From: Pseudomonas putida
GTDB taxonomy: Bacteria > Pseudomonadota > Gammaproteobacteria > Pseudomonadales > Pseudomonadaceae
Direction of reading: 5' to 3'
DNA length: 64,000 nucleotides
Assembly: GCF_016406145.1 (NCBI RefSeq)
Contig: NZ_CP066306.1
Location: 3,410,001 to 3,474,000 of the forward strand
The position numbers and the translations under genes are program-made. This document shows positions 1-64,000 of the stretch, piece after piece. Below the pieces are notes generated by a model that did not search any database, was not told the origin of the DNA, and saw only the letters and a program-made list of their open reading frames with translations. The number at the start of each line of letters is the position of its first letter. The stretch's first letter is position 1.

Positions 1-390
1 CGCCATCCCCTGGCCCAGCAGGTGATGAGCTGGGCCGGAGTGCTGTGGTTGAGCTGGCTGGCGTGGCGCATTTTGCGCAGCGCGGGGCAGCCTTTGGATG
101 TCAGCGCAGCCAAGCCTTTCGACGCCCTCAGCGCAGCGTCACTGCAAGTGGTGAACCCGAAGGTGTGGATCATGGCAGTGACAGTGATCGGGGTGTTTGC
201 CGCGCCGTCGCTGCCGGTGTGGCAATTGACGCTGGTGTTTCTGTTGATCGCCCTACCGTGCATGACGGCCTGGGCGCTGTTGGGGGTAGGCAGTGCGCGC
301 TGGCTGGAGGCGCCAGGGCGGTTGCTATGGTTCAACCGGGGGTTGGCGGGCATGTTGCTGGTGTCGGCCTGGGCTGCACTGCTTGGCTGA
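1..390 (+). CDS. LysE/RhtB-family amino-acid exporter, C-terminal part
   Basis: The reading frame is open from the first base of the window, so the N-terminus lies outside. The visible 130 residues contain the 'NPKVWIM' motif that opens the second half of LysE/RhtB transporters, followed by three hydrophobic segments. Members of this family are inner-membrane exporters of amino acids and related metabolites of about 200 residues, so roughly the first third is missing. The substrate cannot be read from the sequence. It ends 61 bp before the stop of the convergent MFS gene. Confidence 0.8.
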   Translation, partial: RHPLAQQVMSWAGVLWLSWLAWRILRSAGQPLDVSAAKPFDALSAASLQVVNPKVWIMAVTVIGVFAAPSLPVWQLTLVFLLIALPCMTAWALLGVGSARWLEAPGRLLWFNRGLAGMLLVSAWAALLG

Positions 391-451
391 GGTGAAGGTG
401 GGCTGTACCGGCCCTGTCGGCAGCTGCCGACGATAGGACCGGTAACGTCAA

Positions 452-1651
452 TCAATGACTCAGTGCCTCGCGAAAGCGCCGGGTACTGGCCATTGCCAGC
501 AGCAAGCCGACCACCGCCACACTGCCGCCGGCCCACCCGACAGAGGCCACCCCCAGCTGGCTGCTGACGATACTGCCCAGCAACGCCCCACCGCCAATGC
601 CGATGTTATAGATGCCCGAGAACAGCGCCATCGCCACGTCCGTGGCATCGGACGCCAGCTTCAGGGTCTTGGACTGCAGCGACAGGCTGAAGCTCAGGAT
701 CGCGACTCCCCAGAACATGCTCAGCCCGGCAAACAGATAGAAGTTGCCCGCCAGCGGCAACAGCAGCAGCAGGCAAGCCGCCAGCAAGCCGATCGAGCCT
801 ACCAGCAAACCATGCGGAAAGCGGTCGCTGTAGCGGCTGAACAGCACTGAGCCAAACACCCCAGCACCGCCGAACAGCAGCAACAACAACGTGATGCGCT
901 CACCACTGATCTGTGCCACCTGCAGGGCAAACGGCTCTATGTAGCTGTACGCCGTGAATTGCGCAGTGATCACCAGGGTCACCAACACATACGTGATCAC
1001 CAGTGCAGGGCGTTTGAACAGGATCGGCAAGCTGCGCAGCGAACCGGAGTTCTGGCTAGGCAGCAGCGGCAGCGATTTCATCAGGCAAAGCATGGTGGCC
1101 AGCGCCACCCCGGCAATGCTGAGGAAGGTGACCCGCCAGCCCAGCGCCTCGCCCACCACGCGCCCAAGCGGGATGCCCAGGACCATTGCCAGGGTCGTAC
1201 CGGTAGCCAGCAAGCCCAACGCCTTGGCCTGCTGGCCTGGCGGCGCCACACGCACCGCCAGCGAGGCGGTGATGGACCAGAACACGGCGTGCGCCAGGGC
1301 GATGCCGATGCGGCTGAGCAGCAGCATGGCAAAACTTTGCGACAGCCACGACAGCAGGTGGCTGACCACGAACACCAGGAACACGAACAACAGCAGGCGC
1401 CGACGCTCGATGTTGCGCGTGAGCAGCATCATCGGCAGCGAAGCCAAGGCCACCACCCAGGCATAGATGGTCAGCATCAGGCCGACCTGAGCGGTGCTCA
1501 TGTCGAAACTGCGGCCGATGTCGCTGAGCAGCGCCACCGGGACGAACTCAGTGGTGTTGAAGATGAAGGCCGCGAGGGCCAGGGCGATCACACTCAGCCA
1601 GCTGCCGCCACCGGTGGTTGGCGCAAGGTTGGTGGGGACAGGTCCGTTCAT
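452..1651 (-). CDS. sotB: MFS sugar efflux transporter, SotB type
   Basis: A 399-residue protein with twelve predicted membrane segments. It begins at the ATG directly before 'NGPVPTN'; an upstream in-frame extension of 68 residues is arginine- and proline-rich and unlike a transporter. The first helix with '[15 protein letters not shown]' and the overall length match the SotB/YdeA branch of the DHA1 drug/sugar antiporters, which export arabinose, isopropyl-thiogalactoside and similar compounds in E. coli. The family is clear, the substrate is inferred. It stands alone, convergent with the LysE-type gene upstream in the window. Confidence 0.8.
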
Positions 1652-1872
1652 GGGGCGAATTCTATTCTCCGCAGGCAAGGCGAAAGGACGCGCGTCAGGG
1701 GCCAAGTATCGGCCGCGCTGAGGCACGGGTTTGTTATTGGAGGGAATGCCGGCATGGTACGCGTCAACAGCGCGCCTCACAACCAGACGCGCAGACGCAC
1801 ACAGGGAAATGGGCGCCGCCCCCCAGACCAGATCGCCCGTATGGTCTGGAGGCAACGCCCGGCTGGGAAGGG

Positions 1873-2925
1873 TCAGCCCTGCAGCGTCGCCATGTCGATC
1901 ACGAAACGGTACTTCACATCACCGGCGATCATGCGCTCATAAGCCTGGTTGATATTGCGGATATCCAGCATCTCGATATCGCAACGGATATCGTGCTCTG
2001 CACAGAAATCCAGCACTTCCTGGGTCTGGGCGATACCGCCAATCAGCGAGCCTGCCAGCACGCGGCGCTTCATCACCAGGTTGGCCGCGTGCAGCGCCGG
2101 GTCGATCGGCTCGATCAGGCCCACCAGGATATGCACGCCATCGAACTTCAGGGTCTCCAGGTACGGGTTCAGATCGTGCTGCACCGGAATGGTGTCGAGC
2201 AGGAAGTCGAAGCGACCGGCAGCGGCGCGCATCTGCTCGGCATCGGTGGACACGATCACATGGTCGGCGCCCTGGCGACGGGCTTCCTCGGCCTTGGCCT
2301 GCGAGCGGGTGAACAGGGTTACCTCAGCGCCCAAAGCCTTGGCTAGCTTGATACCCATGTGCCCCAGGCCGCCCATGCCGAGGATGCCGACCTTGTGGCC
2401 AGGGCCGACGCCATGATGCTTGAGCGGCGAATAGGTGGTGATACCGGCGCAGAGAATCGGCGCCGCGCTGGGCAGGTCCATCCCGGCCGGGATGCGCACC
2501 ACAAAGTGCTCGCTGACCACGATGCTGCTGGAGTAACCGCCCATGGTGTTACTGCCATCGACCCGGTCCGGGGTGGCGTAGGTCATGGTCGGGCCTTCCA
2601 GGCAGTATTGCTCCAGGTCCTTGGCACAGGCCTCGCAGTGGCGGCAGGAATCGACCATGCAGCCGACGCCGACCAGGTCACCGACCTTGTGCGCCGATAC
2701 CTTCTCGCCCACCGCCGTGACGCGGCCGATGATCTCGTGGCCGGGCATCAGCGGGTACACGGCAATGCCCCATTCATTACGGGCCTGATGGATGTCGGAG
2801 TGGCAAACGCCACAGTAGAGGATCTCGATGGCGACATCGTCCGGGCGCGGGCTGCGACGCTCGAAGGTCATGGGTGCCAAGGGGCTGGTCGGGGTTTGGG
2901 CGGCGTAACCGATAGCAGTGTACAT
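1873..2925 (-). CDS. Zinc-dependent NADP alcohol/aldehyde reductase, YahK type
   Basis: A medium-chain dehydrogenase of 350 residues starting at '[10 protein letters not shown]'. Catalytic zinc ligands are visible as C41 in 'CGVCHSD' and H63 in 'PGHE'. Four structural-zinc cysteines sit at about 94, 97, 100 and 108, and the dinucleotide motif GMGGLG follows near residue 195. This arrangement is that of YahK/cinnamyl-alcohol-type reductases, which reduce many aldehydes with NADPH in the cytoplasm. The gene is divergent from an AraC-type activator across a 181-bp gap, which probably controls it. Confidence 0.85.
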
Positions 2926-3106
2926 ACAAGACCTCAGATGCAAGTGAAACGATTCAGGCGATACATTTTCCGCATCCTCGCCCTCCACAGCCACAGCAGA
3001 TCCTCCGAGGTGAATGCCTGATTCTCCGAACCTGGCCTGAACCACCTGGCGCCGAGCCTCAAATCTGAGATGATGCAAGTGTCTGATTCTCTGCCCATGG
3101 TCCATC

Positions 3107-4012
3107 ATGCAACTGACCCGCCACGTCGACGCCAACGCCACGCTGTGCGCCCTGATACGCAGCCTGGCCACACGCCCAGGCTTCGTGCCCACTCATCTGC
3201 CACAGGTCCAGGTTTTGAGCTGGGACCATTACGTGGCCAGCAGCCCGCAGATCTACGAGCCTAGCCTGATGATCCTGGCCCAGGGCAGCAAGCTGGCGCG
3301 CCTTGGCCCACGCACACTGGAGTATGGCGCCGGGCATTACCTCGTGCAGGCGCTGTCGGTGCCGTTCATGTGCGAAACCTTCGCCACCGCCGACGCGCCG
3401 TTACTGGGCGTGGCGGTGGACATCGACCGCGGCGTGCTGGGTGAACTGGTACAGAGCATGGCGCTGGCGCCTGACCCAGCAGTGCAGGCGCAGACACCGC
3501 AGTCGATGACCTCGGCAGCGCTGGATGCGCCCATGCGCGACTGCGTCGAGCGGCTGTTACGCTGCCTGCAGGATCCGGTAGACGCCAAGGTGCTGGGGCC
3601 GGCGCGGGTGCGCGAGGTTCTGTACACCGCACTGCGTGGGCCGCAGGCCGGGGTATTGCGGGCGCTGGTAGAGCAGCAGGGGCACTTCGCCCGAATCGGC
3701 GCCGCCCTTGCTCACCTGCGTGAACATTACACTGAGCCGCTGAGCGTCGAGGCATTGGCTGCGCGGGCTAATATGAGCGTGTCGACCTTCCACGAGCACT
3801 TCAAACGCTGTACCGACATGGCGCCGATGCAGTACCTCAAGCGCCTGCGGCTGCTCAAGGCGCAACAGATGCTGATCGGCGAAGGCCTTGGCGTGGCTCA
3901 GGCGGCGCACCGGGTGGGCTACCAGAGCACCTCGCAGTTCAGCCGCGAGTACAAACGCCAGTTTGCCCGTAGCCCGGGGGATGAGCAGGCCTATCAGAGT
4001 TTGCCTGCTTGA
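3107..4012 (+). CDS. AraC-family regulator beside the alcohol dehydrogenase
   Basis: 301 residues with an N-terminal AraC_N-type sensing domain (roughly 20-175) and a C-terminal AraC double helix-turn-helix (roughly 205-295). The conserved 'MAPMQYLKRLRLLKAQQML' and 'GYQSTSQFSREYKRQF' segments are present. It is transcribed away from the YahK-type reductase, the common arrangement in which such regulators switch on the neighbouring aldehyde reductase. The inducer is unknown. Confidence 0.85.
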   Translation: MQLTRHVDANATLCALIRSLATRPGFVPTHLPQVQVLSWDHYVASSPQIYEPSLMILAQGSKLARLGPRTLEYGAGHYLVQALSVPFMCETFATADAPLLGVAVDIDRGVLGELVQSMALAPDPAVQAQTPQSMTSAALDAPMRDCVERLLRCLQDPVDAKVLGPARVREVLYTALRGPQAGVLRALVEQQGHFARIGAALAHLREHYTEPLSVEALAARANMSVSTFHEHFKRCTDMAPMQYLKRLRLLKAQQMLIGEGLGVAQAAHRVGYQSTSQFSREYKRQFARSPGDEQAYQSLPA

Positions 4013-4047
4013 TCACCCGGAGCCGCTCCCCGGCAACGCAGCCCCGG

Positions 4048-4644
4048 TCACTGACGCTGGACCATGGCAACGATGGCTGCCTGTAGCTCATCCTTTGCCT
4101 GCCCAACCTGCAACTCCCCCGCCGCCGCTGCCTGCGACAATGCATCGGCCGCCCCCACCAGCAAGCGCATCCCGGCAGCACCGATATCACCGTGCGACGT
4201 AAATTCGCCCAGAGCAGCCCGACACTTGTCGAGAAATGGCTGCTCGTAAGCCCGCTTGAGCGCCTCCAGTTCTGGTGACCCAGCGAGCGCAGCCGATACC
4301 CCTGGCATCTCCCTCCCCTGGCTCATGACACAGTCCACGTAAGCTTCGGCAATTACCCCGGCCCGGTCGCTCAAGGTCGCAGCACAACGCGATAAAGCCT
4401 GATCGAGCATCATCGATTGGCGCGCATCGTAATCCTGATACAGCGCAGCCAGCAGCCCGGTGCGCGTCTCGAAATGGTCATACACCACCGGCTTGGTCAC
4501 ACCGGCCTGCTCGGCCAGGCGGCCGAGGCTTAACGCCTCGGTCCCTTCTTCGCGCACCAGTTGCCACGCCTTGTCGAGCAGTTGACGGCGCCGTTGGTCG
4601 CGGGACAGGCGCTTACGCGGCCGTTCCTGATCATCACTTGACAT
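4048..4644 (-). CDS. TetR-family repressor
   Basis: 198 residues. The N-terminal helix-turn-helix is recognisable in 'LGRLAEQAGVTKPVVYDHF', followed by an all-helical ligand domain. It is divergent from a flavodoxin-fold quinone reductase. The 93-bp gap contains two direct copies of GTAACTTACC, a plausible binding site. It is therefore likely the repressor of both itself and the reductase; the ligand is unknown but may be a quinone or electrophile. Confidence 0.85.
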   Translation of the reverse strand: MSSDDQERPRKRLSRDQRRRQLLDKAWQLVREEGTEALSLGRLAEQAGVTKPVVYDHFETRTGLLAALYQDYDARQSMMLDQALSRCAATLSDRAGVIAEAYVDCVMSQGREMPGVSAALAGSPELEALKRAYEQPFLDKCRAALGEFTSHGDIGAAGMRLLVGAADALSQAAAAGELQVGQAKDELQAAIVAMVQRQ

Positions 4645-4660
4645 AGCATACCTACCAAAA

Positions 4661-4684
4661 GTAACTTACCAATCGTAACTTACC
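4661..4684. promoter_or_regulatory. Direct repeat GTAACTTACC x2, candidate TetR operator
   Basis: GTAACTTACC occurs at 4661-4670 and again at 4675-4684, a 14-bp period, in the gap between the divergent TetR gene and the quinone reductase. Position and repetition suggest an operator; this is inference. Confidence 0.5.
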
Positions 4685-4737
4685 TTGAGTATATAGCGCT
4701 CAAGGCCTCTGCGCACATCTTGTTCAGGAGAAGCTTC

Positions 4738-5331
4738 ATGCAAGCCTTGATCGTCATCGGCCATCACGACCCGCATTCCCTTACCCACGCCCTCGCCGGG
4801 CAAATCGCCGAAGGCTTGGCCAGCGCCGGGCACCGCTGCGAATTCGCCGACCTTGCCAGTGAAGGTTTCGACCCACGCTTCAGCATGGCCGACCATGCCG
4901 TGCACCGTCGGCTCGCCCCAGCACCAGACGATGTGCTACGCGAACAGGCACGCATCGAACGCGCCGATGCGCTGGTGCTGGTGTACCCGATCTACTGGTG
5001 GTCACTGCCAGCCCTGCTCAAAGGCTGGGTAGAGCGAGTGTTCAGCCATGGCTGGGCATTCGAATACGAGGGCGGCACGGTCATCAAGAAACTGCGCGGC
5101 ATGAACGTGCACCTGGTCGGTGTTGCCGGGGCCGATGCCGGCACTTTCGAGCGTCACGGCTATGGCGACGCGATGCGCGTACAAATCGAGCATGGCATTT
5201 TCGATTACTGCGGCGCCAACGTGCTCAGTTCGACTTTGCTGGACGACAGCGAGGGCCCGGCTGCGGCATTGCTTCTGGCCAGTGCCCGACACTTGGGTGA
5301 GCAACTGTTCGGAGGTACCCGGGCGCTGTGA
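4738..5331 (+). CDS. Flavodoxin-fold NAD(P)H:quinone oxidoreductase
   Basis: 197 residues starting at the ATG preceded by AGGAG. The fold signature is visible: 'IGHHDPHSLTHALA' for the flavin phosphate loop, 'LVYPIYWWSLPALLKGWVERV' in the centre and 'GADAGTFERHGYGDA' further on. This is the KefF/MdaB/NQO family, which reduces quinones by two electrons with FMN or FAD and NAD(P)H. Divergence from a TetR gene suggests induction by a reactive compound. The start was chosen by ribosome-binding site and by alignment of the N-terminal strand. Confidence 0.85.
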   Translation: MQALIVIGHHDPHSLTHALAGQIAEGLASAGHRCEFADLASEGFDPRFSMADHAVHRRLAPAPDDVLREQARIERADALVLVYPIYWWSLPALLKGWVERVFSHGWAFEYEGGTVIKKLRGMNVHLVGVAGADAGTFERHGYGDAMRVQIEHGIFDYCGANVLSSTLLDDSEGPAAALLLASARHLGEQLFGGTRAL

Positions 5332-5338
5332 ACCGGGC

Positions 5339-5884
5339 TCACGGCGTCAACGGCCACTGCGCCAGCGGCAGGTACTGGCCTTTGCGCGACTCGTAAAGCG
5401 CGAAGTACCGGGCGGCGATAAAGAAGTCGGGCGCCACGCTGGCCTCGGGCGCCTGGCCGCGAAAGTCCCGTGACAGGGTCAGGTGCGGCCGGTACTCACG
5501 GGCCTGCTCGGCAACGCCCATGGGCAGCAGTGCCTGCTGCAGCCCATAAGCAAGTTGGCGCAGTGCAGCCGGTGCCTGCTGCGGCTCGAGCACCAGCACG
5601 TTTGCCCGCGGCCAGACCTTGAGCTGATCGAGCAGCAGGCGCAGGGGGGCGTCAGGGCGCGCCAGGTTGTCTACCGCAGCGCAAATCGCCGGTACCTGCG
5701 CTGCATCCACATCGCCTAGAAACATCAGGGTCAGGTGGAAGTTCGCACTGGGCACCGGTTTGCCACTACGCAGCTGGAGGCCACGCCGCCACTGGGCTAT
5801 CGCACGCTGCTGGGCGTCGGTTACCGGCAGGGCGAAAAACAGCCGTTTGAAGGGGGCGCCACTGAGGCGCGAGTCCTGAACCAT
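5339..5884 (-). CDS. thpR: RNA 2',3'-cyclic phosphodiesterase
   Basis: 181 residues with the two HxTx motifs of the 2H phosphoesterase family: H50-L-T52 in 'FHLTLMFLGD' and H134-L-T136 in 'PHLTLSRD'. ThpR (historically 2'-5' RNA ligase) opens 2',3'-cyclic phosphates on RNA ends. The N-terminal 'RLFFALPVTDAQQRAIAQW' is also typical. It ends 8 bp from the convergent quinone reductase gene. Confidence 0.9.
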   Translation of the reverse strand: MVQDSRLSGAPFKRLFFALPVTDAQQRAIAQWRRGLQLRSGKPVPSANFHLTLMFLGDVDAAQVPAICAAVDNLARPDAPLRLLLDQLKVWPRANVLVLEPQQAPAALRQLAYGLQQALLPMGVAEQAREYRPHLTLSRDFRGQAPEASVAPDFFIAARYFALYESRKGQYLPLAQWPLTP

Positions 5885-6053
5885 GCGTGCTCCTTTACCT
5901 TAAACGTTTGCGCAAACCGGGGCCATTACACCTTGGTCGGCCGCAAATCTCGCCAGCCTCGGTACAAACTATCTGTACAAACTCCCCCCATGATTGTTTA
6001 TGCTGGCGGGCTTATGCCATGGCGCATGGCCATTTTTCGACAAGTAATCGTCC

Positions 6054-6953
6054 ATGAAAATTGCACTCGTACTGATCTTTGCCCTCTCGATCGCCTATGT
6101 TCATCTGCGCGGTCGGGTACGCCACAAGCTCACCCGCCAATTGGGTGACCACTCCAGTTTCCTGGCCCCGGTCAACAGCTTCCTTTACCTGTTCTCCAGG
6201 CACCCGGCCAAACCCTACCTGCCGGTAGAAGCGTTCCCCGAGCTGCAGCCACTTAAGGATCACTGGCAGGAAATCCGCCAGGAGGCCCAACAGTTGCTGC
6301 ATGTGGGCGAGATCAAGAAGTCCGATAATTACGACGACGTTGGCTTCAACTCCTTCTTCAAGACCGGCTGGAAGCGCTTTTACCTGAAATGGTACGGCGA
6401 AAGCCACCCGTCTGCGATGAACCTGTGCCCGCGCACCACCGAGTTGCTGCAGGGCATCGGCACGGTCAAGGCAGCCATGTTCGCTACCCTGCCGCCGGGC
6501 GCCAAGCTGGTGCGCCACCGCGACCCGTATGCCGGCTCCTATCGCTACCACCTGGGCCTGGATACGCCGAACGACGATGGCTGCTACATCGACGTGGATG
6601 GCGAGAAGTATTCCTGGCGTGACGGCGAAGCCGTGGTGTTCGACGAGACCTACATCCACTACGCCGCCAATACCACCGAGCACAACAGGATCATTCTGTT
6701 CTGCGACATCGAGCGCCCGCTGAAATACCGCTGGGCGACTGCGTTCAACCGCTGGTTCAGCCGCAATGTCATGGCTGCCGCGGCAGCGCCGAATAATGCC
6801 AATGACAAGACTGGCGGTATCAACCGCCTGTTCACCCGGATCTACAAGATCCGCGAACGGGGCAAGGCACTGAAAAAACGCAACCGCATGCGCTATTACC
6901 TGGAGAAGTGGCTGGTGGTGGCGGCCCTGGTTCTGGTGTTCGTCTATATCTGA
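6054..6953 (+). CDS. lpxO: LpxO-type lipid A 2-hydroxylase (Fe/2-oxoglutarate dioxygenase)
   Basis: 299 residues of the aspartyl/asparaginyl beta-hydroxylase superfamily. The iron-binding H155-x-D157 lies in 'LVRHRDPYAGSYRYHLGL', with a distal histidine near 202 and an arginine near 212. A hydrophobic segment at residues 1-18 and another at about 284-298 anchor it in the inner membrane. Family members hydroxylate the secondary acyl chain of lipid A. Length and membrane anchors match LpxO and not the soluble hydroxylases. A GNAT gene follows 23 bp downstream. Confidence 0.85.
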   Translation: MKIALVLIFALSIAYVHLRGRVRHKLTRQLGDHSSFLAPVNSFLYLFSRHPAKPYLPVEAFPELQPLKDHWQEIRQEAQQLLHVGEIKKSDNYDDVGFNSFFKTGWKRFYLKWYGESHPSAMNLCPRTTELLQGIGTVKAAMFATLPPGAKLVRHRDPYAGSYRYHLGLDTPNDDGCYIDVDGEKYSWRDGEAVVFDETYIHYAANTTEHNRIILFCDIERPLKYRWATAFNRWFSRNVMAAAAAPNNANDKTGGINRLFTRIYKIRERGKALKKRNRMRYYLEKWLVVAALVLVFVYI

Positions 6954-6976
6954 GCAGGCCGGGAGCCTTTTGCCGC

Positions 6977-7546
6977 ATGATCCACATCCGCCCCATGACC
7001 CCCGAGGACTTCGAGCGTTTCTGGCCCACCTTCCAGGCCGTTGTCCAGGCCCGCGAAACCTACGCCTACGACCCAGCCCTGAGCTTAGAACAGGCACGCC
7101 AGCTATGGCTGGAGTTGCCTTTGCACACGCTGGTGGCCGAGCAGGACGGTGAGTTGCTGGGGGCGTACTACCTCAAGGCCAATGCCGCCGGCCCCGGTGC
7201 CCATGTGGGCAATTGCGGCTACATGGTCGACGAAGCCGCCCGTGGTCGTGGCGTGGCCAGGCTGATGTGCGAACACTCACAGAAACTGGCGCGCCAGGAA
7301 GGCTTCCTGGCGCTGCAGTTCAATTCGGTGGTGGCCAGCAATGAAGCGGCCGTGGCGCTATGGCACAAACTGGGCTTCGAGACCGTCGGCCGCTTGCCCA
7401 AGGCTTACCGCCACGCCCGCCTGGGTTTGGTGGACTGCCTGGTGATGTACAAATGGCTGGCCGACGAGCCGGTAGTGGAAAAACCGCCGCTGCTGATTGG
7501 CCGCAAGAACATCGAGGCGCGCGTGTCGCGGCGGCGTGGCCGCTAG
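6977..7546 (+). CDS. GNAT-family N-acetyltransferase
   Basis: 189 residues starting at 'MIHIRPMTPEDFERFW'. The acetyl-CoA loop is 'RGRGVARLMCEHS', followed by 'NEAAVALWHKLGFETVGRLPKAY', the usual GNAT C-terminal signature. The substrate is unknown; the closest general type is the single-domain L-amino-acid/MddA-like acetyltransferase. It is close behind lpxO and may share its transcript. Confidence 0.8.
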   Translation: MIHIRPMTPEDFERFWPTFQAVVQARETYAYDPALSLEQARQLWLELPLHTLVAEQDGELLGAYYLKANAAGPGAHVGNCGYMVDEAARGRGVARLMCEHSQKLARQEGFLALQFNSVVASNEAAVALWHKLGFETVGRLPKAYRHARLGLVDCLVMYKWLADEPVVEKPPLLIGRKNIEARVSRRRGR

Positions 7547-7659
7547 GCGCGTTGCTACCTTGGTCAGCGCCACTGCATTTGCACTTTTATGCGAACCCAT
7601 GGCATAGATGCGGGTCAACGCCTGTATGTGACCGTTTGCGCCACTCAAGGAGCCCCTGC

Positions 7660-8499
7660 ATGAGCAAGTCCCCCTACGTCCCGCCCAAGGTCTGGCGTAA
7701 CGAGTCAGCCTCTGGTGGCCAGTTTGCCAGTATCAACCGCCCGATCGCCGGCCCTACCCACGACAAGGTGCTGCCTGTCGGCAAGCACCCGTTGCAGCTG
7801 TACTCGCTGGCAACCCCCAACGGCGTGAAAGTCACCATCCTTCTTGAAGAACTGCTGGCCCTGGGCCATAGCGGCGCCGAGTACGACGCCTGGTTGATCC
7901 GCATCGGGGAAGGCGACCAGTTCTCCAGCGGGTTCGTTGAAGTCAACCCCAACTCGAAGATCCCCGCCCTGCTCGACCGCAGCGTTGAGCCAGCGGTACG
8001 GGTGTTCGAATCGGGTTCGATCCTGCTGTACCTGGCCGAGAAATTCGCAGCATTCCTGCCCAAGGATCTGCCTGCGCGCACCGAAAGCCTGAACTGGCTG
8101 TTCTGGCAGATGGGTTCGGCGCCTTATCTGGGTGGGGGCTTTGGCCACTTTTACGCGTATGCCCCGGAAAAGTTCGAATACGCCATCAACCGTTTCACCA
8201 TGGAAGCCAAGCGCCAACTGGATGTGCTTGAGCGGCGCCTTGCGCAAAGCCGCTACCTGGGTGGCGATGAGTACAGCATTGCCGATATCGCCGTATGGCC
8301 GTGGTATGGCCAATTGGTGCGCGGTAACCTGTATGACGCAGCAGAGTTCCTTGCCGTGCATGAATACCCGCAGGTGCAGCGCTGGGCCGAAGAAATCGCG
8401 CAGCGGCCGGCCGTGCAGCGGGGCACCCGGGTCAACCGCACCTGGGGAGATGAAGCCAGCCAGGTGCCCGAGCGCCATTCGGCGGCGGATCTGGGTTAA
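7660..8499 (+). CDS. yghU: Glutathione-dependent disulfide-bond oxidoreductase YghU
   Basis: 279 residues beginning 'MSKSPYVPPKVW', preceded by AAGGAG. The thioredoxin-like N-domain ('LYSLATPNGVKVTILLEEL') and helical C-domain ('YSIADIAVWPWYGQLV') are those of the Nu-class glutathione transferases. Length fits E. coli YghU. These enzymes reduce disulfides and organic hydroperoxides using two glutathiones. The following amidase starts 168 bp later on the same strand. Confidence 0.9.
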   Translation: MSKSPYVPPKVWRNESASGGQFASINRPIAGPTHDKVLPVGKHPLQLYSLATPNGVKVTILLEELLALGHSGAEYDAWLIRIGEGDQFSSGFVEVNPNSKIPALLDRSVEPAVRVFESGSILLYLAEKFAAFLPKDLPARTESLNWLFWQMGSAPYLGGGFGHFYAYAPEKFEYAINRFTMEAKRQLDVLERRLAQSRYLGGDEYSIADIAVWPWYGQLVRGNLYDAAEFLAVHEYPQVQRWAEEIAQRPAVQRGTRVNRTWGDEASQVPERHSAADLG

Positions 8500-8667
8500 G
8501 CGCGTATGGGCCGCCATGCGGCCCTTTGCCCAGCAAGCCGGCAGCCGCAGGGCCAGACAATGCCCCGCTGCAAAAATCCATTTGCCCCCGCGCAAACCTG
8601 CTTCCGCCCAGCCCTTCTTGTACACTCCTCGCAAAAGCCCCCACCTGCACAAAATTTTGGTGAAAGC

Positions 8668-10371
8668 ATGATCGAGGTAACCGAGGTTTCCATTGCCGAG
8701 CTGCGCGACGCGCTCGAAAAGGGCCGCACGACGGCGGTCGAGCTGGTCAAGGCCTACCTGGCGCGCATCGATGCCTACGATGGAGCCGATACCCCCACCG
8801 CGCTGAACGCCGTGGTAGTGCGCAATCCAGAGGCGCTCAAGGAGGCCGAGGCCTCAGACGCACGCCGCGCCCGTGGCGAACTGCTCGGCCCGCTGGATGG
8901 TATCCCTTACACCGCCAAGGACAGCTACCTGGTCAAGGGCCTGACCGCGGCATCCGGCAGCCCGGCATTCAAAGACCTGGTAGCCCAGCGCGACGCGTTC
9001 ACCGTCGAGCGCCTGCGCGCCGGCGGCGCCATCTGCCTGGGCAAGACCAACATGCCGCCCATGGCCAACGGTGGCATGCAGCGCGGCGTCTACGGCCGTG
9101 CCGAAAGCCCGTACAACGCCAACTACCTGACCGCACCGTTCGCCTCCGGCTCATCCAACGGTGCCGGCACCGCCACCGCTGCCAGCTTCAGCGCCTTCGG
9201 CCTGGCCGAGGAAACCTGGTCCAGTGGCCGTGGCCCGGCCTCTAACAACGGCCTGTGCGCCTACACCCCTTCGCGCGGGGTCATTTCGGTACGCGGCAAC
9301 TGGCCGCTGACACCGACCATGGACGTGGTAGTGCCCTACGCTCGCACCATGGCCGACCTGCTGGAAGTGCTGGATGTGGTAGTTGCCGACGATGCCGACA
9401 AGCGTGGCGACCTCTGGCGCCTGCAACCTTGGGTGCCAATCCCGGCCGCCTCTTCGGTACGCCCGGCGTCCTACCTGGACCTGGCGGTTGACGCCAGCGC
9501 GCTCAAGGGCAAGCGTTTCGGCGTACCGCGCATGTACATCAACGCCGACCCCGAAGCCGGTACGTCCGAAAAACCTGGCATCGGTGGCCCGACCGGCCAG
9601 CGCATCAACACCCGTGCCACGGTCATCGACCTGTGGCAACAGGCACGCCAGGCCTTGGAAGCAGCGGGCGCTGAAGTGGTTGAAGTGGACTTCCCACTGG
9701 TCTCCAACTGCGAAGGCGATCGCCCCGGCGCACCGACCGTTTACAACCGCGGTATTGTCAGCAAGGAGTTCCTGCATGACGAGCTGTGGGAACTGTCCGG
9801 CTGGGGCTTCGACGATTTCCTGCGCGCCAACAACGACCCCAAGCTCAACCGCCTGGCTGATGTCGACGGCCCGCAGATCTTCCCCCACGACCCAGGCACC
9901 CTGCCCAACCGTGAGGACGATCTGGCTGCCGGCATGGATGAGTACGTCAACATGGCCAAACGCGGCCTGAAGCGCTGGGACCAGATCGAAACCCTGCCCG
10001 ACGGCCTGCGCGGGCTGGAAAAAACCCGCAAGCTGGACCTGGAAGACTGGATGGACGCCCAAGGCCTTGATGCGGTGCTGTTCCCGACCGTGGCTGACGT
10101 TGGCCCGGCCGATGCCGATGTGAACCCGGCCTCGGCCGACATCGCATGGAGCAACGGTATCTGGGTAGCCAACGGCAACCTCGCCATCCGCCACCTGGGC
10201 GTACCGACCGTCACCGTGCCAATGGGCGTGATGGCTGACATCGGCATGCCGGTGGGGCTGACGTTCGCCGGGCGTGCCTACAGCGACAATGCACTGTTGA
10301 GCTTTGCGGCAGCCTTTGAAGCGACCGGCTCACGCCGCATGATCCCGCCGCGTACACCGGCGCTGGGGTGA
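8668..10371 (+). CDS. Amidase-signature family hydrolase
   Basis: 567 residues with the serine-rich amidase signature. The catalytic lysine is in 'YTAKDSYLVKG'; the glycine/serine stretch 'GSSNGAGTATAASFSAFGL' and 'SSGRGPASNNGLCAYTPS' supply the cis-serine and nucleophile. The C-terminal 'GVPTVTVPMGVM' is also conserved. The family hydrolyses amide bonds of diverse compounds; the substrate is unknown. The start is the ATG at the conserved 'IEVTEVSIAELRDAL'; a long in-frame upstream extension is non-conserved. A strong terminator hairpin follows. Confidence 0.85.
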   Translation: MIEVTEVSIAELRDALEKGRTTAVELVKAYLARIDAYDGADTPTALNAVVVRNPEALKEAEASDARRARGELLGPLDGIPYTAKDSYLVKGLTAASGSPAFKDLVAQRDAFTVERLRAGGAICLGKTNMPPMANGGMQRGVYGRAESPYNANYLTAPFASGSSNGAGTATAASFSAFGLAEETWSSGRGPASNNGLCAYTPSRGVISVRGNWPLTPTMDVVVPYARTMADLLEVLDVVVADDADKRGDLWRLQPWVPIPAASSVRPASYLDLAVDASALKGKRFGVPRMYINADPEAGTSEKPGIGGPTGQRINTRATVIDLWQQARQALEAAGAEVVEVDFPLVSNCEGDRPGAPTVYNRGIVSKEFLHDELWELSGWGFDDFLRANNDPKLNRLADVDGPQIFPHDPGTLPNREDDLAAGMDEYVNMAKRGLKRWDQIETLPDGLRGLEKTRKLDLEDWMDAQGLDAVLFPTVADVGPADADVNPASADIAWSNGIWVANGNLAIRHLGVPTVTVPMGVMADIGMPVGLTFAGRAYSDNALLSFAAAFEATGSRRMIPPRTPALG

Positions 10372-10407
10372 TGGTCGGCTGAAAGGCTGTTGTCTTGCGC
10401 ACCCTTG

Positions 10408-10436
10408 AAATCGAGCGCCGCACCGGCGCTCGATTT
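10408..10436 (+). terminator. Terminator hairpin after the amidase gene
   Basis: A perfect 13-bp stem: AAATCGAGCGCCG, loop CAC, CGGCGCTCGATTT. It lies 37 bp beyond the amidase stop. The U-run is short (TTT), so it may work in both directions or with help from Rho. Confidence 0.7.
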
Positions 10437-10490
10437 GCGCAGCACCGCAAGCCGCGGGTCAGCCCGCCTACGACCACACAAGCCTCAGGA

Positions 10491-10688
10491 CTATTTCTCG
10501 ATACAGAAGCTCGCCACTAATCGACGCAGCTCCCCCGAACGCCCATCCAGCTTTTCGCACACTCCCAACGTCTGCTGTTGACCCGCCTGCACATGCTGAT
10601 TGAGCGTGACGATTTCGCCCACTTCCCGACTGATTGACTCGACCACCGCACGTTGCTGATCCGTGGCGGCAGCAACGGACTGGTTCAT
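10491..10688 (-). pseudogene. Chemoreceptor (MCP) C-terminal fragment
   Basis: 65 codons reading 'NQSVAAATDQQRAVVESISR' and ending 'GELRRLVASFCIEK'. This is the extreme C-terminal tail of a methyl-accepting chemotaxis protein: last signalling helix plus tail. Ligand domain, membrane segments and most of the cytoplasmic hairpin are absent. The upstream boundary at about 10689 abuts a proC fragment in the opposite orientation, so this is a rearrangement junction and not a sequencing frameshift. Confidence 0.75.
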
Positions 10689-10690
10689 GT

Positions 10691-10885
10691 CAAAACCTGC
10701 GCGAGCGGGTGACTCGGCTGTTCGAAGCCGTCGGCAGCACCAGTTGGGTGGAGCACGAGGGCCTGCTGGATACCGTGACGGCGTTGTCTGGCAGCGGCCC
10801 TGCCTACTACCAACTGTTCAGCGAAGCCCTCTCCGCCGCAGGTGTAGCGTTGGGCCTGAGCCCGGAACTGGCAAGGACCCTGGCC
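10691..10885 (+). pseudogene. proC (pyrroline-5-carboxylate reductase) internal fragment
   Basis: About 65 codons match the dimerisation domain of ProC, including 'VEHEGLLDTVTALSGSGPAY' and 'ALSAAGVALGLSPELA'. There is no N-terminal Rossmann domain, and the reading departs from the family after residue 65. It cannot be functional; the intact proC is presumably elsewhere on the chromosome. Confidence 0.8.
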
Positions 10886-10995
10886 AGGCCGCACATTCCC
10901 GTTCACAAGCACTCTCACGCGAGCCCTGAAAGCCCTGGGCAGCGGGCGGCCGGCAGGACACCAAAGCTGCTCCACCTAACCGATGTGCATAGCCT

Positions 10996-11422
10996 ATGAA
11001 GCTCCACAACTGAAAGTGTTGGTCACCATCTGCGAGAGCGGCAACTTTCAGGAAGCCTACGCGAACAACGCTGACTGTTGCAGGAGCCGCTGGAAAGTTC
11101 TCAGATCGGCATGATGTTCGAGCAGTATCGGCTTGCGCCACCTGAAAACATCCTTGAGTGCTCCGCCGGGATCATCTTCTGCGAACTGGCGCGCGCCACT
11201 GATGTGATCAGCTACTGGCCGCTTCGCATGCTCGACTACGTCAACCGCACCGACCAGGGGTTGGAGATACTGAACCTTGAGGAGCAAGTGCCCGCGCTCA
11301 ATATCTCACTGGTTTATCGAAACCAGGAACTGCTCACGCGAGAAGCCAGGCTGCTTGCTGATGAGCTCGAGTATGTGTTCATCAACCCTCGGGCACCTAA
11401 GTACAACGATGATTACTGTTGA
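10996..11422 (+). pseudogene. LysR-family regulator remnant
   Basis: It begins ATGAAGCTCCAC, after which a one-base loss shifts the frame. Restoring it gives 'QLKVLVTICESGNFQEAY', the first helices of a LysR helix-turn-helix. The region around 11060-11080 jumps straight into a LysR effector domain, reading 'SAGIIFCELARATDVISYWP' and ending 'LADELEYVFINPRA'. Thus both a frameshift and an internal deletion of about 500 bp are present. The 114-codon open frame at 11078-11422 is only the C-terminal third. Confidence 0.75.
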
Positions 11423-11458
11423 CGGGGGTATGCCTTGATGCCGGGCAGTCAAGCGATT

Positions 11459-11500
11459 GGGGCCGCTTTGCGGCCCATCGCCGGCAAGCCAGCTCCCACA
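11459..11500 (+). repeat. REP element (P. putida type)
   Basis: GGGGCCGCTTTGCGGCCC hairpin followed by ATCGCCGGCAAG and ending AGCTCCCACA. The same unit occurs at 27569-27613 and 50211-50255. It lies between the LysR relic and the ProQ-family gene. Confidence 0.8.
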
Positions 11501-11584
11501 GCTACAGCGCATACCCACGAAGTGACACTAGATCCTCCCCCAGCGTAGTTTGCCGGGAAAGCACAGGGCAGAGCCCGACCGGTC

Positions 11585-12094
11585 TCAGTCGGTAATCTGC
11601 TCCGCTGTGTTATCGGCGGTAGAGGCCGGTGCACTCGCTTCTGACTTCACACGCTTGCGTCGGCCCTGGCTGCGTTGGCGCGAAGCTTGTTGCTTGGCAT
11701 GCAGCGCCTGAGCGGCGGTCACAATGCCAGACGGTTGCCCATTCAAGTCCAGGCGCGGCGCATTCTCCACCATGGCTGCCCAGTATCGAGCTCCCTTGCA
11801 CCAGGTAGAAATGCCCAGCTTGAGCTGTTCGCGGGTCAATCCGAGCAGTTCGAGGTGCTGCTCGGCATCCTTGAAAATGCCCTCCTTGAGCGGCACCTTG
11901 GGCGCCGGATTGACGGGGAAGGCCAAGGGAAAATGCTTTTGCAAGGGCCAGATCGCTTGCACTGCCGGATCCAGGTCACGAGGCTTCGCCTGCGGGGAAG
12001 ACTTGCGCTTGGGGTGTTTCCCTCCTTCAGCCTTTACCTGCTCTTTTTCCGACCTGAGGCGGTCACGTAGCTCTGCTAGTTGTTCAAAACCCAT
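11585..12094 (-). CDS. ProQ/FinO-family RNA chaperone
   Basis: 169 residues. The FinO/ProQ domain covers about 45-115 ('VQAIWPLQKHFPLAF', 'LKEGIFKDAE', 'LGISTWCKGARYWAAM'). It is flanked by an N-terminal lysine-rich linker and a basic C-terminal tail ('RQRSQGRRKRVKSE'). The family binds structured ends of small RNAs and mRNAs. This short form resembles pseudomonad ProQ-like proteins more than the 230-residue enteric ProQ, which has a separate Tudor domain. It is monocistronic by context. Confidence 0.85.
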   Translation of the reverse strand: MGFEQLAELRDRLRSEKEQVKAEGGKHPKRKSSPQAKPRDLDPAVQAIWPLQKHFPLAFPVNPAPKVPLKEGIFKDAEQHLELLGLTREQLKLGISTWCKGARYWAAMVENAPRLDLNGQPSGIVTAAQALHAKQQASRQRSQGRRKRVKSEASAPASTADNTAEQITD

Positions 12095-12199
12095 CGTTCA
12101 ATTCACTGCTTCGAAGTTGATTGCGTTACGCAAGGATATGCCATGCACGCCTACAAAGCAGCTAGAACAGGATGAGCCGCCGCTGGATCGGTCCCGCGA

Positions 12200-13582
12200 C
12201 TAAGCATTCAAAGCCCGTTTCAACACTTCGTAGATCTTGCTGTCACCCGATTGAGCGACGTTGAAACGCAGGAAATCTCCCGCAGTCATGGATTGGCTGA
12301 AAGCATTTCCGGGCGCGAGCACCACTCCCTCCTTCAAGCAAGCTCTGGCCAGCGTCGCTGCATCCTTACCCTGAGGGAGTTGGCACCACACGTACATGCC
12401 TGCCTGGGGAACCATCCAGGGCTTGATACCAATCGCCTGAAGCCTCGCTACTGTTTTGCCCATTTCCTCGGCTAACCTGAAGCGGACACCTTCCATGTGC
12501 TTTCGGTACCCGCTATCGGTAATGGCTTGATGAACGATGTCCGCAGCCATGCGCCCACCCCCGAATGTGGTCGCAATCTTGAGGTCGACCAGGCTCTCGA
12601 TCCACTCCCTGCGCGAAGCGATGTAGCCGCATCTGATCGAAGCGGAGATAGTCTTGGAAAAACTGCCTATCTGGATCACACGAGCGAGGCCATCGAAGGC
12701 AGACAGTCGTGGCGCGGGGGTATTCTCGAAATCGCCGAAGATGTCGTCCTCGACAATTACCAGGCTGGAGGTGTCGGCCAGCTTTAGCAGCCTGTGTGCT
12801 GTGACTGGTGACAAGGTGGCCCCGGTCGGGTTGTGGATCCCGGAATTCGTTATGTACAACCGCGGCGCGTGCTCGCGCAGGGCAGCGCCGAACGCCTCGA
12901 TGTCTGGGCCAGTTGCGGTGTAGGGAACTCCGACGATGTTCACCCTATGTGCTTTGAGTAATGCGTGAAAATTGAAATAACAGGGATCGTCGACCAGGAC
13001 AGTGTCACCCGGTTGCAGCAGAAAACGGCAGATCAGGTCGATGGCGTGAGTGCCGGACTCAGTGAGCATGATCTGTTCCAGAGGGGCTTCGATACCGACG
13101 CCTGCCAGTCGTCGCGACAAGAACTGCCTGAGAGGCGGATGCCCAAGCGGCGAAGCGTACTCAGTCAATTTCGACGTGTCAGAACGCGCAACCATTCGAA
13201 GAGCTTTACGCAAGCCTGCTTCGTACAGCCAGGATGCGGGCAGCCACCCGCATCCTGGTTTCAACGCATCACTGGAAGTTTCCAGAGACTGGCGCGAGAT
13301 CCACAGCGGGTCGACATCACGATCAAGTTTGGGGCCGAGCTCGGTCAGTGCCAATGGCGCAACTGGGCCAGCCACGTAAAAACCGGAGCCAGGGCGAGCA
13401 CTAAGTACACCTTCTGCGGTTAACCGTTCATAGGCCTCCAGGACGGTAGAAACCGATACCTGCATGCTCTGAGCCATTGCGCGAACTGAAGGAATTCTCG
13501 CACCTGGTGTGTAGCTTCGAGAGGCTATCCTGGCCTGGACCTCCCCCATCACAGCTCGGATTCGCGTTCCGTCCCGTTTCAT
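12200..13582 (-). CDS. MocR-type regulator (GntR HTH fused to aminotransferase fold)
   Basis: 460 residues: winged GntR helix-turn-helix at about 1-70 ('IPSVRAMAQSMQVSVSTVLE'), linker, then a class I aminotransferase domain. The PLP lysine is K310 in 'GSFSKTISASIR' and 'NPTGATLSP' contacts the cofactor. Such proteins sense PLP or amino-acid adducts. It is divergent from an EamA exporter across a 121-bp gap, which it probably regulates. Confidence 0.88.
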   Translation of the reverse strand: MKRDGTRIRAVMGEVQARIASRSYTPGARIPSVRAMAQSMQVSVSTVLEAYERLTAEGVLSARPGSGFYVAGPVAPLALTELGPKLDRDVDPLWISRQSLETSSDALKPGCGWLPASWLYEAGLRKALRMVARSDTSKLTEYASPLGHPPLRQFLSRRLAGVGIEAPLEQIMLTESGTHAIDLICRFLLQPGDTVLVDDPCYFNFHALLKAHRVNIVGVPYTATGPDIEAFGAALREHAPRLYITNSGIHNPTGATLSPVTAHRLLKLADTSSLVIVEDDIFGDFENTPAPRLSAFDGLARVIQIGSFSKTISASIRCGYIASRREWIESLVDLKIATTFGGGRMAADIVHQAITDSGYRKHMEGVRFRLAEEMGKTVARLQAIGIKPWMVPQAGMYVWCQLPQGKDAATLARACLKEGVVLAPGNAFSQSMTAGDFLRFNVAQSGDSKIYEVLKRALNA

Positions 13583-13703
13583 CGCACCCTCAACTGTGCT
13601 GGATTCATATGCATAACAGTTCGGTTGAATTGTAGTGGAGTGTACATGGCCTTGGTGAGCCCGTCAGTGATGTACTGAGCCCTGACTTGTCGAGGACGCA
13701 CCG

Positions 13704-14573
13704 ATGGAAAAAACAACAAGCGGATGGATAAACGGCTTCATAGGCGTCGCCATCTTTGCCGGCTCGTTGCCGGCAACCCGCGTGGCAGTGACGGCCTTCG
13801 AGCCTACGTTTCTGACATGTGCCAGGGCAACCATTGCCGCCCTGTTGGGTGCGCTGTTCTTGATCGTGCTACGCCAGCCGCGACCCAAGCGCGGTGACCT
13901 GTCGTCATTGGCTGTAACAGCGCTTGGCGTCGTTATCGGTTTTCCGCTGCTGACGGCACTGGCGCTCCAGCACGTCACTTCTGCTCATTCCATCGTTTTT
14001 GTCGGGCTGCTGCCACTGTGTACCGCAGGGTTCGCCGTTCTGCGCGGCGGCGAGCGACCTGGGCCACTGTTCTGGTTGTTCTCGTTGATCGGTGCTGGGC
14101 TGGTCGCTGGTTATGCGTTGATGAATGGCGGAGATGCGTCGGCGATAGGAGACCTGCTGATGATGGCTGCGGTAGTTGTTTGTGGGTTGGGCTATGCGGA
14201 AGGGGCGCGTCTGTCACGGACTCTCGGGGGCTGGCAGGTGATCAGTTGGGCATTGCTGGTAGCGTTGCCGTTCATGCTGCTGCTGACTATCGTCAATCTC
14301 CCAGCGCCCGATGCCTTCGCCCGGGTTAGCGCCCCTGCGTGGTTCAGCTTCGCCTACGTTTCACTGTTCAGCATGCTGATCGGGTTTGTGTTCTGGTACA
14401 AAGGGCTCGTCCAGGGCGGTATTGCGGCAGTGGGCCAACTGCAACTCTTTCAGCCGTTCATGGGGCTTGGACTGGCAGCGTTGCTTCTGCACGAGCAAGT
14501 CAGCTGGGTGATGCTCGTCGTAACGCTGGGTGCTGTCATCTGTGTTGCCGGGGCAAAGAGATACGCCCAGTAG
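13704..14573 (+). CDS. EamA/DMT-family exporter
   Basis: 289 residues with ten hydrophobic segments arranged as two EamA repeats (about 8-135 and 150-285). 'LQLFQPFMGLGLAALLLHEQ' near the C-terminus is a typical DMT signature. These inner-membrane permeases export amino acids, nucleosides or drugs. Divergence from a MocR protein suggests an amino-acid-like or PLP-reactive substrate; that is inference from neighbourhood. Confidence 0.85.
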   Translation: MEKTTSGWINGFIGVAIFAGSLPATRVAVTAFEPTFLTCARATIAALLGALFLIVLRQPRPKRGDLSSLAVTALGVVIGFPLLTALALQHVTSAHSIVFVGLLPLCTAGFAVLRGGERPGPLFWLFSLIGAGLVAGYALMNGGDASAIGDLLMMAAVVVCGLGYAEGARLSRTLGGWQVISWALLVALPFMLLLTIVNLPAPDAFARVSAPAWFSFAYVSLFSMLIGFVFWYKGLVQGGIAAVGQLQLFQPFMGLGLAALLLHEQVSWVMLVVTLGAVICVAGAKRYAQ

Positions 14574-14594
14574 TAGTGTGGGAGCGATCAACCT

Positions 14595-15050
14595 CTATCG
14601 AAACTGCTGTGAAGCGCTGGCGATACGCTGGTACTTACGCAGCTGCCGGTTGACGCTGCGGATATCCAGAAAGAATATCTCTGCGCTGCGCCAGAGCAGC
14701 ATCCAAGCGGTGACGGTAACGACTCCCACGGGGATGGTGCCTTCAATGCCCAGCGCCGTGCCTGCCAGCACCAAGGCTAGCGCCAAGCCCAAGAGTGTCA
14801 GTGCTACCAGCCGCTGCGTGCGAATATCCCCTCTGAGCTGTTCGCTCTTTTGCGCAAAGGTATTTCTGATGGCTTGCTGCAGGCGTTCTCGCTCCTCTTC
14901 CGGGCAGCGGATCTGCAGGCTCAGCTCTGGGTGGAACCAGGCACTATCAGACAGGTATTCCACCAGCTCGGGGCTTAGTTTGGGATTGTCCGGCGAAGCA
15001 AACGGATTGAGGTAATCGGGCGTGATCGTCAGATCGATGTTTTTAGTCAT
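14595..15050 (-). CDS. Uncharacterised protein with two membrane segments
   Basis: 151 residues, no family recognised. A soluble acidic N-terminal half is followed by two closely spaced hydrophobic segments at about 82-100 and 105-120, and a basic C-terminal tail ('RSVNRQLRKYQRI'). It may be a small inner-membrane accessory protein. It is convergent with the EamA exporter and has no evident partner. Coding is supported by length and by codon use like its neighbours. Confidence 0.6.
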   Translation of the reverse strand: MTKNIDLTITPDYLNPFASPDNPKLSPELVEYLSDSAWFHPELSLQIRCPEEERERLQQAIRNTFAQKSEQLRGDIRTQRLVALTLLGLALALVLAGTALGIEGTIPVGVVTVTAWMLLWRSAEIFFLDIRSVNRQLRKYQRIASASQQFR

Positions 15051-15226
15051 GACGAACCTCTAGCTGGTTGAGTTGTGGACGGAGGCCTTAGTGCTGGAGG
15101 TAAAGCTAGTCGCAAGACAGCTGCTCTGCTAGAGCGCTAGTCGCACGCGCTTTTGTAGGAGCGGTATCACCGCGCTGCGTTGGGTGACTGTGGAATCTGG
15201 CCGCTTTCACTTCTCCAAACCAACCC

Positions 15227-15613
15227 TCACTTTCCAGCTTGGGCGCTCAGTTGAACGGGCGTGGTTTCGATCAATCGCTTTGAAAGAATCATCGACTGGG
15301 TCACCGCCGCGTACTTCTGAAAATGCGCTGAGGCAATATGGCTCCGATAGGCTTCATCGCTCGCGTATATCTCGAAGAAGTGCAGCCGGTTCGGCTGGTC
15401 TTTCTCCGCCACCGAATAGATGGCCAGCACGCCAGGCTCAAGGCGGATCGACTCGGCCATTTCCTCTTTAACCGCCGCCTCGTATGCCTGCAGTTTGGCT
15501 GGGTCTATTTCAAGCTGGGCAATGCGCACTACCGTCTGCATGTCTTCTCCAAGCGCTTGAGCGGCGGTTAAGCAAGCCACCGCGCAAGCCCCTATCAAAG
15601 TCGGAATTTTCAT
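15227..15613 (-). CDS. Exported antibiotic-biosynthesis-monooxygenase (ABM) fold protein
   Basis: 128 residues with a signal peptide (about 1-22, cleavage after 'AQALG'). The ABM ferredoxin-like fold reads 'VVRIAQLEIDPAKLQAYEAA', 'EPGVLAIYSVAEKDQPNRLHFFEIYASDEAYRSH' (split here only in description) and 'FQKYAAVTQSMI'. Cytoplasmic relatives such as YgiN oxidise quinols. The exported form is less usual, and its electron acceptor is unknown. Nine bases downstream of the SDR stub on the same strand, it may once have been in one operon with it. Confidence 0.75.
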   Translation of the reverse strand: MKIPTLIGACAVACLTAAQALGEDMQTVVRIAQLEIDPAKLQAYEAAVKEEMAESIRLEPGVLAIYSVAEKDQPNRLHFFEIYASDEAYRSHIASAHFQKYAAVTQSMILSKRLIETTPVQLSAQAGK

Positions 15614-15622
15614 CCTGTTTCC

Positions 15623-15718
15623 TCAGTGGCTGAGGGCAGCGATCTTGGCGGTGGCCAAGCCAATGCCGGACGCCGCGCCGGTGACCAGTGCGACTTGGTT
15701 GCGAAATTCAAAGCTCAT
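15623..15718 (-). pseudogene. Truncated short-chain dehydrogenase (31 codons)
   Basis: ATG followed by 'SFEFRNQVALVTGAASGIGL', then 'ATAKIAALSH' and a stop. The TGxxxGIG dinucleotide motif marks it as the first strand, loop and helix of an SDR. The remaining about 215 residues are missing. The last residues before the stop already deviate, so the deletion joins the SDR 5' end directly to the start of the ABM gene region. Confidence 0.8.
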
Positions 15719-15965
15719 GGATGATCTCCGTTACAAAGATTGAACCAGATGGTTAGCAGCGTATTCAGCCAAGGGCGGGCGGACTAGCCGGAGAAAACAG
15801 GATGTTCCGATGAGCCAAGCTCATGAATGAGTGGGCTTATAATCAGACCGTTTCAGCAATTGATGAGCCCTACTCACAACTTCATGCGACCTGAGGCCGG
15901 TAGTCACCGCGTTTGCGCTGCACTAACTTGGCCACTGAATCGGCCGTTACCTCAGGAGCCTACTG

Positions 15966-16454
15966 ATGCCAAAAATCGTTGCTGGGTTTGCCCTGGCTAC
16001 TGTTCTGATCCCGGCGGCAGCCATCGCCTCCGGCCCTGCACCCGATCAAACGATGCTGGTTGTAAGGAACGGTGAGCAGCCTTCCATCAACGGGCCGGCC
16101 ACCAGCTTTGTCGGCAGCGCACGCATAGACCCGCTTTTCCCAGCCCGTGCGCCGTCCAGGGTTTCCGCTGGTTACGTCAATTTCCAACCGGGCGCACGCT
16201 CGATGTGGCACACCCACCCGCTGGGGCAAACCCTGGTGGTTACCGCCGGTACCGGCTGGGTGCAGCAAGCGGGCGGTAAAAAACAGCTGATCAAACCGGG
16301 GGATGTGATCTGGACGCCCCCAGGCGTCAAACACTGGCACGGCGCAACGGCCACCACCGGCATGACTCATATGGCCATTCAAGAGTCCCTCGACGGCAAG
16401 AACGTCGAATGGCTGGAACCCGTCAGCGAGGCGCAATACGAGGCCGCCGAATGA
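15966..16454 (+). CDS. Exported cupin-domain protein
   Basis: 162 residues: signal peptide (1-21), then a single cupin barrel. Cupin motif 1 is '[20 protein letters not shown]' and motif 2 is '[17 protein letters not shown]', supplying metal-binding histidines. It resembles the cupins that accompany carboxymuconolactone-decarboxylase proteins. Its stop overlaps the ATG of the next gene (ATGA), so the two are translationally coupled and probably act together in the periplasm. The reaction is unknown. Confidence 0.8.
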
Positions 16455-17248
16455 AACTGCTAAAGACCGCCCTCGCCTCGTTTTCCCTGTTGTTGGCCGC
16501 CTGCTCCACCGCCGACAAAACTACACCCACCGGCATTGCGCAAAGCCCCGTCGCACCGAGCCTGGACGACGTTCGCGCAGTCTCGCCCGCCTTGGCGCAC
16601 AACACCGAGATGCTGCTGCTGGACGAAGTGTGGAAGCGACCAGGCCTTTCACCCCGCGACCGCAGCCTGATCACACTCGCGGTGTTGATCAGCCGTAACC
16701 AGACCGTAGAGTTGGCGTATCACTTGAATCTAGCCCTGGATAACGGCGTGAAACCGGCTGAGCTATCCGAACTGATCAACCACCTGGCCTTCTATTCCGG
16801 CTGGGCCAATGCCACTGCCAGCGTGGCAGCTGCCAAAGCGGTATTTGCCAGCCGAGGGATCGGGGCTGATCAGTTACCGCCGGTTGCACCTACGCGGCTG
16901 CCCATCAACGAAGCCGCCGAGAACGTGCGGGCGCAAGCGGTTGCCAACAATGTCGGCCCCGTCTCACCTGGGCTGGTGCACTACACCGGCGACGCGCTGT
17001 TCCATGACCTGTGGCTGCGGCCCGATCTGGCGCCCCGCGACCGCAGCCTGATCACCGTCAGCGCCCTGATTGCGAACGGCCAGGTGGCCCAGGTGACCTA
17101 CCATCTCAATCGCGCAATGGACAACGGCCTGACCCAGCCAGAGACCGCTGAAATGCTTACGCAGCTGGCGTTCTATGCAGGCTGGCCAAACGTGTTTTCT
17201 GCCGTGCCAGTCGTCAAAGATGTGTTCGCCAACCGCCACGAAAGCTGA
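16451..17248 (+). CDS. Lipoprotein with two carboxymuconolactone-decarboxylase repeats
   Basis: 265 residues. The N-terminus has a lipobox (LLAAC, cysteine at about 17). Two CMD repeats follow at about 35-135 and 165-262, each with 'PRDRSLIT', a 'YHLN-A-DNG' stretch and 'LAFY-GWPN/WAN'. Neither repeat has the CxxC redox pair of AhpD, so this is not a peroxidase of that type. The family is normally cytoplasmic; a lipid-anchored double form coupled to an exported cupin is distinctive. Function is unknown. Confidence 0.8.
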   Translation: MKLLKTALASFSLLLAACSTADKTTPTGIAQSPVAPSLDDVRAVSPALAHNTEMLLLDEVWKRPGLSPRDRSLITLAVLISRNQTVELAYHLNLALDNGVKPAELSELINHLAFYSGWANATASVAAAKAVFASRGIGADQLPPVAPTRLPINEAAENVRAQAVANNVGPVSPGLVHYTGDALFHDLWLRPDLAPRDRSLITVSALIANGQVAQVTYHLNRAMDNGLTQPETAEMLTQLAFYAGWPNVFSAVPVVKDVFANRHES

Positions 17249-17392
17249 CCTCAAAAACGCTACCGCTTACTCGCCGAGCGCGCTTGGCAGGGCCTCGTGG
17301 TGCCGGGACTAAGCCGGGCAAATGACTCTTTTCATTGATGACAGGCGCGCTTGGCCTGCTTGCGGTGTTTCAGAAAAACCAAACCGGCCTGA

Positions 17393-18310
17393 TCAGGGGC
17401 TGATCGGCCCCAACGGCTGAACCTCGCGAATCAGGTCAATCAACAGCCGCAAGCCCACCGGCAATTGCCGGTGGCTCGAGTAATACATGTGAAAACCCGG
17501 CGCGACGCTGGACCAGTCATCCAGCACCCTCACTAAATCGCCGCTGGCCACCAGCGGCGCAATCACTGGCTCCGGTGCGTACATCAACCCCGCGCCATGA
17601 CGAATCAGTGACACGCCAATGCGCGTCTCATCAATGGTAGTCGCACCCGGAACAGCGATGGCCAACTGCTCACCATTTTTCTCGAATTCCCAGTCGTACA
17701 TACGGTCATTGCCCAGGCGAATGCGTAAGCAACGGTGCTTAAGCAAGTCCTGCGGATGTTTCGGCTCGCCAAAGCGCTGAAGGTAGTTGGCAGTGCCCGC
17801 CACCACCCAGCGGATGTCCGGCGACAGGCGCTGGGCAATCATGTCTTCAGGCACCGTTCCACCGTAACGAATGCCCGCGTCATGCCCACCACCAATCACA
17901 TCTACCAAACGGTTGGTTACCGTCAGGTCGATTTCGATGTCGGGGTAGCGGTCATTGAAAAGGGGTAATACGGGGCCGAGCAGCAAGTCCGCGCCATCGC
18001 TCAAGGTATTCAAACGAATACGCCCGGTAGGCTCATCGCGGTAGCGATTGAGCACCTCCATCGCCTGGCCGATTTCATCGATAGGCCCACTGATCAGCGT
18101 ATGCAACTCTTCGCCGGCGGCGGTCAAGGTTACGCTGCGGGTGGTTCTGTTTAGCAGGCGAACACCAAGGCGAGTCTCCAGCCCCTTGATCGCATGACTA
18201 AGCGCCGATGCGCTGATGCCCACCTCAAGCCCGGCCCGGTTGAAGCTCTGGTGGCGGACGATGGCCAGGAAGTAGACGAAGTCGGCCAGATTGGCACGGC
18301 TGAGTTGCAT
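17393..18310 (-). CDS. LysR-family regulator
   Basis: 305 residues with an N-terminal helix-turn-helix ('NRAGLEVGISASALSHAIKG', 'LGVRLLNRTTRSVTLTAAGE') and a LysR effector domain from about 90. It is convergent with the cupin/CMD genes. The ABM gene and SDR stub lie further on. Regulators of this subgroup often control oxidoreductases; no target can be fixed from the sequence. Confidence 0.88.
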   Translation of the reverse strand: MQLSRANLADFVYFLAIVRHQSFNRAGLEVGISASALSHAIKGLETRLGVRLLNRTTRSVTLTAAGEELHTLISGPIDEIGQAMEVLNRYRDEPTGRIRLNTLSDGADLLLGPVLPLFNDRYPDIEIDLTVTNRLVDVIGGGHDAGIRYGGTVPEDMIAQRLSPDIRWVVAGTANYLQRFGEPKHPQDLLKHRCLRIRLGNDRMYDWEFEKNGEQLAIAVPGATTIDETRIGVSLIRHGAGLMYAPEPVIAPLVASGDLVRVLDDWSSVAPGFHMYYSSHRQLPVGLRLLIDLIREVQPLGPISP

Positions 18311-18908
18311 GGGACCTCTCCTGCTGGCAAATACGTGTGCAGCAGTCTCTATACCAGCATTAGCGGCATTCGTTAATTGGAAGCAGATTGAGCGAGAACA
18401 ATTGAATCGTGGGATCGATTACCTTCCATTGGCCCCTCCCCCCCAATGACCGGACGTTTTCAGTGTTTCGCATAAAAACTCCAGTGCCCGCTGGAAGACC
18501 GGATGACAGTCGGCCTAGGGAAGATTGTCGAGCGAGGCCCAGAAAAACTCTCCCTATGCGGCAAATAACCTTGAGTGTTTGCTTTTGGCCGAGTCTTAGC
18601 CTTCGTGACGGGCAGCTTCGGGCCCAGTGTGTGTAAAAACACTCTCCAATCGTAGCGCCGCATGGTTCGAGTTTAACCCCACATCCATGCCCGATTGCTT
18701 TCGACTATTTGCGACCTTGGATGAAGCAGCCGAGGCAAATCCAATTGGGCTCCGAGTCGGCAACCGATTGGTCTTGCTTGGGCGGATCTCCATCTGTCGG
18801 AAGCCAGAGAGCCCACAGCGATCTTCGGAGTGGGCCCCCTTCCATGCAGAATATTAAGCTTCGATCGCAGTGCCCCTAATGTCCCGGAGCAGAGGTATGG
18901 ACGGTGCA
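18311..18908. other. 598-bp gap without a recognisable gene
   Basis: Several short open frames on both strands have no family resemblance and no ribosome-binding site. Around 18605-18640 the sequence has the look of an insertion-sequence terminus, but no partner repeat or transposase relic was seen. Promoters for the LysR gene must lie at its left end. Confidence 0.5.
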
Positions 18909-19166
18909 TCAGTTATTTGAACAACCATTCCCCACAATGCGGTACTCCATGATATGCCGCTCGCCTTTGGAGTCGTCGTAAGTCAGCTGCATCGGCACAA
19001 CATCGCAGACATTGGGCACCGGCGTAACAGCCACAACGTGCGCGATATCTAGATTCTGAGAGTAGCGATAGGGTTCGACGGTAGTTTGTGCAGTTTGAGC
19101 ACCTTGGTCATCGGCCATAGCAACAGAACCAAGACAGCCTAGGAACAAAACGAGTAACAGTTTCAT
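18909..19166 (-). CDS. Small exported DUF2790-type protein
   Basis: 85 residues starting at the ATG preceded by AGGTGA; a GTG three codons upstream is a less likely start. Signal peptide at about 1-19 ('LLVLFLGCLGSVAMA'). The mature part contains 'VEPYRYSQNLDIAHVVAVTP', the hallmark of the pseudomonad DUF2790 family, and two cysteines that could form a disulfide. In Pseudomonas these small periplasmic proteins are often linked to metal or stress responses; the role is unknown. Confidence 0.75.
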   Translation of the reverse strand: MKLLLVLFLGCLGSVAMADDQGAQTAQTTVEPYRYSQNLDIAHVVAVTPVPNVCDVVPMQLTYDDSKGERHIMEYRIVGNGCSNN

Positions 19167-19275
19167 GGTAATCACCTGTACTGAGGGCGTAAGAAGGCCT
19201 GAGCATCCAATCGGCGCTCGGTCCTCATAAATGCTGGGGGTGGCCCGGCGCAGTCAGGCGCCGGGCTGAACTACA

Positions 19276-19746
19276 TCAGAAGGGCTTGGTAGGCAGGTAC
19301 TTGCCGTCCAGGGTGATCACAGCACGGTGGCCACCGTCCGGGTCTTCGACCTTCTTGATGTCCAGCTTGAAGTTGATGGCACTGATGATGCCGTCGCCGA
19401 ACTTCTCGTGGACCAGAGCTTTGAGGGTGGTTCCATACACCGACATCATTTCGTAGAAGCGGTAGATGGTTGGGTCGCTCGGCACGCCGTCGAAGAAGCT
19501 GCCGCGGACCGGCATCGATTGCAGCAGTGCGACTTGATCAGCATCGAGGTCGAGCTTATCGCCTACGACCTTCGCGGCGCTTTCAGGCAGAGGATGTTGG
19601 CCAAGCAATGCAGCGGTAACAAAGGCCTCGGACAGGCCGGTACCGTCAACGATTTGCGCAAAGGACAGGTCCTTGCGAGCCTTGGCCAGAATGATAACTT
19701 CGGTCAGTTCTTGGCGAGCGGTGCGGGTGGCTTGAGTCTGGATCAT
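19276..19746 (-). CDS. cynS: Cyanate hydratase (cyanase)
   Basis: 156 residues, the standard cyanase length. The three catalytic residues fall at exactly the E. coli positions: R96 and E99 in 'IYRFYEMM' and S122 in 'GIISAINF'. The N-terminal helical domain and C-terminal intertwined dimer domain are complete. The enzyme converts cyanate plus bicarbonate to ammonia and carbon dioxide. It follows cynT by 39 bp in a typical cynTS operon. Confidence 0.95.
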
Positions 19747-19785
19747 GGTGAATCTCCTGGCTAAGTAAAGGTGCAGGTACAGGTT

Positions 19786-20445
19786 TCAGGCGACGTGCCT
19801 GGCTTGCTGGGAAACGGCGTGGACCTCTGGGTTTTCCGCGAGAGACACGAAGGTGCCGGTACTGCCATCAAAGGCGTCGATACCTCCGGTCTCGATGTCA
19901 TAGATCCAGCCATGCAGGGTCACGCGGCCTTCTTCGAGAGCCAGGCGAACGGATGGGTGGGTCTGGATGTTGGCCAGTTGCGCGATCACGTTCTCGCGCA
20001 CCATGGAGGCGACTTTGCTGGGCTTATCCACGTGATGACGGGCCTCATTAACTACCTTGGCCGAGTCGGCGTAGCGCAACCAGCCGGCCACAGCGGGCAT
20101 GTGATCCAGGCATTTGCAGGTGGCGATGGCGGTCATCGCACCGCAGTCGGAGTGGCCGCAGATCACGATGTCTGCAACGTTAAGTCCGGCGACCGCGTAT
20201 TCGACCGAAGCCGAAACGCCACCCGGCTCTGGCCCATACGACGGCACGATATTGCCGGCGTTGCGGATTACAAACAGATCGCCTGGCTCGCGTTGGGTGA
20301 CCAGCTCAGGCACCAGTCGGCTATCAGAGCAGGAGATGAAGAGAGCCTTTGGCGCCTGCTGATTGGCAAGGTCCTTGAACAGTTTGACCCGCTCAGGGAA
20401 AGCGTTTTTTTGAAACTTCAGAAATCCGTCGATGATCGCTTTCAT
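19786..20445 (-). CDS. cynT: Beta-class carbonic anhydrase of the cyanase operon
   Basis: 219 residues. Zinc ligands C39, H98 and C101 are visible ('ISCSDSR' with the D41-R43 pair, 'CGHSDCGAM'). CynT restores bicarbonate from the carbon dioxide released by cyanase, keeping substrate available. It is the first gene of cynTS and is divergent from cynR across 110 bp. Confidence 0.93.
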
Positions 20446-20534
20446 GGCTACTGTCTCAATGTCGCTGGGTGTGAGACAAAGATTAAGCAGTGCATGACAT
20501 AAGGTAAAAGTCTCATTTATTATGAGTCGGATCA

Positions 20535-20555
20535 GATTATCTTATGGGTATAATC
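20535..20555. promoter_or_regulatory. Inverted repeat in the cynR-cynT gap, candidate CynR site
   Basis: GATTAT, nine bases, ATAATC: a perfect inverted repeat containing the T-N11-A pattern of LysR-type boxes, ending at the base before the cynR ATG. Autoregulatory binding here is plausible; this is inference from position. Confidence 0.45.
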
Positions 20556-21443
20556 ATGCTCGCTCGACACATCCAGTACTTTCTGGCCGTTGCGGAACAT
20601 CTCAGTTTCACAAAGGCTGCAGCGGCGCTGCATGTCTCTCAGCCGGCCCTTTCTCAGCAAGTAAGGCAGTTGGAAGAAAGCCTTGGAGCCCAGTTGTTTG
20701 ACCGATCAGGCCGCACGACGCGTTTGACTGACGCGGGCGATGTCTATCTTCTCTACGCGCGCCGTGCGTATCAGGAATTGCAGGAAGCCAAAAGAGCTAT
20801 ACATGATGTCAGCGACCTCAGCCGTGGCTCATTGCGTGTTGCCGTAACGCCGACGTTCACAACCTATCTGGTGGGGCCGCTGATCGAGGCATTTCACTTC
20901 AGGTACCCCAACATCATCGTCAATCTGAAAGAGATCTCCCAGGAGCGTATCGAGGAGCTGCTGTTGGCGGGAGAGTTGGACGTAGGGATCGCATTCGATG
21001 AAATACATGCACCGGACATCGAAGCCATCCCCTTGCTGAACGAAACGCTCGCTTTGGTTATGAACCGCAGACACCGCCTGGCCGAGGAACGCTCCATTAC
21101 CTCGCACGGCCTGAGTGCTGAGTCTCTAGTCTTGCTCAGCACAGAGTTTGCGACTCGCGAGCAAATCGACCGTTACTGCCGCAAATATGAGATTCGCCCC
21201 AAGGTTCAGATGGAGGCCAATGCCCTAGGCGCAGTGATCGAGATCGTTCGACGAACGAATCTCTCGACCTTATTGCCTGCCAGAATTGCGTTGGCCCATG
21301 ACGACTTGGTGGCCATCACGCTGGAGCCGGAGCGCTTGCAGCGACGGGCTGTTCTAATGCGGCGCAAAGACGCTTTTCTGAGCGCGGCGGTGCGAATCTT
21401 CATCGAGCTGGCTAAAGAAGTATCCAGCGATCTTGATCAGTGA
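20556..21443 (+). CDS. cynR: LysR-family activator of the cyanase operon
   Basis: 295 residues from '[20 protein letters not shown]', which lines up with the start of E. coli CynR; an ATG four codons upstream is in frame but overlaps the inverted repeat. Helix-turn-helix '[20 protein letters not shown]', then an effector domain with '[18 protein letters not shown]' and '[15 protein letters not shown]' close to CynR. In E. coli it activates cyn genes in response to cyanate. No cynX transporter is present here. Confidence 0.92.
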
Positions 21444-21572
21444 GCTTTGCGCGACCGACGAAGCGGAGTTTGGAAGGAGAGGAAAGCCCCCTATTGGCTT
21501 TCTAGGCGCCGACGGCGCGCTGATGTGTAGCACAAATCACAATAGGGATGACGCATGGCGTCTGAGCGAAGA

Positions 21573-21604
21573 AACCTGACCCTTTAAGTCAAAAGGATCA
21601 GGTT
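21573..21604 (-). terminator. Terminator-like inverted repeat downstream of DUF1348 copy A
   Basis: AACCTGACCCTTT and AAAGGATCAGGTT form a 13-bp stem with one mismatch and a seven-base loop, 9 bp beyond the stop of the minus-strand gene. A weakly T-rich run follows on that strand. Confidence 0.5.
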
Positions 21605-21613
21605 AACGATGAC

Positions 21614-22090
21614 TTACAGGCCTAGCTCGGACAGGCCTGGGTGGTCATCCGGACGGCGGCCCAGCGGCCAGTGGAACTTACGCTCGCTTTCTTTGATAGG
21701 CATGTCGTTTACGCAGGCGAAGCGACGGTGCATCAGGCCATCAGCTTCAAACTCCCAGTTCTCGTTGCCGTAGGAGCGGAACCAGTTACCGGAATCATCA
21801 TGCCACTCGTACGCGTAACGGACGGCGATGCGGTTGTCGGTAAAAGCCCAGAGCTCTTTGATCAGGCGATAATCCAGTTCTTTTTTCCACTTGCGGGTGA
21901 GGAAATCTTTGGCCTCTTCACGGTTGGTAGCAAACTCAGCGCGGTTACGCCATTTGGTATCCAGCGTGTAGGCGAGCGAGACTTTTTCCGCGTCGCGGCT
22001 GTTCCAACCATCTTCAGCCAGGCGAACTTTTTCAATCGCTGTTTCGCGAGTAAAAGGAGGAAGTGGCGGGCGAGCTTGGGTATTGGACAT
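21614..22090 (-). CDS. DUF1348 / NTF2-like protein, copy A
   Basis: 158 residues of the DUF1348 family, a small SnoaL/NTF2-like alpha+beta barrel ('[20 protein letters not shown]', '[20 protein letters not shown]'). It is about 97% identical to copy B 349 bp away; visible differences include K/R in 'DTKWR' and S/T in 'HPGLSELGL'. The upstream 25 bp are also related, so the duplicated unit includes the start region. No function is known for the family. Confidence 0.85.
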
Positions 22091-22438
22091 GGTGGTGCCT
22101 CCAGATTAATTGGATAATTGAGTAAGCCAGTGCCAGTACATCGCAGGCCTGAAGAAAGGCCCGTCAAACCATCAACTGTGAAAGTTGAACTGCATTACTA
22201 ACGACAGCATTAACATCTATTGCCGGCGCCTTGACGAAAGCGGTCGCCATTAATAGAGATGCTATTGATGTAGGCGTGCGCATCCTCGGAATTTGGTTTC
22301 CGTGGAAAAACATTCAGTAGCGTCGTGCTTATGCAAGAAGGCGTTCGTACTTTACCTGCAGTGGCAGCAATCGAATTTAAATTACATTCTGCCTAGCCAA
22401 GCATCCTGAGCTTGAAAGAATCTATAGCGGTGCCGGAG
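22091..22438. other. 348-bp spacer between the two DUF1348 genes
   Basis: The first bases next to copy A resemble those upstream of copy B, including GGTG/GTAG..CTCCAG and TTGGATA, marking the end of the duplicated unit. The rest has no convincing gene. A short minus-strand frame reading 'AYINSISING' recalls the C-terminus of an SDR but is too short to claim. Confidence 0.5.
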
Positions 22439-22915
22439 TTACAGCCCCAACTCAGTCAGCCCCGGATGATCATCTGGACGGCGGCCCAGCGGCCAGTGGA
22501 ACTTGCGCTCGCTTTCCTTGATAGGCATGTCGTTTACGCAGGCGAAGCGACGGTGCATCAGGCCATCAGCTTCAAACTCCCAGTTCTCGTTGCCGTAGGA
22601 GCGGAACCAGTTACCGGAATCATCATGCCACTCGTACGCGTAACGGACGGCGATGCGGTTGTCGGTAAAAGCCCAGAGCTCTTTGATCAGGCGATAATCC
22701 AGTTCTTTTTTCCACTTGCGGGTGAGGAAATCTTTGGCCTCTTCACGGTTGGTAGCAAACTCAGCGCGGTTACGCCATCTGGTATCCAGCGTGTAGGCGA
22801 GCGAGACTTTTTCCGCGTCGCGGCTGTTCCAACCATCTTCAGCCAGGCGAACTTTTTCAATCGCTGTTTCGCGAGTGAAAGGAGGAAGTGGCGGGCGAGT
22901 TTGGGCATTGGACAT
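22439..22915 (-). CDS. DUF1348 / NTF2-like protein, copy B
   Basis: 158 residues, nearly the same as copy A. It lies 60 bp downstream of a TetR gene on the same strand, so it is probably the original locus and co-transcribed with the regulator. Copy A would then be the duplicate. The NTF2-like fold binds or isomerises small hydrophobic compounds in characterised relatives; nothing specific is known for DUF1348. Confidence 0.85.
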
Positions 22916-22975
22916 GGTAGTGACTCCAGTCTAGTTGGATAGATAAGTGTGAGTGGTGTCTCTGAAGCTCAAGCT

Positions 22976-23545
22976 TTAGGGCGCGAGCTCTTTCAGCAAC
23001 ATCTGCGCAACTTCCTTTGCATTATCCGCAGCGTGATAATCACCCATAACCCGAGCCGTGGTGATTGCGCCTTCCATCAAAATAAATAACTGCCTGGCTA
23101 AGTCCAACGGTTGATCGGTGTTCAATTGTTCAGTCAGCTCAAACGTATAGTCTAAGAGCTTTTGCTTGTGCAGCTTTGCGATCTGGCGGATGGGGTCATC
23201 GGGATCCCCTACCTCGCCTGCCGTGTTAATGAACGCACAGCCGCGGAAACCATCGGTCTCGAACCAGCCCTTCAAAACAGTAAACATGCTCAGTATGCGA
23301 TCGTACGGCGTAGCGGCTTTGTCGCATTCAGTCCTGAACCATTGCATCCAGCGTACGTCACGGGCGCTCAAGGCCGCAGCTGCGACATCATCTTTGGTAG
23401 CGAAGTGGTTGTAGATACCCTTCCTTGACACGCCAGAGGTCTTCACCAGTAGGTCCATGCCCGTGGCATGAATCCCATTTTCGTAGATGAGTTTCTCGGC
23501 GGTGGCCAGGATCTGGGCTCTGTGATCTATCGTTGGTCTGCTCAT
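22976..23545 (-). CDS. TetR-family repressor upstream of DUF1348
   Basis: 189 residues starting at 'MSRPTIDHRAQILATAEKLI'; an in-frame upstream extension of 69 residues runs across the operator and is not expected to be translated. Helix-turn-helix 'TGMDLLVKTSGVSRKGIYNH'. The C-terminal part ('WFETDGFRGCAFINTAGEVG') is of the AcuR/NemR-like group, which senses electrophiles through cysteines; one such cysteine is present. A perfect palindrome 11 bp before the start suggests autorepression. Confidence 0.85.
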   Translation of the reverse strand: MSRPTIDHRAQILATAEKLIYENGIHATGMDLLVKTSGVSRKGIYNHFATKDDVAAAALSARDVRWMQWFRTECDKAATPYDRILSMFTVLKGWFETDGFRGCAFINTAGEVGDPDDPIRQIAKLHKQKLLDYTFELTEQLNTDQPLDLARQLFILMEGAITTARVMGDYHAADNAKEVAQMLLKELAP

Positions 23546-23556
23546 GGATTCAATGT

Positions 23557-23570
23557 AGAACGATCGTTCT
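23557..23570. promoter_or_regulatory. Perfect 14-bp palindrome, TetR operator candidate
   Basis: AGAACGATCGTTCT is a perfect palindrome 11 bp upstream of the TetR start. Position, symmetry and length are those of a TetR-family operator. Confidence 0.6.
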
Positions 23571-23642
23571 CTCCGGTCAAGCACCATAAGGTGATTTCTT
23601 CGATTAAAGGAGCGCGCCCCAGTGATAGACAGCTTCGGGCAA

Positions 23643-23768
23643 TCAGCCACGACCGCGTTCAGATGGATCGGGCGGCTCCAAGCTGGCCTCGTACCCAAGG
23701 GTCCTGACCCAGTCCTCATAGGCTCCGGGTGCCTCAAACGATTCGTGGGCAATGAAATGGATTCTCAT
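23643..23768 (-). pseudogene. Glutamine amidotransferase-like N-terminal fragment
   Basis: 41 codons starting 'MRIHFIAHESFEAPGAYEDW' and then 'VRTLGYEASL'. This matches the opening strand and helix of type 1 glutamine amidotransferases of the GMP-synthase-like group. The reading then becomes a charged tail and stops; the catalytic Cys-His-Glu part is absent. It is probably the 5' end of a gene cut by a deletion whose other side is now the TetR promoter. Confidence 0.45.
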
Positions 23769-24230
23769 GCATGGATTTCTAGTAATGGCCTGGTTGGCGA
23801 AAGTAGAGGTGGCGGTACTTGGAATGAATTCCTGGGCGGCCTCATCGTTTAACTTCCTGAAATGGACCCTATCCCAGCCAACGGCTGATGACGTCAGGTG
23901 GTGAGGAGAGCCTTTGGTACGGCTCAGGTGCACATTCGACGGCCTCGTCGGGGTGCGAGCGTGACTAGGCGGACGGCGAGAGCCCTCTGATGGCGCTGCC
24001 AAGGACAAAGCACGGCGCCTATCAATGGCTGGCGGGGCCGGCGGTCATCCGAGACTGATGCACCAATTTAATCGCGACCATAGCGGAAATATATTTTGCG
24101 CACAAAATGTTATCGCGCAAAGTAAATCCCAAGCACGAAGTAATCGCTCACACCTACGAGACACTTGAGAACGATCATGACCATTCCCAAAGCATTCGCC
24201 ACACCTACCCACGCCCTAGGAGCTCAAACC
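23769..24230. other. 462-bp gap upstream of the esterase gene
   Basis: No convincing gene. It contains the inverted repeat at 24095-24121 and presumably the esterase promoter. Short open frames have no family resemblance. Confidence 0.5.
24095..24121. promoter_or_regulatory. Inverted repeat TTTGCGC-N13-GCGCAAA
   Basis: Seven-base perfect arms separated by 13 AT-rich bases, about 110 bp before the esterase start. It looks like an operator for a dimeric regulator or part of the promoter; the regulator is not evident nearby. Confidence 0.45.
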
Positions 24231-25247
24231 ATGAAACTGTCCCGTACCCTCACCGCCGGCCTCCTGGCTCTGGCTGTCAACAGTGCCTTCGCCGCTGGTA
24301 GCCCGGGCGTGGAACACACCACCCAAGGCTTCCTTGAGGCTCTGGCTGCAGGCGGCGGCAAGCCGCTTGAGACCATGTCGCCTAAAGACGCCCGGTCAGT
24401 GCTGACCGGCGCCCAGGCAAGCGTGAAGGTCGACTTGTCCGGTATTCAGGTCGAGCGCCGTACCATCCAGGCCGATGGCCAGCCGCTGGAGATCCGGGTA
24501 GTGCGGCCGGAGGGCGCTAAGGGTGACCTGCCGGTGTTCATGTTCTTCCATGGTGGTGGATGGGTGTTGGGCGATTATCCGACCCACGAGCGGCTGATTC
24601 ACGACCTGGTAGTGGGCTCTCGTGCGGCGGCGGTCTACGTCGATTACACGCCATCGCCCGAGGCCAAGTTCCCCACAGCGATCAACCAGGCTTACGCTGC
24701 CACCCGCTGGGTCGCTGAGCATGGCAAGGAGATCGGTGTCGACGGCAGCCGCCTGGCTGTGGCTGGCAACAGCGTCGGCGGTAACATGGCTGCAGTAGTA
24801 GCCATCAAGGCGAAGGAAGCCGGAACACCGAAGTTGCGCTTCCAGGCACTGCTGTGGCCCGTGACTGATGCCAACTTCAACAACAGTTCCTACAACCAAT
24901 TCGCCGAAGGGCACTTCCTGACACGCAACATGATGCAGTGGTTCTGGGACAGCTACACCACTGATCCGAAGCAGCGCGACGACATTCACGCATCGCCGCT
25001 ACGTGCCAGCCTGGATCAGCTGAAAGGTTTACCGCCGGCACTGGTACAAACTGCTGAAATGGACGTGCTGCGTGATGAAGGTGAAGCCTATGCTCGCAAG
25101 TTGAATGCCGCCGGTGTTCCGGTAACCGCCGTGCGCTACAACGGGATGATTCACGACTTCGGCCTACTAAATGTCCTCGGCGAAGTCCCTGGCACGCGAA
25201 GTGCGATGGACCAGGCTGCACAGGCGATCAAGCAACACCTCCAGTAA
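24231..25247 (+). CDS. Exported alpha/beta-hydrolase, hormone-sensitive-lipase type
   Basis: 338 residues. Signal peptide at about 1-22, ending 'NSAFAA'; this start was preferred to one 22 codons upstream because it puts the signal sequence at the N-terminus. Oxyanion motif HGGGW at 107-111, nucleophile S181 in 'AGNSVGG', acid D278 and H309 in 'MIHDFGLLN' complete the triad. This is the HSL (family IV) esterase group, here directed to the periplasm. The substrate is unknown, likely a short-chain ester. Confidence 0.88.
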   Translation: MKLSRTLTAGLLALAVNSAFAAGSPGVEHTTQGFLEALAAGGGKPLETMSPKDARSVLTGAQASVKVDLSGIQVERRTIQADGQPLEIRVVRPEGAKGDLPVFMFFHGGGWVLGDYPTHERLIHDLVVGSRAAAVYVDYTPSPEAKFPTAINQAYAATRWVAEHGKEIGVDGSRLAVAGNSVGGNMAAVVAIKAKEAGTPKLRFQALLWPVTDANFNNSSYNQFAEGHFLTRNMMQWFWDSYTTDPKQRDDIHASPLRASLDQLKGLPPALVQTAEMDVLRDEGEAYARKLNAAGVPVTAVRYNGMIHDFGLLNVLGEVPGTRSAMDQAAQAIKQHLQ

Positions 25248-25374
25248 CAGCGGCAATAAGAACCGGGGCGAACGTTGTCGCCCTGGTCCTGCTCGGATAA
25301 GAGCCTTCTGGCGGATGGGAGTCTTGGCGATAAGGACGATCGCGTCCGCTTAAAAAATGCAGCCATTTGTCTCA

Positions 25375-25710
25375 TTAAGGGCGCACCTCTCCTGCGCTGG
25401 AGAGCAAATGTCGTCGCGCCATCCACAGGTTCGACAGGGCGAACAGTTTCACCATCTGCAGTGTTCTTCGCCAAGCCTCGGAAGCGCACTTTGGTATAAC
25501 TCGCTTTTTGACACCGGTATGGCCCGCATCAGCGCAGACCACGTTCTCAGCACGGTGTAGCAGTTTGTCGACTTGAGTCAGGTCCGCGACATTGGCCGCA
25601 GTGACCACCACGCTGTGCACCAGCCCCGAGTCATCGTCGACACCAGTGTCTGGCGCAGGCTTGCGCTTACCGGCGTACTCGGCGTCGCCTAAGGTCATTT
25701 GCTTCATCAT
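25375..25710 (-). mobile_element. Decayed IS5-family transposase
   Basis: Three separated parts of an IS5-type transposase are joined in one frame. The N-terminus is 'MMKQMTLGDAEYAGKRK'; the catalytic centre is 'GVDDDSGLVHSVVVTAANVA' with 'ENVVCADAGHTGVKKR'; the C-terminal end is 'LFALSNLWMARRHL'. About 200 residues are missing between them. An overlapping frame reads 'RFRGLAKNTA', showing a frameshift as well. No terminal inverted repeats were recognised. The element is inactive. Confidence 0.8.
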
Positions 25711-25774
25711 CGAAAAGCTCGGTGATTGGTGTCCGGGGACTTTGCCAAATCAGGAAGCCTTTTTCAGGATTTCC

Positions 25775-26263
25775 TTAGCGAGGCGGTGTGCCCATGTTCT
25801 GTTGATGCTGCATCATCTGATCCATCATCATTTGCTGCATCCCCATGTATCTGTCCATCATGTATTGGTGCTGCTTCATCCGCTCAGGTGTCATCTGGGA
25901 GTAATGGCTACCCATCTGTCCCCAGCCCATCTTGTGGCCGTTCCCCATCATGTGACCGCCCATCATGCCGCCGCCGCAGCACCCCAACATTCCATTCATC
26001 ATGTGCATTCCTTGCTGCATCATGACTTGGTGATCTTGCATTAGTTTCTGGCGCTGCGCTGGATCAGTGGTTTTCTGGATGAGGCTCATTTGTTCCTGCA
26101 TTTTTTTCAGGTTTTCTTGGGCCTTTGCCATTTCCTGATCAAATTGCTCAACGCTCATTGGCTGCTGAGTCGGATTGACGGTGGTAGAACCCTGCTGGGC
26201 AAAGGTTAGACCGGGGAAAAGCATAACCGTCAAAGCGAGGGCGACAAGTTTGGATGCTTTCAT
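25775..26263 (-). CDS. Methionine-rich exported protein
   Basis: 162 residues with a signal peptide (1-22, 'LTVMLFPGLTFAQ'). A glutamine/lysine-rich helical region (about 35-80) precedes a Met-, His- and Gly-rich C-terminal half with 'GMLGCCGGGMMGGHMMGNGH' and repeated MMxxMM. Such sequences bind copper or silver in the periplasm in characterised proteins, so a metal-binding or buffering role is likely but inferred. No known family is recognised. It stands alone; no copper regulator is adjacent. Confidence 0.75.
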   Translation of the reverse strand: MKASKLVALALTVMLFPGLTFAQQGSTTVNPTQQPMSVEQFDQEMAKAQENLKKMQEQMSLIQKTTDPAQRQKLMQDHQVMMQQGMHMMNGMLGCCGGGMMGGHMMGNGHKMGWGQMGSHYSQMTPERMKQHQYMMDRYMGMQQMMMDQMMQHQQNMGTPPR

Positions 26264-26674
26264 TGGTCAGATCCTTGCAGGGATGGTGGGCAGGAAATGA
26301 ATCGCGATTAGTCAAGCATAGGCCTCGGTTAACGGCGCAAACTGATTTAAGTCAAGGTTGACCCTGACACTTCAACAGGTGATGAGATGAAGAAGGGCCG
26401 TGATTACCGCATTTGGCCGGCCTCTACCCCGCCATCGGCAGGGTTGGGGCGCAAGTCGTGTTGTTCGTGGCAGTGAAAAATTCGCCTAGGGAAGTCAGTA
26501 ACATCGATTCATCACGAGACTGGTTGACATAGACCGATCAATATCCCCGCATCTTGAGCGCTGGAAACACCAAGAAATCAGATTTTCCCTCTTCCTTGTA
26601 GTCCATTTCCCAAACATACTCTCGCCGCACTTTTTCCGTTGCGGTCGCTTGGGCTGCGTTCTAGTCTCGGCAGG

Positions 26675-26880
26675 TCGTTGCTCATCAACGATACAGCTTT
26701 GACAGGCTGTGACGGTAAATCACGCAGACGGTCTCCTTTTTATGGTGGCTGTGCGTGTGGGCACGCTTGCGTGCGCCGGAGCTTTTCGTGATTTTACCGC
26801 CGGTCTGTCAACCCACGTACAGCTGCCACCCCACTGTTTGACAGCAGGTGGGTGACGGCCCCGCTAACGGTAAAATCATT
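26675..26880 (+). promoter_or_regulatory. Structured leader of the small-protein pair, copy A
   Basis: Elements in order: hairpin TCGTTG/CAACGA (26675-26691); segment X with TTGACAG and GGTAAATCACG (26698-26724); W, GCTGTGCGTG (26748-26757); hairpin GCACGC-TT-GCGTGC (26761-26774); Y with CGTGATTTTACC and CTGTCAA (26787-26811); W', CACGTACAGC (26814-26823); Z with TTGACAG (26838-26844) and GGTAAAATCA (26869-26878), two bases before the ATG. Y is complementary to both X and Z, so two exclusive folds exist. Pairing with Z would close the start region. The same elements are in copy B with compensating changes. Confidence 0.65.
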
Positions 26881-27123
26881 ATGTTAAAGGTCGTCCCCGA
26901 TCCACCCCACAACCACCACTCCCTCGAAGACACGATCATCCAGGCTGCGGAGTTCGCCCTGTGCGCGCAGAGCGTGGCGCAGCAGGCTGTTTCGCTACAG
27001 CCCAGAACGCCCGCCTCGGTTCTGATGATGGCCTCGATGCATGAGCTCGAGTCGCTACGCGTGCTGCTCGAATCAGCCCTGATCCAGCTGCAGATGCCGC
27101 CCGAGCCGCGCACTCTGCACTAG
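26881..27123 (+). CDS. Small conserved Pseudomonas protein with VPDPP N-terminus, copy A
   Basis: 80 residues: 'MLKVVPDPPHNHHSLED', then a predicted all-helical body with 'AAEFALCAQSVAQQAV' and 'ASVLMMASMHELESLRVLLE'. No signal peptide. It belongs to the pseudomonad small proteins annotated as DUF3077/DUF6124-like; the exact family is uncertain. An in-frame GTG 11 codons upstream exists, but the ATG corresponds to the start in copy B. It is followed 144 bp later by the second small gene. Function unknown. Confidence 0.75.
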   Translation: MLKVVPDPPHNHHSLEDTIIQAAEFALCAQSVAQQAVSLQPRTPASVLMMASMHELESLRVLLESALIQLQMPPEPRTLH

Positions 27124-27267
27124 GCCGTTAAGCCTGTTTTGCCTGGGCGGGCGCTGTCGCCGGCAAGCCCATACGCACAGCGCGCTGCGTGAGACCGGTG
27201 CTGAGCTAAAGGCGGGTTGCCCGGAATGACGTTCGCCCAGGCCCTAAACCTTCAGGGAGAAGACGCA

Positions 27268-27531
27268 ATGACCCCAGATGACACCAAAGTCACTGTCGGC
27301 AAGACCACGTTCTACCAGGGTGAAAACCAGACCCACCCACTGTTTCGCATCGAAGCGGGCATCCCTTGCCAGAATGCCCGCGAACAGGCTTCAGAGCTGA
27401 TGGGCTATGTGCGGGACCTGACCATCGAAGGCTTGATGGACGATAAACCACAGCTGATCTGGGCTTCGCACTACCTGAGTGCGTTGGCCAAAGCACTGAT
27501 GGATGATGCCGAGCTGGGCATGATGCACTAA
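27268..27531 (+). CDS. DUF3077-like small protein, copy A
   Basis: 87 residues from an ATG preceded by GGGAG; a start 15 codons further upstream is in frame with a poorer ribosome-binding site. The body reads 'HPLFRIEAGIPCQNAREQAS', 'ELMGYVRDLTIEGLMDDK' and 'LIWASHYLSALAKALMDDAE', matching the pseudomonad DUF3077 pattern of three helices. It is identical residue for residue to copy B. Small soluble protein of unknown role, always found with the VPDPP gene in this window. Confidence 0.8.
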   Translation: MTPDDTKVTVGKTTFYQGENQTHPLFRIEAGIPCQNAREQASELMGYVRDLTIEGLMDDKPQLIWASHYLSALAKALMDDAELGMMH

Positions 27532-27568
27532 GGGCTGAACTGCCCGACCATGGCGGACATCTGTAACC

Positions 27569-27613
27569 GGGGCCGCTTCGCGGCCCATCGCCGGCAAGCG
27601 CGGCTCCCACAGG
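27569..27613 (+). repeat. REP element at the end of block A
   Basis: GGGGCCGCTTCGCGGCCC hairpin followed by ATCGCCGGCAAGCGCGGCTC and CCACAGG. It has the same form as the REPs at 11459 and 50211 and probably acts as transcription end for the small-protein genes. Confidence 0.8.
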
Positions 27614-27658
27614 TACAGCGCATGCCTGAAGGCTGGTGATTTCCTGGGGCAGTCCATT

Positions 27659-27689
27659 CTGTGGGTGCCGGCTTGCCGGCGATGAGGCC
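27659..27689 (-). repeat. Inverted REP element
   Basis: CTGTGGGTGCCGGCTTGCCG followed by GCGATGAGGCC is the REP sequence in the opposite orientation, 46 bp after the first. The two form the head-to-tail REP pair common in pseudomonads. It is absent from copy B. Confidence 0.7.
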
Positions 27690-27925
27690 AGTACTGACCC
27701 CAGAGCTTTGGGTCGCTGTCTGCTTCGGGTCGATAGTTGCGGGTCGCATGGAGCGACAGTCGGCCAGGAGTAGACGCTGGACAGGACAGCTACCCAACCT
27801 CGATCAGATTCGAAATCGATCCGCTAAATTGCCGTACTGCCGGGGTCTCGTTATCAGTCGCTGGCGAGTGCACAATTTTTGCGGGACCATTCGGGGCATT
27901 AGGTACTAGCCACCAAGGAACGGAA

Positions 27926-28441
27926 ATGGCACTGACCAGCAAGATCACTCCCTACAACCCCACTTGGCCCGCCCGCTTTCTGGCAGACAAGCCACTCATC
28001 GCTTCGGCCTTTGGCGATGAACTGATTGCCATACAGCATATTGGAAGTACCTCCGTTCCAGGGCTCGCGGCGAAGCCCGAGATCGATGTACTCATCGAGG
28101 TTCACGATCATTGCAACGCCTCGGCGCGGGACGAGGTGTTGATGGGTTTGGGATATGTACGAGGAAGTGATCTATCGGAAGGGCATCATTTCTATCGGCG
28201 TAATGTGGATGGGATTCGCACGCACAAGCTCCACGCTTGTGCCCGTGGCCATCTTGCGATCACCCAGATGCTGGGGTTCAGAGATTTGCTTAGATGCAAT
28301 GCCTCAATGCGCCAGCAGTATGAAGCGCTGAAGCTCCAACTGGAGTCGAGCAATACGGGTGGGATGGCTGAGTATCTGGAGAAAAAGTCTCCGTTTATTA
28401 TCGCGGCACTACTACATGCCGGTATATCCATTCCTGGATGA
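27926..28441 (+). CDS. GrpB/UPF0157 family protein
   Basis: 171 residues starting at an ATG preceded by AAGGAAC. Signature: 'IQHIGSTSVPGLAAKPEIDV' and 'HKLHACARGHL', of the GrpB family, which has a nucleotidyltransferase-like fold and unknown substrate. The length is normal. It stands alone between a REP pair and a dispersed palindrome. Confidence 0.85.
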   Translation: MALTSKITPYNPTWPARFLADKPLIASAFGDELIAIQHIGSTSVPGLAAKPEIDVLIEVHDHCNASARDEVLMGLGYVRGSDLSEGHHFYRRNVDGIRTHKLHACARGHLAITQMLGFRDLLRCNASMRQQYEALKLQLESSNTGGMAEYLEKKSPFIIAALLHAGISIPG

Positions 28442-28482
28442 CCGATAGGTCGCTAAGCGGCCCCGGTAAAAAGTGTCTGTAT

Positions 28483-28537
28483 TGCGTCGAAAGCAGCCGG
28501 TCACCACTGTCCACTATCGACCCATAGCGGTCGTTCG
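28483..28537. repeat. Dispersed imperfect palindrome, copy 1
   Basis: Arms GCGTCGAAAGCAGC and CTATCGACCCATAGCGG around a GGTCACCACTGTC centre. Same family as 32561, 50262, 51257, 52906 and 61673. It lies in the gap after the GrpB gene. Confidence 0.65.
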
Positions 28538-28631
28538 GAAAGGTCAGCAAATGGCCTGAAGCAGACGGTACGCGATAGGAGCGAGGTGCCGTCTTCGAAG
28601 TATTACCTCTCCAGGCCGAGTCACTAGGTCA

Positions 28632-29081
28632 TCAAGCCCTAGCCGCAGGTTTGAGTCGGAAGCTGACGCCCATACGGTTGAACGCATTCATTGCGGCAAT
28701 CGCCGCTGTCAGGTCAACAAGATCCTTTTCTGCAAACATCGCCGATGCGGCTGCATAAGCTTCGTCGGATACCTGTGTCTCGCTTACCCTGGTGACTTCT
28801 TCCGCCCAAGCCAGTGCTGAGCGCTCCTGATCCGAGAACAAATATTGCGCTTCATGCCATACCGGCACTAACAGCACCTTGTCCACTGACATACCTGCTT
28901 TGATCAGATCGCGTGAGTGAAGATCAATGCAATGAGCGCAGCCGTTGATTTGAGACACTCTGAGAAACACGAGGTGGATCAACGAGGCTGGCAAATTTGT
29001 CGCGGTGGTCACGAAATGATGCAGGCCGCCGAGGGCCTTAGCTGCACCAGGCGAAGCTTCAAACCAATTGAGACGATTCAT
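28632..29081 (-). CDS. AhpD-like carboxymuconolactone-decarboxylase protein 1
   Basis: 149 residues starting at 'MNRLNWFEASPGAAKAL'. The redox motif C48-AH-C51 in 'QINGCAHCIDLHSRDL' is that of AhpD-type alkylhydroperoxidases, which use a CxxC pair to reduce peroxides. 'RSALAWAEEVTRV' and 'MNAFNRMGVSFRL' are also typical. It is followed upstream by an azoreductase-like gene in the same direction. The start 17 codons upstream lacks conservation. Confidence 0.85.
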   Translation of the reverse strand: MNRLNWFEASPGAAKALGGLHHFVTTATNLPASLIHLVFLRVSQINGCAHCIDLHSRDLIKAGMSVDKVLLVPVWHEAQYLFSDQERSALAWAEEVTRVSETQVSDEAYAAASAMFAEKDLVDLTAAIAAMNAFNRMGVSFRLKPAARA

Positions 29082-29192
29082 GATTTCTTTTCCTTTGTAT
29101 GAGCGATGAAGAGCGTGGCCGCTTGTTGGCATACGGCCCAGTTGAGATGCAAACCTTAACGCTTGGAGTAGATGTCGGCCCTGAAGCGGACT

Positions 29193-29858
29193 TTAGACTT
29201 GATCCACTCGACGGCTATGCCTAACAAAGTACGCCTGCACATCACCGTACCCTGTTGCCCTTCCAGTATTCAGTGACTCCCCCCCCTTGGCGGTACCCTC
29301 AACGGTGAAGTAATGCACCTGAGTGAGACCGATGGTGGCAAGGACGGCGGACAGGTAGGGGCGCAGAAAGTCCGGTTGACGGGCCTGTGGGCCGCTGATA
29401 TAGCCCCCGCTAGCGATTGCGACGTAAACCGGACGATCCGTCAGATTTCCGACTTTGCCTTTGGCGGTGCCCAAAAACGTTTTGCCCACGCGTACCACGT
29501 GGTCGATCCACATCTTGAGTGGGGCGGGCACGCTATAGTTGTGCATCGGCGTGGCAATCAGCAGTACGTCGCATGCCTGTAGTTGGTCGATCAACTCGTC
29601 GGAACGGCTCAACGTACCCTTCTGACCGCTTGCTATGACTACGCGCTGATTGGCCAACGCCTGGGCGTAAGGCGAATCAACTGGGACCAAGGTGTTGAGG
29701 TCTAAATCGGTCAACTGGATACCCCTTCTGCCGGCCTGACTGGCCAAGGCAAATAGGATCTGCTGGGACAGTTTCAGACTTTCCGAAGCCTCTGCATTGG
29801 GGCTGGCGACCAGGCGAAGAATGCGCAAAGGAGCAAGTGGCTGTTGGGACGACGTCAT
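29193..29858 (-). CDS. FMN-dependent NAD(P)H azoreductase-like flavoprotein
   Basis: 221 residues of the flavodoxin-fold AzoR family: 'LRLVASPNAEASESLKLSQQ' for the phosphate loop, 'ATPMHNYSVPAPLKMWIDHV' with FMN contacts and 'YVAIASGGYISGPQARQPDF'. Such enzymes reduce quinones and azo compounds by two electrons in the cytoplasm. It lies upstream of the AhpD-like gene and 30 bp downstream of an acetyltransferase, all on the minus strand, and so may be one operon. Confidence 0.83.
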   Translation of the reverse strand: MTSSQQPLAPLRILRLVASPNAEASESLKLSQQILFALASQAGRRGIQLTDLDLNTLVPVDSPYAQALANQRVVIASGQKGTLSRSDELIDQLQACDVLLIATPMHNYSVPAPLKMWIDHVVRVGKTFLGTAKGKVGNLTDRPVYVAIASGGYISGPQARQPDFLRPYLSAVLATIGLTQVHYFTVEGTAKGGESLNTGRATGYGDVQAYFVRHSRRVDQV

Positions 29859-29888
29859 GAGGTTTGCCTCCTTGGGTGTGCATGCGGG

Positions 29889-30371
29889 TTATGGCGTATC
29901 GAACTGTTTTTGAAAGCGCAGTGCACCCGTCAACAGGCCTTCACGGAAGTAGAAACGTTGCGCGCGGGCGTTGGCCAAACCCGTGTCGAGCACCAGGCGT
30001 GCACAACCGCTGGCGCGCGCCAGTCGTTCCAAGGCTTGCAATAAGCGCGACCCCCACTGGCCACCCCGCTGAGCCTCGGCGGTTACAAGGTCATCGACAT
30101 ACAGGAATGCGCCGTAGACCAGGTTTTCCTGTAAGCGATAACCAGCCAGTGCTACAAGAACGCCTGCGTCATAAGCGCCAATCAGGCGATAGCCTTCAAG
30201 GCGCATACGCTCGATGCGGCGGACGAAGTCGGCTTCGCTCGTTAGATGAGGGCGCAATTGCTGCATTACCGGGAATGCGCTGCACAGGTCATGGGTGCTG
30301 TCCAAGGGACGCAGGGCGGTGTCGGCCAGGTCGAGCACGCTGGGTATGAAGTTGTGCAAAGGGAATTTCAT
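29889..30371 (-). CDS. GNAT-family acetyltransferase
   Basis: 160 residues. 'VDDLVTAEAQRGGQWGSRLL' is the acetyl-CoA loop and 'LVLDTGLANARAQRFYFREG' the following strand-helix of GNAT enzymes. It is first of a possible minus-strand operon and divergent from a MocR regulator, which probably controls it. Substrate unknown. Confidence 0.82.
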   Translation of the reverse strand: MKFPLHNFIPSVLDLADTALRPLDSTHDLCSAFPVMQQLRPHLTSEADFVRRIERMRLEGYRLIGAYDAGVLVALAGYRLQENLVYGAFLYVDDLVTAEAQRGGQWGSRLLQALERLARASGCARLVLDTGLANARAQRFYFREGLLTGALRFQKQFDTP

Positions 30372-30461
30372 GGGAGTTGCCCTCGTCAGTAGGTGATGGC
30401 GCTATATTGGACTACCATTGACCCACTTGATTGAGCCAAGAAATGGGATATGAACTAGGCC

Positions 30462-31898
30462 ATGATGACCTCCCCCAAGCCGCCTTTTGCTCCCTTGGAA
30501 GAGCAGTCCGCCTTGCCCCTGTATCGTCAACTGTACGACCGCGTGCTGGCCGCCGTTGCCGCTGGCACGTTGTCCCCCGGTGACCGCTTGCCGTCGGCGC
30601 GCGCCATGGCTAAGGAGCTGGGGGTGGCACGTGGCACCGTCGAACTGGCCTATTCGCTGATGGCCAGCGAAGGGTACCTCCTGGCGCTCGGGCAGAAAGG
30701 CACCGTAATCAATCCTGAACTGCAGAAGCCTGTGTCAGCGGCCACCGTATTACCAGTCAGCAGCCAAGTGATCGAAGACGCGCCTGATTCGCTCTGGCGC
30801 CCACCGCAGCTGTTGCCGTTCCAGATGGGGGTACCGGCGCTGGATGCATTTCCGCGCAAGATATGGGCGCGTCTCGGTGCTCGGTATCTCCGTGGGATGC
30901 GTCTGGGAGATCTGGACTATCCAGCACCCCACGGCCTGGCAGCGTTGCGCAGCGCCATTGCTTCGTATCTGCAGGTGTCCCGAGGTATCGATTGCGGTGC
31001 CCATCAGGTGTTTATCACCAGCGGTTGGCGCAATAGCCTGTCTTTAGTCGCACATACCCTGTTGCAGCCAGGCGAGTGCGCCTGGGTGGAAGACCCGGGC
31101 TATCCCACTACGCGCCAGGTGCTTCGCCAGTTCGGCCTGGACCTGGAAGCGGTGCCGGTTGATGCCGAAGGCATGAACGTAGAACACGCCATCGCGGGTT
31201 CTCGGGCTGCTCAGGTCGTCATGGTGACACCAGGGCATCAGAGCCCGCTGTCGATGGCACTGTCGCTGCCACGCCGACAACTGCTACTCGATTGGGCTGC
31301 CCGCACCGGTGGCTGGATTGTCGAGGACGATTACGACGGCGAGTACCGCTACGTCAGCCGTCCACTTCCAGCGCTGGCCAGCTTGGATCGCCATGGGCGC
31401 GTGCTGTATGCCGGCACCTTCAGCAAGGTGCTGTTTCCCGGTATTCGCCTGGCTTATCTGGTGGTGCCGCAGGCGCAGGTGGCAGCGTTCGAGCGCGTCG
31501 GACGGGCCTTGTTTGCTGCCGGGTCACCGTCAATTACCCAGGCTTTGGTGGCGGAGTTCGTTGCCGAGGGACACTTCGCTCGGCACATCCAACGCATGCG
31601 CCGCCTCTACAACGAACGACGGGCATTGACCATCGAAGCACTGGAGCGGAGTTTGCCGAAGGGTATGCAGGTGGAACGCTCGCCAGGCGGTATGCACCTG
31701 GTACTGCGTTTGCCGGAGGACGTAAGCGACACCGCCCTGGCCGAGCAGGTGCTGGCGAGGGGCATGTCGGTACAAGCGTTGTCGCGCTGGGCTGCCTCAT
31801 CGCAGCGTCAGTCAGGTCTGCTCCTGAGTTTTACCAACTGCGCCACGACTGCTCCAGGCGAGCAGCTTGGCGCGTTGATCAGCAAGTTACTCAGTTGA
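30462..31898 (+). CDS. MocR/PdxR-type regulator
   Basis: 478 residues: GntR winged helix at about 15-85 ('LPSARAMAKELGVARGTVEL'), then an aminotransferase-fold domain with PLP lysine K322 in 'YAGTFSKVLFPGIRLAYLV' and 'HQSPLSMALSLPRRQLLL'. The architecture is that of PdxR/MocR proteins. It is divergent from the acetyltransferase gene across 90 bp. Its 3' end overlaps the convergent AhpD-like gene by 8 bp. Confidence 0.88.
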   Translation: MMTSPKPPFAPLEEQSALPLYRQLYDRVLAAVAAGTLSPGDRLPSARAMAKELGVARGTVELAYSLMASEGYLLALGQKGTVINPELQKPVSAATVLPVSSQVIEDAPDSLWRPPQLLPFQMGVPALDAFPRKIWARLGARYLRGMRLGDLDYPAPHGLAALRSAIASYLQVSRGIDCGAHQVFITSGWRNSLSLVAHTLLQPGECAWVEDPGYPTTRQVLRQFGLDLEAVPVDAEGMNVEHAIAGSRAAQVVMVTPGHQSPLSMALSLPRRQLLLDWAARTGGWIVEDDYDGEYRYVSRPLPALASLDRHGRVLYAGTFSKVLFPGIRLAYLVVPQAQVAAFERVGRALFAAGSPSITQALVAEFVAEGHFARHIQRMRRLYNERRALTIEALERSLPKGMQVERSPGGMHLVLRLPEDVSDTALAEQVLARGMSVQALSRWAASSQRQSGLLLSFTNCATTAPGEQLGALISKLLS

Positions 31899-32370
31899 GG
31901 TTGGCCTTGTTCAGGCCGAACAGTTCATCGGACGAGCCCGGGATCGCCTGGAAAGCCACATTGAGGCGATTCCAGCCATTGATGGCGACGATCAGGAACG
32001 ACAAATCCGACAGCTCCTGCTCGGAAAACTGCTCACGCGCACTCGCATACAGGCTGTTGGAGATACCATGAGGCGGCAGTTGGGTCAGGGCTTCAGTCCA
32101 CTCCAGCGCCGCCCGCTCTGCTGGCGAAAACAGCTGTGACTCACGCCAGACGGCCACGTGGTGAAGACGCAGCTCGCGCTCGCCATGGATCTTGGCCTCT
32201 TTCACATGCATATCCACGCAGAACGAACAGCCGTTTAGCTGCGAAGCGCGCAACATGATCAGGTGGGCGAGATCGGCCAGTAGCGGCTTCTTGCTCAGTT
32301 GCAGGGTGAGCTCCACCAGTTTGTTGGACGCTTGGGGAGACAGTTTGAAGTAATCAAGGCGGTTGTTCAT
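31891..32370 (-). CDS. AhpD-like carboxymuconolactone-decarboxylase protein 2
   Basis: 159 residues starting 'MNNRLDYFKLSPQASNKLVE'. C48-SF-C51 in 'QLNGCSFCVDMHVKEAK' gives the peroxidase CxxC pair at the same positions as in the gene at 28632. The two proteins are clear paralogues though far from identical. It overlaps the MocR 3' end, which it faces. Confidence 0.85.
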   Translation of the reverse strand: MNNRLDYFKLSPQASNKLVELTLQLSKKPLLADLAHLIMLRASQLNGCSFCVDMHVKEAKIHGERELRLHHVAVWRESQLFSPAERAALEWTEALTQLPPHGISNSLYASAREQFSEQELSDLSFLIVAINGWNRLNVAFQAIPGSSDELFGLNKANLN

Positions 32371-32560
32371 GGGTAGTTGCTCGTAGTGGGTGGATGGTTG
32401 ATGGAGCCCACTGTAGCAACGCTTGGAATAGCCCCACAGGGCCAAGATAGTAGCTTCGAACTAGGCCATATCTGTATCGAAGTGCGCCATGATCACCTAT
32501 CGAGCGATAGGGTCGAAGGGGCGCAATAGGCCGTGTATTGGCCTCCGCGAATGGCCGCAA

Positions 32561-32588
32561 TGGGTCGATAGCGGTCAGTCGCGACCGG
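32561..32588. repeat. Dispersed imperfect palindrome, copy 2 (left half only)
   Basis: TGGGTCGATAGCGGTCAGTC then GCGACC, after which the right arm is missing and IS66 tnpA sequence begins. Compared with 61673-61740 this is a deletion of the right arm between short ACCG repeats. Confidence 0.6.
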
Positions 32589-32761
32589 GTAGGCGTACGG
32601 CGAACTCCAGTCTCGCCATCAATGCCAACGTCATCCGTAAATGGCTACCGCTCTACCAAGAGCAGCCGGCGGCAACGCTGCCAGCTTTCATCCCGCCAAG
32701 AGCGCAAGCGTTGCAGTTGCAGCCCCAGGTCGAGGTGATGCGCATAAATAGTCTGGCCTAA
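32587..32761 (+). mobile_element. IS66-type tnpA remnant, copy 1
   Basis: The frame reads 'INANVIRKWLPLYQEQPAAT' and 'LPAFIPPRAQALQLQPQVEV' to a stop at 32761. This is the C-terminal half of the IS66 accessory protein TnpA (IS3/IS66 helix-turn-helix type). A 12-bp deletion precedes it relative to copy 2 at 61733. No tnpB or tnpC follows. Confidence 0.7.
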
Positions 32762-32763
32762 TC

Positions 32764-33213
32764 CTAGAGCCGCTTTTCCATGACGATGGTGCGCTCCGCC
32801 CCATGAAACTCGTCGCGGATTTTCTGATAACCCAACGCGGTATAAAACCTTTCAGCTGTAATCGACGATGGCACACACACAGCATCAAATCCTGCGCGGG
32901 CAGCAGTTGCATGAATGACATCCATCAAATGCCGACCTATACCGCCTTTCTGGTGAGCCGGGTCAACGAAAACACTTCTGACCACGTCACCGTCGAGACC
33001 GGCAGTGCCAATAATTTTTTCGCCCAGCAAGGCTACGAAAACCCTGCGCTTGGCGAGCTGTGTGGTGATGACTTCAGGAGAAAAGCTCTGTTCCACCTTA
33101 GCGATCACATCAGGCGGGTAGTCCTGTGAATTTGACTCATGCAGGGCGGCTAGAACTACACGGCTAATCGCTGCTGCATCTCTGCTCGTGGCGGGACGAA
33201 CGTGACATTCCAT
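32764..33213 (-). CDS. GNAT-family acetyltransferase
   Basis: 149 residues with 'SVFVDPAHQKGGIGRHLMDV' (acetyl-CoA loop) and 'ITAERFYTALGYQKIRDEFH', a PhnO/GNAT-like single domain. Its stop lies 3 bp from the IS66 relic. The first 65 bp of the gene and its promoter region are found again at 61903-61967, where the rest of the gene is deleted. Confidence 0.8.
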   Translation of the reverse strand: MECHVRPATSRDAAAISRVVLAALHESNSQDYPPDVIAKVEQSFSPEVITTQLAKRRVFVALLGEKIIGTAGLDGDVVRSVFVDPAHQKGGIGRHLMDVIHATAARAGFDAVCVPSSITAERFYTALGYQKIRDEFHGAERTIVMEKRL

Positions 33214-33293
33214 GCTGAGACCTCAATCCTGAAGAATTACAGCTTAGCGCATCGCAATGTGCCTTCCCCGGGCGCTAACGTATCGCCGTTCCT

Positions 33294-34232
33294 TCACCGC
33301 GTACATCGACAAACCGCATTAACGACGTAGTCTCCCATCGCCTTCCTTGTCTGCAGAGTGGCGCTGCCTATGTGCGGTTGAAGCACTACGTTGTCCAGGT
33401 CAAACAAGCTGGGGGGGACTTGTGGCTCATCTATGTACACGTCCAGGGCCGCCCCTCCAAGCCGCCCGTCCTGCAATCGCGCAACCAGTTCCGCTTCGTC
33501 GATCACACTACCCCGCGCCACGTTGACGATGAAGCCTTTCGCCCCAAGCGCTTCCAGCACTGTCGCATTGACCAGGCGCGACGTGGCATTTCCTCCTGCG
33601 GCAGCCACGATAAGAATGTCGCTGTAGGCGGCTAGGCTGCAGGCGTTGGAGTGGTAGGCATAATTGCAGCCATACACCTCATTGCGGTTGTGGTACGCCA
33701 ACTTGACTCCGAACGGCAACAGGCGACTCGCAATCGCTTGTCCTATACGTCCGAGGCCTATTATGCCGACGCGCAGCCCTCGCAACGTGGTACCTAGCGA
33801 AGGGAACGCGCCCTCACGCCACATGCCTGCCCGGACGAATCGGTCAGCCACGCAGACCTGGCGCAGCAGGCTCAAAAGCAATGCCACTGCGTGATCCGCC
33901 ACCGCATCCGTCAGGATATCGATCGTCGTCTCAACCCGAATGCCGCGGGCTTTCACCTGGTCCAAATCAATGCCATCAACTCCAACACCGTTCACGGCGA
34001 TCAATGAAAGATTGACCAGCGCGCCAACGGCCGTGGTTGGCACCCCCATCACTCCGTTGGTCACCACCGCGCGGAAACGTTCCGGCCGGTCGGCCAGAAC
34101 AGCCTCTTGGGCCTTCGAATCAAACGCTCGTACCAAATCAAATTGCTTGGCGAGCTTTTTTTCGTGTTCGTCGAGCAACGGCGCCAACATCAGCAGCGCC
34201 TGGCGCTGGCTTGCTCCTTGGCTGATGCTCAT
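33294..34232 (-). CDS. D-2-hydroxyacid dehydrogenase (glyoxylate/hydroxypyruvate reductase type)
   Basis: 312 residues. The NAD(P) motif GLGRIGQA lies near residue 150; the catalytic Arg, Glu and His appear in 'VNVARGSVIDEAELVARL', 'DVYIDEPQVP' and 'VVLQPHIGSAT'. It overlaps the stop of the upstream MFS gene by 4 bp (ATGA), so the two are translationally coupled. It belongs to the sugar-acid locus and may reduce a 2-keto acid or glyoxylate made there; that role is inferred. Confidence 0.85.
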   Translation of the reverse strand: MSISQGASQRQALLMLAPLLDEHEKKLAKQFDLVRAFDSKAQEAVLADRPERFRAVVTNGVMGVPTTAVGALVNLSLIAVNGVGVDGIDLDQVKARGIRVETTIDILTDAVADHAVALLLSLLRQVCVADRFVRAGMWREGAFPSLGTTLRGLRVGIIGLGRIGQAIASRLLPFGVKLAYHNRNEVYGCNYAYHSNACSLAAYSDILIVAAAGGNATSRLVNATVLEALGAKGFIVNVARGSVIDEAELVARLQDGRLGGAALDVYIDEPQVPPSLFDLDNVVLQPHIGSATLQTRKAMGDYVVNAVCRCTR

Positions 34233-35596
34233 GCAGCCTCCAGCTTCAACTGCGTGCGGGGCTGCGAATCGGGCCGCTTCAACATCGCGGCCGGGATCGC
34301 CATGATCAATGCTCCACTGATGAACAGGCACAGGCCCAGCACATAGGTGCCGTTGTTAATGTCGCCGGTGAGGTTCTCCGCCACTGCTGTAATCATCGAA
34401 CCTGTAAAACCGGACAGGTTGCCGAAAGCGTTGATCATGCCAATGCCTGCCGCAGCTGCGACACCTGAGAGCACCGTACCCGGCAGCGTCCAGAAGATTG
34501 GCATCAGGCTAAGCACCCCTGATGCAGCCACGGTCAGAAATACGATTGAAAGCACAACGTCATGTGCGAAAGCCGCGCTGAGGATCAACCCGCAGCCCCC
34601 GATAAACGCTGGGATCGCGGCATGCAGCCGACGTTCGCCAGTGCGATTGGAGTGGCGTGCGTTGAGGAACATGGCGATCAACGCGACGCCATAGGGGATG
34701 GCGGTCAGCAAGCCGATTTCCAGACTGCTGGTCACACCCGCGCTCTTGATGATCGAAGGCATCCAGAAGGCCAGGCCATAAAAACCTGTGTTGAAAGTCA
34801 GCAGGATGAATACGAGCAGCCAGACACGTGGGCTGAAGAAGACATCTTTCAGGCGTGAAACTTTGCCGTGCTCATCTTGCTTCAAGTTGGCTTTGAGTAG
34901 CTCCTTTTCATGCGGGGTCAACCAGGCAGCCTTGTCGATGTTGTCGCACAAGCAGCAAAAAACGATTGCCGCCATGATCACCGACGGAACGCCCTCGACC
35001 AGAAGCATCCACTGCCAGCCCGCCATACCGTGCCAGCCATCCATGCTGGTCATAAGCCAGCCAGACATGATACCGCCTAGCGTCAGGCTGACCGGCATTG
35101 CCATCAGGAAGCCAGACATCACCCTGCTTTGACGATGGGTCGGGAACCAGTAGTTGAGGTAAAGAATCACCCCTGGGAAGAAGCCCGCCTCACAGATGCC
35201 GAGCAGGAAGCGCAGCACGTAGAACATGGTGCTGGACTCGACATGGAAGAACGAGGCAAGTGGCTGGGTAAATGCGACAGCCATGGAGATGATGGCCCAG
35301 CTCAGCATGATGCGGGCGATCCAGAACCGCGCACCGTATCGATGCAGCAACAAATTGCTCGGGACCTCAAACAAGAAGTAGCCCCAGAAGAAAACGCTGG
35401 CGCCCAGGGCGTAGACAGTATTACTGAATTGCAGATCCTCCAGCATGCTCAGTTTCGCGAATCCGATGTTCACCCGGTCGAGATAGGCAGCCATGTAACA
35501 CAGCAATAGGACCGGCAGGATTCGTACGATTACTTTGCGATAGGTGCGATCTTCAAAAGCCTGATCGCGCACGGGGTCGACAACTTGATGGTCCAT
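34229..35596 (-). CDS. MFS transporter, anion:cation symporter family
   Basis: 455 residues, twelve membrane segments. 'YLDRVNIGFAKLSMLEDLQF' in the first loop and 'GICEAGFFPGVILYLNYWFP' in helix 5 are hallmarks of the ACS family, which imports sugar acids such as galactonate, glucarate and tartrate. It follows the semialdehyde dehydrogenase and precedes the hydroxyacid dehydrogenase on the same strand, consistent with uptake of the pathway substrate. Confidence 0.87.
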   Translation of the reverse strand: MDHQVVDPVRDQAFEDRTYRKVIVRILPVLLLCYMAAYLDRVNIGFAKLSMLEDLQFSNTVYALGASVFFWGYFLFEVPSNLLLHRYGARFWIARIMLSWAIISMAVAFTQPLASFFHVESSTMFYVLRFLLGICEAGFFPGVILYLNYWFPTHRQSRVMSGFLMAMPVSLTLGGIMSGWLMTSMDGWHGMAGWQWMLLVEGVPSVIMAAIVFCCLCDNIDKAAWLTPHEKELLKANLKQDEHGKVSRLKDVFFSPRVWLLVFILLTFNTGFYGLAFWMPSIIKSAGVTSSLEIGLLTAIPYGVALIAMFLNARHSNRTGERRLHAAIPAFIGGCGLILSAAFAHDVVLSIVFLTVAASGVLSLMPIFWTLPGTVLSGVAAAAGIGMINAFGNLSGFTGSMITAVAENLTGDINNGTYVLGLCLFISGALIMAIPAAMLKRPDSQPRTQLKLEAA

Positions 35597-35680
35597 AACC
35601 AGCCTCTTGGCATGTCGGGCACGCCTGATTGTTGTTATTTAGGTAGCATCGGGCACCCAGGCGCCCGATGGTGGAGCCTG

Positions 35681-37264
35681 TCAGCGAATCGGTTCGCGGC
35701 TGGGCTGACCATCGACCAGTCGCAGCAGCCCTAGTGGATTGGAGTCGCGCAGGGCTTCGGGCAGCAGCGCATCGGGGAAGTTCTGGTAGCACACCGGGCG
35801 CAGGAAGCGGTCGATCGACAGTGTGCCGACTGAGGTGCCACGGCTGTCAGAGGTGGCCGGGTACGGCCCGCCGTGCACCATGGCGTCGCAGACCTCGACA
35901 CCGGTCGGGTAACCGTTGACGAGTATCCGGCCGGCCTTCTGCTCCAGTACGGCGACCAGCGGCGCGGCAGCGGCCAGGTCGCTCTGCTCGCCGATCAGCG
36001 TGGCGGTCAGTTGCCCCCCAAGTGCATGCAGTGCGGCAAGCGACTGGGCTTGGTCGGCAAGTTCGACCACCACCGTGGCCGGTCCGAAGACTTCTTCTTG
36101 CAATAACGGCTCACCATCCAGTAGCAACCGCGCATCTGCCTCGAACAGCTGCGGCCAGGCCTGGTTCCCCTGCTGCTCGGCACCCGCCAGGTGGCGAATG
36201 CCGGGCTGTGCCTTGAGGGTGGCCACCCCGTGGGCATAGCTGGCCAAGGTGCCTTTGTTGAGCATGGTCTGCGGTGCCTGGTCGGCTACCTGCGCACGCA
36301 AGTGTTCGACAAAAGCGCTGAACTCAGGAGATCGCACCCCCAGTACCAAGCCGGGATTGGTACAGAACTGCCCACACCCGAGCACCACCGAGGCAGCCAG
36401 TTCATGGGCCACGGCCTCGGCGCGAACCGCCAGGGCTCCGGGCAATACCAGCACCGGGTTGATACTGCTCATTTCGGCGAAAACGGGGATCGGTTGTGGT
36501 CGTGCCGCGGCAAGGTCGCAAAGGGCACGGCCTCCTTTGAGCGAGCCGGTGAACCCAACAGCCTGAATTGCAGGGTGCTTGACTAAAGCCTCACCCACGC
36601 CGCCGCCGAAAATCATGTTGAACACCCCGGCAGGCATGCCACAACGCTCGGCGGCCCCTACGATGGCTTCGGCCACCCATTGCGCAGTACCCATGTGGCC
36701 GCTGTGCGCCTTGAACACCACTGGGCAGCCCGCAGCCAGCGCTGCGGCTGTATCGCCACCGGCGGTGGAAAATGCAAGAGGAAAGTTACTGGCGCCGAAT
36801 ACCGCCACTGGCCCCAGGCCCATGCGGCACTGACGGATGTCCAAGCGTGGCTGCGGGGTGCGCTGGGGCTGCGCGCGGTCGATACGCGCGCCGGCGAAAT
36901 CACCACGGCGCAGCACCGAGGCGAACAGCCGCAACTGCCCGCTGGTCCGCGCCCGCTCGCCCATGATTCTCGCTGGTGGCAAGGCTGTCTCGCGGCACAC
37001 GGTAGCAATGAAATCATCGCCCAGACCATCCAGCGCTTCGGCGATGGCGTCGAGGAATTCAGAGCGACGCAGAGCGGACAACGCCCGGTAGATTGGATAT
37101 GCAGCGGCAGCCGCTAGAGCGGCAGCGTTCACTTCTTGTTCGGTAGCTTGGAAAAACTCGCCAGGTAGCGCCTGCCCGGTGTGCGCATCCACGCTGTGCA
37201 ACGTCGCGGTTCCAGTAGCACGGCGGCTACCGCCGATGAATTGTTGGCCTGCAAATGAAGTCAT
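35681..37264 (-). CDS. Alpha-ketoglutarate semialdehyde dehydrogenase
   Basis: 527 residues of the NADP-preferring ALDH branch. N160 in 'FGASNFPLAF', K185, E264 in 'FAEMSSINP' and catalytic C301 in 'GCGQFCTNPG' are all present. The sequence matches type III alpha-ketoglutarate semialdehyde dehydrogenases in length and in the C-terminal 'YQNFPDALLPEALRDSNP'. It oxidises the semialdehyde made from 2-keto-3-deoxypentonates to 2-oxoglutarate. It is transcribed divergently from the dehydratase genes, with a LysR gene 101 bp upstream in the same direction. Confidence 0.88.
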   Translation of the reverse strand: MTSFAGQQFIGGSRRATGTATLHSVDAHTGQALPGEFFQATEQEVNAAALAAAAAYPIYRALSALRRSEFLDAIAEALDGLGDDFIATVCRETALPPARIMGERARTSGQLRLFASVLRRGDFAGARIDRAQPQRTPQPRLDIRQCRMGLGPVAVFGASNFPLAFSTAGGDTAAALAAGCPVVFKAHSGHMGTAQWVAEAIVGAAERCGMPAGVFNMIFGGGVGEALVKHPAIQAVGFTGSLKGGRALCDLAAARPQPIPVFAEMSSINPVLVLPGALAVRAEAVAHELAASVVLGCGQFCTNPGLVLGVRSPEFSAFVEHLRAQVADQAPQTMLNKGTLASYAHGVATLKAQPGIRHLAGAEQQGNQAWPQLFEADARLLLDGEPLLQEEVFGPATVVVELADQAQSLAALHALGGQLTATLIGEQSDLAAAAPLVAVLEQKAGRILVNGYPTGVEVCDAMVHGGPYPATSDSRGTSVGTLSIDRFLRPVCYQNFPDALLPEALRDSNPLGLLRLVDGQPSREPIR

Positions 37265-37365
37265 GAATGGTCCCTTCGCCTTGCGTAAGACAGTGGTCGC
37301 TAATCTATGCGGCTCTGCGATTCTTGCCCAATGGCTTTTGGGGATCATCCGATAACTATGTGTTA

Positions 37366-38310
37366 TCAGTCCGTCTGCGCCCTTCCTGCGTTGTTCACCA
37401 ATATCTCGGCAAACTCCAACGCTACACCGGTCAAGAGCTCGCCTTTGCGGGTCAGGATGCCGTAATCCTGGGGAGGCAGGTGCAGCGGCGTGTCGAGGTT
37501 GATGAGTACCCCGCTGGCAATATGTGGCTCGACCATCGCCTGGGGCAACATGCCGATCATCGGGCCACCCAACAGCACCTTGAGGAAGGTCTGCATTGAA
37601 ATGGTGTCGATTGTGTTGCGTGGCACTGCGACGCCCGCCTCGGCGAACGCGCGCTCCATGCGACCGCGAATTGGCGTGCCTTTGGGGTAGAGGATCCACG
37701 GCCACTCGAGCAACTGAGGTAGCGTCACCGGCCCGGCTTCGCTCAAAGGGTGCTGGTCGTTAACCACGAAGCAGAACGGCTCCGGCGCCAGGGGCTGGAA
37801 GTCGAAGCGTTGGCACTGTGAAACATCGGTGAATCGCGCTACCGCCAAGTGAAGGTTCTTGTCCTCCAACATTGCCATGAGATGGTCGCTGGTCTGCTCC
37901 ACCACCTCGATCGAAAGCAGCGGCTTGCGCTGCTTGATCTCGACAATGGCATCGGGCAATGCCACGGCGGTGGCGGCAAAGATGCCGCCAACCTTCAAAT
38001 GACCGTGGCCTCCTTGGCGCAAGCTGTCGATCTGGTCGACGAAGTTCCGAGCATCATTGAGAGCGATCTGTGCATAGCGCACCACCTGCTCGCCCAGGGC
38101 GGTGGGCGGCATGCTTCGTGGCAGACGCTCGAACAGGGCGAAGCCGAGCAGGTTCTCGATCTCCTTGAGCATCTTGCTGATCGCCGGCTGGCTGAGGTTC
38201 ATCTGCTGTGCTGCCAGATGCATGTTGTGGGTGCGGCCGAGTGTGTCGATGAGCAGGAGGTGGCGGAACTTAAGCCAGTTGCAGACGTGAGAAAAAGAAA
38301 GGTCCGACAT
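37366..38310 (-). CDS. LysR-family regulator of the sugar-acid locus
   Basis: 314 residues, starting at 'MSDLSFSHVCNWLKFRHLLL'. Helix-turn-helix 'HLAAQQMNLSQPAISKMLKE' and effector domain with 'LHLAVARFTDVSQCQRFDFQ'. The subgroup resembles GbpR/GalR-type regulators of sugar-acid catabolism. It lies in the 115-bp gap system between the two divergent operons and probably activates both in response to the sugar acid. Confidence 0.87.
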   Translation of the reverse strand: MSDLSFSHVCNWLKFRHLLLIDTLGRTHNMHLAAQQMNLSQPAISKMLKEIENLLGFALFERLPRSMPPTALGEQVVRYAQIALNDARNFVDQIDSLRQGGHGHLKVGGIFAATAVALPDAIVEIKQRKPLLSIEVVEQTSDHLMAMLEDKNLHLAVARFTDVSQCQRFDFQPLAPEPFCFVVNDQHPLSEAGPVTLPQLLEWPWILYPKGTPIRGRMERAFAEAGVAVPRNTIDTISMQTFLKVLLGGPMIGMLPQAMVEPHIASGVLINLDTPLHLPPQDYGILTRKGELLTGVALEFAEILVNNAGRAQTD

Positions 38311-38425
38311 GAATCCACCTTTGGTGCAATAACCTGATGTTATCGAATAGTGAAAAGATGCCATTGGAGTTTATCGCACGGTTTGCCCTAGCGTGCAGCT
38401 TTCAAATCCAAGAGACCTAGCTGCC

Positions 38426-39607
38426 ATGCCGATAACGCTCACTTGCGCCAATACTCTTCCCGACGACGGCCTGGCCGGTACCCTTATCGGCCGCGCCTGG
38501 ACACCCGGTGAACCCGGCGGCCCCTCGCCGATAGTTCTGCGTAGTGACGGCGTGTTCGACCTGTCCGAATGCTTCGCCACCCTTAGTCAGTTGCTCGAGC
38601 ACGAAGATCCACTGCAGGCTGTACGCAGCACGCCAGGCCGATTTATGGGTAGCGTCGAGGCGCTGCTGAGCAACAGCGGTGCGGCCTTCGATGCCAGCAA
38701 GCCCTATCTGCTCGCGCCAGTCGACCTGCAGGTAATCAAAGCCGCAGGAGTGACATTCGCCGCCAGCATGATCGAGCGGGTCATTGAGGAGCAGGCAGGC
38801 GGCGACGCCAGCAAAGCCGAAGCAGTACGTGCCACAGTGCGCACAGTGATCGGTGACAACTTGCGTGCGGTGCGGCCCGGCTCTCCTCAGGCAATGGCGT
38901 TGAAAGCACTGCTGAAAGAAAAGGGCATGTGGTCCCAATACCTGGAGGTCGGGATCGGTCCGGATGCGGAAATATTCACTAAAGCCCCGGTGCTGGCAGC
39001 TGTCGGCAGCGGCAGCGCTATCGGCGTGCACCCACAATCGGCATGGAACAACCCCGAACCGGAGGTGGTACTGGCAGTCAACAGCCGCGGGCGGATTCAT
39101 GGCGCGACCTTGGGCAACGACTTGAACCTGCGCGACTTCGAGGGCCGTAGCGCGCTGCTACTGAGCAAGGCCAAGGACAACAACGCCTCTTGCGCCGTCG
39201 GCCCGTTCATTCGCCTGTTCGACGAAACCTTCAACCTGGACACAGTGCGCCGCTGTGTGGTCGATCTGGAAGTCCAAGGCAGCGATGGCTACCGCCTGCT
39301 TGGCCACAGTTCGATGGACCAGATCAGCCGCGACCCCGAGGATCTGGTGCGCCAGACCCTCAACGAAAACCACCAGTACCCCGACGGCTTCATGCTGTTC
39401 CTCGGCACGCTGTTCGCTCCCACCGAGGACCGCGACCAGCCAGGCGCCGGCTTCACTCACAAACCCGGCGACCGAGTACGCATTGCCAGCACGTTCCTGG
39501 GCCACCTGCATAACCAAGTCACAACAAGCGACCAAGCCCACCCTTGGACCTTTGGCCTCGCCGCGATGATGCAAAACCTAGCCGCTCGAGGGCTCCTGAA
39601 GCCGTAA
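38426..39607 (+). CDS. xylX: 2-keto-3-deoxypentonate dehydratase, XylX type (FAH family)
   Basis: 393 residues of the fumarylacetoacetate-hydrolase superfamily. 'SQYLEVGIGPDAEIFTKAPV', 'WNNPEPEVVLAV' and 'GNDLNLRDFEGRSALLLSKA' carry the metal-binding Glu and Asp. Length and sequence agree with Caulobacter XylX, which dehydrates 2-keto-3-deoxy-D-xylonate to alpha-ketoglutarate semialdehyde. The symbol is used in that sense, not the TOL toluate dioxygenase xylX. First gene of the plus-strand operon. Confidence 0.85.
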   Translation: MPITLTCANTLPDDGLAGTLIGRAWTPGEPGGPSPIVLRSDGVFDLSECFATLSQLLEHEDPLQAVRSTPGRFMGSVEALLSNSGAAFDASKPYLLAPVDLQVIKAAGVTFAASMIERVIEEQAGGDASKAEAVRATVRTVIGDNLRAVRPGSPQAMALKALLKEKGMWSQYLEVGIGPDAEIFTKAPVLAAVGSGSAIGVHPQSAWNNPEPEVVLAVNSRGRIHGATLGNDLNLRDFEGRSALLLSKAKDNNASCAVGPFIRLFDETFNLDTVRRCVVDLEVQGSDGYRLLGHSSMDQISRDPEDLVRQTLNENHQYPDGFMLFLGTLFAPTEDRDQPGAGFTHKPGDRVRIASTFLGHLHNQVTTSDQAHPWTFGLAAMMQNLAARGLLKP

Positions 39608-39656
39608 AACAAACGATTCCTGCCGGGCCCATAACAACAAAAAAGCGAGGCAAAAG

Positions 39657-41045
39657 ATGCAAACCCAAGCCAAGGACACAGTGCCCGACCCGCGTCAGCT
39701 GCGACGGGCGATCTATACCGGCGCAATCGGCAGTGCCCTCGAGTACTACGATTTCGCCATTTATGGGCTAGCCTCGGCGCTGGTCTTCGGCCATATATTC
39801 TTTCCCTCCCTCGGTACGACTGGCGCCCTGCTCGCCAGTTTCGCCACCTACGGCGCAGGCTTCCTGGCGCGGCCGTTCGGCGGCCTTTTCTTTGGCTCGC
39901 TGGGTGACCGCAAAGGGCGCAAGCTGGTCTTGTTGCTGACCATTGCCCTGATGGGCACAGCGACCACCCTGATCGGCCTGCTACCGACCGGCGCCACTGG
40001 GGCCGTGCTGCTGGTACTGCTGCGCCTGCTGCAAGGTTTCGGTGCTGGTGCCGAACAGACCGGCGCGGCGACGCTGATGGCCGAGCTGGCTCCGCGTGAG
40101 CGGCGAGGGTTCTACGCCGCCCTGCCCTTCATCGGGGTGTTCAGCGGCCTGGCCCTTGCCACCATCACTTTCCAAGTGATGCAGACCTCGCTGACACAGG
40201 AGCAATTGCTCGACTGGGGCTGGCGGATACCCTTCCTGGCGAGCGTGGTGCTGATATTCATGGCCATATGGATCCGCCTCAAGCTCAAAGAAAGCCCGGT
40301 GTTCCAGCAGCTCAGCCAGAGCCAGCAGGTTATCGAATCGCCGATGCGCGCCGTGTTGCGTAATGCCCGTCGGCCACTGGCGGCTACTACTTTGATGCGC
40401 ATGGCCGAAACTGGCTGCTCGACCCTCTATGCCACTGTTTCAATAGCCTTCCTGACCGGTTTCGCCAGCCGCCATCTCGGCCAGGATGGCGCCAACCTGG
40501 CCACCGTAGGGACCAATGCGGTGCTGGCCGCCAGTATCCTCAGCGTGTTCACCACCCCATTGTTCGGTGCGTTGTCCGATCGCTTCGGACGCCTGGCGGT
40601 GTACCGTGGCGGGGCGTTGTTCGGCGCGTTGTGGGCATTCCCCTCGTGGTGGATGATCGATAGCGGCGACTCGACACTGGTGTGCATCGCAGTAGTAGGT
40701 GGCTTCGCCTTGGCCGCCAATAGCATGCTTGGGGCCCAGTGCGCGCATTTCACCGAATTGTTCGGCAATCGCTACCGCTACTCCGGCGTGGCTCTGGCCC
40801 GAGAAATCGGCGCGATGCTATCCGGCGGCCTGGCGCCGATCCTGGGTATATTCCTGGTCGGTCTGGCCGGTGGTGCCTACTGGGTGCTGGCCCTCTACAC
40901 CCTGGTTCTGACTGGGCTGACCTTGATCGGCACCTGGCTGTCGACCGAAACCCGTGGCCGCGACCTGACTGCACTGGACGACGCAGTGGCAAGCGGTGCT
41001 TCCCCCCTACACAGCCATGCAGGCGCGGGTGTACCGCAACGCTGA
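39657..41045 (+). CDS. MFS transporter, metabolite:H+ symporter (MHS) family
   Basis: 462 residues, twelve membrane segments. 'GSALEYYDFAIYGLASALVF' and 'RPFGGLFFGSLGDRKGRKLV' are the MHS signatures; this family imports organic acids such as ketoglutarate, shikimate and aromatic acids. Placed between two dehydratases, it probably imports the pentonate. It gives the locus two transporters of different MFS families, which may differ in substrate. Confidence 0.87.
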   Translation: MQTQAKDTVPDPRQLRRAIYTGAIGSALEYYDFAIYGLASALVFGHIFFPSLGTTGALLASFATYGAGFLARPFGGLFFGSLGDRKGRKLVLLLTIALMGTATTLIGLLPTGATGAVLLVLLRLLQGFGAGAEQTGAATLMAELAPRERRGFYAALPFIGVFSGLALATITFQVMQTSLTQEQLLDWGWRIPFLASVVLIFMAIWIRLKLKESPVFQQLSQSQQVIESPMRAVLRNARRPLAATTLMRMAETGCSTLYATVSIAFLTGFASRHLGQDGANLATVGTNAVLAASILSVFTTPLFGALSDRFGRLAVYRGGALFGALWAFPSWWMIDSGDSTLVCIAVVGGFALAANSMLGAQCAHFTELFGNRYRYSGVALAREIGAMLSGGLAPILGIFLVGLAGGAYWVLALYTLVLTGLTLIGTWLSTETRGRDLTALDDAVASGASPLHSHAGAGVPQR

Positions 41046-41076
41046 CCGGTGGCCAACAAATACAAGAGAGAGCGAT

Positions 41077-42864
41077 ATGACCGATACCCCGAAACGCCCG
41101 CTGCGCAGTCAGCAATGGTTCGACGACCCGAGCCACGCCGACATGACCGCGCTGTACGTCGAGCGCTACATGAACTACGGCCTGACCCGCGATGAACTGC
41201 AATCGGGGCGGCCGATCATTGGCATCGCACAGACCGGAAGTGACCTGACGCCCTGCAACCGCCACCACCTGGAACTGGCCCAGCGGGTCAAGGCCGGCAT
41301 CCGTGATGCTGGAGGCATTCCGATGGAATTCCCGGTGCACCCTATAGCCGAACAGAGCCGTCGGCCCACCGCCGCGCTCGACCGCAACCTGGCATACCTG
41401 GGGTTGGTGGAAATCCTTCATGGCTACCCGCTGGATGGCGTGGTGTTGACCACCGGCTGCGACAAGACTACGCCAGCCTGCTTGATGGCCGCCGCCACCA
41501 CCGACCTGCCGGCCATTGTGCTGTCCGGCGGGCCAATGCTCGACGGCCATCACAAGGGCCAGCTGATCGGTTCGGGCACGGTGCTGTGGCACGCACGCAA
41601 TCTGATGGCTGCCGGCGAAATCGACTACGAAGGCTTCATGGAAATGACTACCGCCGCTTCGCCGTCGGTTGGCCACTGCAACACAATGGGCACGGCGCTG
41701 TCGATGAACGCTCTGGCCGAAGCCCTTGGCATGTCGCTGCCCGGTTGCGCCAGTATCCCCGCGCCCTATCGGGAGCGCGGGCAGATGGCCTACGCCACCG
41801 GCAGGCGCATCTGCGAGTTGGTGATGCAAGACGTACGCCCCTCATCAATCATGACCCGAGAAGCATTCGAGAACGCCATCGCTGTAGCCTCGGCGCTAGG
41901 CGCCTCAAGCAATTGCCCACCACACTTGATCGCCATCGCTCGACACATGGGCATCGAGCTGTCGCTCGACGACTGGCAGCGCATTGGCGAAGACGTGCCG
42001 CTGCTGGTCAACTGCATGCCGGCGGGCAAGTACCTGGGCGAAGGTTTCCACCGTGCCGGTGGCGTACCGGCGGTGATGCACGAATTGCGCAAGGCAGGCC
42101 GCCTGCACGAAGCCTGCGCCACGGTCAGCGGCAAGACCATCGGCGAGGTGGTCAGCGACACGGTCACCAGCAACCGCGACGTGATTCTGCCGTTCGACGA
42201 GCCGCTCAAGCACAGCGCTGGGTTCATCGTTCTCAGTGGCAATTTCTTCGACAGCGCGATCATGAAGATATCGGTAGTCGGCGAAGCCTTCCGCAAGACC
42301 TATCTGTCAGAGCCCGGCAAGGAAAACAGCTTCGAGGCGCGGGCCATCGTGTTCGAGGGCCCCGAGGACTACCACGCGCGCATCGATGACCCAGCACTGG
42401 ACATCGACGAGCGTTGCATCCTGGTGATCCGTGGCGCCGGCACCGTGGGTTACCCGGGTAGTGCAGAGGTGGTCAACATGGCGCCACCGGCGGCGCTGAT
42501 CAGAAAGGGCATCGACTCGCTGCCGTGCCTGGGCGACGGTCGCCAGAGCGGCACCTCGGCCAGCCCGTCGATTCTCAACATGTCGCCGGAAGCGGCGGTC
42601 GGGGGCGGCCTGGCACTGCTTCAGACCAACGACTTGCTGCGCGTCGACCTCAACCAACGTCGCGTCGACCTGCTGGTAGACGACAAGGAAGTGGAGCGCC
42701 GTCGCGCAGCCTGGAAGCCGAACATCCCAATCTCTCAGACACCATGGCAAGAGCTCTACCGCCAATTGGTCGGGCAATTGTCCACCGGTGGCTGCCTGGA
42801 ACCGGCCACCCTGTACATGCGTGTGATTGCCCGCGAAGGAGGGATGCCACGACATTCCCATTGA
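41077..42864 (+). CDS. xylD: D-xylonate (pentonate) dehydratase, IlvD/Edd family
   Basis: 595 residues starting after AGAGAGAG. Iron-sulfur cysteines are C60, C128 in 'TTGCDKTTP' and C201 in 'GHCNTMGTA', with K130 as likely carboxylated lysine. 'SGGPMLDGHHKGQLIGSGTV' and 'GWPGSAE'-like 'GYPGSAEVVNMAPP' agree with Caulobacter XylD. The enzyme removes water from D-xylonate to give 2-keto-3-deoxyxylonate. L-arabinonate dehydratases are closely related, so the exact substrate needs testing. A strong hairpin follows. Confidence 0.85.
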   Translation: MTDTPKRPLRSQQWFDDPSHADMTALYVERYMNYGLTRDELQSGRPIIGIAQTGSDLTPCNRHHLELAQRVKAGIRDAGGIPMEFPVHPIAEQSRRPTAALDRNLAYLGLVEILHGYPLDGVVLTTGCDKTTPACLMAAATTDLPAIVLSGGPMLDGHHKGQLIGSGTVLWHARNLMAAGEIDYEGFMEMTTAASPSVGHCNTMGTALSMNALAEALGMSLPGCASIPAPYRERGQMAYATGRRICELVMQDVRPSSIMTREAFENAIAVASALGASSNCPPHLIAIARHMGIELSLDDWQRIGEDVPLLVNCMPAGKYLGEGFHRAGGVPAVMHELRKAGRLHEACATVSGKTIGEVVSDTVTSNRDVILPFDEPLKHSAGFIVLSGNFFDSAIMKISVVGEAFRKTYLSEPGKENSFEARAIVFEGPEDYHARIDDPALDIDERCILVIRGAGTVGYPGSAEVVNMAPPAALIRKGIDSLPCLGDGRQSGTSASPSILNMSPEAAVGGGLALLQTNDLLRVDLNQRRVDLLVDDKEVERRRAAWKPNIPISQTPWQELYRQLVGQLSTGGCLEPATLYMRVIAREGGMPRHSH

Positions 42865-42880
42865 GCGGTCTCCAGGACTT

Positions 42881-42916
42881 GGAACTGCCCCCGTACCGGG
42901 TAACGGTGGCAGTTCC
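42881..42916 (+). terminator. Hairpin after the xylX-xylD operon
   Basis: GGAACTGCC pairs with GGCAGTTCC (9 bp), continued inward by CCGT/ACGG, 17 bp after the xylD stop. There is no T-run, so it is a terminator or mRNA-protecting hairpin of uncertain efficiency. Confidence 0.55.
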
Positions 42917-43057
42917 ACGCTGCAGCAATTTCGAGTCTATGAAGGTTCCGTCCCAGGAAGTGGTGTAGCTCATCACGGCCGAGAGCTTGGCTTGTGGATT
43001 ATCGCCAGTGAGCCAACCCCTTCTCAGCCACAGGACATGCCCACAAAGGCAATCGAT

Positions 43058-43528
43058 TCACGGTTTCTCTGGATCGTACTCATTGACGTTGGCGACCTGG
43101 GCGTTCAGGCGACCGAGCAGGTCGATCAGCGTGTCCACTTCCGAAGGTGAAAGGCCACTGAGCAGACGGCGCTCTCTCTCAAGCGCAACCTTCAAGACCC
43201 GCTTGTACAACTGCGTACCGCTCTCTGTAAGCGACACGGTGTAGCGTCGTCCATCAGCAGGATCCGCCTCTGTGCGAACTCGCCCTGCCACCTCTAACGC
43301 GTGCAGCGCGCGGCTCACAGCACTTTTGTCCAGACCGATCACCTGGCAGATCCGATTGGCAGTGATCCCGCTTTCCACAGCCAGCATGGACAGCATCCTC
43401 CACTCCACAACACCAATCTCGAAGTGTTTGCGATAGCACTGGGAAGCGCCTGACGAGAGCTTGTTGGATAAAAAATTCAGCTGCGCTGGCACGTAGCGAG
43501 CGAGGTCCAGCTGGGGTTCCGAGGCCAT
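43058..43528 (-). CDS. MarR-family regulator of the aromatic locus
   Basis: 156 residues from ATG at 'MASEPQLDLARYV'; a GTG three codons upstream is also possible. Winged helix 'ANRICQVIGLDKSAVSRALH' and wing 'EADPADGRRYTVSLTESG'. MarR proteins usually repress divergently transcribed aromatic-catabolic genes and are released by the aromatic ligand. Here it diverges from the VanB-like gene across 286 bp. Classical VanR of pseudomonads is GntR-type, so the regulator differs. Confidence 0.85.
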   Translation of the reverse strand: MASEPQLDLARYVPAQLNFLSNKLSSGASQCYRKHFEIGVVEWRMLSMLAVESGITANRICQVIGLDKSAVSRALHALEVAGRVRTEADPADGRRYTVSLTESGTQLYKRVLKVALERERRLLSGLSPSEVDTLIDLLGRLNAQVANVNEYDPEKP

Positions 43529-43814
43529 TGAGCGCACACCTCCAATCGAGTTCTCGAAAAATTAGTTGACACCGCAACTAATTGATCCGAGGATTAACTC
43601 AACCAATAGCTGGGGCCAGCCCAGCATGATATGCCGTCAAAGCACCTCACAAAAATAATTATCAGGTAGTGCCATGAAAATCCGCGACCCACTCGCCTTC
43701 CGCGTGTCTAGCTGCAAACCTGAGCGGCCGCCGTTCGCTCCAGGCTGACCTCCTCCCAGTTGAATTAACCACCCGTATTCTTTTTGTAGCCACTTAACTG
43801 TGGGGGGATGAGTA

Positions 43815-44768
43815 ATGCTTCAAGTAAACGTTAGCCGCAAGGCAAACGAAGCTGAAGGTGTTTGCAGCTTTGAATTGAGCCCCGTGAAGGGTGAAACCCT
43901 GCCACCTTTCGAGGCCGGTGCTCACATCGATGTCCATATCCCGGGTGGGCTCATTCGCCAGTATTCGCTGTGCAATGACCCCCGAGAGCGCAATCGTTAT
44001 CTGATCAGTGTCCTCAAGGAACCCAACTCCCGTGGCGGATCAGAGGCAATGCATTCGATTGTCGGCGAAGGCCATGAACTGACCATCAGTGCGCCGCGCA
44101 ACCTGTTCAAACTGGATCATGGCGCTGCACGTCATCTGCTTTTTGCAGGTGGTATCGGCATTACCCCGATCCTGGCCATGGCGTATGAACTTGCCCATCG
44201 CAAAGCTGACTTCGAGCTTCATTACTGCTTTCGCTCCTGCGACCGGGCAGCCTTCGTCAAGGCACTCGCTGACGCACCCTTCGCGGACCGCGTAGTGCTG
44301 CACGATGACAACGGTCCGCAACAGCAAAAACTGAATGCGGCAGCAATTCTCGACGCAGTCGATGAGGGTCGCCATCTCTACGTCTGCGGCCCCTCCGGCT
44401 TCATGAATCACATCCTTGATACAGGTGAGGCCGCCGGCTGGCCGCAAGAGCGGATGCACAGAGAGTTCTTCGCCGGACCAGTCATTGACCAAGGTGCCAA
44501 TGCCCCCTTCCAAGTCGTGCTCGCCCGCAGCGGCAGATCATTCGATATTCCGGCAGACCGCACCGTGTTCGAGGTATTGGACGAAGCGGGAGTCGAAGTA
44601 GAAACGTCCTGTGAACAAGGCGTCTGTGGGACGTGCGTGACACGCGTACTGGAAGGTATCCCCGATCACAGGGATCAATTCATGACGGCCGATGAGCACG
44701 CCAGAAATGATTGTTTCACCCCGTGTTGCTCTCGTGCGAAGTCCCATCGGCTCGTACTTGATCTCTAG
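43815..44768 (+). CDS. Oxygenase reductase, VanB-like (FMN and 2Fe-2S)
   Basis: 317 residues in three domains: FMN/ferredoxin-reductase barrel ('IRQYSLCNDPRERNRYLISV', about 1-100), NAD domain ('LLFAGGIGITPILAM', 'YVCGPSGFM', 105-225) and C-terminal plant-type ferredoxin with cysteines 266, 271, 274 and 304/305. This is the VanB/phthalate-dioxygenase-reductase order. It passes electrons from NADH to the adjacent Rieske oxygenase. Here reductase precedes oxygenase, the reverse of canonical vanAB. Confidence 0.9.
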   Translation: MLQVNVSRKANEAEGVCSFELSPVKGETLPPFEAGAHIDVHIPGGLIRQYSLCNDPRERNRYLISVLKEPNSRGGSEAMHSIVGEGHELTISAPRNLFKLDHGAARHLLFAGGIGITPILAMAYELAHRKADFELHYCFRSCDRAAFVKALADAPFADRVVLHDDNGPQQQKLNAAAILDAVDEGRHLYVCGPSGFMNHILDTGEAAGWPQERMHREFFAGPVIDQGANAPFQVVLARSGRSFDIPADRTVFEVLDEAGVEVETSCEQGVCGTCVTRVLEGIPDHRDQFMTADEHARNDCFTPCCSRAKSHRLVLDL

Positions 44769-44804
44769 TGTCAGACAAAACCTAACTGTTTAATGGAGAC
44801 TCCT

Positions 44805-45881
44805 ATGACTGCCTCTTCTCTTCAGTCGTTGGCCCAGGACATCTTGCCTGCCAAACCCTCCACATTTCCGCTCAACCAATGGTATGTGGCTGCTTTGGGT
44901 TGGGAACTCAAGGATCGCCCCGTAGGCCGAACCTTGTTGAATAAATCAGTCGTCATGTTCCGCACCGCGGATGGCAAGGTAGCGGCCCTTGAGAACCGCT
45001 GCTGCCATCGGGCGTTGCCTCTCTCCGACGGCACACTTGAGGCGGGGGGACTTCGCTGTGGCTATCATGGCCTCTTGTTCAACGATGAAGGCAAATGCAT
45101 CGAGATTCCTGGGCAAGACAAAATTCCGAGTAAAGCGAAGGTGGCAGCCTTCCACGTTGTGGAAAAAGATCAGATTGTCTGGATCTGGTTCGCAAGCCCC
45201 GAACATCCTGAGCCTACTACTGAACCACCCTCTTACGATATCCACAGCAGTGGAGACTATCTTTTTGACGGTGATGTGTATCACTACGATGCCCCGTATC
45301 AGCTCATTCACGACAACTTGATGGATCTGAGCCATTTGGGCTATGTGCACCTACGCACGATTGGCGGGAATGCCAGCATTCACATGAATGCGAAAATGAC
45401 AGTAGAAAGTGACGACAATCATGTTCGTGTGGTTCGGCACATGCCCGGCTCTGTGCCGCCGCCGACGTACGTGGCCGCTTATCCGTTCAAAGACACTGTC
45501 GACCGATGGCAGGAAATTGAATTCCATGTCAGCCACTTGCGTATCTGGACAGGTGCCACTGATGCGGGGACCGAGTCGTTGGACAATCCACAACGTGGTG
45601 GCTTCCATATGCGCGGTTTCCACGGTGTGACCCCAGAAACCGAGACCACCAGCCACTACTTCTGGACAATCGCCACCAACCCGAAAAGCAATCACGAAGA
45701 GGTCAAGGCGAAGGTCGTCCAGCAAACAATGATGACGTTCGATGAAGACAAGGTCGTCATCGAGTCTCAATACAAGAACATGTGCCGGTTCGGTGAGCGG
45801 CCCATGATCGACATCCATGTCGATGCTGGCGCCAACAGAGCCCGTCGCATCATCGAAAAACTTTGCAACTCCGTTAGTTGA
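44805..45881 (+). CDS. Rieske oxygenase, VanA-like O-demethylase/monooxygenase
   Basis: 358 residues from the ATG preceded by GGAG; an in-frame ATG four codons upstream has no ribosome-binding site. Rieske ligands C66, H68, C85 and H88 ('CCHRALP', 'RCGYHGL'). The mononuclear-iron motif D174-LS-H177-LGYV-H182 is preceded by 'IHDNLMD'. The group includes VanA and dicamba O-demethylase, which remove methyl groups from aryl ethers and release formaldehyde. The nearby fragment of formaldehyde dehydrogenase supports that chemistry. The aromatic substrate is not determined. Confidence 0.85.
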   Translation: MTASSLQSLAQDILPAKPSTFPLNQWYVAALGWELKDRPVGRTLLNKSVVMFRTADGKVAALENRCCHRALPLSDGTLEAGGLRCGYHGLLFNDEGKCIEIPGQDKIPSKAKVAAFHVVEKDQIVWIWFASPEHPEPTTEPPSYDIHSSGDYLFDGDVYHYDAPYQLIHDNLMDLSHLGYVHLRTIGGNASIHMNAKMTVESDDNHVRVVRHMPGSVPPPTYVAAYPFKDTVDRWQEIEFHVSHLRIWTGATDAGTESLDNPQRGGFHMRGFHGVTPETETTSHYFWTIATNPKSNHEEVKAKVVQQTMMTFDEDKVVIESQYKNMCRFGERPMIDIHVDAGANRARRIIEKLCNSVS

Positions 45882-46027
45882 GTGCGCAGTGCATTTATAT
45901 CGTGCGGGTATCTATGCACTTTTTTACACGCCGCAAACGCAATACCGCCCCACCTGGGGCGCTCTGAAACACCCAGCACCAGCGTGCAACTTGTTCAATG
46001 ATAACTACAAGAGAGCGAGGCCTAGCT

Positions 46028-46195
46028 ATGTCCGGAAATCGTGGTGTTGTGTATCTCGAGGCCAGTAAGGTTGAGGTACAAAAAAATGATTACTCCATGT
46101 CTCTCCTACTCACCGCCCAGCCAAAGCTGCAGAGCCTGTCCGCGCACCTGACGTACAGGCCTTTCATCAGTCAAGAGGCCTGCCGTCATGAGTAA
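46028..46195 (+). pseudogene. fdhA: 5' fragment of glutathione-independent formaldehyde dehydrogenase
   Basis: ATG then 'SGNRGVVYLEASKVEVQKND', which is the N-terminus of the P. putida-type FdhA with few changes. After about 24 residues the similarity ends and an unrelated tail runs to a stop at 46195, overlapping the next gene by 8 bp. Zinc and NAD domains are missing. The intact enzyme oxidises formaldehyde, the by-product of O-demethylation, so its position right behind the Rieske gene is meaningful. Confidence 0.75.
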
Positions 46196-47522
46196 CTACG
46201 CCGGGCACCAGCTCGATGAGAAAAAGATGTCCGCCTTCCAATGGTGGGTCATCACGCTCTGCTTCGTAATCAACATGCTAGACGGCTTCGACGTTCTGGT
46301 GATGGCCTTCACAGCCTCCTCCGTCGCCGCTGACTGGGGGCTCAACGGACTGCGGCTTGGTTATCTGCTGAGCGCTGGCTTGGTCGGCATGGCAATTGGC
46401 TCACTGTTCATTGCCCCTTGGGCTGACCGCTTCGGTCGTCGGCCGCTGATTCTTGTCTGTGTAGGCGTGGCAGGGACTGGCATGGTCCTATCCTCGCAGG
46501 CCACCGGCCCACAGATGCTTGCAGCCTTCCGTTTCGTGACCGGCCTGGGAATCGGTGGCATCTTGGCCAGCAGCTATGTCATCGCTGGCGAATACGCCAA
46601 CAAGCGCTGGCGGGGACTCGCAATCAGCCTGCAATCGACTGCCTACGCGCTTGGCGCCACCATTGGTGGGCTAATCGCAGCAAAAATGATTCCTGCGCTG
46701 GGATGGAGGTCCGTGTTTCTTTATGGTGGGTTCGTCACGCTCGCAACCCTTCCCGCGTTGTTTTTGTGGCTGCCAGAATCGCTCGCGTTTTTGATGTCGA
46801 GCAAGTCCGAAAGCGCAATCAAGCGGATCAACCACTTGCGCCTCAAGGTGAAACTCGCACCACTTACCGAAATACCTGAAACGAGCCAGGTTGAGCGCCC
46901 ATCACTGCGAGCATCGTTCGCTCAGCTGTTCTCCCCCGCCCTCTTGCGCTCAACGTTGCTGATCTGGGCGTCATTCTTTCTGGTCATGTTCGGTTTCTAC
47001 TTTGTAATGAGCTGGACCCCAAGATTGCTTGTCACTGCGGGGCTGTCCAATGAGCAAGGTATCACCGGGGGCGTGCTACTCAACGTGGGGGGTATATTCG
47101 GAACTGCGTTGGTAGGGCTATTGGCCGCACGTTTCCGGTTGTCCAAAGTATTGATGATCTACCTCCTTGCAAACGCCTTGCTGCTGGCCGTCTTTGTTAA
47201 ATTTACAAATACGCTGAACCTGGCATTTGCGCTGGCCATCCTGATCGGCATTTTCGTGAATGGTTGTGTGGCGGGGCTCTACGCGCTGACACCCTCCATC
47301 TACGACGCTAGCCAGCGTGTGACTGGCTTGGGTTGGGGTATCGGCATTGGCCGCGCGGGAGCGATTGCCTCCCCTCTTGTAGCTGGACGGCTGATCGACG
47401 CGCAATGGACCCCTTCTGATTTGTACATGCTGTTCGCAATGACGTTCGTTCTCGCCGCTATAGCTGTCGCCCTGCTGAGAATAACTCCACCCAAAGCACT
47501 ACACGCTGCCACAAGCCTCTGA
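46188..47522 (+). CDS. MFS transporter, aromatic acid:H+ symporter (AAHS) family
   Basis: 444 residues, twelve membrane segments. The first helix contains 'MLDGFDVLVMAFTASSVA', the DGxD motif of AAHS transporters such as PcaK, BenK and VanK; 'APWADRFGRRPLILVCVGVA' is the loop 2-3 motif. It should import the aromatic acid used by the Rieske enzyme. An OprD-family porin gene follows after 34 bp. Confidence 0.9.
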   Translation: MSNYAGHQLDEKKMSAFQWWVITLCFVINMLDGFDVLVMAFTASSVAADWGLNGLRLGYLLSAGLVGMAIGSLFIAPWADRFGRRPLILVCVGVAGTGMVLSSQATGPQMLAAFRFVTGLGIGGILASSYVIAGEYANKRWRGLAISLQSTAYALGATIGGLIAAKMIPALGWRSVFLYGGFVTLATLPALFLWLPESLAFLMSSKSESAIKRINHLRLKVKLAPLTEIPETSQVERPSLRASFAQLFSPALLRSTLLIWASFFLVMFGFYFVMSWTPRLLVTAGLSNEQGITGGVLLNVGGIFGTALVGLLAARFRLSKVLMIYLLANALLLAVFVKFTNTLNLAFALAILIGIFVNGCVAGLYALTPSIYDASQRVTGLGWGIGIGRAGAIASPLVAGRLIDAQWTPSDLYMLFAMTFVLAAIAVALLRITPPKALHAATSL

Positions 47523-47556
47523 AATACCAAAAAACCATAACAAGAAGGTAAATCCG

Positions 47557-48831
47557 ATGCGACGTTTTGCCGATTGCTTGCCGCTGTTTGCGCTAGGCGT
47601 GCCATCGCTTTGCATGAGCACTGTTGTTTCAGCAGCTTTTTTTGAAGACAGTACGGTTGCCCTGACCACCCGGAATTACTATCTCGATCGAGATTACAAA
47701 GGGGACTCATCCGTTTCGGCAGTTCGTGAATGGGCTCAAGGCTTCATTATCAAAGCGAACTCTGGCTACACAGATGGCCCCGTTGGCTTGGGCCTGGATC
47801 TCACAGGGATGCTTGGGGTGAAACTTGATTCGTCACCTGAACGATCTGGCACCCAACTGCTGCCTATAGATCCACAGACGCGCAGAGCACAAGACGCGTA
47901 CTCTGAACTCGGCGTTGCGGTGAAAGCTCGATTCTCACAAACGAATCTTTCAGTAGGCACGCAACTTCCCGCGCTTCCCGTGATTACTGCTAGCCCTGCA
48001 CGCCTCCTGCCTCAAACTTTCAGGGGCTCGTCAATAACGAGCTCAGAGGTTGAGAACCTCACGTTACAGGCCGGGCGGATGGATCGAGTCAACCTTCGGG
48101 ACTCGACAAACAACCAGCTCATCGCAATGGCTTCACCGAACGGACGGTTCAAGCCTGGCGTATTCTCTGATCGCTTCGACTACCTGGGTGGCGAATACCG
48201 CGTTTCAGAAAATTTCACAGCGCGTTATTACCACGCAAATCTTGAAAATATCTATGAGCAGGACTTCATTGGAGGTATTCATTCTATTGCAGTTGGGCGG
48301 GGGAAGTTGAAAACGGAGTTGCGAGTGTTCGACAGTCGGGAAAGCGGGCGTGCGGAGGCTGGCAAAGTAGACAACCTTAATGCTGGGCTGACGATGAGCT
48401 ACCAAACGGGTGGGCATACGTTTGGAATGGGCTACATGTATCAAACCGGAGACACGGCCTTCGCCTATCTCGCTGGAGGCGAGCCTGTCGTTCTGAGTGA
48501 TGGGACCATGAGCGCGGATTTCGTGAACCCCAAAGAACGCACAATGCTTCTGCGATACGATTACAACTTTGTGGCGATGGGTATTCCGGGGCTCACGGGC
48601 ATGATCCGCTATCTAAGGGGAACGAACATTGATTTGCCCCATCTCGGAGGCAGCGACCTCACAGAGTCTTCGAAAGACCTGGAGCTTTCCTATGTCGTAC
48701 AGTCTGGGCCAGCCAGAGATTTAGCGTTTCGCGTCCGGCATGCATTTTACCGAAACGATCTGAGCTCAGCGGCAACCTTCAGAGACGACAACGAAACGAG
48801 AGTCAATGTAGATTACACGGTGAAATTCTAA
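47557..48831 (+). CDS. OprD-family outer-membrane porin
   Basis: 424 residues with a signal peptide (about 1-26). The mature protein starts 'AFFEDSTVALTTRNYYLDRD', the typical OprD/BenF opening, and ends with the aromatic-rich beta-strand 'ETRVNVDYTVKF' carrying a C-terminal Phe. 'REWAQGFIIKANSGYTDGPV' is another conserved strand. OprD paralogues of this branch (OccK/BenF-like) pass aromatic carboxylates. It completes the uptake route of the locus. Confidence 0.9.
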   Translation: MRRFADCLPLFALGVPSLCMSTVVSAAFFEDSTVALTTRNYYLDRDYKGDSSVSAVREWAQGFIIKANSGYTDGPVGLGLDLTGMLGVKLDSSPERSGTQLLPIDPQTRRAQDAYSELGVAVKARFSQTNLSVGTQLPALPVITASPARLLPQTFRGSSITSSEVENLTLQAGRMDRVNLRDSTNNQLIAMASPNGRFKPGVFSDRFDYLGGEYRVSENFTARYYHANLENIYEQDFIGGIHSIAVGRGKLKTELRVFDSRESGRAEAGKVDNLNAGLTMSYQTGGHTFGMGYMYQTGDTAFAYLAGGEPVVLSDGTMSADFVNPKERTMLLRYDYNFVAMGIPGLTGMIRYLRGTNIDLPHLGGSDLTESSKDLELSYVVQSGPARDLAFRVRHAFYRNDLSSAATFRDDNETRVNVDYTVKF

Positions 48832-48960
48832 AAACACGGCATCACGTCTGACGAAATGGAGTACTTCGGCGTTCGCCAGCAGCCCACTACCATGGGCAGC
48901 TAGCGATAGCAGTCAGGGGTGACCGCTATCGATCTTTCGGTGATCCACTACAGCGTGACG

Positions 48961-49146
48961 TTAACGGCTCAACCGGCTGAGTTGCGCTGGGTGAGACACC
49001 ACAACAGCTAGCGAGATCGGATCGTCGTGGGCCCCTACCGGGGTGCTCACGCCCACCGCACCGATCACCTTCCCGTCGACCACGATCGGCTGACCGCCTG
49101 CCAGGGTGGTGACGTCCAGCGCCAGCAGCGCCGGATGGCCGTCGTT
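48961..49146 (-). pseudogene. GlcG/HbpS-family C-terminal fragment
   Basis: The minus-strand frame reads 'TLAGGQPIVVDGKVIGAVGV', then 'STPVGAHDDPISLAVVV' to a stop at 48961. This is the C-terminal half of the heme-binding GlcG/HbpS (DUF336) family. Its 5' part is missing: the frame ends exactly where duplicated block B begins at 49147. Confidence 0.75.
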
Positions 49147-49325
49147 TCAGTAACATCGATTCATCTCAAGACTGGTTGACATAGACCGATCAATACCCCG
49201 CATCTTGAGCGCTGGAAACACCAAGAAATCAGACTTTCCCTCTTCCTTGTAGTCCATTTCCCAAACATACTCTCGCCGCACTTTTTCCGTTGCGGTCGCT
49301 TGGGCTGCATTCTAGTCTCGGCGGG

Positions 49326-49522
49326 TCGCTGTTGTTCAGCGATCGGCTTTGACAGGCCGCGACGGTATTATGCATACGGCTTGCCTTCAATGGCGGCTGT
49401 ACGTGCGGGCACGCTTGCGTGCGCCGGAACTTGCATAGTCCGCCGGTCTGTCAACCCATGTACAGCTGCCACCCTTCTGTTTGACAGCGGATAGGTGACC
49501 GCCTAATTGAAGGTACTATGCA
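49326..49522 (+). promoter_or_regulatory. Structured leader of the small-protein pair, copy B
   Basis: Same order as copy A: hairpin TCGCTG/CAGCGA (49326-49342); X with TTGACAG and GGTATTATGCA (49348-49374); W, GCTGTACGTG (49396-49405); hairpin GCACGC-TT-GCGTGC (49409-49422); Y with TTGCATAGTCC and CTGTCAA (49431-49454); W', CATGTACAGC (49457-49466); Z with TTGACAG (49481-49487) and GGTACTATGCAA (49512-49523), which runs into the ATG. X, Y and Z have all changed relative to copy A, yet Y still pairs with either partner. Confidence 0.65.
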
Positions 49523-49765
49523 ATGCTCAAAATGGTCCCCGATCCACCCCACAACCACCACTCCCTCGAAGACACGATCATCCAGGCTGCGGAGTTCGCC
49601 CTGTGCGCGCAGAGCGTGGCGCAGCAGGCTGTTTCGCTACAGCCCAGAACGCCCGCCTCGGTTCTGATGATGGCCTCGATGCATGAGCTCGAGTCGCTAC
49701 GCGTGCTGCTCGAATCAGCCCTGATCCAGCTGCAGATGCCGCCCGAGCCGCGCACTCTGCACTAG
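49523..49765 (+). CDS. Small conserved Pseudomonas protein with VPDPP N-terminus, copy B
   Basis: 80 residues, differing from copy A only at residue 4 (Met for Val, 'MLKMVPDPP'). The start codon overlaps the leader segment GGTACTATGCAA, so a helix with Y would cover both Shine-Dalgarno (GAAGG) and start. All-helical soluble protein of unknown role. Confidence 0.75.
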   Translation: MLKMVPDPPHNHHSLEDTIIQAAEFALCAQSVAQQAVSLQPRTPASVLMMASMHELESLRVLLESALIQLQMPPEPRTLH

Positions 49766-49909
49766 GCCGTTAAGCCTGTTTTGCCTGGGCGGGCGCTGTC
49801 GCCGGCAAGCCCATACGCACGGCGCGCTGCGTGAGACCGGTGCTGAGCTAAAGGCGGGTTGCCCGTCATGACGTTCGCCCAGGCCCTAAACCTTCAGGGA
49901 GAAAATGCA

Positions 49910-50173
49910 ATGACCCCAGATGACACCAAAGTCACTGTCGGCAAGACCACGTTCTACCAGGGTGAAAACCAGACCCACCCACTGTTTCGCATCGAAGCGG
50001 GCATCCCTTGCCAGAATGCCCGCGAACAGGCTTCAGAGCTGATGGGCTATGTGCGGGACCTGACCATCGAAGGCTTGATGGACGATAAACCACAGCTGAT
50101 CTGGGCTTCGCACTACCTGAGTGCGTTGGCCAAAGCACTGATGGATGATGCCGAGCTGGGCATGATGCACTAA
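49910..50173 (+). CDS. DUF3077-like small protein, copy B
   Basis: 87 residues, identical to copy A. The ribosome-binding site GGGAG is kept, although the spacer changed from AAGACGCA to AAAATGCA. Family features are as in copy A; the full identity of the protein against a diverged leader indicates either very recent duplication with rapid leader change or gene conversion of the coding part. Confidence 0.8.
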   Translation: MTPDDTKVTVGKTTFYQGENQTHPLFRIEAGIPCQNAREQASELMGYVRDLTIEGLMDDKPQLIWASHYLSALAKALMDDAELGMMH

Positions 50174-50210
50174 GGGCTGAACTGCCCGACCATGGCGGAC
50201 ATCTGTAACC

Positions 50211-50255
50211 GGGGCCGCTTCGCGGCCCATCGCCGGCAAGCGCGGCTCCCACAGG
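50211..50255 (+). repeat. REP element at the end of block B
   Basis: Identical in sequence to the REP at 27569-27613 and part of the duplicated block. The companion inverted REP of copy A is absent. Confidence 0.8.
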
Positions 50256-50261
50256 TACAGA

Positions 50262-50313
50262 GCGTCGATAGCAGTCAGTCGCGACCGGCTGCTGTCGACC
50301 CATAGCTGCCCTT
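50262..50313. repeat. Dispersed imperfect palindrome, copy 3
   Basis: GCGTCGATAGCAGTCAGTCG, CGACCGG, CTGCTGTCGACCCATAGCTG. The arms GTCGATAGCAG and CTGCTGTCGAC pair with one mismatch. It starts one or two bases after the right edge of duplicated block B. Confidence 0.7.
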
Positions 50314-50547
50314 CAGGATGAGCATCTAACCGCCCAAAGCAAGTTCGGAGGCCTATAGTGGCTAGCGACGGCTTTTAAAACTCCAACGTTCCAACAAGAG
50401 TACGCCGAGCATAGGGCCCTGAACCAGGACGACGCCCCGAGGAATTCAAGTGGTTTCGGGTGAGCAAGGCTGTGGTCAACACGGTATTAACGCCCTCCCC
50501 AGATCACGCACTTTCAGGGATGGGTGTCGCCGACGTCCTCCCTCACA

Positions 50548-51144
50548 TTACGTATGTGAGCACGGACTATAGACCTCCAGCACATCAACCATGTCATTCA
50601 AAATCAAGGTAGACGGACCAGCTGGAGCAATCGTTGTCTTCCTCACTTTTACTCCGGAAGGCCTTTGGAAGTTTATCTCCGGCCCGCTGAAGCTTTGCTG
50701 GCCATCACTGTGTAAGTAATCAAACATTCGGCTCTTGAAGCGAGTGTTGATCTCATCTCGGTCTGCTTGCAATGGTCCCAGCATGTATGCATCAGAGGCC
50801 GTGAAGGCAAAAAAAATGCCATCCGCAGCTCTTCCGCCTGGGACGGTTGAGCAGATGACATCTTTGGATTTGAGAACTCGGTCCAGTACATATTGGCCAT
50901 TTACAAAATGGGCCATCACCAGAGCATCCGGGGTGACGATGCCAACTCCCTTTTCAGGCTCGCACCCCGGAGCGCTGCCGTATGGATGAAGGCACCAGTT
51001 CATTCTCGAAGAATCGATGATGGTGCTCAGTTTCAAGTCTTGACTCATCTGCTGCCTTGCCTCAGGGCTCTCATACTGGTAAACGTTACCCGAACAGGCG
51101 GTGATGGTTAATGGCACTGCAAACACAAGCAGAATGCGCAGCAT
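50548..51144 (-). CDS. Uncharacterised lipoprotein
   Basis: 198 residues. Lipoprotein signal with lipobox 'LTITAC' (cysteine at about 17). The mature part has no recognised family; 'SRMNWCLHPYGSAPGCEPEK' and 'VICSTVPGGRAADGIFFAFT' contain cysteines that could form disulfides. Composition is less GC-rich than the operons to its left. It is not linked to any operon; its role is unknown. Confidence 0.65.
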   Translation of the reverse strand: MLRILLVFAVPLTITACSGNVYQYESPEARQQMSQDLKLSTIIDSSRMNWCLHPYGSAPGCEPEKGVGIVTPDALVMAHFVNGQYVLDRVLKSKDVICSTVPGGRAADGIFFAFTASDAYMLGPLQADRDEINTRFKSRMFDYLHSDGQQSFSGPEINFQRPSGVKVRKTTIAPAGPSTLILNDMVDVLEVYSPCSHT

Positions 51145-51256
51145 GTTAATCCTTCGTTTGGCTCATTAAGGCCTTATAATGCCAAGTATCTGTAAAAATA
51201 TGAACCAACCTGCTTGCCTGCCTCAACTCGGACCATGAGACCCGGCGATATCCGTT

Positions 51257-51309
51257 TGGGTCGAAAGCGGTCAGTGGGGACCGGCTGCTTTCGACCCTCA
51301 GCGGCCATT
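51257..51309. repeat. Dispersed imperfect palindrome, copy 4
   Basis: TTTGGGTCGAAAGCGGTCAG, TGGGGACCGG, CTGCTTTCGACCCTCAGCGG. The arms GGGTCGAAAGC and GCTTTCGACCC pair perfectly, 11 bp. Lies between the lipoprotein gene and the coiled-coil gene. Confidence 0.7.
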
Positions 51310-51410
51310 CACCTGCATTCAAAATTCTGCCTGCTTAGCCTCGAAGGCAGATTCTAATCTAGTACGCCATTCTTCATTGACGGAATAGAGCATCTAGCTC
51401 AACTCGAATG

Positions 51411-52763
51411 CTATGTTGACTTGGCTTCAGTCTCGGAACCCTCATCCTTAGTATCTTGGGAATTACGAGGTGGTGTCGCCTGCTTTTCAAGCTCCATCAA
51501 TCTCATTTCAGATCCGATATCCTTCGCTAGGTGCGATTTCAGAAGTTCGATTTTCAGCCTAGTTCGTAGGTAAAACTTTTCTTTAGGGTCAATGCCCAGA
51601 TCTTCTGCTGTAGAGAATACGGTATTTTTCGCCAGCACGAGCAACTTGGCTAAGGTTAGACGTTCTTCTTGGATGCTGAAAATCTTTTTCAAGAAAGCCG
51701 AACCGATGAGCCAAGAGTAATAGATCGCTGCCCCTAGTGCGAGCGCAAGTGGAATTCGAAGCATCAATGCTGCAATCATGTCTTCTCGTGCAGCATAATG
51801 GGTAAATACTAGGTTGCTTGCGCCGTTATGAATCAGATATGCACACAGACCGATGGTAAGGCAAGGCAGTATCATTAGTGCGAGATAAGTTCTTGCTTGC
51901 GCCTTACCTTCCTTGACGTAGTCAGTGAACTCATCCGAAATTACGCTTCTGTCGTTTACTAGGCTTGATAGCTCTTGTTTAAGCGAAGCAATTTCGTCGT
52001 TAAGAATTTTGCGCTCCCGATCTAGTTGTTGTGCGTTGCTACGCTTTGCCTCAACTTCCGCGTTGAGCTTGGTCAGATCGGCTTCGGAGTCTTTGAGCGA
52101 TGCTTTGACCTGACCTAATGTAGCCATTTCTTTATTGACATTTTCTGAGAGTTCAGCCGATTCAGCGGTCAGGGTTTCTATCGACTCAGCTAAAGAGGTG
52201 GAGTCGGAGGTCAGTCCATCATGACTGGCCTGGAGGTTGCTCACCTCCAATCGAGCCTGCTTGATGAATTCTGCAACGTTGTTGTTTGCATTGATATAGT
52301 TTTGAATTCCAGTTTTTGTTTTCTGGGCATTAGTGAATTCAAAGCCATAAATCTCAACCTTTCTCAGCGTTGGCTTTGAGAATTTATTGCTGGTCTTGAT
52401 TGAAAATTTTACGCAGAACTCGTTGATTATAGCTACAGATCCGCCTTTTGTTTCTGGCGGCACTGGGACAGTCCGAGCGGTGCCCTCTGATGTGTAGATA
52501 ACCAACTCAATCCCTTTTTGATTGGCGCCCGTAAAGTGGATGCGGCGTAAAAAAATGGGATTGGCAGTGGTGAAAAAACGCTCCCGCTTGTCTAGAGAAA
52601 CGTCGTTCACAACAGTAGTGTCTTCTTTCAATAACTGTTCATAAAGGGTTGTTGTGCTAAAGCGTTTGTTGATATTTGCCACATTGAATGACAGGCTACC
52701 AAGGTTACTAGCTAGCTCATCAAAATTCACCAGATTTACCGTCACCGTCATCCTTCCTATCAT
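51411..52763 (-). CDS. Coiled-coil membrane protein of unknown function
   Basis: 450 residues; the start could also be the ATG four codons in, which has AGGAAGG just upstream. Layout: an N-terminal globular region (about 1-155) with beta-strand character; a long heptad coiled coil (about 165-290, rich in Leu, Glu, Ser and Lys); two membrane segments (about 300-325 and 340-365); and a cytoplasmic helical tail ending in charged residues. No known family was recognised. It is visibly AT-richer than its surroundings and sits between copies of the dispersed palindrome, suggesting horizontal acquisition. Confidence 0.7.
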   Translation of the reverse strand: MIGRMTVTVNLVNFDELASNLGSLSFNVANINKRFSTTTLYEQLLKEDTTVVNDVSLDKRERFFTTANPIFLRRIHFTGANQKGIELVIYTSEGTARTVPVPPETKGGSVAIINEFCVKFSIKTSNKFSKPTLRKVEIYGFEFTNAQKTKTGIQNYINANNNVAEFIKQARLEVSNLQASHDGLTSDSTSLAESIETLTAESAELSENVNKEMATLGQVKASLKDSEADLTKLNAEVEAKRSNAQQLDRERKILNDEIASLKQELSSLVNDRSVISDEFTDYVKEGKAQARTYLALMILPCLTIGLCAYLIHNGASNLVFTHYAAREDMIAALMLRIPLALALGAAIYYSWLIGSAFLKKIFSIQEERLTLAKLLVLAKNTVFSTAEDLGIDPKEKFYLRTRLKIELLKSHLAKDIGSEMRLMELEKQATPPRNSQDTKDEGSETEAKST

Positions 52764-53078
52764 GAGATGTCAGTCTGATATTATCTGCCGACTCATCGGT
52801 TTTCCATAAGTAAATTCGGTTGAGGTAGAGGCGTGGAATTTTTGTCGTTATAGCGGATCGTGGCGTGAATCGACCATCGTTTCGTAGAAGCCTCGAACGT
52901 CCGCAATGGGTCGACAGCAGCCGGTCGCTATTGACCGCTACCGACCCATAGCTGCCGCTCATGGCCTCAGTAGAACGACAGGCGCTTCAAACATAATCGG
53001 CCGAGGATCGACTCACCTGTCGACATAGTGACGCGCCCCAAATAGCATGCCTCAATCCAATATGCCCGAGCTGGTAAA
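52764..53078. other. 315-bp gap between the coiled-coil and LysR genes
   Basis: It holds the dispersed palindrome at 52906-52958 and the divergent promoters. No gene is seen. The left part is AT-rich like the coiled-coil gene, the right part is of normal composition; the palindrome sits at the transition. Confidence 0.5.
52906..52958. repeat. Dispersed imperfect palindrome, copy 5
   Basis: ATGGGTCGACAGCAGCCGGT, CGCTATTGACCGCTA, CCGACCCATAGCTGCCG. Same consensus as the other copies, with a diverged right inner arm. Confidence 0.65.
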
Positions 53079-53984
53079 ATGATCTCAGATCCTGGCACAC
53101 CAACTCTAGACCAGCTGAAAGTTCTCCTGACGGTCGTAGAAGTGGGAAGCTTCGCTGGCGCTGCAAGGAAATTGCATCGTGCAACGTCAGTGGTGAGCTA
53201 TGCCATTTCCAATCTGGAGATGCAGCTCGGCGTATCACTTTTTGACCGCAAGACGACACGTAAACCACAGCTGACAGAGGCTGGCCGTACAGTGTTGGCC
53301 GAAGCACGAACCATCATCAACGGAGTCAACGGACTGCGATCGAAGGTGTCTGGACTGCTGCACGGTCTCGAAGCAGAGGTGCATCTTGCTTTGGATGTAA
53401 TGCTGCCAGCGGAGCGGGTGGTCGATGCGCTCAGGACTTTTAGACAGGTGTTTCCCACCGTGGCTTTGCATCTACACATGGAAGCGCTCGGTGCGGTCAC
53501 GCAATTAGTACTTGAGAAAAAAGCCGGCATTGGGATCAGTGGCCCCCTGGACCCGGGAAGGGATGGCCTTGAGCGTGTCGGCGTAGGGAGTGTTGAGTTA
53601 GTACCCGTTGCAGCCCCGGCGCACCCACTTGCCCTCGCCAGCCGCAACGAGCCTGGCGCGGCAAGAAATCACATCCAATTGGTGTTGTCAGACCGCTCAC
53701 CGCTTACCGGGGACAGAGATTTTGCCGTAGTGAGCCCCCGTACATGGCGGCTCGCGGACTTAGGCGCAAAACACATGCTCCTCAAGGAAGGCATTGGCTG
53801 GGGCAACATGCCCTTACCTATGGTCCAAGCGGACCTCAATGCGGGACATCTTTCCCATCTCGATCTTCCTGATTGCAAAGGCGGCTCTTACGCGTTTGAC
53901 GCTATCTACCGGACTGATTCGCCGCCTGGGCCGGCTGGGCTATGGCTCATCAAACGCTTCGGCCAGCAAGCCGAAGCTCTCTAG
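53079..53984 (+). CDS. LysR-family regulator
   Basis: 301 residues. Helix-turn-helix 'GAARKLHRATSVVSYAISNL' and 'LGVSLFDRKTTRKPQLTEAG'. The effector domain has 'DVMLPAERVVDALRTFRQVF' and 'LGAKHMLLKEGIGWGNMPLP', typical of the group that regulates NAD(P)H-linked reductases. It is followed at 150 bp by the NTF2-like, SDR and flavin-reductase genes on the same strand, which it may regulate. Confidence 0.87.
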   Translation: MISDPGTPTLDQLKVLLTVVEVGSFAGAARKLHRATSVVSYAISNLEMQLGVSLFDRKTTRKPQLTEAGRTVLAEARTIINGVNGLRSKVSGLLHGLEAEVHLALDVMLPAERVVDALRTFRQVFPTVALHLHMEALGAVTQLVLEKKAGIGISGPLDPGRDGLERVGVGSVELVPVAAPAHPLALASRNEPGAARNHIQLVLSDRSPLTGDRDFAVVSPRTWRLADLGAKHMLLKEGIGWGNMPLPMVQADLNAGHLSHLDLPDCKGGSYAFDAIYRTDSPPGPAGLWLIKRFGQQAEAL

Positions 53985-54136
53985 ACTTGTCGAATAAGTC
54001 GTATTAACCGTTCGATATTCTTCTGGTTTTTAGCCAGCTAAGCCCCTGTTAGGGTGTTGCTCATAGACCAGACACGCGCACCTTCGGTGCCTGGGCCTCA
54101 ATAATCGCAAGACTCCGGTACTACAAAGGTGAACCT

Positions 54137-54553
54137 ATGTGTTCAGCAGCCGAGCTTCTCCACCACCATTTCGAAATGTTTGTTGATGACCATGAAAAGT
54201 GGAAATCCCTACTCGCTCCGGACATCGTCTGGGAGCTGCCTTTTGCCCCGAGTCTCGGTCACCCGGAGAAGCTGGTCGGCCGCGAACAAGTGCTCAATCA
54301 TGTCGGATGGTTTGTCGGAGCGGTGGAGTCGTTTCAATTCCACAATCTACGTATTCAACAATTCACTGATCCACTAACCGCCGTCGCGCAAGTCAAGGCA
54401 CAGGGGATCATCACTGAGACGGGTAAAACCTACTCACAAGAATATGTCGTTTTCGTTAGCGTTCGTGAGGGTAAGCTGACGCATATTCGTGAGTACTTCG
54501 ATCCTGTCCAGGCGGCTTACGCCTTGGACTCCCCCGTGGTGATGCCAGGCTAG
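54137..54553 (+). CDS. NTF2/SnoaL-like protein
   Basis: 138 residues with 'MFVDDHEKWKSLLAPDIVWE' and 'VFVSVREGKLTHIREYFDPV', the characteristic ends of SnoaL-like folds. Members are small-molecule isomerases or binding proteins. First of three plus-strand genes (NTF2-like, SDR, flavin reductase), spaced by 132 and 79 bp. Activity unknown. Confidence 0.8.
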   Translation: MCSAAELLHHHFEMFVDDHEKWKSLLAPDIVWELPFAPSLGHPEKLVGREQVLNHVGWFVGAVESFQFHNLRIQQFTDPLTAVAQVKAQGIITETGKTYSQEYVVFVSVREGKLTHIREYFDPVQAAYALDSPVVMPG

Positions 54554-54685
54554 CGGCGCTGCCGAGTGCACGAAAGAAGCAAAACTCCGACAGGCAAAGC
54601 AAGGTCGCCAAGGAGTTGCATGTCAAAAAGAGAGAAATTGGCACCGTCGAAAGCGACAACCAATTCCTGACTTGGAGACATCAAA

Positions 54686-55447
54686 ATGACTGACTTCATC
54701 CCAACCCCAAACGAAGTGGCAGGCAAAGTGGTGCTGGTAACCGGCGCGGCTAGCGGCATCGGGAAGGCCATCGCCGAGCTCCTTCACAGCCGTGGAGCGA
54801 AAGTCATTGCCGAGGATATCGACCCGAAAGTCAACGCCCTTGAGCGTCCCGGCCTGGTTCCTTTCGTCGCCGATATCACCGTTGACGGTTCTGCCGAGCA
54901 AGCGGTGGCGTTGGCGGTAGAGAAGTTTGGCAAGCTGGACGTCCTGGTCAATAACGCCGGTCGCATCCTATACAAGCCCCTCGTCGAAATGACCCGTGAA
55001 GATTGGGAATGGCAGATGCAAACCAACGTGACGGGGGCGTTTCTTCATTCCCGAGAGGCGATGAAGGAGATGATGAAGAACAAGAGCGGCGCGATCGTGA
55101 ACATCGCCTCGTACGCGTCCTACTACGCATTTCCCGGTATCGCGGCCTATACCGCGTCCAAAGGCGCATTAGCACAGTTGACTCGTACCCAGGCACTGGA
55201 AGCGATTGAGCATGGCATTCGGGTCAATGCCATTGGCGTGGGAGATGTGGTTACCAACCTGTTGAACCATTTCATGGAAGACGGTCGTGGGTTCCTGCAA
55301 GAGCATGGCAAGTCCGCGCCGATCGGTCGAGCTGCAGCACCGGAAGAGATCCCCGAGATTGTCTCCTTCCTGGCTTCCGAGCGCGCCAGCTTCATTGTCG
55401 GTTCGGTGGTCATGGCCGATGGCGGCATGAGCGTCCCGGTAGGTTAA
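54686..55447 (+). CDS. Short-chain dehydrogenase/reductase
   Basis: 253 residues of classical SDR. Cofactor motif 'TGAASGIG', 'NNAG' at about 91-94, catalytic Ser in 'IVNIASYASYYAFPG', and YxxxK in 'AAYTASKGAL'. The C-terminal 'IVGSVVMADGGMSVPVG' is standard. The acidic residue after strand 2 ('AEDIDPK') favours NAD. Substrate unknown. Confidence 0.88.
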   Translation: MTDFIPTPNEVAGKVVLVTGAASGIGKAIAELLHSRGAKVIAEDIDPKVNALERPGLVPFVADITVDGSAEQAVALAVEKFGKLDVLVNNAGRILYKPLVEMTREDWEWQMQTNVTGAFLHSREAMKEMMKNKSGAIVNIASYASYYAFPGIAAYTASKGALAQLTRTQALEAIEHGIRVNAIGVGDVVTNLLNHFMEDGRGFLQEHGKSAPIGRAAAPEEIPEIVSFLASERASFIVGSVVMADGGMSVPVG

Positions 55448-55526
55448 TCCTTCGCCTCGTCCGCGTTGTGCTGAATTGGCAGCACAACGCGTTTTCTTGC
55501 TAGCAGACCTTTTCAGCGGAGGCGTC

Positions 55527-56084
55527 ATGACCGCACTTCGAAAATCCGACTTTCCCCTCATCGACGTTCGCCAGCATCTGGAAACCGGGCCCATCGTGCT
55601 CGTGACCTCAGCCTGGAACGGCGAAAGCAACATCATGACCATGGGCTGGCACATGATGATGCAATTCGATCCAGCCCTTTTTGGCTGCTACCTCTGGTCG
55701 GGGAACCATAGCTATGAACTGATTCGCAACAGCCAGCAATGCGTGATCAACGTACCCACTCTGGAGCTGGCGGACCAGGTGGTCGCGGTGGGAAACAGTA
55801 CGGGCACTGACGTGGACAAGTTTGGTCAATTCGGACTTACCGCTACAGCGGCGACGCGGGTTGCAGCGCCGCTGATAGCCGAATGTTATGCCAGCTTCGA
55901 ATGCCAGCTGTACGACTCGAAGTTGATTGGCGAGTACGGTTTGTTCATCTGGGAAGTCGTCAAAGCGCACGTAGATCGCTCCGTGGAGCAGCCTAGAACG
56001 CTGCACTACAGGGGAGGCGGTCAATTCATGGTGGCTGGAGAAACCTTGGACTTTCGCCAGCAATTCCGTCCCCAGAACCTCTGA
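55527..56084 (+). CDS. Flavin reductase-like FMN-binding protein
   Basis: 185 residues from ATG preceded by GCGGAGG. The split-barrel flavin-reductase domain is visible in 'LVTSAWNGESNIMTMGWHMM' and 'QQCVINVPTLELADQVVAVG'. Such proteins reduce FMN or act as flavoprotein oxidoreductases supplying electrons to monooxygenases. Third gene of the small operon; convergent with an AraC gene. Confidence 0.82.
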   Translation: MTALRKSDFPLIDVRQHLETGPIVLVTSAWNGESNIMTMGWHMMMQFDPALFGCYLWSGNHSYELIRNSQQCVINVPTLELADQVVAVGNSTGTDVDKFGQFGLTATAATRVAAPLIAECYASFECQLYDSKLIGEYGLFIWEVVKAHVDRSVEQPRTLHYRGGGQFMVAGETLDFRQQFRPQNL

Positions 56085-56101
56085 CTGGCATAGCCCACTC
56101 A

Positions 56102-57001
56102 CTATTTACGGTATTGAGTGGGCGTGACGCCAACCTCACGTTTGAACACCTGCGAAAAATGGCTTGGGCTGCTGTATCCGATCTCCAAGCCTATATCGAT
56201 CACGCTCCGATCCGTTTCGACCAGGAGCTGCCGGGCTCTTACCATCCTCAGTCTGATGAAGAACTGCGACGGAGAATAACCAGCGGCTTTTTTGAACAGC
56301 CGGCTGAAGTGATACTCGCTCATCCCAGCTATTTCGGCCAAGTGCCCGAGATTGAATTCCTCAGCCAGATTCGCCTCCATCGCCGACAGCACGCGGCGCA
56401 GCTTGTAAGCAGGCAATGCGTTGCGGTGCACGATATCGTCCGCTGAGCTGTCTAGGTAGCTGCGGGCAAGGTGAATGGCGATGCACTGGGCCAGACCCTG
56501 CAGATAAAGTGGACTGGCCCTGTGCCCCGTCAGCTCCAGGCGAACTTGCTCCAATAGAACGGACAACCCAACGTCACGCCCGCCTGAGACTTCACGTAGT
56601 CGAACCGCTTCCACAGACCCGCCCAAGACCTCATGGATGGCTTTTTCCAAAAGCGGGATGCCGAGGTAGATATGCATGACTTCAAATGGTTCTACACCGT
56701 CTACGTTCCAGCGCATCTCGTAAGGCTGTGCCGAAGTAGTCAAGAAGAAATCACCTTTGGACACCTGGCTACATTGCCAGTCGCCGTCAAGCTCACGCTC
56801 CTGAACGGCAGCATTCCCGGAGATGATCCACACGAGCAAGGGCTCAGCTACGGCGGGCACGATAAAGCTCTCTTCGTTACGCTCCCGGTTAAAGATCTGC
56901 ACCAACATATCCCTATCGGCCAGGACGTCCGAGGCGGCAAGCCGCTCACCCCGAATGTAAGCCTCCAAACCATGGGCTGAAGTCCGCTCTATGACATCCA
57001 T
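56102..57001 (-). CDS. AraC-family regulator
   Basis: 299 residues from ATG 9 bases after AGGTGA; a GTG four codons upstream is possible. N-terminal cupin_6-type sensing domain (about 1-180) and C-terminal AraC helix-turn-helix ('LAEIAGMSEYHFSRLFKKAA', 'IGLEIGYSSPSHFSQVFKRE'). It faces the flavin reductase gene. Likely controls one of the flanking redox operons. Confidence 0.87.
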   Translation of the reverse strand: MDVIERTSAHGLEAYIRGERLAASDVLADRDMLVQIFNRERNEESFIVPAVAEPLLVWIISGNAAVQERELDGDWQCSQVSKGDFFLTTSAQPYEMRWNVDGVEPFEVMHIYLGIPLLEKAIHEVLGGSVEAVRLREVSGGRDVGLSVLLEQVRLELTGHRASPLYLQGLAQCIAIHLARSYLDSSADDIVHRNALPAYKLRRVLSAMEANLAEEFNLGHLAEIAGMSEYHFSRLFKKAAGYSPSQFFIRLRMVRARQLLVETDRSVIDIGLEIGYSSPSHFSQVFKREVGVTPTQYRK

Positions 57002-57173
57002 GGGAATTGTCACCTCAGTCAGTACGCGTGCTCAAACGAGCCACCTCGGGCATTGGTCTCACAGGGTGGACTTGAAGTTCAAGCCTAGGCTTTCAATGGT
57101 GAAGGCCCATCGCGGACCCGTTTGGGGATGTAAAGAACCCGCTCTGGATGCGTGTTCTGAAAGGTAAAGGTCG

Positions 57174-57201
57174 AAAAAAAGCCGGAATGTCTCCATTCCG
57201 G
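57174..57201 (-). terminator. Rho-independent terminator of the SDR-Atu4866 operon
   Basis: On the minus strand: CCGGAATG, loop GAGA, CATTCCGG, then C and a run of seven T. A classical intrinsic terminator, 9 bp beyond the stop of the gene at 57210. Confidence 0.88.
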
Positions 57202-57209
57202 TCGGGCCT

Positions 57210-57464
57210 TCAACGCTCGGGATATAGAATCATCCCTGCGTGATACAGCACGTTGCTACGAAACTCCCCGTCGGCAGTAAATCCGCTGTCATCCACATAC
57301 TCGATGTGATCACCCTCTAGCCAGTATCGACCTTGGTACGCGCTTTGTTGCCCTCCGCGGGCTTCGTCATAGCGGCCGCCAGGCAGGAGCTCATGGCGAA
57401 TGCGACCGTCAGCCGTCACCCACATGCCAACGTATTTATCCTGTTCTCCAAGTGGTTCACCCAT
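57210..57464 (-). CDS. Atu4866-type small protein
   Basis: 84 residues starting at the ATG preceded by GAGGA. 'YVGMWVTADGRIRHELLPGG' and 'YWLEGDHIEYVDDSGFTADG' match the Agrobacterium Atu4866 family, a small beta-barrel domain found beside SDRs and redox genes. Function unknown. It follows the SDR at 57492 closely and ends in an intrinsic terminator, so the two form one operon. Confidence 0.78.
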   Translation of the reverse strand: MGEPLGEQDKYVGMWVTADGRIRHELLPGGRYDEARGGQQSAYQGRYWLEGDHIEYVDDSGFTADGEFRSNVLYHAGMILYPER

Positions 57465-57491
57465 GGCATTTCCTCGCTGTCGACCAAACAT

Positions 57492-58229
57492 TCAGAATGG
57501 ACTTGCGGTTGGACGCACGATCAGTTCGCTGACATCGACATCTGCAGGCTGTTCTACGGCGTAGGCGATCGCCCGGGCAATCGCCGAGGCTGGAATCGCG
57601 ATCTTGCGGAACTCGCGCATCTCGGTTCGCCCGCCCTCATCGGAAATGCTGTCGGCCAGTTCGGACTCGGTGACGCCTGGGGCAATGACGGTGACCCGGA
57701 TGTCCCCCCCAACCTCCTGGCGCAAACCTTCGGAAATGGCCCGTACGGCATATTTGGTAGCGCAGTACACCGCAGCGGTCGGGCTCACGGCGTAGGCTCC
57801 AATCGAGGCAATATTGATGATCTGACCGGCACGCTGTTCTTGCATGAGCGGCAGCGTTGCGGCAATGCCGTGCAGGACGCCGCGAATGTTCACATCGATC
57901 ATGCGGTTCCACTCATCTACCTTGAGCGCTTCGAGTTTCGAAAGCGGCATGACGCCGGCATTGTTGATCAGCACGTCGACGCGTCCGTGCAGTTCGATAG
58001 CGAAGTCGATAAAGGACTGCATGTCATCTAGGTTGGTGACATCCAGCGCCAGGACATCAGCGACATCGCCTGCTGAACGAATCTCCCTGGCCAGAGTTTC
58101 CAGGCGATCGGTGCGGCGGGCGCCCAGGACCACGCGAGCGCCTTTGCTGGCAAGCAGGCGGGCTGTCGCTTCGCCGATACCACTGCTGGCGCCGGTGATG
58201 ACGATGACTTTTTGTTCGATGCCGTGCAT
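57492..58229 (-). CDS. Short-chain dehydrogenase/reductase, YdfG-like
   Basis: 245 residues: 'ITGASSGIGEATARLLASKG', 'NNAG' near 87, Ser in 'IINIASIGAYAVSP', YxxxK in 'AVYCATKYAV'. The basic 'GARRTDRL' after strand 2 indicates NADP. It resembles the YdfG/serine-3-dehydrogenase group of broad-specificity hydroxyacid dehydrogenases. Divergent from a DoxX gene. Confidence 0.88.
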   Translation of the reverse strand: MHGIEQKVIVITGASSGIGEATARLLASKGARVVLGARRTDRLETLAREIRSAGDVADVLALDVTNLDDMQSFIDFAIELHGRVDVLINNAGVMPLSKLEALKVDEWNRMIDVNIRGVLHGIAATLPLMQEQRAGQIINIASIGAYAVSPTAAVYCATKYAVRAISEGLRQEVGGDIRVTVIAPGVTESELADSISDEGGRTEMREFRKIAIPASAIARAIAYAVEQPADVDVSELIVRPTASPF

Positions 58230-58524
58230 TTTCGTACTCCTGTTTCTGGCTTAAGGGGCCACCGCCGGCAGGCAGGTGGTGAAGCAAGAGTAAGAAGCCT
58301 TGGCTGGGCTGGGTTATCCGATTCCTCCGGTCAACATGCACGATCCTGCGTAAGCGGTCGGCGTTTGAGGCCATGCAATGACAGCGGGCAAAAAGCAAAC
58401 ATGCTTGTCTATTTCATCGAACGTAAACAACGAAATTAGGCGGCTATTCAGCTATGTGAGGCTGTTCCAAACTTACTCATACCAGCGTTCCATTCCGGAA
58501 TGCCTACATCAAGGAACCTATGCC

Positions 58525-58956
58525 ATGCCTCACGCCGCCACCATTTCAAGCTCAGTCTCTCATCCTTCGGCTGCAACAGCTGGTGCCGCCGCACTAGTAG
58601 GACGCGTTTTTCTGAGCGCGATCTTCATCCTCTCAGGCGTATCCAAGGTAAGCGCGCCGGCCATGATGATCGGCTACATCAGTTCAGTTGGTCTGCCGTT
58701 TCCTTCCTTAGCGCTGACGCTTGCCATCCTTGTGGAAATAGCCGGCGGTGTCGCTCTGATCGCCGGCTATAAAACCCGTGTTGTCGCAGCAGTTTTGGCG
58801 CTTTTCAGTGTCCTCACTGCGGTGATCTTCCACAGTGCTCTGGCCGATCAAAATCAATTCATTCACTTCTTCAAGAACATCGCGATGGCCGGCGGTTTGT
58901 TGCAGATCGTGGCCTACGGCGCGGGCCGCTTCAGCTTGGACGCGCGTCGCCAGTAA
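58525..58956 (+). CDS. DoxX-family membrane protein
   Basis: 143 residues starting after AAGGAAC. Four membrane segments; 'GRVFLSAIFILSGVSKV' and 'FFKNIAMAGGLLQIVAYGAG' are the DoxX/YphA signatures. Relatives are small inner-membrane proteins linked to quinone or thiosulfate oxidation and redox stress. Upstream start codons in frame run through a region with no homology. Confidence 0.85.
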   Translation: MPHAATISSSVSHPSAATAGAAALVGRVFLSAIFILSGVSKVSAPAMMIGYISSVGLPFPSLALTLAILVEIAGGVALIAGYKTRVVAAVLALFSVLTAVIFHSALADQNQFIHFFKNIAMAGGLLQIVAYGAGRFSLDARRQ

Positions 58957-59014
58957 CTGACGCGCGCTGGCAACTATCGACTAGATAAACCATTACCTAC
59001 AGACGGGGAAGTTC

Positions 59015-59938
59015 ATGAAAGCTATACAAGTGGCAGAGTACGGTCAGGTTGAGCGGCTTGAGCTGATAGAGCTTGAAGAGCTGGTGCCCAACGATGACCA
59101 GGTTCTGATTGACGTTTCCGGGAGCGGAATCAATCCGATCGACTGGAAGATTCTCTCGGGGGCCATGAAGCAGTTCATCCCAATGTCCTTCCCCTACACG
59201 CCGGGTGTCGAGGTTGCTGGCACCATTGCAGCAGTTGGAAAGAATATTCATGAATACGCTGTGGGTGATGAGGTGTTCGGATTCATTGGAATAGTCGGTG
59301 GTTACGCCACTCAGGCTCTTGCAACGCCCGACAGGCTTGCGCACAAACCCGATGGGCTATCACTTGTTCACGCCGGTGGAATTCCTGCCGCAGCGCTTAC
59401 TGCTTGGCAGGCGCTGCACGAACAAGCCGAAATCCAGCCAGGCCAGACTGTTTTGATTCACGGTGCCGCAGGCGGGGTGGGTAGTTTCGCGGTCCAGTTA
59501 GCACGGCTGGCCGGCGCTCATGTAGTGGCAACGGGCTCGACCAGAAACCGAGACTACCTCCAATCACTCGGCGCCCATCAGTTCATTGATTACACCGCAC
59601 AACAGTTCGAGAACCTCGTCAGCGATGTCGATATCGTCATTGATCTGATCGGCGGAGAAACTCAGGATCGCTCCTGGACGGTGATCAAACGCGGTGGGGC
59701 ATTAGTCTCGCCTGTCAGCACGCCCAACGTGCAGAAAGCTTTTGAGTACGGCGTAGTGGGCAAAAACTTCGCAACCCGGTCGGACGGGCGCCAGTTAGCG
59801 GAGATAGCGAAATTGTTTGCTGAGAAGAAGCTCCACGCCGAGGTTGAGGTCGTTCCGCTTTCCAACGCGGCTGAGGCTTTGATGCTAAGCCGGGGAGGAC
59901 ATACTCGCGGCAAACTGGTGTTCGATGTGAATCGGTGA
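59015..59938 (+). CDS. NADP-dependent quinone-oxidoreductase-type dehydrogenase
   Basis: 307 residues of the zinc-free MDR superfamily. 'GSGINPIDWKILSG', 'PYTPGVEVAGTIAAVG' and 'VLIHGAAGGVGSFAVQLARL' (the nucleotide loop) are diagnostic. No zinc cysteines are present. It resembles QOR/enone reductases that act on quinones or alpha,beta-unsaturated carbonyls. Downstream of DoxX on the same strand by 58 bp. Confidence 0.88.
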   Translation: MKAIQVAEYGQVERLELIELEELVPNDDQVLIDVSGSGINPIDWKILSGAMKQFIPMSFPYTPGVEVAGTIAAVGKNIHEYAVGDEVFGFIGIVGGYATQALATPDRLAHKPDGLSLVHAGGIPAAALTAWQALHEQAEIQPGQTVLIHGAAGGVGSFAVQLARLAGAHVVATGSTRNRDYLQSLGAHQFIDYTAQQFENLVSDVDIVIDLIGGETQDRSWTVIKRGGALVSPVSTPNVQKAFEYGVVGKNFATRSDGRQLAEIAKLFAEKKLHAEVEVVPLSNAAEALMLSRGGHTRGKLVFDVNR

Positions 59939-60186
59939 TTAACCTCGAAGGCCCTGCGCTCGAGTGAATCCGCCAGAAAGCAGCCCTGCGCAGGAATATG
60001 CAAAAGCCTCGCAGGAACCAAATAACGGCCTGCTTATCGCCGCCGTAATCTGAGCCCAAGCAGAAAGCGAGCCCGCTTCTGCCGCCGGCCATCAGAGCAA
60101 CCTAGCCTGCAACAAACAGGAATCCACGTCACGCTTTGCACTGAAAAACCGGCAACGAATCCATCGCAAATTACGGAGTCGCTGTC

Positions 60187-60549
60187 ATGAAAACTGTACA
60201 TTCAATGATGATTGGAATTGCCTTATCTGCTCTCAGTGCAAGTTCGATGGCACTGCCGGCCAAAGAAATTGGCCGTTGGACCAATCAGACCTGCAAAGAA
60301 GTGATGGCTCCCCTTGTGGTGGAGGGTGGAGCGGATCGTCTCAATGACCGCCGTGTGGCTGAGGGTGGTGCTGATCGCCTGAATGACCGGCGCACGGCCG
60401 AGGATGGTTCGGATCGCCTGAATGACCGCCGTGTGGCTGAGGACGGTGCTGATCGCCTGAATGATCGCCGTGTGGCTGAAGATGGTGCGGAACGTCTTAA
60501 TGCCCGTAGAGTGGCTAAAGTCGATGTGGATCGTACCACCTATGCCTGA
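60187..60549 (+). CDS. Exported protein with tandem 13-residue repeats
   Basis: 120 residues. Signal peptide about 1-22 ('ALSALSASSMA'). Residues 44-108 are five direct repeats of a 13-residue unit with consensus VAEDGADRLNDRR, followed by a degenerate sixth (109-120). At DNA level this is a 39-bp repeat from 60316. Units differ by one to three residues (EGG/EDG, GSD, GAER, NAR). Similar Pseudomonas proteins are sometimes labelled phage infection protein, a weak annotation I recall but cannot verify. The charged repeat suggests a helical or disordered periplasmic filament. A strong terminator follows. Confidence 0.75.
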   Translation: MKTVHSMMIGIALSALSASSMALPAKEIGRWTNQTCKEVMAPLVVEGGADRLNDRRVAEGGADRLNDRRTAEDGSDRLNDRRVAEDGADRLNDRRVAEDGAERLNARRVAKVDVDRTTYA

Positions 60550-60570
60550 CGCATATAGCCCTTCCTATCG

Positions 60571-60592
60571 AGAGCCCGGCCCGCCGGGCTCT
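60571..60592 (+). terminator. Terminator after the repeat-protein gene
   Basis: AGAGCCCGGC, loop CC, GCCGGGCTCT: a perfect 10-bp stem followed by TGCATTTG, 22 bp beyond the stop. Confidence 0.75.
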
Positions 60593-60678
60593 TGCATTTG
60601 AAGGGAGACCATTAGCATCTACCCAAAAAGCAGCGGGCCAATTTATTCTTTGCAATAGAACCAGCCTAATGGGAGGTA

Positions 60679-61593
60679 ATGGCAGTGGATGATAGGGACG
60701 AAGAGCTGACGCGTCTGAGGGCCGAGCTGGCATCAACCATGCATCGTTATGCTCCCACCTATGGCGTGTTTCAGACGGGAATTGCTCCGCTGCATTTCAT
60801 ACGCAGTGATACTCCAACCGACGTGATCCATACTGTCCATAAGCCGGGGCTATGCATCGTTGTGCAGGGCCGTAAACAGGTGCAGTTGTGGGAAGAAAGC
60901 TATGTCTACGACCCTTTGAACTATCTGGTCGTCTCGGTAACCCTGCCTCTAGCGGGTCAAGTGACAGAGGCATCCTCAGAACAGCCCTATTTCTGCATCC
61001 GCCTGGATATCGATCCGGCAGAAATCGCTCAGCTGATCGCAGACGTCAGCCCTGTCGGCGTGCCGAGCCAACACCCCCACCGAGGGCTATATCTGGATAA
61101 GATCGATAGCTCCTTGCTCGATGCAATGCTGCGATTGGTACGTCTGTTGGATGTGCCATCGGATATCCCAACGTTGGCGCCGCTAGCACTAAGAGAAATT
61201 TTCTACCGACTGCTCAAAGGCCAGCAGGGTCAGCGTTTACATGAGATAGCCATAACCGATAGCCAGACCCATCGCGTCACTCGGGCCATTGAATGGCTGA
61301 ACAACAATTATGCACAGCCGTTGCACATTGATGAGCTAGCGAGCTATGTCAATCTGAGTAACTCGACGCTTCACCATCGATTCAAGGCTGTCACCGCAAT
61401 GAGTCCTTTGCAGTATCAAAAACAACTTCGCCTGCAGCATGCACGCAGGTTGATGATCTCAGAGGGTCTGGATGTATCTACAGCCGGGTTCAATGTGGGC
61501 TATGAAAGTCTCTCACAGTTCAGCCGTGAATACAGCCGGATGTTTGGGGCCCCACCGAGCCGAGATATCGCGAAGCTTCGCTCTCTCGGGTAA
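60679..61593 (+). CDS. AraC-family regulator
   Basis: 304 residues. GGGAGG lies only two bases before the ATG; a GTG two codons in has better spacing and may be the real start. N-terminal AraC_N domain ('VIHTVHKPGLCIVVQGRKQV', 'NYLVVSVTLPLAGQVTEASS') and C-terminal AraC helix-turn-helix ('MSPLQYQKQLRLQHARRLMI'). The same architecture as the gene at 3107. No divergent target is adjacent. Confidence 0.87.
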   Translation: MAVDDRDEELTRLRAELASTMHRYAPTYGVFQTGIAPLHFIRSDTPTDVIHTVHKPGLCIVVQGRKQVQLWEESYVYDPLNYLVVSVTLPLAGQVTEASSEQPYFCIRLDIDPAEIAQLIADVSPVGVPSQHPHRGLYLDKIDSSLLDAMLRLVRLLDVPSDIPTLAPLALREIFYRLLKGQQGQRLHEIAITDSQTHRVTRAIEWLNNNYAQPLHIDELASYVNLSNSTLHHRFKAVTAMSPLQYQKQLRLQHARRLMISEGLDVSTAGFNVGYESLSQFSREYSRMFGAPPSRDIAKLRSLG

Positions 61594-61672
61594 GGTGCTA
61601 CTGAAGGCTTGGCTAAAACAACCCTAATGGCGGACGCCGAACATAAGGCGCTGCCGCACCTTTTCGGCCGCT

Positions 61673-61724
61673 ATGGGTCGACAGCGGTCAGTCGCGACCG
61701 ACTGCAGTCGACCCGTAGCAGACA
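61673..61724. repeat. Dispersed imperfect palindrome, copy 6
   Basis: ATGGGTCGACAGCGGTCAGT, CGCGACCGACTGCAG, TCGACCCGTAGCAGAC. Arms GGGTCGACAG and CTGCAGTCGACCC pair with a small bulge. Directly followed by an IS66 tnpA relic, as is copy 2. Confidence 0.7.
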
Positions 61725-61732
61725 TCTGTAAC

Positions 61733-61897
61733 CGGGTAGGCGTACGGCGAACTCCAGTTTCGCCACTAGCCACGGCATCAATGCCAACGTCATCCTTAAC
61801 TGGGTACCGCTCTACCGAAAGCAGCCGGCGGCAACGCTTCCTGCTTTCATCCCGCCAAAAGCGCAAGCGTTGCAGTTGCAGCCCCAGGTCGAGGCGA
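61733..61897 (+). mobile_element. IS66-type tnpA remnant, copy 2
   Basis: Reads 'GINANVILNWVPLYRKQPAA' and 'TLPAFIPPKAQALQLQPQVE', like the relic at 32587 but with 12 bp more on the left. At 61898-61902 it passes directly into the GNAT start region. Confidence 0.7.
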
Positions 61898-61902
61898 CGA
61901 GC

Positions 61903-61967
61903 CGTGACATTCCATGCCGGGACCTCAATCCTGAAGAATTACAGCTTAGCGCATCGCAATGTGCCCT
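61903..61967. repeat. Copy of the GNAT start/promoter region (33201-33265)
   Basis: CGTGACATTCCATGCCGGGA continuing to GCGCATCGCAATGTGCC repeats 33201-33265 with three mismatches or so. Only the first few codons of the acetyltransferase are kept; the coding remainder (about 435 bp) is absent here. Confidence 0.75.
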
Positions 61968-62088
61968 CCCCAAGCTATGGTGGTAACTGCCGTTTGACAG
62001 ACGCCACATCAGTCCCGACTCATCCTGTCATTTGCCAAAGCTTGGGGCAGGGTCGATACCACTGACATCCATGCCAAAGGAGGCACCT

Positions 62089-63222
62089 ATGTCTACGCTT
62101 TATCCCAGTATTGATCCTGAGGGGCTGGTCGAGTACTCGGTGGTCTACACCGACCGCTCGCTCAATCACATGTCACAGGCATTTCAAGGCGTGATGAAAA
62201 ACATTTCCAGGACCCTGAAACAGGTCTACAACGCCCAGGCTGTTGCGGTGGTACCAGGGAGCGGCACATTCGGCATGGAAGCGGTGGCACGGCAGTTTGC
62301 CACCGGCCAGCAATGCTTGGTGATACGCAACGGCTGGTTCAGTTATCGCTGGAGCCAGATCCTTGATATGGGCAACATTCCGGCAGCCACAACGGTGCTG
62401 AAAGCCCGACCGATAGACACGGGTCGCCAAGCGGCTTACGCCCCACCCCCTCTTGACGAAGTCCTGGCAGCCATCAAGGCGCAGAAGCCGCAGATGGTCT
62501 TCGCCCCCCACGTTGAAACCTCATCGGGGATTATCCTGCCCGACGAATACGTCCGGGCCGTCGGCGACGCCGTGCATGAAGTGGGTGGCTTGTTCGTGCT
62601 GGACTGCATCGCCTCCGGCACGCTTTGGGTTGATATGCAGAAATGTGCAGTGGACTTGCTGATCAGCGCACCGCAGAAAGGCTGGAGCGCCTCCCCTTGC
62701 TGTGCCCTGGTGATGTTCAGCGCGTTGGCACTGGAGCGCATGGAGCAGACGCGTAGCAGCAGCTTTGCCTGCGACCTGAAAAAGTGGCTTCAGATCATGC
62801 AGGCCTACGAACAGGGCGGGCATGCCTACCATGCGACCATGCCCAGCGACTCGCTCGCGCGATTCAACGACGTGATGAACGAGATGCAGGCCTACGGTTT
62901 CGATAAGGTCCGCGGCGAACAACAGGCTCTGGGCGATCGGGTACGCACCATGTTGACCCGCAAAGGCATCAAAAGCGTGGCTGCTGCCGGTTTTCAGGCC
63001 CCTGGCGTAGTGGTGAGCTACACCGACGATGCGGGTATCAAGACCGGTAAGAAATTTGCCGACCACGGCCTACAGATCGCCGCCGGGGTACCGTTGCAAT
63101 GCGACGAGCCCGCCGATTTCCAGACCTTCCGCATCGGTCTGTTCGGGCTCGAAAAACTACACAATATCGAGCGCACGGTCAGCACCCTCGAGCAGGCGAT
63201 CAACGAAGTGATGGCGACCTAA
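62089..63222 (+). CDS. Class V PLP aminotransferase (alanine-glyoxylate type)
   Basis: 377 residues starting at the ATG preceded by AAAGGAGG. PLP lysine K197 in 'SAPQKGWSASP', D172 in 'VLDCIASGT', and 'VVPGSGTFGMEAVARQF' for cofactor phosphate. It belongs to the alanine-glyoxylate/serine-pyruvate/aminoethylphosphonate transaminase group; the sequence alone does not fix the amino donor. No phosphonate genes are nearby. A small CACCTG-TCG-CAGGTG hairpin follows the stop. Confidence 0.85.
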   Translation: MSTLYPSIDPEGLVEYSVVYTDRSLNHMSQAFQGVMKNISRTLKQVYNAQAVAVVPGSGTFGMEAVARQFATGQQCLVIRNGWFSYRWSQILDMGNIPAATTVLKARPIDTGRQAAYAPPPLDEVLAAIKAQKPQMVFAPHVETSSGIILPDEYVRAVGDAVHEVGGLFVLDCIASGTLWVDMQKCAVDLLISAPQKGWSASPCCALVMFSALALERMEQTRSSSFACDLKKWLQIMQAYEQGGHAYHATMPSDSLARFNDVMNEMQAYGFDKVRGEQQALGDRVRTMLTRKGIKSVAAAGFQAPGVVVSYTDDAGIKTGKKFADHGLQIAAGVPLQCDEPADFQTFRIGLFGLEKLHNIERTVSTLEQAINEVMAT

Positions 63223-63282
63223 ACCATCATCCTGGCCGCAGCACCTGTCGCAGGTGAATTTGCCCCCAAGGCGCGCCCCCTT

Positions 63283-64000
63283 TCAAGGCGCGCCGAACAG
63301 CATCGTCCAGTACACACCCTCATCGCTACGCGAGTTCGCGGCAAAAGCAGCACCTACATGGGTAAACATCGGGTTCATCAGGTTGGCGCAATGCCCGGGG
63401 CTGGCGAGCCAGCCTGCCATCGCCTTGCTTGCAGCCCCCTGCCCGGCGGCAATGTTCTCGCCGATCTGGCGGCCACGGTACCCGGCATCGCGCGCTCGAT
63501 CTGCCGGTAGATCGCCGTTAGGGTCACGGTGCGCGAAGAAATTGGCGTTGGCCATCGCACGACTGTGTCTCTGCGCCGCCGCGCCCAGAGCGGTATTCCA
63601 GGCCAACGGACGTGCAGCGGCGAAGCGCTGGCGGCCACACCAGCGCGGCTTCGCCCGTGCTGCGTTGGCCTGTGCCAGCAACGCTTTGCTAACGGATTGC
63701 CCATTGCCGAGCTGGGCATCGAGCAAGGGACGCGCCAACACTACCCGCCACACGTTCCGGTCGCGACTGATACCAATATCGGCAAATTGACTATCGAGCA
63801 AGGCAGCACAGTAATCGCTGCGTAGCATGTCAAAGGCCTCCTCGGCATCTCGGGCACCGACCAGACGGATGGCTCGCACCTTCACCGCCTGGTAGCCGAC
63901 AGCCTTCAACTCTTCCCGCAAACCACCGCCGTAACCGACCGGCAACGCCAGCTTCGACTTTAACGCCAGCGGCGTCGATATCTGAACCAGGTGTCTCTCA
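63283..64000 (-). CDS. CAP-superfamily (SCP/PR1-like) protein, 5' end outside the window
   Basis: The frame is open to the right edge, so the N-terminus, probably with a signal peptide, is missing. The C-terminal CAP domain (last about 130 residues) has 'AAAQRHSRAMANANFFAHRD', 'IGENIAAGQGAASKAMAGWL' and 'SPGHCANLMNPMFTHVGAAF'; the His and Glu residues line the CAP cavity. Before it lies a variable region of about 100 residues. Bacterial CAP proteins are secreted and of unknown activity. The stop overlaps a GGCGCGCC repeat pair (63270-63294) that could form a terminator. Confidence 0.82.
   Translation of the reverse strand, partial: ERHLVQISTPLALKSKLALPVGYGGGLREELKAVGYQAVKVRAIRLVGARDAEEAFDMLRSDYCAALLDSQFADIGISRDRNVWRVVLARPLLDAQLGNGQSVSKALLAQANAARAKPRWCGRQRFAAARPLAWNTALGAAAQRHSRAMANANFFAHRDPNGDLPADRARDAGYRGRQIGENIAAGQGAASKAMAGWLASPGHCANLMNPMFTHVGAAFAANSRSDEGVYWTMLFGAP

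Follow-up and report, generated by a model that had tools for sequence, protein, structure and literature searches.

How does the leader of two small-protein genes, which lie one after the other on the chromosome of Pseudomonas putida, control their expression? The question arises from a 64-kb window (the whole stretch of DNA analysed, whose positions are used throughout), where the initial annotation noticed that a leader segment Y can pair with either of two others, X upstream or Z downstream, the latter covering a translation start, and took this for the architecture of a translational switch. All three segments were recovered at those places when the sequence was re-read. It is close to certain that the leader belongs to the C4 antisense RNA family, and this C4 cassette probably switches off the two small proteins.

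Rfam, run at the gathering thresholds, gave only four matches in the 64-kb window, all of them to C4 (RF01695) or c4-a1b1 (RF03163), and both models exceed their curated cut-offs in both of the cassettes that the window contains. In the first cassette, with all features on the plus strand, the C4 RNA spans 26738..26833 (66.8 bits, cut-off 45), and the upstream target c4-a1b1, which corresponds to X, spans 26661..26713, passing narrowly with 47.6 bits against a cut-off of 46.7, that is, by only 0.9 bits. No riboswitch family matched within the window at gathering (the initial annotation had likewise recognised no riboswitch consensus), and IsrK (RF01394) was not among the matches listed for 26500-27200 with E values allowed up to 0.1. 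The C4 and c4-a1b1 motifs are both listed in PMC2864571.

The three-stem fold of C4 is well preserved among the 27 C4s over the cut-off in this genome. In their alignment 94.6% of cells are paired and 17 of 27 pairs show a compensatory change. Of 500 shuffles, none reached the observed value on four of the five measures used, and 5 did so on the fifth. Based on the fold prediction and this alignment, the arms of the outer stem are placed at 26743..26760 and 26812..26828, with GG present at the foot of the stem. The segments W (26748-26757) and W' (26814-26823), earlier proposed as a further pair crossing Y, lie within these two arms. In isolation, the predicted lowest-energy fold of the RNA is the C4 fold (-40.0 kcal/mol). 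Sequence and covariation also place an a2b2 target downstream, at the start of a gene, as in known C4 systems. The icd and ant genes carried by the immI operon of P1/P7 are replaced here by a VPDPP protein that has no match in Pfam and by a DUF3077 protein; our claim is membership of the C4 RNA family, not of the P1/P7 immI operon.

The elements of the cassette can be followed from X to the coding sequences. X contains the b1 site TTGACAG (26699..26705), which pairs with b', and the a1 site GGTAAATCACG (26714..26724). The first half of Y is the a' loop (26780..26799), the specificity segment, which includes CGTGATTTTACC at 26787-26798, pairs with both a1 and a2, and differs among all 27 C4s of the genome (27/27); the second half is the b' segment CTGTCAA (26805..26811). 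Z starts with the b2 site TTGACAG (26838..26844) and ends with the a2 site GGTAAAATCA (26869..26878), whose 3' end lies two bases ahead of the ATG at 26881. The VPDPP protein (26881..27123, 80 aa) and the DUF3077 protein (PF11275; 27268..27531, 87 aa) follow.

Ahead of X, a putative -35 element TTGCGG (26639..26644) and a putative -10 element TAGTCT (26662..26667) are separated here by 17 nt. Of the 80 named loci, 78 have the corresponding pattern ahead of X, namely TTG followed after about 17 nt by TAG(T/G)(C/G)T; a spacing of 15-19 nt was allowed, and 48 loci were counted with a spacing of 17 nt precisely. The pair is not among the hits of a plain sigma-70 scan. If it is a promoter, the transcript begins just 5' of X and consequently spans X, C4 and Z. 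Further upstream, a block at 26579..26626 is nearly identical in the second cassette and strongly conserved 5' of the promoter-like boxes in VPDPP cassettes; aligned with MAFFT in those 78 loci (of 80) that have the promoter-like pair, it gives the consensus TCAGATTT..C..CTTCCTTGTAGTCCATTTCCCAAACATACT. It might serve as an operator or as a binding site for an activator.

Our main reading, in which confidence is high, is that a C4-family antisense RNA and both of its targets are encoded within the leader, and that this RNA is probably excised and blocks VPDPP translation, lowering DUF3077. To judge from the conserved promoter-like boxes, one transcript would start just 5' of X. Within it the C4 domain folds into a three-stem RNA, as its covariation shows. 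Complementarity and covariation suggest that the exposed a' and b' segments would then pair with b2/a2 across the start region of the VPDPP gene. In P1, C4 control includes a polarity step. By analogy with P1, the pairing of C4 here would block VPDPP translation, and polarity would lower the expression of DUF3077. The a1/b1 sites in X would be a second pairing site, which may sequester or titrate C4. On the examples of P1, P7 and Acinetobacter baumannii, C4 would be cut out by RNase P, probably at the foot of the outer stem, and the cut is expected near 26744 (PMC5320573). Judged from sequence, translational self-silencing is the most likely action of the cassette.

Then, does each a' loop fit its own targets better than those of other cassettes? 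Significant covariation in both mutually exclusive helices had been named beforehand as the support to look for, and it was found in two sets of leaders. In 33 non-redundant VPDPP-family leaders with 26 loops (36 leaders, minus L193, which is without C4, and two duplicates; L197 was also dropped ahead of the comparison), the cognate a'-a2 pairing score is 20.5 versus 12.2 for mispaired combinations, and the cognate a'-a1 score is 17.0 versus 12.9, with 0/2000 permutations as high in both cases. The cognate target ranks in the top 5% for 30/33 leaders at a2 and 16/33 at a1, and the distance from the end of the best a2 match to the ATG is 0-9 bases. The second set, which overlaps partly in species with the first, comes from the 80 named Pseudomonas loci in public records, 78 of them with a parsable C4; once L237, L246 and seven redundant rows were dropped, 71 leaders with 56 loops remained. 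Here the cognate scores are 20.5 versus 12.6 for a'-a2 and 17.3 versus 12.6 for a'-a1 (0/2000 permutations for each), with the cognate in the top 5% for 50/71 and 41/71 leaders, respectively. In the same 71 leaders a reversed a' still scores 14.0 against a2 versus 12.5 when mispaired (0/2000), so that a minor part of the covariation signal reflects shared composition. The b segments hardly vary and contribute little to specificity, with cognate means still above all permutations.

The pairing is less selective when wider stretches are considered. When the 27 C4s of the genome were searched against wide windows, 16 had their cognate site as the best or joint best at a2, 4 at a1, 9 at b1 and 6 at b2, and the predicted duplex energy of the full segment is strongest with the cognate target for 7 of 20 C4s (a2b2) and 10 of 20 (a1b1). 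With the a' loop alone, both copies in the window are predicted to favour their own a2 (-15.4 and -14.7 vs -9.5 and -6.5 kcal/mol); with the full segment, the C4 of the second copy is predicted to bind the a2b2 of the first (-26.0 kcal/mol) better than its own (-23.4 kcal/mol). The a' loop is particular to each cassette and is matched by the a1 and a2 of that cassette, so that silencing would be largely self-directed, though the predicted insulation between cassettes is incomplete. Four C4 RNAs of the genome (L003, L010, L012 and L017) have no clear a1 and a2 targets alongside, and are possibly trans-acting or leftover copies. Conversely, the natural leaders L193, L237 and L246 retain some target sequence without an intact C4; they may be expressed constitutively or respond to other C4s.

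A second complete cassette occupies 49312-50263, with near-identical proteins and a different a' loop, which its own a1 and a2 match. Its promoter-like pair (TTGCGG, 17 nt, TAGTCT) is located at 49290..49318, followed by c4-a1b1 (49312..49363, 51.5 bits), the C4 RNA with the different loop (49386..49476, 68.4 bits), the a2 site ACTATGCA (49515..49522), which adjoins its ATG and entered the covariation set as L047, the second VPDPP gene (49523..49765, 99% identical protein) and the second DUF3077 gene (49910..50173), all on the plus strand. The two cassettes share about 99% identity over 26906-27600 and about 97% over 26507-26670, and only about 75% over the leader, 26671-26905. Among the named loci, five of the nine pairs with coding identity of at least 97% also have different loops. 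By these sequence comparisons, specificity appears to change faster than coding sequence; either swapping of leaders among cassettes or rapid, selection-driven change would account for the differing loops. An inverted repeat (GGCCGCTTCGCGGCC, 27575-27620), which we take to be REP-like, lies near the right-hand end of the duplicated segment common to both cassettes, and a remnant of a DDE transposase lies on the minus strand to the left of the first cassette (25375-25710).

What are the proteins under this control? The VPDPP protein starts with MLKVVPDPP and has no Pfam match even at E 10; it is predicted to form a helical hairpin (mean pLDDT 87), and the DUF3077 protein a beta hairpin plus a helical hairpin (mean pLDDT 92). 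Neither predicted fold hints at a function. The first nine residues of the VPDPP protein (about M-x-K-[IVL]-VPDPP; 26881-26910 and homologues) are common to otherwise different C4-controlled proteins. Open-licence papers hardly treat DUF3077 and DUF6124, two uncharacterised Pseudomonas protein families: one turned up for DUF3077 and none for DUF6124. A resequencing study of furfural-adapted P. putida (KT2440) reports a mutation in the DUF3077 pseudogene PP_RS01475 (PMC9630843).

All 18 DUF3077 genes found in the source genome have a same-strand C4 within 1 kb upstream, as do 34 of 43 in ten other Pseudomonas genomes, which gives 52/61 in all, with a chance expectation of 0.08 over 61. For DUF6124, with 45 rows from 11 genomes, 28 have such a C4; six of the 45 are below the family cut-off, and the DUF3077 and DUF6124 models hit some genes in common, so that the counts are not independent. 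Seen from the RNA, 77 of 116 C4s in the 11 genomes (one sub-threshold C4, G032, was dropped) have a DUF3077 or DUF6124 domain within 1 kb downstream. Other C4 cargo in the genus includes a 52-aa family, a family starting with MNRYMPLTG and Bro-N proteins, as seen in a survey of 90 loci, which are the top-scoring ones and hence biased; the VPDPP flag was raised in 25 of the 90, with at least one false positive (L077). In a group of loci with Bro-N-type cargo (L069, L071, L074, L075, L078, L081 and L169, the assignment being tested on the L071 protein alone), the same a' loop is kept in several genomes, unlike in the VPDPP cassettes.

Besides the 27 C4s of the source genome, C4 matches were found in 138 of 149 genomes of the genus, 137 of them over the cut-off. 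At least 20 matches occur in 55 of the 149 and at least 27 in 34, where the per-genome counts are lower bounds. In a sample of the class, C4 was found in 18 of 274 genomes, the source genome included, and in none of 14 named control genomes. Among viral sequences, 32 stretches with the same b' core were found, of which 27 were run in Rfam and 18 had a C4. Downstream of 17 of these 18, an antirepressor-type gene is among the first frames in eight (Bro-N 4, Rha 2, KilA-N 1, AntA 1), a VPDPP protein in three and other frames in six. In four viral loci (L337, L339, L343 and L351) the isrK and a1b1 models overlap 5' of C4. The tested neighbours in the window are ordinary chromosomal genes or without assignment, plus the transposase remnant, with no phage gene. 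Given these neighbours and the absence of any match of the VPDPP and DUF3077 proteins in named phages, the cassette has the look of a phage immunity module put to use on the chromosome.

The likeness to P1 and P7 draws in part on general background on the P1 operon. C4 of P1/P7 is an antisense immunity RNA processed by RNase P (PMC5320573), and PMC8198154 covers what Icd and Ant do in P1. The order a1b1 - C4 - a2b2, the three-stem fold and a target where a small downstream gene begins are the same here (PMC8198154, PMC5320573), whereas the cargo is VPDPP/DUF3077 instead of icd/ant, 27 copies occur in one genome and no phage gene is among the tested neighbours. The Group 1 sRNAs of A. baumannii AB5075 are C4 homologues too, with 21 chromosomal copies whose variable part is the a' loop and RNA-seq that suggests RNase P-like processing (PMC5320573); the excerpts of that paper describe neither cognate flanking targets nor a fixed downstream family, while most cassettes here have both.

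Could the pairing of C4 with X and Z mainly terminate transcription early, rather than block translation? The order X-Y-Z is that of seqA-CI-seqC in P4, where the CI RNA is likewise an antisense RNA processed from a leader, has complementary sites on both sides and acts on transcription termination (PMC4825925). Moreover, the satellite-like phiAH14b (L480) has a C4 at 89 bits, ahead of a 52-aa family protein, with integrase, AlpA, Rha-like and topoisomerase-primase annotated beside it. However, Z is situated at the start codon, with the a2 match so close to the ATG in the 33 leaders, as translation control predicts. We regard a mainly terminating C4 as possible but rather unlikely; termination and translation effects may also be combined.

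A type I toxin-antitoxin-like module, with C4 as the RNA antitoxin and the VPDPP or DUF3077 protein as the toxin, is unlikely. The small proteins are probably silenced and the copies are many in each genome, and Icd, a small protein of the C4-controlled operon in P1, inhibits cell division (PMC8198154). However, both proteins are predicted helical hairpins (DUF3077 with a beta hairpin), neither has a PADLOC match at E up to 1, which is no proof either way, and some natural leaders (L193, L237 and L246) lack an intact C4.

It is decidedly improbable that X, Y and Z simply refold in the nascent mRNA in response to translation, a protein or a ligand, with no separate antisense RNA. X-Y and Y-Z are mutually exclusive, energy minimisation of the whole leader predicts a fold other than that of C4, and the isrK-orf45-anrP RNA of Gifsy-1 in Salmonella, in which alternative leader pairing also controls a small frame and a downstream gene, has two conformers by experiment (PMC4825925). 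However, the C4 fold is conserved with compensatory changes that a mere refolder would not need, and neither a riboswitch family nor, at E up to 0.1, isrK has a match here. The Gifsy-1 system also differs in that the short IsrK RNA activates translation in Salmonella (PMC4825925). The initial interpretation is supported in part: the two exclusive helices both covary, and the leader matches the C4 antisense RNA family and no riboswitch family at gathering. That the cassette is a functionless remnant of a decayed prophage is very improbable, for all that C4 is phage-derived and broken-looking cassettes (L005, L017) occur in the genome, given the covariation, the intact frames, the recurrence throughout the genus and tested neighbours that, save for the transposase remnant, are chromosomal or unassigned.

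In the open-licence literature no paper was found that links C4 to DUF3077 or DUF6124 or describes a C4 repertoire in Pseudomonas. Beyond the self-silencing C4 cassette, we put forward a wider picture only tentatively. Pseudomonas would have a genome-wide C4 repertoire in which many cassettes silence their own small-protein operons (DUF3077, DUF6124, VPDPP and others) by way of private loops and specificities shift faster than coding sequences, perhaps via leader exchange. Such a repertoire may serve the chromosome as an RNA-based system of incompatibility or immunity that recognises incoming elements with the same leader, or may free the small proteins once C4 is titrated away or fails to be processed. 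With C4 ahead of most of the DUF3077 and DUF6124 genes examined, it is the probable mode of control of both families, and C4 removal or loop swapping would offer a direct handle on them. A phage immunity device would have become a natural multi-copy set of partly insulated antisense pairs, which could be used to study the evolution of RNA specificity and to obtain orthogonal regulators.
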